Of a DNA stretch of 26,624 nucleotides, positions 1-26,624 are shown piece by piece. The position numbers and the translations under genes were made by a program. Under the pieces are notes generated by a model. It saw nothing but the letters and a program-made list of their open reading frames with translations, was not told the origin of the DNA and searched no databases. The stretch is from assembly GCA_021783855.1 (NCBI GenBank), contig JAJXTL010000025.1, positions 1-26,624 of the forward strand, written 5' to 3'. Within the stretch, counting starts at the first letter, position 1. Every line of letters begins with the position of its first letter. The DNA comes from Pseudomonadota bacterium (GTDB lineage: Bacteria > Pseudomonadota > Gammaproteobacteria > Burkholderiales > Gallionellaceae).

Positions 1-126
1 TACATCGCTCACCATAACGCCAAACCCAAACCGTTTATCTGGACTAAAAGCGCTCGCGATATTCTGCAAAAGGTCATCCGCGCCAACAGTCGTTTAAGCT
101 CCAAACAGAATGCAACACTACACTAG
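1..126 (+). pseudogene. IS630-family transposase, C-terminal end (cut by window edge)
   Basis: The reading frame open from base 1 to the TAG at 124-126 encodes 41 residues. They begin YIAHHNAKPKPFIWTKSA and continue with ARDILQKVIRANSRL. The pattern 'HHN..PKPF.WTK.A..IL.K' followed by a basic helix is typical of the extreme C-terminus of IS630/Tc1-mariner-like (DDE) transposases, which cut and paste at TA targets. The catalytic residues lie outside the window, so I cannot say whether the element is intact; it is entered as pseudogene only because it is partial here. The copy lies 193 bp upstream of aroA and points toward it, so read-through transcription into aroA is possible. The family call rests on a short tail. 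Confidence 0.7.
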
Positions 127-127
127 C

Positions 128-148
128 GGCTTAGGCGTAGCCTTAGCC
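128..148. repeat. Small hairpin just after the transposase stop
   Basis: GGCTTAGGC at 128-136 and GCCTTAGCC at 140-148 form a 9-bp stem with one central mismatch and a 3-nt loop. No T-run follows, so this is not a convincing intrinsic terminator. It may be part of the right end of the IS element or a weak transcription barrier between the transposase and aroA. Confidence 0.4.
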
Positions 149-153
149 CGATA

Positions 154-272
154 CTTAGGGAACCGCTGATTTATTGTCATTTCGAGCAAAGATAGAAATA
201 TAACTATTTGATTTATAAGGGTTTTTCTCTTCATTCGGAATGACAAACGAGAATAAATCAGTGCTACCTTAG
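154..272. mobile_element. MITE-like inverted-repeat element upstream of aroA
   Basis: CTGATTTATT at 166-175 is perfectly inverted as AATAAATCAG at 252-261. Just inside, GTCATTTC at 176-183 pairs with GGAATGAC at 237-244 with one mismatch; the right arm carries a 7-nt interruption at 245-251. Outside, the match continues imperfectly (left TTAGGGAACCG, right read in reverse CTAAGGTAGCA). The result is a roughly 120-bp AT-rich palindromic unit without an ORF, which fits a MITE or the non-coding end of the adjacent IS630-like element. It ends about 48 bp before the aroA start and so makes up most of the aroA upstream region. The exact ends are uncertain. Confidence 0.5.
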
Positions 273-319
273 TCGTTTTACCAGTAGTTTCACCAATGAC
301 GAACATTTGAAAGTGCATC

Positions 320-2482
320 ATGACTCACTCTGAATATATAGACCTTCCCCCTTTGATGTCCGCGCGCGGCACGGTTGTGCTGCCAGGTTCCAAGAGCATT
401 TCCAACCGCGTGCTGCTGCTGGCCGCATTGGCGGATGGTGTCACTGAGGTGCGTGATCTGCTGCATTCGGATGATACCGAGCGCATGCTGGATGCACTTC
501 ACATACTGGGAATCAAGATTGAATCGCTGGGCGACAATGTCCTTCGACAAGGCTCAGGACAGGCCTATCGCATCACCGGATGCGGCGGGAATTTTCCAAA
601 TAAGGAAGCTGAATTATTTTTAGGCAATGCAGGAACAGCCTTCCGCCCGCTGACCGCAGCGCTGGCGCTGACGGGCGGCAGCTATAAATTGTCCGGCGTG
701 CCTCGCATGCACGAGCGCCCGATCGGCGATCTGGTGGATGCGCTACGCCAGCTGGGTGCAAATATCCGCTATCTGGGAAATGAAGGTTTTCCGCCGTTGC
801 AGATTTCTCCTCCCTCACCTCCGTCCCCTGATGGAACTCCCAGCCATTCGACTAAGCCTGCAAGCAGGCAAGTCGCTGGTTGTCTCCCGGGGGGCGAGGG
901 AAGGGTAGAGGTGCGCGGCGATGTGTCCAGCCAGTTCTTGACGGGTCTTCTGATGGCGCTGCCACTGATCGGTCAGACCGTTAAGGTTGAAGTGGTGGGC
1001 GAGCTGATCTCCAAACCGTACATTGAGATCACGCTGGCGATGATGGCAAGGTTCGGTGTCGATGTGGTGAAACAGGATGAGCAGAATTTCTTTGTGTTTG
1101 GCGGGAGCTGCTATAAGAGTCCGGGCGTCATTCATGTGGAGGGGGATGCCTCAAGCGCGTCGTATTTTCTCGCAGCGGGCGCAATTGGCGGCGGGCCGGT
1201 GCGCGTGGTGGGTGTCGGTAAAACTAGTGTGCAGGGCGATGTGCGCTTTGCGGATGCACTGGCGCTGATGGGCGCGCAGCTCAGCATGGGGGATAACTGG
1301 ATCGAGGCCGCAGCGCCAGTCAATGGCAAGTTGCAAGCAATTGAATTGGACTGCAACCACATTCCCGATGCGGCGATGACGCTGGGAGTCGCTGCCTTGT
1401 ATGCCGAAGGCACAACTGTGTTGCGCAATATTGCCAGCTGGCGCGTCAAGGAAACCGACCGCATCGCAGCGATGGCGACCGAGCTGCGCAAGGTTGGCGC
1501 GACGGTAGAAGAGGGTGCCGATTACATTAAAATTTCAGGATTGGGGAGTGAGGAGCGAGGAATGAGTGAAAACCGCAGTTCTGCTTCAATCCTCAATCCT
1601 CAATCCTTCACGCAACAACTTGGGGCGGAGCCCCTTGGTTGTGCGGGGAAGACCCTTGCGGTCTCGATCCTCAATCCTGTCATAGACACTTACGACGATC
1701 ATCGCATGGCGATGTGTTTTTCGCTGGCGGCCTTTGGGAGTGGCATACGCATCAACGATCCCGGATGCGTTGCGAAAACCTTTCCAAATTATTTTTCCGC
1801 TTTTGCCGGGGTGACCAAAGCCGTTCCGGTGATCGCCATCGACGGTCCTTCCGCATCGGGTAAAGGGACCGTGGCGCAGCTTGTGGCCGCTCAACTCGGT
1901 TTTCACTATCTGGACAGCGGCGCCTTGTACAGGGTGCTTGCGATGGCGGCTGAACGCGACGGTGTGGCGCTCGATGACGAGGCTGCGCTGGCTGCACTGG
2001 CTGAACGCATGAATGTCGAGTTCAAGGGTGAACAAATCCGGCTCGACGGGGTGCTCGCAGGGGATGAGTTGCGAGGAGAACAATGTGCGGCAGAGGCCTC
2101 CATCGTTGCGGCATTGCCGCGGGTAAGGGTTGCCTTGCTCAATAAACAGCGCGCTTTCAGGCGCAGTCCGGGCCTGGTGACGGATGGGCGCGATATGGCA
2201 TCGGTGGTGTTTCCCGACGCGACTTTGAAGATTTTTTTGACGGCTTCCGCCGAGGCGCGTGCAGAACGTCGTTATAAGCAGTTGAAAGAAAAAGATATGG
2301 GTGCTAGTATTGCAACCCTTTTGCAGGATATCAGGGCGCGCGACGAGCGAGACATGCAGCGCAGCGCAGCTCCCCTGCAACAGTTTCCGGATGCCAGTCT
2401 GCTGGATACCACGGCGCTTACCATAGAGCAGGCGGTCGATGTGGTGCTGACAGGCTACCGGGAAAAATGTGTGGCCCCCTAG
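320..2482 (+). CDS. aroA-cmk: Bifunctional 3-phosphoshikimate 1-carboxyvinyltransferase / cytidylate kinase
   Basis: A 720-residue fusion. Residues 1-497 are EPSP synthase (shikimate pathway, transfer of enolpyruvyl to shikimate-3-phosphate): PGSKSISNR at about 22-30, the [14 protein letters not shown] loop, [21 protein letters not shown] at about 200-211, VKETDRIA and [10 protein letters not shown] at about 460-469. Residues 502-720 are CMP kinase, with P-loop GPSASGKGT at 509-517, LDSGALYR and [13 protein letters not shown]. No stop or strong internal start separates the halves; such fusions are known in betaproteobacteria. The AroA half is about 70 residues longer than E. coli AroA (427) because of three repeat-like inserts, at residues 74-81, about 163-195 and about 408-453. 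Active-site motifs flank but do not contain the inserts, so both activities are probably kept. The ATG at 320 has only a weak ribosome site. rpsA follows 66 bp later. Confidence 0.93.
539..562 (+). repeat. 24-bp palindromic repeat inserted in frame in aroA
   Basis: GTCCT at 539-543 and AGGAC at 557-561 flank the core TCGACAAGGCTC. This arrangement matches the common dispersed bacterial palindrome with the core CTTCGACAAGCTCAGGAC. The eight codons (539-562) give VLRQGSGQ, residues 74-81. From memory, related AroA proteins run directly from the preceding LGD into a Y-R-[IV]-T-G segment, so the palindrome looks like an exact 8-codon insertion. Confidence 0.55.
808..905 (+). repeat. Palindromic repeat element inserted in frame in aroA (copy 1 of a shared core)
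   Basis: The segment encodes about 33 extra residues (163-195, Ser/Pro/Gly-rich) between FPPLQI and [11 protein letters not shown], which are close together in ordinary AroA. The 57-nt core at 828-884 matches 16510-16566 (reverse strand) in the RND gene with 51/57 identities. It contains a perfect hairpin GCCTGC-AA-GCAGGC at 856-869, extended by CGACT/AAGTCG on either side with a bulge. Outer flanks are CCCTC-rich on the left and GAGGG-rich on the right, giving a larger imperfect palindrome. Confidence 0.75.
1540..1681 (+). repeat. Second repeat-rich in-frame insertion in aroA
   Basis: Residues about 408-453, between DYIKIS and [12 protein letters not shown], replace the roughly ten-residue linker seen in E. 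coli AroA. The DNA has a GGATTGGGGAGTGAGGAG-like left end, tandem CAATCCT units at 1586-1606 repeated once more near 1671-1677, a GGGGC/GCCCC hairpin (1622-1634) and an AGACC/GGTCT hairpin (1650-1664). The ATTGAGG-type ends lie in inverted orientation, as in mosaic intergenic palindromic repeats. No second copy occurs in this window. Confidence 0.6.
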
Positions 2483-2548
2483 GACTCTCCGTTCTTCGGG
2501 TTTTTAACTAACCTTCTGTTTAATCAGAAAAATCTTTAGGTGTATTCG

Positions 2549-4264
2549 ATGAACGCAACCGCTGACGCAGTATTAAACCCCGATAGTTTCGCCGCAATGT
2601 TTGAAGAAAGTTTGACGCGCAAAGAAATGCGTGCAGGCGAACTGATTACCGCACAAGTTGTGCGTATCGACCACAACGTGGTGGTCGTGAATGCCGGACT
2701 CAAGTCCGAAAGCTGGATTCCTGTCGAGGAATTTCTGAACGACAAGGGCGAAATGGAAGTTGCCGCAGGGGACTTCGTCACCGTTGCAATCGAATCGCTG
2801 GAAAACGGCTATGGTGAAACCAAGCTGTCGCGTGAAAAAGCAAAACGTCTGGCTGCATGGCACGATCTTGAGATCGCCATGGAAGAAGGCAAAATCGTTG
2901 AAGGTTTCGTTAGTGGCAAGGTCAAGGGTGGTCTCACTGCCATGGTTAACGGTATCCGCGCATTCCTGCCGGGCTCGCTGGTGGACATCCGTCCGGTCAA
3001 GGACACCACACCGTACGAAAACAAGACCATGGAATTCAAGGTCATCAAGCTGGATCGTCGCCGCAACAACGTGGTGGTATCCCGCCGCGCCGTTCTGGAA
3101 GCCACGATGGGCGCTGATCGCGAATCCGTGATGGAAAACCTGAAAGAAGGCGCAATCGTCAAAGGCGTGGTCAAGAACATCACCGATTACGGCGCGTTCG
3201 TTGATCTGGGCGGTATCGATGGTCTGCTGCATATCACCGACCTGGCATGGCGTCGCGTGAAGCATCCTTCCGAAGTGTTGACGGTTGGCGACGAAATCGA
3301 AGCCAAGATCCTCAAATTCGATCAGGAAAAGAATCGCGTGTCCCTCGGCATCAAGCAAATGGGCGATGATCCGTGGAATGGTCTGGCACGTCGCTACCCG
3401 CAGGGTACGCGTCTGTTCGGCAAGGTCACCAATCTGACCGACTACGGTTCATTCGTTGAAATCGAACAGGGCATTGAAGGTCTGGTACACGTATCCGAAA
3501 TGGATTGGACCAACAAGAACGTTCATCCTTCCAAGGTTGTGCAGGTAGGCGACGAAGTTGAAGTAATGATTCTGGAAATCGACGAACAGCGTCGTCGTAT
3601 TTCACTGGGTATGAAGCAGTGCCACTCCAACCCTTGGGATGATTTTGCGATCAACCACAAGAAGGGTGACAAAGTCCGCGGTCAGATCAAGTCGATCACT
3701 GACTTCGGCGTGTTCATCGGTCTGGATGGCGATATCGACGGTCTGGTGCATTTGTCCGATCTGTCATGGTCTCAGCCTGGCGAAGAAATGGTACGCAACT
3801 TCAAGAAGGGCGATGAAGTTGAGGCGGTGGTTCTGGCCATCGACGTGGAGCGCGAGCGCATTTCTCTGGGCATCAAGCAAATGGAAGGTGATCCGTTCGG
3901 CGGGTTTGCCGCCACCAATGAAAAGGGCGCCATCGTCAATGGCGTCGTTAAATCGGTGGATGCGAAGGGTGCCGTCGTAACGCTGGATGGCGATGTGGAA
4001 GCCTATCTGAAAGCATCCGAACTGTCGGTTGATCGCGTAGAAGATATACGCACACACCTGAAAGAAGGCGATACCATCAAGGCGATGATCATCAGTGTAG
4101 ACCGCAAGAATCGTGGCATCAGCTTGTCTGTCAAGGCATTGAGCAAGGCGGAAGATTCTGCTGCCATGCAGAAGTTGGCAGCCGACAGCAGCACCAGTGC
4201 GGGAACAACCAATCTGGGTGCATTGCTCAAGGCTAAAATGAGCGGAAGCAAGACTGAAGCCTAA
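2549..4264 (+). CDS. rpsA: 30S ribosomal protein S1
   Basis: A 571-residue protein with six S1 (OB-fold) repeats, close to E. coli S1 (557). S1 binds mRNA and helps the 30S subunit load structured or weakly Shine-Dalgarno-led messages. Repeats 3 to 6 begin near residues 200 ([20 protein letters not shown]), 286, 373 and 460, each with the V.G.V..[IL]TD[YF]G.FV pattern; the first two are the more divergent ribosome-binding repeats. An upstream in-frame GTG exists at 2540, but the ATG at 2549 matches the usual N-terminus and has TAGGTG about 7 nt upstream. It lies 66 bp after aroA-cmk and 14 bp before ihfB, the conserved cmk-rpsA-ihfB order. Confidence 0.96.
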
Positions 4265-4278
4265 GTTCGGAGGATCGC

Positions 4279-4566
4279 ATGACACGTTCTGATTTGATCG
4301 CACGGTTGGCCGAATTGCATCCGCAGTTGCTGGCCAAGGATGCCGAGATGGCTGTTAAAGTGATTCTGGATGCGCTGTCTTCCACGCTGTCGCGCGGAGG
4401 GCGTGTCGAGATTCGCGGTTTCGGCAGTTTTGGTCTGAATTACCGTCCGCCGCGTCAGGGGCGCAATCCCAAGACCGGCGACAAAGTAAAAGTGCCGGCT
4501 AAATACGTGCCTCATTTTAAGGCAGGTAAGGATCTCAGAGAACGGGTAGGAAACGACGCGTCCTGA
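4279..4566 (+). CDS. ihfB: Integration host factor subunit beta
   Basis: A 95-residue HU/IHF-family DNA-bending protein (E. coli IhfB is 94). It starts [15 protein letters not shown], the IHF-beta N-terminus, and carries the family signature [13 protein letters not shown] at about 41-53. The DNA-intercalating arm [14 protein letters not shown] follows, with the conserved proline of RNP. It pairs with IhfA to bend DNA in replication, recombination and promoter regulation. The ribosome site CGGAGG lies 6 nt before the ATG. It is the last gene of the aroA-cmk, rpsA, ihfB transcription unit; a strong terminator follows 30 bp later. Confidence 0.95.
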
Positions 4567-4596
4567 GCGGTGGTTTGTAACAGTGGTATGTAAAAT

Positions 4597-4630
4597 GGCG
4601 GTGATATTGAAAGATATCGCCGCCTTTTTT
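4597..4630 (+). terminator. Rho-independent terminator after ihfB
   Basis: Stem GGCGGTGATAT (4597-4607) with ATATCGCCGCC (4614-4624): 11 bp with one G-U pair and the 6-nt loop TGAAAG, followed by six T at 4625-4630. It ends the aroA-cmk, rpsA, ihfB unit. The minus-strand anmK ends about 130 bp further on. Confidence 0.9.
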
Positions 4631-4756
4631 ATTGAGCCCCGCCAGGGCGAGCTTGCGCTGGATGACCTCTGCGGAAGGATGCGGCGCAGATAGGTGCGAC
4701 AAGCCGAGGGGTAGTGTGCTGACGAAATTTTGCCCGGAGGATAGCCTGTTTCGCGT

Positions 4757-5860
4757 CTATGCGGGATAAACCGCACCCAGTATGCATCGGTGTTTTGCGC
4801 CAGTGACCAGCGGCAGGTTGGCCGGATGCCCAGACAGGTTCTGTTGTGCCAGCCAGGCGAAGGCGATCGCTTCCAGATAATCGCCGTCAACGCCCAGTTC
4901 GTTGGTGGTCTGCACGCTGCAGCCGGGTAGCAGGGCGGCTAAACGATTGCGCAGGGTGCCGTTATGCGCGCCGCCACCGCACAGGAAGATTTGTTGTGCG
5001 CCGCTGCACCGTTGTCGAATGGCCTCGGCAATGGTTGTGCCGGTCAGTTCGAGCAGCGTAGCCTGCACATCTTCGGGAGCTTCGCCTCCCTGCAAGTGAC
5101 CCTGTAACCACTTCATGTTGAACAGGTCGCGCCCGCTGCTCTTGGGTGGCGGCAATGCAAAATACGCTTCGCTCAGCATGCTTGACAGAAGTGCCGGCTG
5201 CACTTGTCCGGTCGCAGCCCAGGCGCCATCTGCATCGAAGGGTTTTTCAAGGTGTTGCATGCACCAGGCGTCCATCAGCAGATTGCCGGGGCCGCAGTCA
5301 AAGCCGGAGGTGGCAAGGCCGGGCGGCAAGCTGGTCAGGTTGCTGATTCCGCCGATGTTGACGATTACGCGGTGAATATCAGGATGGCGCAGCAGCGTGT
5401 CATGGAAGGCGGGAACCAGCGGCGCTCCCTGTCCGCCGGCAGCGATGTCGCGGCTGCGAAAATCGCCCACTACCGTGATGCCGGTCAATTCGGCAAGCAG
5501 CGCGGCGTTGCCGATTTGCAGCGTATAGCCGTGTTCCGGGCAATGGCGGATAGTCTGGCCGTGGCAGCCGGTTGCGCGTATCTGTCGAGCTGTGTAGCCG
5601 GTTTGGGTGAGCAGCGTGTTCACGGCAATGGCGTACTGTGCGGCCAGGCGATTGCCGATCAGCTGCGTACGATGCAGCTCGTTGTAGCTTGGCTGGTGCA
5701 GATCCAGAATGGCCTGTTTCAGCGCGTCGTTAAACGGCAGGAAGAATTTTCCGATGAGTTTGACATGATCGTTAGGGTCACGCTGGTCGAGATTCACCAG
5801 AACGGCATCAATGCCGTCCAGGCTGGTTCCCGACATCAGCCCGATGTATAGCCGATTCAA
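4757..5860 (-). CDS. anmK: Anhydro-N-acetylmuramic acid kinase
   Basis: A 367-residue sugar kinase of the ASKHA fold (E. coli AnmK 369). It phosphorylates and opens 1,6-anhydro-MurNAc released during peptidoglycan turnover, giving MurNAc-6-P. The phosphate-binding loop is YIGLMSGTSLDGIDAVLVNL at the N-terminus. Other family motifs are ATGCHGQTIRH, VVGDFRSRDIAAGGQGAPLVPAFHD, NIGGISNLT, FDCGPGNLLMDAW and IFLCGGGAHN. The start is TTG at 5860-5858: the only in-frame codon block upstream runs straight into the TGA of the peptidase gene, and the protein begins at the expected position. It lies 9 nt downstream of the M23 peptidase gene, so the two are co-transcribed, which joins peptidoglycan cleavage with recycling. 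Confidence 0.95.
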   Translation of the reverse strand: MNRLYIGLMSGTSLDGIDAVLVNLDQRDPNDHVKLIGKFFLPFNDALKQAILDLHQPSYNELHRTQLIGNRLAAQYAIAVNTLLTQTGYTARQIRATGCHGQTIRHCPEHGYTLQIGNAALLAELTGITVVGDFRSRDIAAGGQGAPLVPAFHDTLLRHPDIHRVIVNIGGISNLTSLPPGLATSGFDCGPGNLLMDAWCMQHLEKPFDADGAWAATGQVQPALLSSMLSEAYFALPPPKSSGRDLFNMKWLQGHLQGGEAPEDVQATLLELTGTTIAEAIRQRCSGAQQIFLCGGGAHNGTLRNRLAALLPGCSVQTTNELGVDGDYLEAIAFAWLAQQNLSGHPANLPLVTGAKHRCILGAVYPA

Positions 5861-5869
5861 GCTGTGCGA

Positions 5870-7168
5870 TCAGTCAAGTTTCGCGAGGTTGGTGTTGCGC
5901 AATTGAACCAGGCTGGCTATAAATTTATCGGCCAGCGATTTGAAGGCGACTTTGTTGGCGCCACTGATAGGCAACGCATTGGGAAGCGCAACGCTCATCG
6001 GGTCGTGCTGCTGTCCGTTGACCCTGAATTCATAGTGCAGATGCGGGCCGGTGGCCATGCCCGTCATGCCGACATAGCCGATCACATCGCCTTGTCTGAC
6101 ACGTTCTCCCTTGTGCAGACCCTTTGCGAAATGTGACAGATGCCCGTAAACCGTGGAAAGGCTGCCCTGATGGTTCAGTATCACGACGTTGCCATAACCG
6201 CTTTGCACGCCCTCGAAGGCGACCAGCCCGTCCGCCGTCGCCTTGGCGGGGGTGCCCATGGGGGCTGCAAAATCAACGCCCTTGTGGGCGCGCCATTTAT
6301 TCAGTATCGGATGGAAACGTGCCATGGTGAAGCCGGAGCTGACGCGTGAAAAAGCGATAGGCGAACGCAAAAATGCCTTCTTCAGGCTGCGGCCTTCGGG
6401 TGTGTAGTAATCGCTGTGTGTGGCGTCGGTCTGGAACAGCACCGCACGGTAAGCGTGTCCCTGGTTGATGAACTCGGCAGCCTGGATCTGACCGGTCTTG
6501 ACCAGTGCGCCATTGCTGTAGGTCATTTCATACACGGCGGTAAATTTGTCGCCGCGCTTCAAGTCATGATGAAAATCGATGTCGCCGTTGAAAATCTGTG
6601 TCAGTTGGTTTGCGGCAGCTTCAGGCATGCCGGCGGCATCCGTTGCGGCGTACAGACTGGTCTTGATTTCTCCGGTGCGTACGAACAGTCGTTTTTCGAG
6701 TTGTGCGGCAGCGGTGCTGGTGGTGAACTTATCATCTTGTTTTTTAATGATAAATTTCGCACCTTGCTCGTTCAGAAAGCTTAGGGAGATCAGTGCTCCG
6801 GCGGCATCTGTTTCAGCCTGTACCTCGTGGCCCACGGCCAGTTTGCGGAAGGTGCGTGTGTCAGCGCTGTTGCGTAAATAGCTGCTGGCGGCGGCATCCT
6901 TGATGTTCAGTCGCTGCATCAATTCGGCGACGGTGTCGCCGGGTTGCAGGCGCTCGGTGTGCCAGAAGGAGGTGGTGTTGGCAGCTACGGGTGCCGGGCT
7001 GGGCAGGGTAAGCTGTTCGATGGAGATTTTTCCGCTATCTAAACCCAGGTTGCCGGAAGGCACCAATCCGAAAGCTGTCAATACGCCCAGCAGAGGCATG
7101 GTGGACAGTGTGACAAACCAGCGCAATTTGTTTTTGCGTTCTTTGCTGAGCATGTTTTGCGTTAACAT
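5870..7168 (-). CDS. M23 family murein DD-endopeptidase (MepM-like)
   Basis: A 432-residue cell-wall hydrolase. Residues about 17-36 (WFVTLSTMPLLGVLTAFGLV) form a signal anchor, placing the rest in the periplasm. A LysM/OapA-like segment (about 75-130, 'LQPGDTVAELMQRLNI') precedes the C-terminal LytM domain. Zinc ligands are visible as H295 and D299 in HKGVDF and H378 in GPHLHYEF; H376 is the partner catalytic histidine. The architecture resembles E. coli MepM and Vibrio ShyA, which cut peptide crosslinks during wall expansion. I chose the ATG at 7168 because GGAG lies 6-8 nt upstream and the anchor then starts near residue 17; a TTG at 7273 would add 35 unsupported residues. It is divergent from tyrS, with anmK directly downstream. 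Confidence 0.9.
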   Translation of the reverse strand: MLTQNMLSKERKNKLRWFVTLSTMPLLGVLTAFGLVPSGNLGLDSGKISIEQLTLPSPAPVAANTTSFWHTERLQPGDTVAELMQRLNIKDAAASSYLRNSADTRTFRKLAVGHEVQAETDAAGALISLSFLNEQGAKFIIKKQDDKFTTSTAAAQLEKRLFVRTGEIKTSLYAATDAAGMPEAAANQLTQIFNGDIDFHHDLKRGDKFTAVYEMTYSNGALVKTGQIQAAEFINQGHAYRAVLFQTDATHSDYYTPEGRSLKKAFLRSPIAFSRVSSGFTMARFHPILNKWRAHKGVDFAAPMGTPAKATADGLVAFEGVQSGYGNVVILNHQGSLSTVYGHLSHFAKGLHKGERVRQGDVIGYVGMTGMATGPHLHYEFRVNGQQHDPMSVALPNALPISGANKVAFKSLADKFIASLVQLRNTNLAKLD

Positions 7169-7368
7169 TCGTGTCTCCGGGAACTGCCTGATGATGTCGG
7201 TGGCGGCTATACTATTATCGATAGTCGCGAACTCTAACAGAAACGCGCTATCACTTAAAGGGCAAACTGACAATTGGCAATAAAAATTGCGAAAATCGGC
7301 GTCTGATCGACGGTTGGCTTAAAAACCCGGATGAACGGTGGAAAATTTTGAATACAGGTACGGATGAA

Positions 7369-8559
7369 ATGACACAAGCACTGGAAACCATTAAACGCGG
7401 TTCGGATGAACTGCTGATAGAAGCGGAGTTAAAGCAGAAGCTGGCACTGGGCAGACCTTTGCGCATCAAGGCCGGTTTTGACCCTACCGCGCCGGATTTG
7501 CATCTCGGTCATACCGTTTTGCTCAATAAAATGCGCCAGTTGCAGAATCTTGGTCACCATGCACTGTTTTTGATCGGTGATTTTACCGGCATGATAGGCG
7601 ACCCGACCGGCAAGAATACGACTCGCCCGCCTTTGTCGCGTGAGCAAGTGCTGGACAATGCTCAGTCTTACCGTGAGCAGGTTTTCAAGGTGCTGGACCC
7701 TGAGAAGACCGAGATCGTATTCAATTCCACCTGGATGGATAAATTCAGCGCGGTGGATCTGATACGCCTGGCCGCCACCCATACGGTGGCGCAAATGCTC
7801 GAACGCGACGATTTTTCCAAGCGATACAAGAGCAGTCAGCCGATAGCGATACACGAATTCATCTACCCGCTGGTGCAGGGCTATGATTCTGTCGCGTTAA
7901 AGGCGGATGTCGAATTAGGGGGGACGGATCAGAAGTTTAACCTGTTGATGGGCCGCGAGATGCAAAGGTATTACGGACAGCCTGCGCAATGCATATTGAC
8001 CATGCCGCTTCTGGAAGGTCTGGACGGCGTGAACAAGATGTCCAAGTCGCTCGGCAATTACGTGGGGATTACCGATAAGCCGCAGGATATGTTCGGCAAG
8101 TTGATGTCGATTTCGGATGACCTGATGTGGCGCTATCTGGAGTTGTTGTCTTTCCGGGAGTTGAGCGAAATCTCAATCTGGCGCGATGAGGTGGAAGGCG
8201 GTCGCAATCCGCGCGACATCAAGGTGTTGCTGGCCCAGGAAATTGTTGCGCGTTTTCATACGCAGCGGGATGCAGAAACGGCGCTCGACGAGTTTGAGGC
8301 GCGTTTTCGACGCGGCGTGCTGCCGGACGATATGCCGGAAGTCGATGTTACAGCGATCGATGGCCGCGTCGGCGTGCCGCAGTTGCTGAAATCAGCCTCT
8401 CTGGTGGGCAGTACATCGGAAGCGATACGCATGATTGCCCAGGGTGCCGTCAAGCTCGATGGCGAGCGGGTGAACGATAAGGCCGATATGGTCAGTGCCG
8501 GTCGGGTAGTGGTGGCGCAGGTAGGCAAGCGCAAGTTCGCCAGAATCACCGTGCGGTGA
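7369..8559 (+). CDS. tyrS: Tyrosyl-tRNA synthetase
   Basis: A class I aminoacyl-tRNA synthetase of 396 residues from the ATG at 7369; an in-frame TTG at 7348 would add seven residues and cannot be excluded. The HIGH motif is HLGH at 45-48 and the KMSKS motif is exact at 223-227. The S4-like RNA-binding domain is at the C-terminus (about 330-396, '[21 protein letters not shown]'). Sequence style ([44 protein letters not shown]) fits the TyrZ-type enzyme common in betaproteobacteria. It charges tRNA-Tyr in the cytoplasm. It is divergent from the M23 peptidase across a 200-bp intergenic space. Confidence 0.95.
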
Positions 8560-8598
8560 GTTAAATCGGTTTTATTTGTGCTCAAGTTGAAATATGAG

Positions 8599-8627
8599 TT
8601 GTTATGCGCGGGCGGTTTTGCTAGAAT
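8599..8627 (+). promoter_or_regulatory. Sigma-70 promoter for rpsU
   Basis: TTGTTA at 8599-8604 and TAGAAT at 8622-8627 are separated by 17 bp, and TGC directly before the -10 gives an extended -10. It lies 37 bp before the rpsU start, after the tyrS stop, so it probably drives rpsU and the genes behind it. Confidence 0.6.
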
Positions 8628-8663
8628 CGCGCCCTCAAATTTTTGGTAGAAGGTAGTTCGTAG

Positions 8664-8876
8664 ATGACAACCGTACGTGTTAAAGAAAATGAACCGTTTG
8701 AAGTCGCAATGCGCCGTTTTAAGCGCTCTGTAGAAAAAACCGGCCTGCTCACCGATTTGCGTGCTCGCGAATTTTACGAGAAGCCGACTGCTGAACGTAA
8801 GCGCAAGCTGGCGGCGGCAGTCAAGCGTCACTACAAGCGTCTGCGCAGTCAAACTCTGCCGCCAAAGCTCTACTAG
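8664..8876 (+). CDS. rpsU: 30S ribosomal protein S21
   Basis: A 70-residue, strongly basic small-subunit protein beginning [21 protein letters not shown]. It includes the family pattern [13 protein letters not shown] and the tail [18 protein letters not shown]21 sits near the 3' end of 16S rRNA and supports initiation. AAGG lies upstream of the ATG. It is the first gene of the classical rpsU, dnaG, rpoD macromolecular-synthesis cluster, here with yqeY inserted 34 bp downstream, as is usual in betaproteobacteria. Confidence 0.97.
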
Positions 8877-8910
8877 GTTCTGACTGCCACGCGCAGGCGA
8901 GGCAGACGAT

Positions 8911-9357
8911 ATGAATCTAAGGCAACAGATTACCGAAGACATGAAAGCCGCGATGCGTGCCAAGGATACGGCGCGTCTTTCGGCTATTCGTCTATTGCTC
9001 GCCGCCATCAAGCAGCGTGAGGTAGACGAGCGCATCGAACTGTCGGATGCGGACGTGGTGACTATCATCGAAAAGATGAATAAACAGCGTCGCGATTCCA
9101 TCAGTCAGTACGAAGCGGCCGGCCGTCAGGATCTGGCGGATGTCGAAAAGTTTGAAATGAGCGTGTTGGCGGGATATATGCCGCAACAGATGAGCGAAGC
9201 GGAAGTGCTGGCTGCCGTGATTGAAGCGATTGCGGCTGTTGGTGCGTCAGGCCCTCAGGATATGGGTAAAGTCATGGCTTATCTCAAGCCGCGGCTGGCA
9301 GGTGTTGCCGACATGGGAAAAGTGTCGGCGCTGATAAAAGTGCAATTGTCCAGTTAG
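8911..9357 (+). CDS. GatB/YqeY domain-containing protein
   Basis: A 148-residue stand-alone YqeY protein. Its N-terminal helical half starts MNLRQQITEDMKAAMRAKDTARLSAIRLLLAAIK. The C-terminal half (YMPQQMSEAEVL..V, then GPQDMGKVMAYLKPRLAG.ADMGKVS.LIK) is the tRNA-tail-binding helical domain shared with GatB. Family length is about 147-150. A role in tRNA-dependent amidation or in checking tRNA charging has been suggested, but the function of solitary YqeY is not settled. It lies between rpsU and dnaG, with 82 bp before dnaG. Confidence 0.93.
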   Translation: MNLRQQITEDMKAAMRAKDTARLSAIRLLLAAIKQREVDERIELSDADVVTIIEKMNKQRRDSISQYEAAGRQDLADVEKFEMSVLAGYMPQQMSEAEVLAAVIEAIAAVGASGPQDMGKVMAYLKPRLAGVADMGKVSALIKVQLSS

Positions 9358-9439
9358 TTTCCGGGCTTGCCCGCGTTGCCATTCCTCGCCGGGCAGTGCT
9401 CGGGTTGTCAACAAGTTTGGATGAAGAGGCTACACGAGC

Positions 9440-11164
9440 ATGATTCCACATAGTTTCATACAGGATCTGCTCAATCGCCTTGACATCGTTGACGTGATAG
9501 AGCGTTACGTTCCTCTTAAAAAAGCAGGCGGTAATTACGTTGCCTGCTGCCCGTTTCATAACGAAAAGTCCCCTTCATTTACCGTCAGTCAGGCCAAGCA
9601 GTTTTATCATTGCTTCGGCTGCGGGGTGCATGGAACGGCGATCAGTTTCGTCATGGAGCATATGGGGTTGGGTTTTGTCGAGGCCGTCGAAGAGCTGGCG
9701 CAAAGTGTGGGTATGGATGTCCCGCAGGAACGCTCGACGGGCGCTGCGGATTATCGGAAAGTGGCGCCCGATCTGTATGAGGTGATGCAGGTTGCCACGC
9801 GCTATTACCGGGATCAGTTGAAAATATCCGTTCGGGCTATTGATTATCTGAAAGGGCGGGGCTTAAGCGGCGAGATTGCACTGAAATTTGCCATAGGGTA
9901 TGCGCCGGATGGCTGGCAGAATCTGTCTGCCGCTTTTCCTGATTATCATAGCGCTACGCTGATTGAAACCGGTCTGGTCATCGCGGGTGAAGAGGGTAAG
10001 CGTTACGACAGGTTTCGTGACCGCGTTATGTTTCCCATCATCAATGTGCGCGGCCAGGTTATCGGATTTGGCGGGCGGGTACTGGATAAAGGTGAGCCTA
10101 AATATCTCAATTCACCCGAAACGCCGCTGTTTGAAAAAGGCCGCGAGTTGTATGGCCTGTTCCAGGCGCAAAAAGCGATACGCGCAGGGCAAAGAGTGCT
10201 GGTCGTGGAAGGTTACATGGATGTGGTGGCGCTGGCGCAACACGGCGTCGAGTATGCTGTCGCGACGCTGGGCACGGCTACCACCCCGTATCACATCCAG
10301 AAGTTATTGCGTCTGAGCGAGCAGATCGTATTCTGTTTTGACGGGGATAAGGCGGGTCAGAAAGCGGCATGGCGCGCGCTGGAAAATGCGCTGCCGCATC
10401 TGCAGGACGGTAAGCTGGTCAGTTTCCTGTTTCTGCCGGTCGAGCACGACCCGGACAGCTTTATCCGGGAATTCGGCAAGGAGGTTTTTGAGCGGCAGGT
10501 GGCGGATGCGATGCCCCTGTCGGGATATTTGTTGCGTGAAATCAGCAGCGATCTGGATTTGAAGAGTCAGGAGGGGCGCAATCAGTTGCTGCACCGTGCG
10601 CGCCCCCTGTTGTCCGCGATTGCCTCTCCGGTTACCTCATTGCTGTTGCGCAAGGAAGTGGCGGCACTCTCCGGTATCAGTCAGGCGGAACTGGAGGCGC
10701 TGTTCGAGATCAAACCGATCGCTAATGCGCCGCGACCGGCCTTGAAAAAGGCCATACGCACCCCATTTCCGGTGCAGCGTTTGTTGTTGCAATGCCTGAT
10801 TGCACAGCCTGAACTGGCGGCGAAGGTGCCGTCAGACTGGCATGGCGAGGGCGCGGATGCCGAGGCGATTGCGGCTGTGTTGGCCGCGTTGCGTGAAGCG
10901 GAGTTCGCGATGAGCAGCCCGGCGCTGATGCAGATGTTCGAAGGGACAAGTTACGCGCAGGCGCTTGCCCGGGCCGAGGCCGATATGCTGGCGTGGGGAG
11001 AGTCCTTCGACGTGGCTGCGGAATTCGCGGGACTCGTCAGTCGGCTTGATGAAGGGCAGCGTCGCGAACAGTTCCAGACTTTGCAGGGAAAATCGGCGCA
11101 AGGCGGTTTGTCCGGTCTGAGTCTCGATGAGCGTGAACAGTATTTACGCTTGCTGCAACGCTAA
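9440..11164 (+). CDS. dnaG: DNA primase
   Basis: A 574-residue replication primase that lays RNA primers for DNA polymerase III (E. coli DnaG 581). The N-terminal CHC2 zinc ribbon has C37, H40, C58 and C61 (CCPFHNEKSPSF and FYHCFGCGVHG). The catalytic core follows, with RFRDRVMFPI, then the Toprim acidic motifs VLVVEGYMDVVAL and FCFDGDKAGQKAAWRA. The C-terminal region (about 430-574) is the helical DnaB-binding domain and diverges as expected. The start ATG at 9440 gives the standard N-terminus MIPHSFIQDLLNRLDIVDVIERYVPLKKAGGNY-like. It is in the rpsU-yqeY-dnaG-rpoD cluster. The TAA stop lies inside an inverted repeat (11163-11207). Confidence 0.96.
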   Translation: MIPHSFIQDLLNRLDIVDVIERYVPLKKAGGNYVACCPFHNEKSPSFTVSQAKQFYHCFGCGVHGTAISFVMEHMGLGFVEAVEELAQSVGMDVPQERSTGAADYRKVAPDLYEVMQVATRYYRDQLKISVRAIDYLKGRGLSGEIALKFAIGYAPDGWQNLSAAFPDYHSATLIETGLVIAGEEGKRYDRFRDRVMFPIINVRGQVIGFGGRVLDKGEPKYLNSPETPLFEKGRELYGLFQAQKAIRAGQRVLVVEGYMDVVALAQHGVEYAVATLGTATTPYHIQKLLRLSEQIVFCFDGDKAGQKAAWRALENALPHLQDGKLVSFLFLPVEHDPDSFIREFGKEVFERQVADAMPLSGYLLREISSDLDLKSQEGRNQLLHRARPLLSAIASPVTSLLLRKEVAALSGISQAELEALFEIKPIANAPRPALKKAIRTPFPVQRLLLQCLIAQPELAAKVPSDWHGEGADAEAIAAVLAALREAEFAMSSPALMQMFEGTSYAQALARAEADMLAWGESFDVAAEFAGLVSRLDEGQRREQFQTLQGKSAQGGLSGLSLDEREQYLRLLQR

Positions 11165-11207
11165 CGGACGAAATGGTCAGTTAACCAGTGTATTGGTGTC
11201 GTCCGTT
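11163..11207 (+). promoter_or_regulatory. Inverted repeat spanning the dnaG stop codon
   Basis: AACGGACG at 11163-11170 is perfectly inverted as CGTCCGTT at 11200-11207, extended by one A-T pair. The left arm uses the last two bases of the dnaG TAA. The loop is 29 nt and no T-run follows. It may be an RNA processing or partial-termination site separating dnaG from rpoD, by analogy with the processing known in the E. coli rpsU-dnaG-rpoD message. Confidence 0.4.
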
Positions 11208-11250
11208 CCCTTTCTCCTGCTCTCCCTCTCGGGGGAGGGTGGTAAGGAAT
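11208..11250. repeat. C/G-skewed palindromic repeat in the dnaG-rpoD gap
   Basis: CCCTTTCTCCTGCTCTCCCTC is followed by GGGGGAGGGTGG, forming a CTCCC/GGGAG-type hairpin. It resembles widespread intergenic repeats with CCCTCTCC/GGAGAGGG arms and the CCCTC/GAGGG flanks of the inserts in aroA and the RND gene. It does not contain their 57-nt core. Confidence 0.35.
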
Positions 11251-11311
11251 CGACAAGCGATGTTTGTCACTAAGCGTCCACAAAGGTTAATAAAAATTTA
11301 GGTTTTTCGGG

Positions 11312-11317
11312 TATAAT
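11312..11317 (+). promoter_or_regulatory. -10 element of an rpoD-proximal promoter
   Basis: A perfect TATAAT at 11312-11317 sits 52 bp upstream of the rpoD ATG in AT-rich sequence. No good -35 is at 16-18 bp (nearest TTAATA at 11287-11292, spacing 19), so this is a likely but not certain internal promoter giving rpoD transcription independent of rpsU and dnaG. Confidence 0.5.
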
Positions 11318-11369
11318 GGTGCGCTTTTCTGCGACGCTAATGTAGGTCTTACGCAATTGGAAACAGAAT

Positions 11370-13349
11370 ATGGTAACGATTAAAAAAAGCAAGAAGAAAC
11401 AGGATAAAAAAGCGGAAGACATTATTGCGCTGCCCTTGGCCGAGTTGCAGCAGGATATTGACGCGCGTCGTACCAGCCTGAAGGCGTTGATCGTATTGGG
11501 TAAGGAGCGCGGCTACCTGACCTACGCCGAGATCAACGACCATTTGCCGGATATGCTCGAAGTCGAGCAGATTGAAAGCGTTGCGAGCATGATCAACGAT
11601 ATGGGTATCCGGGTATGCGATGTCGCGCCCGATGCCGAAGCGCTGATCATGACCGATGCGGCACCCACAGCGGCGGATGACGATGCGGCCGAAGAGGCGG
11701 AGGCGGCGCTGTCGACAGTGGACTCCGAGTTTGGACGTACCACGGATCCTGTGCGCATGTATATGCGCGAAATGGGCACGGTCGATTTGCTGACCCGCGA
11801 AAAAGAAATCGAAATTGCCAAGCGCATCGAAGAAGGTCAGCGCAACATGATACAGGCGATTTCCGCCTGTCCCGTGACTATTGCGGAAATTCTCTCGCTG
11901 GCGGCAAAGATCGAAACCGATGAGATTCGAGTCAATGAACTGATTGACGGCTTTGTCGAGGTTGAACTTGAGGGTGAGTCTGAACTGGGCGATGGCGAGG
12001 ATCAGGATCAGGACGGAGAAGATGAAGGCGACGAAGCCGCAGATGACGATGCGGGTGCGGATGACGAAGAAGATGACGAGGATGAAGAGGCCGCTGCCGC
12101 AGCGACAGCCGCCGCCGCCGCCGCAGATTTGGCACAGTTAAAGGCCGATGCGCTGGCTCGCTTTGCCGTGATTGCCGACCTGTTCAACAAGATGGGCCGT
12201 GCCTTTGAAAAATACGGCTATCTCAGTACGCAATACAATACCCATCAGGCCGGCATCACTGAAGAACTGATGGCTTTTCGCTTTACCGCCAAACAGGTGG
12301 ACGCCTTGTGCAACACCATGCGCGGGCTGGTTGAGGAAATCCGCAACAACGAGCGCGGCATCCAGGAAATCTGCGTGACCAAGAGCAAAATGCCGCGCCC
12401 GCATTTTATCAAGAGTTTTATCGGTCATGAAGTCGATATGGACTGGCTGGCACAGGAAATCAAGACCGCCAAGCCTTACAGCGAATTGTTGCAGCGTTAC
12501 CAGCACGCGATCATCGAAAAGCAGCAGAACCTGGTCAACATGCAGAAACGCGTGGGGCTGCCGATCACCGATCTTAAGGAAATCAACCGCCGCATGACCA
12601 ACGGCGAAGCCCGTTCACACCGCGCCAAGCGCGACATGATCGAGGCCAACCTGCGCCTGGTGATTTCCATCGCCAAGAAATATACCAATCGCGGTTTACA
12701 GTTCCTTGATTTGATTCAGGAAGGTAATATCGGTCTGATGAAGGCGGTCGATAAATTCGAATACCGTCGCGGTTACAAGTTTTCGACTTATGCGACCTGG
12801 TGGATACGTCAGGCGATCACGCGTTCCATCGCCGATCAGGCGCGCACCATCCGCATTCCGGTGCATATGATCGAGACCATCAACAAGATGAACCGCATCT
12901 CGCGCCAGATTTTGCAGGAAACAGGGCAGGAGGCGGACGCGGCGACGCTGGCCGCCAAGATGGAAATGTCGGAAGACAAGATCCATAAAATCCTGAAGAT
13001 TGCCAAGGAGCCGATCTCCATGGAAACGCCGGTCGGCGATGATGACGATTCGCATCTGGGCGACTTTATCGAGGACTCGAACACCACCGTGCCTATCGAT
13101 GCGGCGGTTTACGAGAGTCTGCGCAGTGCGACGTCGGATATACTGGACAGTCTGACGCAGCGCGAAGCGAAAGTGTTGCGCATGCGTTTCGGCATCGAAA
13201 TGAACACCGACCACACGCTTGAAGAAGTGGGCAAACAGTTCGATGTAACGCGTGAGCGTATCCGTCAGATCGAAGCCAAGGCGTTGCGCAAGTTGCGTCA
13301 TCCCTCGCGTTCCGAGAAGCTGAAAAGCTTCCTCGACAGCGAAAGTTAA
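11370..13349 (+). CDS. rpoD: RNA polymerase primary sigma factor (sigma-70)
   Basis: A 659-residue housekeeping sigma factor (E. coli 613). Region 1.1 spans the basic N-terminus to about residue 80. Region 1.2 starts near [31 protein letters not shown]. The non-conserved insert includes a very acidic tract with an alanine run (about 200-256). Regions 2.1-2.4 include [39 protein letters not shown] sequence at about 445-480, which melts and reads the -10. Region 3 follows with [14 protein letters not shown]. Region 4 (about 595-650) has the [33 protein letters not shown] that reads the -35. The ATG at 11370 follows GGAAAC. It is the last protein gene of the macromolecular-synthesis cluster; a tRNA gene begins 9 bp after its stop. 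Confidence 0.97.
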
Positions 13350-13357
13350 CAGTTTAC

Positions 13358-13434
13358 GGGTCGTTAGCTCAGTTGGTTAGAGCAGAGGACTCATAATCCT
13401 TTGGTCCACGGTTCAAGTCCGTGACGACCCACCA
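13358..13434 (+). tRNA. tRNA with anticodon CAU, probably tRNA-Ile2
   Basis: A complete 77-nt cloverleaf: acceptor GGGTCGT pairing with ACGACCC, D arm GCTC/GAGC, anticodon stem GAGGA/TCCTT (last pair G-T), loop CTCATAA, TPsiC arm CACGG-TTCAAGT-CCGTG, discriminator A and encoded CCA. The anticodon is CAU. The variable loop TTGGTC and TPsiC GGTTCAAGTCC resemble E. coli ileX rather than elongator tRNA-Met, so C34 would be modified to lysidine by TilS and the tRNA would read AUA. Elongator Met is the alternative. It probably shares a transcript with rpoD; a terminator follows. Confidence 0.9.
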
Positions 13435-13442
13435 TATAGAAT

Positions 13443-13471
13443 AAGGCTTGCAGCGATGCAGGCCTTTTTTT
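13443..13471 (+). terminator. Rho-independent terminator after the tRNA
   Basis: AAGGCTTGCA (13443-13452) pairs with TGCAGGCCTT (13457-13466) around the loop GCGA with one G-T pair. T residues run from 13465 to 13471. It closes the rpsU-to-tRNA unit. Confidence 0.85.
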
Positions 13472-13703
13472 CAGGCAGATTTGGCCAAGTCGTAACCGGC
13501 AAATAGCAAACTCAGTCGAGCCGTTGCATTTATAGCTTTTCAGGTACACCGAGATTTTTTATCGGCGGCAGCGCGCTTTAGCGCAGTCCCGCTTGGTTCA
13601 GCTTATACAATTTCCGGATTTCATACGATCTCCCGGCGGTGTTGGTCGGGGTTTTGAAAACCTGCGTAATGTACGAGTCTTGCAAGAGGAAAATCGATTA
13701 AGC
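13472..13703. other. Non-coding gap between the tRNA terminator and the EamA permease gene
   Basis: There are 232 bp with no supported gene. The only extra features are small palindromes (GCGC..GCGC near 13570) and an ATTTTTTATCGG stretch near 13554. No convincing terminator for the minus-strand permease gene is visible. Confidence 0.5.
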
Positions 13704-14594
13704 TCACCCGTGTCTTGAAGGGGCGTCGGCTGGCGCGACTGGTTGTACGTCATTCGCATCTTGTTTATCGAGAATGACCAGCGCAATTCCACCGAGAATA
13801 GCTATGGACGCCAATACTAAACGCAGGGTTATGGCCTCTCCCAGAAAAACGATGCCACCCAGGGCTGCAATGACCGGTACACTGAGTTGGATTGTTGCGG
13901 CATGGGTGGCTTTCAATGCAGGTAATGCCGTGTACCAAATGGCATAACCTACTCCGGAAGTCAGTGCGCCCGACGAAACAGCGTAGCAGATTCCGGCAGT
14001 ATTCAGAGAAGAACCGTTCAACATTAATACGCTCAGAGCTACTGAGAAAGGAACCGCGCGCAGGAAGTTCCCGGCAGTGACCACGGTGGGGTCACCCGCA
14101 CTATTCCCGCGCAAGGAATAGATGCCCCATGCCACTCCGGCGCCCAACATCAATACGGAACCATACAGTGGTGGTGCCGAGAGTCCCGGCAGCAGTAGAC
14201 CGGTCAATCCTCCGAGTGCGAGTATGAGACCGGCGAGTTGGAGTTTTTGCAGTCGTTCTCCCGCATAAATAGCATAGCCGATCATTGTTGCCTGGACGGC
14301 ACCAAACAGCAGCAGTGCACCGGTTGCTGCCGATAAGCTCACATAGGCCAAGGAAAAGCCGGCGGCATAAAGAAACAACGCGAAAGCCGACGGCCAGTTG
14401 CCCTTGCTGCGATGTGTGCCGCGCCTCATTCGTACGACCAGCCCAAGCATCACTGCACCGGAGATCAATCGAATCGTCGTGAAGCTGGCTGCATCAATGC
14501 TGGTATGTTTGAGGGCGATCCGGCAGAGCAGTGAATTACCGGCAAAAGCAATCATGGACAGCGACGTCAGCGCGATTATGCGAGTATATGACAT
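13704..14594 (-). CDS. EamA/DMT-family membrane permease
   Basis: A 296-residue integral membrane protein with about ten hydrophobic segments in two five-helix halves, the EamA (drug/metabolite transporter) plan. The first half starts RIIALTSLSMIAFAGNSLLCRIAL and has the family-style ATRLISG-like FTTIRLISGAVML. The second half includes SGALTSGVGYAIWYTALPALKATHAATIQLSVPVIAALGG and IFLGEAIT, a typical EamA end motif. Such proteins move metabolites or amino acids across the inner membrane; the substrate cannot be told. AGGA lies about 9 nt before the ATG at 14594. It stands alone, convergent with rpoD-tRNA and separated from the RND gene by about 290 bp. Confidence 0.88.
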   Translation of the reverse strand: MSYTRIIALTSLSMIAFAGNSLLCRIALKHTSIDAASFTTIRLISGAVMLGLVVRMRRGTHRSKGNWPSAFALFLYAAGFSLAYVSLSAATGALLLFGAVQATMIGYAIYAGERLQKLQLAGLILALGGLTGLLLPGLSAPPLYGSVLMLGAGVAWGIYSLRGNSAGDPTVVTAGNFLRAVPFSVALSVLMLNGSSLNTAGICYAVSSGALTSGVGYAIWYTALPALKATHAATIQLSVPVIAALGGIVFLGEAITLRLVLASIAILGGIALVILDKQDANDVQPVAPADAPSRHG

Positions 14595-14886
14595 TGCATG
14601 TTTTCCTAAGGCCGCCAGCCAGGGTGCTCAACGACGCTGTGGAAAAACCCGATTTTCACACAAAATATCGTTGTAACCTGTTGATCTGTATATATTTTAA
14701 TTTTGTGTTTCGAAAATAACAATCCTGTGCAGGCTGAATTAAACGCTTTATTTTGTTTCATGGCAAGCGTCATCCTAAGGATTCTGGTGCGGTTGAGGTG
14801 GAGGGTTTTTAAAGGGTGTGTTGCTGTGCGACAAGCGTGGTATTCGCTATTCAGCCAGCGCGATCAGAGTGGTCAGGGTTGAATGG
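14595..14886. other. Intergenic region between the EamA permease and RND permease genes
   Basis: There are 292 bp with no supported gene. The half next to the EamA gene is AT-rich (14650-14760) and must hold its promoter on the minus strand, but I see no clear -35/-10 pair. No hairpin with a T-run marks the end of the RND gene. Confidence 0.5.
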
Positions 14887-17800
14887 TCACTTTTGCTTTG
14901 CCGCAGGGCGTTCAACTTTGAACCAGACGGCATATAAAGCCGGCAGGTAGAACAGGGTCAGCAGGGTCGCGATCAGCAATCCGCCCATGATGACAATGGC
15001 CATCGGCCCCCAGAAGACGCTTTGCGTCAATGGAATCATCGCCAGTATCGCGGCGGCGGCGGTCAGCATGATGGGGCGGAAACGGCGTATGGTGGACTCG
15101 ACGATGGCATCCCAGCGATGCATCCCCGAGGCGATGTCCTGGCTGATCTGATCGAGCAGAATGACCGAGTTGCGCATGATCATGCCGGACAGGGAAATCA
15201 TGCCCAGCATGGCGACAAAGCCGAACGGCACCTTAAACAGGAGAAGGGAGGCGGTTACGCCTATGATGCCCAGCGGTGCGGTCAGCAAGGCCATTATGAC
15301 CTGTTTGTAGCGCTTTAGCTGCAGCATCAGCAAAGTGACAATGAGAAAGCCCATCAGCGGCAGAATTTGTATGATCGAATTCTGAGCCTTGCCGCTGTCT
15401 TCCATTGCGCCGCCCACTTCGATGCGATACCCTTCAGGCAGTTTGGCGCGGATGGAGGCAAGCTGCCGGTCGATCGCCATGCTCACATCCGGTGCGCGCA
15501 CGTTGTCAGGGACATCGGCGCGTACAGTAACCACAGGCGTGCGGTTCATGCGCCAGATGATGCCGTCCTCTTCGTCCTCGCTGATCCTGGCAATCCGGCT
15601 GAGCGGCACCGATTTTCCGTGTTCGGTATAGATGTTTAATTGGCTCAATGTTTCGGGATCGTCGCGTTCCGCAGCGTCGGCGCGCGCGATGACTTCGATG
15701 CGCTTTTGCCCTTCCCGCAGGCTGGTGATGGATAAACCGGATAAAAATGCCTGCAGGTTTCTGGAAATCAGCTGGGAGGACAGGCCAAACTCACGTCCTT
15801 TTTCCTGATCGACGTTTATGTTAATCGTGCGTATTTTTTCGTTGGAATCCAGGCTCACGTTCTTGGTGTTGTGATTCTGTCTGACCACCGTGGCGACCTC
15901 CAAAGCGATGCGGCTGAGCTTCTCAGGATCGTCACCGAGCACTCTGAACTGCACCGGATAGCCGACTGGAGGGCCGTTTTCCAGTCTTGCAATGCGGATT
16001 CCCATCGGGGCGTAATCCTGATCCAGCATGTTGCGGATGCGTTTGAGCACCGCTTCGCGCGCTCCGTCACGGGTGTTGATGACGATTTGTGCGTAATTGA
16101 CCATAGGCAGCTGCAGATCCAGCGGCAGGTAAAATCTCGGCGTGCCGCCGCCGATGTAGCTGGTATAGTTTGCGATGCCCGGATCGTTTTTCAGCCTTCC
16201 TTCAAGACCGGTTGTCACCCTCTCTGTCGTAGAAAAACTGGAGCCTTCGGGCAGCCAGACATCCATCAGCAGTTCCGCTCGGTCCGATGGCGGAAAGAAC
16301 TCCTGCTCGACTTTGCCAAAGCCTGCCAGTGCCAGTATAAAGGCGGCCAGAGTGAGGGTGAGCACACTTTTTCGGTGATCCAGACACCACTCCAGCATCC
16401 GTCTGAATCGCAAGTAAAAGCCCCGCTGGTAGTAATCGTCGTTAGCTTGAAATTCGCGTAGCGATTCGTTTGTTCGGCTTCGCCCCCCTCGCTGCGCTCT
16501 CCCCTCCGGGATAACCAGCGACTTGCCCGCTTGCGGGCTTAGTCGAATGGCTAGTCGTTCCATCAGGGTTGGGGAGAGGGCTCGGTTGTGCAGACCATTT
16601 ACCTGCAACAGACGTACGCCGATGAACGGGGTAAAGATTACCGCGACCAGCCAGGAAACCAACAGGGCAATGGTCACCACGGCGCAGATGGAAAATGTGT
16701 ATTCTCCCGCCGAAGACTTGGCAAGTCCCACCGGCAGAAAAGCCGCAGCGGTGATCAGTGTGCCTGTCAGCATGGGAAAGGCGGTGCTGGTATAGGCAAA
16801 GGTGGCGGCATGCAGCTTGCTATGGCCCTGTTCCAGTTTTACTTTCATCATTTCCACCGCGATCATCGCATCGTCAACCAGCAGGCCGAGCGCGATGATC
16901 AGCGCACCTAAAGAGACGCGTTGCAGATCGATGCCGAACAGATACATCAGCAGGAATGTTCCTGCCAACACCAGCGGGATGGATAAAGCGACCACCAGAC
17001 CTGCACGCAGGCCTAAGCTGATGAAACTTACCATCAGCACGATGGCGAGCGCTTCGAGCAGGGCGCTCATGAATTGGTTGATGGATTTTTTAACTACCGC
17101 AGGTTGATTGGAAACCTGATGGATTTCAATTCCCGGCGGCAGCTGTTTCTTGATGCGCACGAATTCGCGATCCAGATCTTTACCAAGTTGGCTGACGTTT
17201 CCATCGGGGGATATTGAAATGGCCAGCCCGATGGCTTCCTGCCCCATGGTGTGCATCTTGAAGACAGCGGGATCGGCATATGAACGGTAGATATGGCACA
17301 GATCGCCCAGGCGATGAATCTTGCCGCCGGCCTTGATGCCGATGTCCTGTATGCTTTTGACAGAGTTGAAATCACCGCTCACACGCAGACGAGTGATGTC
17401 CAGATAAGAGATTATTTCACCGGCCGGCTCCATTTCGTTCTGTGCTTTCAAGGCGGAGGCGATCTGTAACGGGTCGATGCCGAGTTCCGCCATTTTTCTG
17501 CTGGAAAAATCGATGTAGATTTTTTCGTGCTGCACACCGATCAGGCTGACATAACTGACATTTTCTATCGTCAGCAATTCATCGCGTACCAGGCTGGCCT
17601 GTTGTGCCAGCTCGGCATTGTTGAAAGTGCTTGAGGTGAATGCATAGATCGAACCGAAGGTGTCGCCAAATTTATCGTTGATAACGGGGTCAGGCACGCC
17701 CTCGGGCAGGTTTTGGCGTATGTCGGACAGCTCTTTCCTGACCTGATTCCAGGCGTGCTCCAGCTGGTCAGGCGGCATGGAGTCTTTGAGGGTGATGAAA

Positions 17801-18087
17801 ATCACGGCCTCGCCCGCCTTGGAATAGCTGCTGACGTTATCCAGCCAGGGGGTTTCCTGTAGTTTTCGTTCAACCCGGTCGGTAACCTGTTGTTCAATTT
17901 CGCGCGCGCTGGCGCCTGGCCACATCAGTTTGATGGTCATCACCTTGAAGGTGAAGTCCGGGTCTTCCTTTTGCGGCAGTTGCAGGTATGAAAAGATACC
18001 AGCAAGCAGCAGGGTGCACAGCGCGTAGAACACCAGAGCGCGGTGTTTGATTGCCCAACCGGAAAGATTGAATTCCCTCATATGCAT
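14887..18087 (-). CDS. RND efflux transporter permease (AcrB/HAE-type)
   Basis: A 1066-residue inner-membrane pump of the resistance-nodulation-division superfamily (usual length about 1020-1040). TM1 is near residues 15-32, and two large periplasmic loops separate the TM bundles. The proton-relay pair DD lies at 405-406 in GLLVDDAMIAVEMM. In the second half, SLSGMIMRNSVILLDQI carries Arg-Asn where AcrB has Lys-Asn, as in some non-AcrB subfamilies. The extra length sits at about residues 503-545, in the cytoplasmic linker after TM6, and comes from a repeat insertion. No membrane-fusion partner gene is adjacent. The start could be the ATG at 18087 or the one at 18081. It lies 30 bp after fabF and probably in the same operon. 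The substrate is unknown; an acyl product of the neighbours is a guess. Confidence 0.92.
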   Translation of the reverse strand: MHMREFNLSGWAIKHRALVFYALCTLLLAGIFSYLQLPQKEDPDFTFKVMTIKLMWPGASAREIEQQVTDRVERKLQETPWLDNVSSYSKAGEAVIFITLKDSMPPDQLEHAWNQVRKELSDIRQNLPEGVPDPVINDKFGDTFGSIYAFTSSTFNNAELAQQASLVRDELLTIENVSYVSLIGVQHEKIYIDFSSRKMAELGIDPLQIASALKAQNEMEPAGEIISYLDITRLRVSGDFNSVKSIQDIGIKAGGKIHRLGDLCHIYRSYADPAVFKMHTMGQEAIGLAISISPDGNVSQLGKDLDREFVRIKKQLPPGIEIHQVSNQPAVVKKSINQFMSALLEALAIVLMVSFISLGLRAGLVVALSIPLVLAGTFLLMYLFGIDLQRVSLGALIIALGLLVDDAMIAVEMMKVKLEQGHSKLHAATFAYTSTAFPMLTGTLITAAAFLPVGLAKSSAGEYTFSICAVVTIALLVSWLVAVIFTPFIGVRLLQVNGLHNRALSPTLMERLAIRLSPQAGKSLVIPEGRAQRGGRSRTNESLREFQANDDYYQRGFYLRFRRMLEWCLDHRKSVLTLTLAAFILALAGFGKVEQEFFPPSDRAELLMDVWLPEGSSFSTTERVTTGLEGRLKNDPGIANYTSYIGGGTPRFYLPLDLQLPMVNYAQIVINTRDGAREAVLKRIRNMLDQDYAPMGIRIARLENGPPVGYPVQFRVLGDDPEKLSRIALEVATVVRQNHNTKNVSLDSNEKIRTININVDQEKGREFGLSSQLISRNLQAFLSGLSITSLREGQKRIEVIARADAAERDDPETLSQLNIYTEHGKSVPLSRIARISEDEEDGIIWRMNRTPVVTVRADVPDNVRAPDVSMAIDRQLASIRAKLPEGYRIEVGGAMEDSGKAQNSIIQILPLMGFLIVTLLMLQLKRYKQVIMALLTAPLGIIGVTASLLLFKVPFGFVAMLGMISLSGMIMRNSVILLDQISQDIASGMHRWDAIVESTIRRFRPIMLTAAAAILAMIPLTQSVFWGPMAIVIMGGLLIATLLTLFYLPALYAVWFKVERPAAKQK
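16445..16590 (-). repeat. Palindromic repeat element inserted in frame in the RND gene (copy 2 of the shared core)
   Basis: The core at 16510-16566, read on the minus strand, matches 828-884 in aroA at 51 of 57 positions. Its hairpin is GCCCGC-AA-GCGGGC (16525-16538). The aroA copy has GCCTGC-AA-GCAGGC, so a C-G pair here replaces a T-A pair there and pairing is kept. The translation starts SPTLMERLAIRLSPQAGKS and is read in a different frame from the aroA copy. The outer flanks are GGGAGAGGG-like and CCCTC-like. The element adds about 40-45 residues. Confidence 0.75.
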
Positions 18088-18117
18088 GATCGGAATCGTG
18101 TTGAATAGTGGCGGGAG

Positions 18118-19359
18118 CTAGTCCACAAAACGACGGGCGATCAACACCGCATTGGTGCCGCCGAACGCAAACGAGTTGGACATTACGGCTTCCAGCGGTA
18201 CGCTTGTTCTGCCCAGATTCGGCACATAATCCAGATCGCATTCCGGATCGGCTTGATGCAAATTGATGGTGGGCGGGATGGACTGATGTTGCAGTGCCAG
18301 TACCGCTGCCATGAATTCGACCGCACCGGTCGCGCCCATCAGATGTCCGTGCATGGACTTTGTCGAACTGACCGGGATGTTGTGGGCATCAGCGCCAAAA
18401 ACCTGCTTGATGGCGCGGGTTTCCTCGATGTCACCCGCCTGTGTTGCGGTGCCGTGCGCGTTGATGTAACCGATGTCCTGTGCTTGCAATCCGGCATCCT
18501 TTAATGCGTTTTGCATGGTGCGGGTTTGTCCTGCCGAGTCGGGCTTGGTGATGTGACTTGAATCCGACGAACAATCATAGCCGGTCAGTTCCGCATAAAT
18601 CTTTGCCCCGCGTTGCATTGCGCGCTCGGCATCTTCCAGCACCAGTACGGCTGCCCCTTCACCCAGCACCAGACCGCTGCGGTCCCTGGAAAAAGGCTTG
18701 CAGGATGCGCCGGGGTCGACCGGATCTTCATGCGCCAGGGTGCGCAAGGCTTCCCAGGCTTTCATCGCGCCGAGTGTCAGCATAGCCTCGGAGCCGCCCG
18801 CCAGCATTACATCGGTGTAACCGTGTTTGATCTGGCGATAGGCTTCACCCAGTGCAATTGCCGACGATGCGCAGGCGGTGGAGTAGGTGATGTTGGGGCC
18901 CTGCAAATGGTATTTGATGGACAGGTGCGAGGCGGCGGCATTGTTCATGCTGAGCAGCACGCTGAGCGGTTTGATGCGCGGATTGTCGCGCTTGAATACT
19001 TCGATATAGCCGTCTTCCAGCGTGCCGGCGCCACCCAGGCAGGAGCCCATGTACACGCCGGCCCGGCTGTATTCGGATTCTTTCAATGTCAGCTGCGCAT
19101 CCTGTACGGCTTGTTCGGCGGCAACCAGTGCAAACTGGCTGAAGCGTTCGATGCCGGTAAGTTGTATTTTGGAGAAATGCGCAGCAGGATTGAAATCTTC
19201 TACGGCTGCGGCGATGCGTATGGCGAGCTGCTCAACGAAGTCTTTTTTCAGGCGTTTGATTCCCGAGTGTCCCTGCATCAGACTGCTGAAAAACTGCCCG
19301 GGAGACGAGCCCAGCGGTGAGACGATTCCCAGGCCTGTGATGACTACGCGTCTGGACAT
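18118..19359 (-). CDS. fabF: Beta-ketoacyl-[acyl-carrier-protein] synthase II family protein
   Basis: A 413-residue thiolase-fold condensing enzyme. The catalytic triad is complete: C163 in STACASSAIA, H302 in NAHGTATQAGD, and H339 in KSMHGHLMGATGA. The C-terminal glycine loop is SNSFAFGGTNAVLI. KAS II enzymes extend acyl-ACP with malonyl-ACP. Because it sits in a private unit with its own ACP (9 bp upstream) and an RND permease (30 bp downstream), rather than with fabD/fabG/fabH, it is more likely a dedicated second FabF-like enzyme than the housekeeping copy; this is inference. The ATG at 19359 gives the canonical start MSRRVVITGLGIVSPLG. Confidence 0.93.
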   Translation of the reverse strand: MSRRVVITGLGIVSPLGSSPGQFFSSLMQGHSGIKRLKKDFVEQLAIRIAAAVEDFNPAAHFSKIQLTGIERFSQFALVAAEQAVQDAQLTLKESEYSRAGVYMGSCLGGAGTLEDGYIEVFKRDNPRIKPLSVLLSMNNAAASHLSIKYHLQGPNITYSTACASSAIALGEAYRQIKHGYTDVMLAGGSEAMLTLGAMKAWEALRTLAHEDPVDPGASCKPFSRDRSGLVLGEGAAVLVLEDAERAMQRGAKIYAELTGYDCSSDSSHITKPDSAGQTRTMQNALKDAGLQAQDIGYINAHGTATQAGDIEETRAIKQVFGADAHNIPVSSTKSMHGHLMGATGAVEFMAAVLALQHQSIPPTINLHQADPECDLDYVPNLGRTSVPLEAVMSNSFAFGGTNAVLIARRFVD

Positions 19360-19368
19360 GCAGCTTGA

Positions 19369-19608
19369 TTACGCCGATTGCTCGGCGACTATCCGGTCGA
19401 CCAGATCGGTGACATCCTGCAGGGTCTTGATTTCAACCCTTTCGTCAGGCAACTTGATTTTGAGTTCGTCTTCAAGATTGAACATGAACTCGATCACTGA
19501 GAGGGAGTCCAGACCCAGGCTTTCCAGCGTCGCATCGGGTGTCAGATCTTCTAGTTTCAGGTCGAATTGATCGACCATCATGCGCTGTATGATTGGTAGT
19601 GAACTCAT
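19369..19608 (-). CDS. Acyl carrier protein
   Basis: A 79-residue acidic four-helix carrier. Ser35 in LGLDSLSVIE is the 4'-phosphopantetheine attachment site (DSL motif), followed by the conserved FNLEDEL helix and a tail ending TLQDVTDLVDRIVAE. It differs from housekeeping AcpP (which has DSLDTVELVMALEEEF) at several family positions, such as DSLSVIEFMF, so it looks like a dedicated carrier for the neighbouring FabF-like synthase. It is first in the acpP-fabF-RND unit, with a candidate TATAAT on the minus strand 33 bp upstream. Confidence 0.92.
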   Translation of the reverse strand: MSSLPIIQRMMVDQFDLKLEDLTPDATLESLGLDSLSVIEFMFNLEDELKIKLPDERVEIKTLQDVTDLVDRIVAEQSA

Positions 19609-19640
19609 GGTAACGGGTATTAAATGATTATTCGATACGG

Positions 19641-19646
19641 ATTATA
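19641..19646 (-). promoter_or_regulatory. -10 element upstream of acpP
   Basis: The minus strand reads GGTTATAATCC, a perfect TATAAT at 19646-19641, 33 bp before the acpP ATG. At 17 bp spacing the -35 is poor (ATCGTT). It is a plausible start of the acpP-fabF-RND transcript. Confidence 0.45.
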
Positions 19647-19746
19647 ACCGAATCCGCGCCTGAACGATGCGCTTTGTGGACATTGGACTTGCCAATTTTT
19701 TCGTGGGTTCATTATTCCTGTTGTTCGTCCTGATGAGGTGGCAGGT

Positions 19747-20550
19747 TTATTCCTGATAAATGGCATCGAAAAAGCGTATGGTTTCACTTGCTACCTGCTC
19801 CCGGTCGTTGTCTACCGTAATCATGTGATAGCTGTTGTGCAACATGACGCGCTCTACCTGCTTTGAACCGATATGCTCGGCGACGAAGCGCGCGTTGCGC
19901 GGCGAGGCAATTTCATCCTCGATGGCGTGGATGATGATGGCAGGGGCGGTGATACGCTGCATGGACTTCTTAACCGTTGCTATCATGCGTTCGGCTTCCT
20001 GTATCGCCGGCAGATTCAGTTTGCTGGCGCCGACGATGGAGGAATCCTTGTGGCTCATCTCTCGCGCAATCCATTTGCGCAATTGTTTGTTCTTCAGACC
20101 GAACGGTTCGCGTTCGCGGTAGCTGTAGAGATAACGTACCGGCGAGTAATAGCCGATGTGGCGCAAAAATCGATACCAGGGAATACCCCAGCCGTCATAC
20201 CACAGGGTGGTTGACAGCAGCGTCAGGGCGGACACTTCATCGCCCAGTTCTGCCGCGATGCTCATGGAGAGTGTCGAGCCTATACACAAGCCACCTACTG
20301 CCACCGTGCTGTGCTGTTGTTTGAGGGCGCGAAATTCGGCCAGTGCACAGGCATGCCAGTCTTGCCAGTGGGTAACCGAACGCGGCGTGTCGCCGTGCAT
20401 GAAGCCGTATCCCTTGATATGCGGCGCATGTACCGTATAGCCTGCCTGATTGAGTCGCTTGGCAAGCGGCTGGAGTTCGGCGGGGCTGCTTTGCAGGCCG
20501 TGCAATAACAGCACGGCATGTTCGCCCCCTTTTAACGTGATTGCATCCAT
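19747..20550 (-). CDS. Alpha/beta hydrolase with a Cys nucleophile
   Basis: A 267-residue single-domain alpha/beta hydrolase of the carboxylesterase/lysophospholipase type. The oxyanion region is LLLHGLQSSPAEL at about 14-26. The nucleophile elbow reads G-L-C-I-G (residues 87-91), with Cys89 encoded by TGT where most of the family have Ser (G-x-S-x-G). The likely acid is Asp212 in HAIEDEIASP and the base His242 in NSYHMITVDND. A Cys-Asp-His triad is known in dienelactone hydrolases, so the protein may still be active on ester or thioester substrates. The position directly upstream of acpP and fabF on the same strand suggests a role in acyl release or transfer, but this is inference. It has its own promoter-like sequence and lies about 140 bp before acpP. 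Confidence 0.87.
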   Translation of the reverse strand: MDAITLKGGEHAVLLLHGLQSSPAELQPLAKRLNQAGYTVHAPHIKGYGFMHGDTPRSVTHWQDWHACALAEFRALKQQHSTVAVGGLCIGSTLSMSIAAELGDEVSALTLLSTTLWYDGWGIPWYRFLRHIGYYSPVRYLYSYREREPFGLKNKQLRKWIAREMSHKDSSIVGASKLNLPAIQEAERMIATVKKSMQRITAPAIIIHAIEDEIASPRNARFVAEHIGSKQVERVMLHNSYHMITVDNDREQVASETIRFFDAIYQE

Positions 20551-20597
20551 CTGCTTACCTGATAAATAATATGCCTGTGACGCGAGTTGCCCGGGAA

Positions 20598-20616
20598 ATC
20601 GCGGTTTGTCCGCGAT
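20598..20616. promoter_or_regulatory. Perfect hairpin in the leader of the alpha/beta hydrolase gene
   Basis: ATCGCGG (20598-20604) pairs with CCGCGAT (20610-20616) around the 5-nt loop TTTGT. It lies between the TATAAT at 20637-20642 and the start codon at 20550 and would be transcribed in the 5' leader. No T-run follows on either strand. It may be a leader structure or a protein-binding palindrome. Confidence 0.35.
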
Positions 20617-20636
20617 CCTTGTGGCGCAACCGCGGA

Positions 20637-20666
20637 ATTATAAGTCATTCAGACCAACAAGCCCAA
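20637..20666 (-). promoter_or_regulatory. Sigma-70-like promoter for the alpha/beta hydrolase gene
   Basis: On the minus strand TTGGGC (20666-20661) and TATAAT (20642-20637) are 18 bp apart. The predicted start leaves a leader of about 80 nt that contains the 7-bp hairpin at 20598-20616. Confidence 0.45.
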
Positions 20667-20705
20667 TTGTCGGTGCACGTCTTTGTACTGGGAGCGTGCC
20701 GCATT

Positions 20706-21521
20706 TCAATAAATGAACCGTTCGCGTAACGATTCCAGATTCAATTCGCTCAGGATATATTCCAGACGCAGTCGTATATCCTTGCGCGGATTGCCGGTAT
20801 GGCGAGCCACAATCAGTTCGTTTTTCATCGAGTGTTCCCAGCCGACCAGTTCTGTGACGGTTACCTGATAACCGTTCGATTCGAGCAACAGGCAACGCAG
20901 TACATTGGTCAGATGGCTGCCGAATTCGCGGGTATGGATGGGATGACGCCAGATTTCCGACAACGGGGTCTTGCCGAAAGACTGATTCTTGTATTTGTTC
21001 AATTCAGCGGCGACTTCGGCCTGACAGCAGGGAACCAGCACGATGTGTTTCGCCTGTTTTTGCAGGGCGAATTTGATCGCATCATCGGTGGCGGTGTTGC
21101 AGGCATGCAGCGCCGTGACGATGTCGATCTGTGCAGGCAGTTGCGTGGTGTGGGTGGATTCCTCAACCGACAGATTCAGAAATGACATCCTCGGAAATTC
21201 CAGCCCGGTCGCCAGTTTCTGCGATTTTGCAACCAGATCCTCGCGCGTCTCGATGCCGTAGATATGCCCGCTTTCACGAGTCTTCAGAAACAAGTCGTAA
21301 ATGATGAAACCCAGATAGGACTTGCCCGCCCCGTGATCCGCCAAGGTGTAGTCAGGCTTGCTTGCCATCATCTCTTCGAGCAGCGGTTCGATGAAATGAA
21401 ACAGATGGTAGACTTGCTTGAGTTTGCGCCTGCTGTCCTGATTGAGTTTGCCGTCGCGCGTCAGGATGTGCAGCTCTTTGAGCAGTTCGACGGATTGTTC
21501 GGGTTTTATTTCGGAAGTCAT
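20706..21521 (-). CDS. Class I SAM-dependent methyltransferase (Methyltransf_32 type)
   Basis: A 271-residue protein. Motif I for SAM binding is LADHGAGKSYLGF (60-72), followed by the acidic residue of GIETRE at about 89-94. The patterns TALHACNTATDDAI (136-149) and VPCCQAEV (163-170) are characteristic of the Methyltransf_32 group (also seen in GSTCD-like proteins), whose substrates are mostly unknown; some relatives are thought to act on RNA. The N-terminal helices (VELLKELHILTRDGKLN) precede the Rossmann fold. It stands on its own, with a minus-strand TATAAT 30 bp upstream and about 155 bp before the hydrolase gene. Confidence 0.8.
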   Translation of the reverse strand: MTSEIKPEQSVELLKELHILTRDGKLNQDSRRKLKQVYHLFHFIEPLLEEMMASKPDYTLADHGAGKSYLGFIIYDLFLKTRESGHIYGIETREDLVAKSQKLATGLEFPRMSFLNLSVEESTHTTQLPAQIDIVTALHACNTATDDAIKFALQKQAKHIVLVPCCQAEVAAELNKYKNQSFGKTPLSEIWRHPIHTREFGSHLTNVLRCLLLESNGYQVTVTELVGWEHSMKNELIVARHTGNPRKDIRLRLEYILSELNLESLRERFIY

Positions 21522-21550
21522 TGATAAATTTAAAATGGGTTAAGCGGCGC

Positions 21551-21556
21551 ATTATA
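21551..21556 (-). promoter_or_regulatory. -10 element for the methyltransferase gene
   Basis: TATAAT on the minus strand at 21556-21551, 29 bp before the ATG at 21521. The -35 region is weak at any spacing from 16 to 18. Confidence 0.4.
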
Positions 21557-21598
21557 GATGCGGGTTGGGCAGTCAGGATGGTGAAAGGTTCCCGGGAA

Positions 21599-22204
21599 TT
21601 AAAGTCGCTGAAGATCGTCCGGTCTGTCGATGTCGGCAAAAATGCCCTTGTCGTTGATTTCAACCTGGGCAAGTCTGGCAATATCGTGCTCCAGTAAACA
21701 CCTGGCTCCGGTATCGCCTTTCAGGTTCAGCAAGGCTGCACGGTAAACAGCTGCAAATCCCACTGGATGCCCGCGCCTGTTATCGCAGAAGGGGGCGGCC
21801 AATTCCGCCCCGGCCAGCAGGGCGTCTAGCACGCCCGCAATCGCAGTTGAGGGAATGGCGGGCATATCGGCCAGCCCGATCAGCCAGCCGGCAGCGTCAG
21901 GGTTGGCACGCACGCCGGCGGCGAGGCTGGCAGCCATGCCCTGTCCGGCATCCGCACAGATGATCCAGCGTATCGCAGTTGAGGCGCCCAGCGCAGTTTC
22001 GATTGCCGTGCAGAATGCTTGCGTGCCGGATCTGACGACCACTGTGGTCACGCTGAACGTCTCAAGCCAGGGCAGCAGGCTGTGCGCGGCAAGCGGCAGT
22101 GTCATACCATTGAGAGTCAACGGATGCAGCAACTTGTCCGAGCCGAAGCGGCGCGAGGCACCTGCCGCCAGCACGATGGCGCTGATTTCATCCGGATCAG
22201 GCAA
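21599..22204 (-). CDS. Molybdenum cofactor cytidylyltransferase-like nucleotidyltransferase (MocA/MobA family)
   Basis: About 201 residues with the NTP-transferase signature AIVLAAGASRRFGSDKLL near the N-terminus, GQGMAASLAAGV in the middle and the metal-binding GLADMPAI. MocA makes molybdopterin cytosine dinucleotide (MCD), the cofactor form used by xanthine-oxidase-family enzymes. Position in the xdhC, iorA, iorB operon supports MocA rather than the guanylyltransferase MobA. The open frame extends to 22282 inside iorB; I chose TTG at 22204, which overlaps the iorB stop by 8 nt and starts just before the signature. No ATG is available in frame there. The start is uncertain; the family is fairly sure. 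Confidence 0.85.
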   Translation of the reverse strand: MPDPDEISAIVLAAGASRRFGSDKLLHPLTLNGMTLPLAAHSLLPWLETFSVTTVVVRSGTQAFCTAIETALGASTAIRWIICADAGQGMAASLAAGVRANPDAAGWLIGLADMPAIPSTAIAGVLDALLAGAELAAPFCDNRRGHPVGFAAVYRAALLNLKGDTGARCLLEHDIARLAQVEINDKGIFADIDRPDDLQRL

Positions 22205-24368
22205 AACTTTCCTTATCGAACGGCATGCGGCGCAGACGTTTTCCGGTAAGCGCAAACAGCGCGTTGGCAACCGCCGGTGCAATTGGCGGTGTGCCCGGTT
22301 CGCCGATACCGGTGGGCGAATGATCGTTTTGCACGATATGGACTTCGACTTGTGGCATTTCAGAAAAGCGCAGCGGCATGTAGTCGTGAAAATTTGATTG
22401 CATTACGCGGCCTTTTTGTAGCGTGATTTCCCCATGCAAGGCGGCAGAGAGCCCGAAAACAATGGCGCTTTCGATCTGCTGCGCTACGCCGTCAGGGTTA
22501 ACTACCATGCCGCAATCTACCGCAGCAATTACGCGATGCACTCGAATTTTGCTATTTGCCAGCGAAACTTCGGCAATTTCGGTCACGTAACTTCCAAAAG
22601 ACTGGTGCACCGCCACACCGTAGGCATGATTTTCCGGTAATTTGACTTTACCCCAGCCGGCCTTTTTTGCGGCCAGTTGCAATACGCTTCGGTAACGGGA
22701 GTCGGCAGGCAAGTTCTCCAGCCGGTAGGCAATGGGATCGCGGCCTGCGAGATGAGCCAGTTCGTCTATCATGGTTTCGACCACGAAAGCCGTATGCGAG
22801 TGGCCGACCGAGCGCCACCACTGGACAGGTACGGGTTTTTTCGGGCTGTGCAATTCGACTTGCAGGTTGGGAATCAGGTAGGGCAATGTCGCTGCGCCCT
22901 CCACCGAGGTGGCGTCGATACCGTTATGGGTCATGAATCCTTCGAAAGGCGTATCGGCAACGATGGACTGACCGACGATGGTATGCTTCCAGGCCAGCGG
23001 TTTGCCGTCTTTTGCAATACCGGCTTCGATAGCATCGCTCCACATCGGCCGGTAGTAGCCGCCGTGCATGTCATCCTCGCGAGTCCAGACCACTTTGACC
23101 GGTTTGCCGACTGCCATGGCGACCTGCACCGCCTCGATGACGAAGTCGGATTTTGGATTGGCGCGCCTGCCAAATCCGCCGCCCAGAAATGTCGTATGAA
23201 TTTGCACCTGTTCAGGTTTGAGTCCGGCCGTTTTCGCGGCCATGTTGCGATCCATAGTCTGCGCCTGAGTGCCGGTCCAGATGGTGCAGTGATCGGATGC
23301 CAAGTCCACCACCACGTTGAGCGGCTCCATCGCGGCGTGCGCAAGATACGGCACTTCATATTCGGCAGTCACTAATCTGTGTGCGGTTTTGAAACCTTGT
23401 TCGGTATCTCCGTCACGGCGCGCCACGGCGCCCGGGGTTTTCGCCAGATCAAGATATTGAGCGCGCATCCCGGGGGTGGAAAGCTCGGCACCGGCCCCTT
23501 CATCCCATTCGATGTTCAGCAGATCGCGCGCGGTCTTGGCAGGCCAGAAACCGGATGCTGCCACCGCAATGCCGCTGGGTACCTGATAGATACCCTGAAC
23601 GCCGGGCAGTTTGCGCGCCTCGGTGGCGTCATAGCGGCGCACTTTGCCGCCGAATACCGGACTGCGCGCGATCAGCACCGTCAGCATGCCGGGCAGATAA
23701 ACGTCGATGCCGAACTGTGCGCTGCCGTTGATCTTTTCCGGCGTATCAAGACGTTTGACGGATTTTCCGATCAGCTTGAAGTCCGTGCGATCCTTGAGTT
23801 CGACGTGATCCGGCAGCGGGAGCCTGGCGGCAGCCTCAGCCAGTTTTCCGTAACTCGACTCTCTGCCGCTTTTGGCATGGATCACCTGACTGTTTTCGGC
23901 ATGACATTCGCTCTCCGGCACGCCCCATTGATTGGCCGCAGCGCGGATCAGTAATATTCTGGCGCTGGCGCCCACTCGCCGCAACTGCTCCCACGACGAG
24001 GGGATGCTGGAACTGCCGCCGGTCATTTGCATGCCGAAACCGGTGTGGTTATAAACGGCGGCGACCGGGGCCGACTCGACGCGGATACGGCTCCAGTCTG
24101 CTTCCAGTTCCTCTGCGATCAGCATCGGCAGCGAGGTATAGACGCCTTGTCCCATCTCGGACTTGTTGACGACGATGGTGATGCTGTCGTCCGTCGCGAT
24201 GCGGATAAAGGCGTTGGGCGGATATACCTGTTCGGGCGGCGCTTCGGCGGCGAAGGCGCGTCCGCCTTTGTTCGGCAGATAGAAGCCGATCACCAGTCCG
24301 CCCATCAAGGCGGAGGCCTCCTTGAGGAACTGACGGCGGGATAAATTTTGTCCTGTGGTGGTTTTCAT
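22197..24368 (-). CDS. iorB: Molybdopterin-binding aldehyde/isoquinoline oxidoreductase, large subunit
   Basis: A 723-residue large subunit of the xanthine-oxidase family, IorB-like. A Tat signal with SRRQFLKE (residues about 10-17) and a hydrophobic stretch ([12 protein letters not shown]) predict export. Molybdenum-site features are [27 protein letters not shown] and the catalytic Glu690 in GIGEPGTPP. The start at 24368 is fixed by AGGAGG 7 nt upstream and by the Tat motif; its ATG overlaps the TGA of the small-subunit gene (ATGA). It pairs with the 2Fe-2S subunit encoded just upstream. No FAD subunit gene is present, so electrons probably leave to a cytochrome or another acceptor. The substrate (an aldehyde or N-heterocycle) cannot be read from sequence, and the symbol is by family resemblance. 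Confidence 0.88.
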
Positions 24369-24826
24369 TTGACGCCTCCTTTTGCAGCTAGCTGAATCGC
24401 TGTGCGGATGCGGTTGTAGGTGCCGCAACGGCACAGGATGCCATCCATCGCGGCAGATATCTGGGATTCGCCGGGATGCGGATGCTCATTCAATAAGGCG
24501 GCTGCCGCCATGATCTGGCCGGACTGGCAGTATCCGCACTGCGGCACATCCACTTCCTGCCAGGCTGATTGCACTGTTTTTCCAAGTGGCGTTTCCGACA
24601 GGCCTTCGATGGTAGTGATTTGCCTGCCGCTTGCCGTGGATACCGGCGTTACGCAAGAACGGACAGCCCTGCCATCCAGATGCACGGTGCAGGCGCCGCA
24701 CTGCGCGATGCCGCAACCGTACTTGGTTCCTGTCAGTTGCAGATGGTCACGCAGCACCCATAACAAGGGCGTGTTGGGGTCGGCATCCACCTGGGTCTGT
24801 GTACCGTTGAGATTGAATGAAATCAT
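24365..24826 (-). CDS. iorA: (2Fe-2S)-binding small subunit of the molybdenum hydroxylase
   Basis: About 153 residues with two 2Fe-2S clusters. The plant-ferredoxin-type cluster uses C38, C43, C46 and C58 ([16 protein letters not shown], then SCV). The helical cluster uses C97, C100, C132 and C134 (QCGYCQSGQ and [10 protein letters not shown]). It carries electrons from the molybdenum site of IorB. It has no Tat signal, so it would be carried out with the large subunit. An ATG at 24832 is also in frame, but the AGGAG then sits only 2 nt away; from 24826 the spacing is 8 nt. xdhC ends 11 bp upstream and iorB overlaps by 4 nt. Confidence 0.92.
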
Positions 24827-24837
24827 GAACATATCTC

Positions 24838-25794
24838 CTATTTTAGGGTGCGATGGGTTGCCATCTGGTTTCTGACGCTGATCAGATGGGCGAGGATGGA
24901 CACGGCGATTTCAGGCGGGGTGCGGCTGCCGATGTTCAGGCCCACCGGGCCGTGCAAGCGGGCGATTTCCTGATGACTGAGATCGAACAACGCCAACCGC
25001 TCGCGGCGCTTTGCATTGCTGGCTTCAGAACCCAGCGCGCCGACATAAAATGCGGGTGATTTGAGCGCTTCCAGCAATGCCATGTCATCGAGTTTGGGGT
25101 CATGCGAAAGGGCAATGATGGCGGTGCAGCTGTCGACTTCCAGTGCCAGCACTGTGTCGTCCGGCATCTCGCCGGTCAGAGTCGTATCAGCCACATCCCA
25201 GGTCTGGCGCATCTCCTCGCGCGGATCGCAGACGATGATCTGATAATCCAGCGCTTGCGCCATGCGGGCAAGATAGTCGGAGGTCTGTCCGGCGCCTATG
25301 ATCAGCAAACGCCAGAGCGGGCCGTGCACGGTGGTCAGTGTTTTTCCGTCAAAGGAAAAACAGTCGGTGCGGAGGGCGTCGTCCAGCGTGACCTTCAATG
25401 TGTTGAGGTGCAAGGTGCGTCTGACCAGATGATGTGCCTGTATCCGTTGCAGGATTTGTTCAACCCAGTGCGTGCTTTGTAGCGGTTCAATGACGAGGCG
25501 CATGGCGCCCCCGCATGGCAGGCCAAAATACCGCGCCTCGTCAGCCGTCACGCCATAAGTGAGCACTTCGCAGTGTTCGACCGACAATTGGCCCTGTTGC
25601 GCCCGCCGTATCAGGTCGTCTTCGATGCAGCCCCCCGATACGGAGCCCACAGCCAGCCCGTCGCCGCGCAATACCAGCATGGAACCCTGCGGGCGCGGGC
25701 TGGAGCCGAAGGTTTCAACCACCGTCACCAGCCACAGTGTTTCTGTTTCCCAGCTTTTCAGTGTTCTGAGCACAGTAAGATCAATGCTGTTCAT
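24838..25794 (-). CDS. xdhC: XdhC/CoxI family molybdenum hydroxylase maturation protein
   Basis: A 318-residue maturation factor. The N-terminal XdhC/CoxI domain includes [19 protein letters not shown] and [13 protein letters not shown]; the C-terminal Rossmann-like domain starts [18 protein letters not shown] and ends [20 protein letters not shown]. XdhC proteins bind the molybdenum cofactor, protect its sulfurated form and insert it into xanthine-dehydrogenase-type enzymes. It is first in the xdhC-iorA-iorB-mocA operon, so the chaperone is made before its client. The ATG at 25794 has GGAAC about 8 nt upstream. Its TAG at 24838 lies next to the ribosome site of iorA. Confidence 0.93.
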
Positions 25795-25817
25795 CGTAGT
25801 GTTCCGGTTATTTCACG

Positions 25818-25846
25818 ATAATTTGGTAATGGCTGTACGAGTTCAA
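25818..25846 (-). promoter_or_regulatory. Sigma-70-like promoter for the xdhC operon
   Basis: On the minus strand TTGAAC (25846-25841) and AATTAT (25823-25818) are 17 bp apart, four of six matches in each hexamer. The expected transcription start is about 15-20 nt before the xdhC ATG. Confidence 0.4.
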
Positions 25847-25957
25847 CAGATCGCGCGGCGCAGGTTGCACCAATCCCCTGCCAAGGTCAATATGCCGAAT
25901 GATCTATGCCTGACAGCGGAAGCGCTAACGGTGAGCAGCACAAACCGGCGAGTGTCG

Positions 25958-26224
25958 TCAGCCAAACTTCAGCTTCATCAGTAGCACTGTGCCTGCCAGT
26001 ATCAGGGTGATGCTGTTTGCGATGATGATGGGCCAGGCGACCAGCAGGATGCCGTAACCCAGCCACAGGGCGACGCCCATCGTAAACATGGCGTACATGC
26101 CCAGCGAGATGTCGGCGGTATGGCGCGTGCGCCACACTTGCCAGGCCTGCGGGAAGAAGGCGGTGGTGGTCAGTGTGGCAGCAAAGCTGCCGATGATGTC
26201 CGCGCTAATCATGATGCTGATCAT
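25958..26224 (-). CDS. SemiSWEET-like PQ-loop transporter
   Basis: An 88-residue protein with three membrane helices, the half-size SWEET (MtN3/saliva) plan: SADIIGSFAATLTTTAFFPQ with the proline-glutamine turn, WRTRHTADISLGMYAMFTMGVALWLGYG, then IIIANSITLILAGTVLLMKL. SemiSWEETs dimerise and move small sugars down their gradient. The ATG at 26224 lies inside the 3' end of the outer-membrane-factor gene and overlaps it by 20 nt; the ATG at 26212 would give 84 residues with a cleaner N-terminus. No clear ribosome site is seen for either, which suggests translational coupling to the upstream gene. Confidence 0.85.
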   Translation of the reverse strand: MISIMISADIIGSFAATLTTTAFFPQAWQVWRTRHTADISLGMYAMFTMGVALWLGYGILLVAWPIIIANSITLILAGTVLLMKLKFG

Positions 26225-26624
26225 CGATGGGCGCCCACAGCAGGTGTGCATCCAGCATCAAGCGGTAGCGCGCTTCGTTGGTTTCCAGTTGGGCGAGATT
26301 TTCCGCGAGCGTGGCCTCTTGTGCGATGCGCCGCGCCGACAGGCTGTCGGACAGACTACTCTCGCCCAAGCGATAAGCCTTGCCTATCAGCTCCGCATTC
26401 TCCCGTATCGCAACCGCCGCTTCATGCGCCTGCAGATAAGTATCATAACTGCGCACGGCATGGTAGTAAGCCGCGTAAATATCGTTCTGCAAACGGTGCT
26501 TCACGAACTCCGCCTGATCTGCCGCGATATTGGCCTGTTGCTCCGCGCCTTGAGCGGTGGCGCTGCGCGCGCCGGATGGGATCGGTACGGTGAGATACAC
26601 GCCGGTGACTATTTCACTGCCGCC
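26205..26624 (-). CDS. TolC-family outer membrane factor, C-terminal part (cut by window edge)
   Basis: The reading frame is open from the right window edge to the TAG at 26205, about 139 residues. It begins GGSEIVTGVYLTVPIPSGAR, typical of a TolC/OprM beta-strand turning into a long helix. Continuous helical heptads follow, with the family pattern AYRLGESSLSDSLSARR (compare Y.LGE..L.DLL.A in OEP proteins) and a terminal helix ending RYRLMLDAHLLW. Such trimers form the outer-membrane duct of type I or RND export systems. The N-terminus and signal peptide lie outside the window. It overlaps the SemiSWEET-like gene by 20 nt. Confidence 0.85.
   Translation of the reverse strand, partial: GGSEIVTGVYLTVPIPSGARSATAQGAEQQANIAADQAEFVKHRLQNDIYAAYYHAVRSYDTYLQAHEAAVAIRENAELIGKAYRLGESSLSDSLSARRIAQEATLAENLAQLETNEARYRLMLDAHLLWAPIDDQHHD

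Follow-up and report, generated by a model that had tools for sequence, protein, structure and literature searches.

Small palindromic repeats are common in bacteria, and how families of them spread without a linked transposase is an open question. For REP sequences, PMC8266576 describes TnpA_REP enzymes that cleave at CT, one of them also at CA, and reports for one TnpA_REP that the GTAG foot of the hairpin sets the cut site. REPs lying within palindromes are reported in PMC3733652 for A. variabilis, T. roseum and H. neapolitanus, together with CGTC-1 dimers within other palindromes in H. neapolitanus. Specific insertion into REPs or palindromic repeats is described in PMC1525189 for the insertion sequences ISPsy8, ISPa11, ISPpu9, ISPpu10, ISRm19 and ISRm22.

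We analysed a stretch of 26,624 nucleotides of a Gallionellaceae genome (hereafter the window), in which a segment of an aroA gene (828-884, forward strand) recurs in an RND permease gene (16566-16510, reverse strand). Direct reading of the sequence bore out what the first-pass annotation had noticed: over 57 positions the two segments agree at 51 and disagree at 6, each folds as GCC-N-GC AA GC-N'-GGC, and the N/N' pair is T/A in aroA and C/G in the RND gene, which is a compensatory change. A repeat search paired both segments as one inverted pair (68 nt, 85%), and single-stranded DNA folding gave z values of -2.75 and -2.97 for the two copies relative to shuffles. Overall, the best explanation is probably a small non-autonomous mobile DNA hairpin, and we are highly confident of a mobile element together with its insertion rule. 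The search with Rfam at gathering thresholds over the whole window returned a tRNA only, and no description of this element was found in the literature searched, subscription papers being outside its coverage. The features of the window are as follows.

239-295, reverse strand: weak third match (cmsearch E 0.0036), tandem leader units GGTGAAACTACT and GGTAAAACGACT behind a CGTCATT end
320-2482, forward strand: aroA-cmk fusion (EPSP synthase and cytidylate kinase; Pfam PF00275, PF02224) carrying copy A
812-829, forward strand: left (pyrimidine) part of the palindrome hosting copy A, from the joint fold and the homologue P0003, which is without the insert
830-883, forward strand: copy A of the mobile hairpin, 54 nt, in frame in aroA-cmk; 18 residues, with an exact 18-residue gap in P0003
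884-899, forward strand: right (purine) part of the palindrome hosting copy A, from the joint fold and the comparison with P0003
14887-18087, reverse strand: RND (AcrB/AcrD/AcrF-type) permease gene (Pfam PF00873) carrying copy B
16450-16587, reverse strand: extra stretch of the permease, host repeat plus copy B, 46 residues; of 121 aligned sequences, three (window, P0121, P0138) have 8 or more residues at this place
16511-16564, reverse strand: copy B of the mobile hairpin, 54 nt; in frame within the permease gene, in a reading frame unlike that of copy A (MERLAIRLSPQAGKSLVI)

The end of the unit is ambiguous by one T, and the 56-nt alignments therefore use 829-884 and 16510-16565. The weak match at 239-295 lies upstream of aroA and has no clear hairpin after its two leader units; it is probably a decayed nested copy.

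Comparison of the copies defined the mobile unit as GATGGAACTACT - AGCCA..CGACT AA (variable tip) A AGTCG.TGGTT - AT, where the 12-nt leader GATGGAACTACT is followed by a three-tier hairpin with an AA/A bulge and the unit ends in TTAT. Conservation across 121 copies runs from TGATGG through GGTTATC, and the leader, the AA/A bulge and the ends, all of them unpaired, are also conserved. The tetranucleotide at the foot of the hairpin is CTAG in 157 of 170 copies found by pattern, the others having CCAG (8), CTAA (2), TTAG (2) and TTGG (1). Among the same 170 copies the unit measured 54 nt in 109, 60 nt in 53, 57 nt in two and 59 nt in one; the remaining five (45 nt) are truncations produced by the regular expression and were set aside, leaving 165 copies, or 164 without the 59-nt one. 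Thus 164 of 165 non-truncated units are 54, 57 or 60 nt long, all multiples of three, and most copies lie outside long open frames. The 60-nt class comprised 39 of the 45 copies found by pattern in stretches of one genome (G003). Two of the three forward reading frames of the element are open. The unit is a dispersed and apparently non-autonomous mobile hairpin. We also observed a sister family (L013, L044, L058, L101 and L137) in which a GCTTTGCAT-like leader replaces GATGGAACTACT before the same hairpin core; its copy in L013 sits within a GTAG-type repeat (GTAGGTTGGGTTAGC..GCGTAGCGTAACCC).

The proposal that the segments belong to an element that had spread, for which further copies were to be sought, was upheld by their number in related genomes: the element has multiplied widely among iron-oxidising bacteria. 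A degenerate pattern with 22 fixed bases found at least 119 stretches in species genomes, where about 0.03 would be expected by chance according to our own estimate; since the pattern fixes part of the stem, these loci overstate the 54-nt class. The records of copy-bearing loci are titled Gallionella, Gallionellaceae, Gallionellales, Sideroxydans, Sideroxyarcus, Ferrigenium or Nitrosomonadales, others only Beta-, Gamma- or Proteobacteria, and four belong to Thiobacillus or Hydrogenophilales (L001, L004, L044, L058). For the covariance model R1 we used 38 copies, among them both window copies, whose E-values are therefore not independent. It matched in all 10 genomes reached through the loci, with 1 to at least 147 copies per genome when up to 150 candidates were scored in each; the upper figure is that of G003, in which five identical 60-nt copies occupy different places. 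Within the family of G003 the element was found in 65 of 80 genomes and not in the other 15, with up to 69 candidates scored in each. At the level of the order, 150 genomes were sampled and 9 of them had matches at E <= 1e-8, four of these nine being also in the family sample. The viral collection gave one match. Loci were chosen for carrying the element or came from such genomes, so that occupancy and host frequencies are biased.

The stems are maintained, and the hairpin is kept by compensatory change. In an alignment of 38 copies (A2) both partners vary in five of 15 pairs and 91.9% of the cells pair, while in a second one (A3; 23 rows of A2 plus 10 copies from further genomes) five of the 10 outer pairs change on both sides and 99.1% of the cells pair; 0 of 500 shuffles reached the covariation score in either, in agreement with the covariation expected beforehand. 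The tips comprise 61 distinct sequences in 164 copies, with a mean longest stem of 5.03 compared to 3.50 after shuffling of the halves (maximum 3.98 of 500). The first-pass annotation had explained the covariation by selection on the hairpin or by a requirement of its mobility, and here the covariation proved real but its cause less certain: template switching between the arms (quasi-palindrome correction) could produce the same pattern, so that covariation alone is no proof of selection or of a mobility requirement. Template switching is described in PMC8794818 as creating and maintaining hairpins, and both the 61 distinct tips that still pair and the presence of one-sided intermediates agree with it. 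Correction between arms alone, however, fails to explain why the leader, the bulge and the ends are conserved, and the fixed bulge suggests recognition. We consider it somewhat less probable than its opposite that template switching, and not selection for the hairpin, accounts for the covariation.

What the analysis adds to the first-pass annotation is an insertion rule: the element is inserted inside older palindromic repeats, after YT and without target duplication. We joined the flanks of each copy and searched the resulting junctions in the window, in the 119 loci collected by pattern and in 30 + 20 further loci. An exact ungapped empty site was recovered for 116 of 170 copies, while shifting the right flank by -3, -2, -1, 1, 2 and 3 nt gave empty sites for 0, 1, 8, 5, 1 and 5 of 170; because empty sites occur at the exact junction and few at shifted ones, insertion is exact and makes no target duplication. 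The other 54 copies had no empty site under the thresholds used. The ends of the element, for which target duplications had also been considered, lie slightly inside the 57 nt first proposed (54 nt, at 830-883 and 16511-16564), and there is no duplication. No base is duplicated or lost on insertion; the unit follows YT immediately, CT in most cases, and only rarely precedes T. The base before the unit is T in 112 of the 121 copies in which the pattern did not force it; the regular expression behind the 170 copies does force this T, and there the base preceding it is C in 142 and T in 28, while the base following the unit is C in 110, G in 35, A in 22 and T in 3. The two ends are thus unlike, YT at the left and TAT at the right.

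The older palindromic repeats that receive the element include CCCTC...GAGGG palindromes, CGTC-type REPs, TTCG-CCTGAGC repeats and copies of the element itself, so that copies nest. Pyrimidine/purine palindromes, recognised by an approximate composition rule, hosted 59 of 165 copies, CGTC-type repeats 19, TTCG-CCTGAGC repeats 11 and 5 on either strand, and three smaller classes 5, 5 and 3; 17 copies were self-nested and 41 had unclassified hosts, many of which resemble the same palindromes. Since the hosts come from few families, counts of host sites are not independent observations. The 148 non-self host sites fold better than random YT sites (median -7.4 versus -5.0 kcal/mol) and than YT sites outside long ORFs (-3.9 kcal/mol), with G+C of 0.59, 0.55 and 0.47, respectively. 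Relative to their own shuffled composition, 39.9% of the hosts and 11.3% of 300 random places had z below -2. Among the 111 hosts folding at -5 kcal/mol or better, the cut falls in the 5' arm in 59 (32.1 expected from all YT sites), in the 3' arm in 5 (4.5 expected) and elsewhere in 47 (74.4 expected). Self-insertion accounts for arrays with several leaders ahead of several hairpins.

Two further arrangements of nested repeats were observed. In L102, at about 3843-4065 of the reverse complement, a different palindromic element has split a copy; this second element measures about 160 nt, has inverted ends (TTGATCCGG..CCGGATCAA) and shows a possible duplication of TA. In three G003 loci (L153, L155, L167) a AGCCGAAGAGCTTTTGGCCGGGCACCCGA repeat, which hosts other copies, lies within the hairpin tip of some copies.

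The loci and genomes examined yielded no mobilising gene. We found no gene-bearing long form among the loci then collected, in which 167 of the 183 leader matches reach their right end in no more than 75 nt; judged by eye, the other 16 comprise two nested copies, the interrupted copy of L102 and, for the rest, copies that are decayed, cut by the contig end or missed by the right-end pattern, or chance matches. Likewise, none of the 19 cases read out of 22 "other" insertions at the same host sites (about 70 nt each) was recognisable as a gene-bearing long insertion, and several of them were the element itself in a form or orientation missed by the pattern. As a working mechanism, an enzyme supplied in trans would recognise the folded single strand of the element and cut it twice: one cut, after T, would precede the leader, and the other, after TAT, would follow the hairpin. 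The unit would then be joined to another hairpin, at a T that lies exposed in its 5' arm, its foot or its loop. The leader and the single hairpin would act as both ends, as a collapsed IS200/IS605 or REP layout.

The enzyme could be one not yet linked to any palindromic repeat, either a recombinase or transposase that recognises folded DNA or a route through RNA and reverse transcription, and we tentatively place this at about one chance in three or slightly above. The asymmetric ends agree with it, as does the finding that Y1 transposases do not track the element, and CGTC-type repeats, which host the element, are also described without a linked transposase in PMC3733652. Against it, no candidate gene was identified, PF01797 being the sole family compared with copy number by correlation.

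A resident HUH tyrosine (Y1) transposase (a RAYT or an IS200-type TnpA) acting in trans is a slightly more doubtful candidate; its CT target would be set by the CTAG foot as it is by GTAG in REPs. A single-strand reaction of HUH type is attractive because the CT cutting and foot-set site of REP enzymes may have their counterparts here in the CTAG foot and the CT or TT target; the absence of target duplication and the bulged hairpin also fit, and near two Y1 genes of 246-248 residues we saw by eye a short piece like the right end (L123) and a sister-family hairpin (L137). The genomic distribution speaks against this enzyme. The number of Y1 (PF01797) matches did not follow copy number in 80 genomes (Spearman -0.12, p 0.29), 7 of 25 genomes with at least 20 copies had no Y1 match, and 14 of 15 copy-free genomes had one, although the assemblies are largely drafts, in which absence counts for little. 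R1 gave 4 matches and no flanking pair in 30 loci around Y1 genes (96,859 bases). A further 20 stretches surrounding longer Y1 genes (72,081 bases) had no match at E <= 1. In the flanks printed for 26 of the 30 loci (for L129 around the wrong frame), GTAG-type repeats were recognised by eye in 18 and not in 8. A lagging-strand mechanism predicts a replication-strand bias, but 24 copies lay with and 24 against replication in G057 and G076 (the 48 stronger of 57 listed matches, with the origin at dnaA, the terminus at the midpoint and an approximate length for G076). Moreover, the right end of the element is TAT and not CT. We regard HUH-type chemistry in general as less likely than not.

Much less probable is that the element and its host palindrome are copied as one composite repeat, an account that the empty sites refute in general and that could still hold for single lineages. 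It has its example in G211 (L171-L177), where a composite of element and host repeat of about 190 nt has multiplied as one unit: L171, L173, L174, L175 and L177 are 92-98% alike, and 83-91% alike with L176. Not every copy is therefore an independent insertion. Against the composite stand unrelated host repeats with exact empty versions, self-nesting, and the aroA homologue with an empty host repeat.

Copies are depleted in genes: a stop-free frame of 200 codons or more contains 56 of 165, compared to 691 of 1000 random windows. Of those in-frame copies, 51 are read on the plus strand of the element, which is above the two-thirds expected from its open frames (p 2e-5), and the host repeats may be the cause of this excess. 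In-frame insertion in open reading frames was nevertheless seen, also as gaps in homologues, and alignments of homologues supported the in-frame insertion claimed for the two unrelated proteins of the window. Each window copy adds 18 amino acids, in frames that differ between the genes. The nearest homologue of aroA-cmk has 84% identity, and several named homologues belong to Gallionella, so that the bacterium is probably Gallionella-like; P0003 has an empty host repeat, the window protein being exactly 18 residues longer at this place (32 residues against 14). The peptide of the unit occurs in 7 of 121 aligned aroA sequences (the window and the best 120 of 8000) and the insert of P0022 looks like the other frame of the unit, so that this aroA loop has probably been hit more than once. 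For the permease, the insert is present in the three aligned sequences listed above; P0121 and P0138 have the outer unit in common with a different tip, and P0172 has an apparent empty host repeat nearby. As a side observation, the protein of P0121 is 96% identical to the window permease and carries the insertion in the same place with a different tip, as if by tip exchange or a second hit.

Both window copies are two-step insertions, the element lying within another palindromic repeat; for aroA the empty host repeat of P0003 establishes this, and for the permease we infer it. A blastn search for empty sites among the collected loci gave none for the two window copies, that of aroA being recovered only at the protein level. 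That the two segments are conserved protein sequence common by descent, for which we found nothing in favour, is practically discarded, since most of the 120 aligned homologues of each protein are without the segment and the reading frame of the shared DNA differs between the two genes. Two other repeats were noticed in aroA-cmk. At 1601-1672 (forward strand) there is a further in-frame extra stretch of 24 residues, in whose DNA two short hairpins lie between copies of CAATCCTCAATCCT; one of 121 aligned sequences has at least 8 residues there. At 539-562 (forward strand) a TTCGACAAGGCTCAGGACAG repeat, of a family that serves elsewhere as host of the element, encodes a 12-residue stretch, with at least 8 residues in 13 of 121 sequences.

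The mobile hairpin provides clean material for the question of how such families spread: its ends are exactly defined and its target rule is simple, empty sites that match the junction exactly are numerous, and pairing persists in its stem variants. Nested copies order insertions in time, and the two-step route makes a repeat within a gene the landing pad for a second element. We take the element to be selfish DNA with no evident benefit to the cell, tolerated because its targets are already dispensable repeats. More speculatively, and with more doubt than confidence, it may be a parasite of palindromes, a minimal transposable element of one hairpin. Its enzyme would choose targets by folded shape and not by sequence, using a T in the 5' arm or at the foot of small hairpins of any kind, and the element would hence colonise unrelated repeat families and its own copies, build nested stacks and add peptides to proteins that already tolerate a repeat.

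Integron attC sites have RYYYAAC and GTTRRRY boxes at the foot of their hairpin. Compared with these, the element ends in GGTTAT and by eye has no RYYYAAC at its 5' foot. Rickettsia palindromic elements, to which the first-pass annotation likened the segments, are also palindromic units in frame in protein genes; the likeness in in-frame insertion is taken here as an analogy, and the element differs from them by occurring in other bacteria and by inserting into another repeat. MITEs are likewise short, gene-less and present in many copies, whereas the element has no terminal inverted repeats with target duplication (exact empty sites in 116 of 170) and no related autonomous element among the 183 leader matches in the collected loci. 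The insertion sequences that target REPs carry a transposase, whereas this unit is gene-less, of 54 nt, and enters many kinds of palindrome and itself.

With IS200/IS605-type elements the unit has in common a subterminal hairpin, no target duplication and insertion 3' of a short fixed motif, but it has one hairpin only, its motif is just YT and it shows no replication orientation bias. CGTC repeats (including dRS3 and RPE-4/RPE-6) are also dispersed hairpins without a linked transposase and sometimes intragenic; their terminal CGTC and 8-9 bp stem are not present in the element, which has a longer three-tier hairpin and has CGTC repeats among its hosts. GTAG REPs (TnpA_REP/RAYT) are alike in being short, present in many copies, non-autonomous and sometimes in frame in genes, with a single bulged hairpin; insertion of the element after CT (142 of 170, TT in the other 28) may correspond to the CT at which REPs are cut. 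The element differs from them in having CTAG (157 of 170) and no GTAG at its 5' foot, in its 12-nt leader as part of the unit, in a right end at TAT where REPs are cut at CT on both sides, and in having no pair of copies that flanks a RAYT gene in the 30 Y1 loci and 20 further stretches. We file it as a REP-like non-autonomous hairpin with its own leader, its own ends and palindromic targets.
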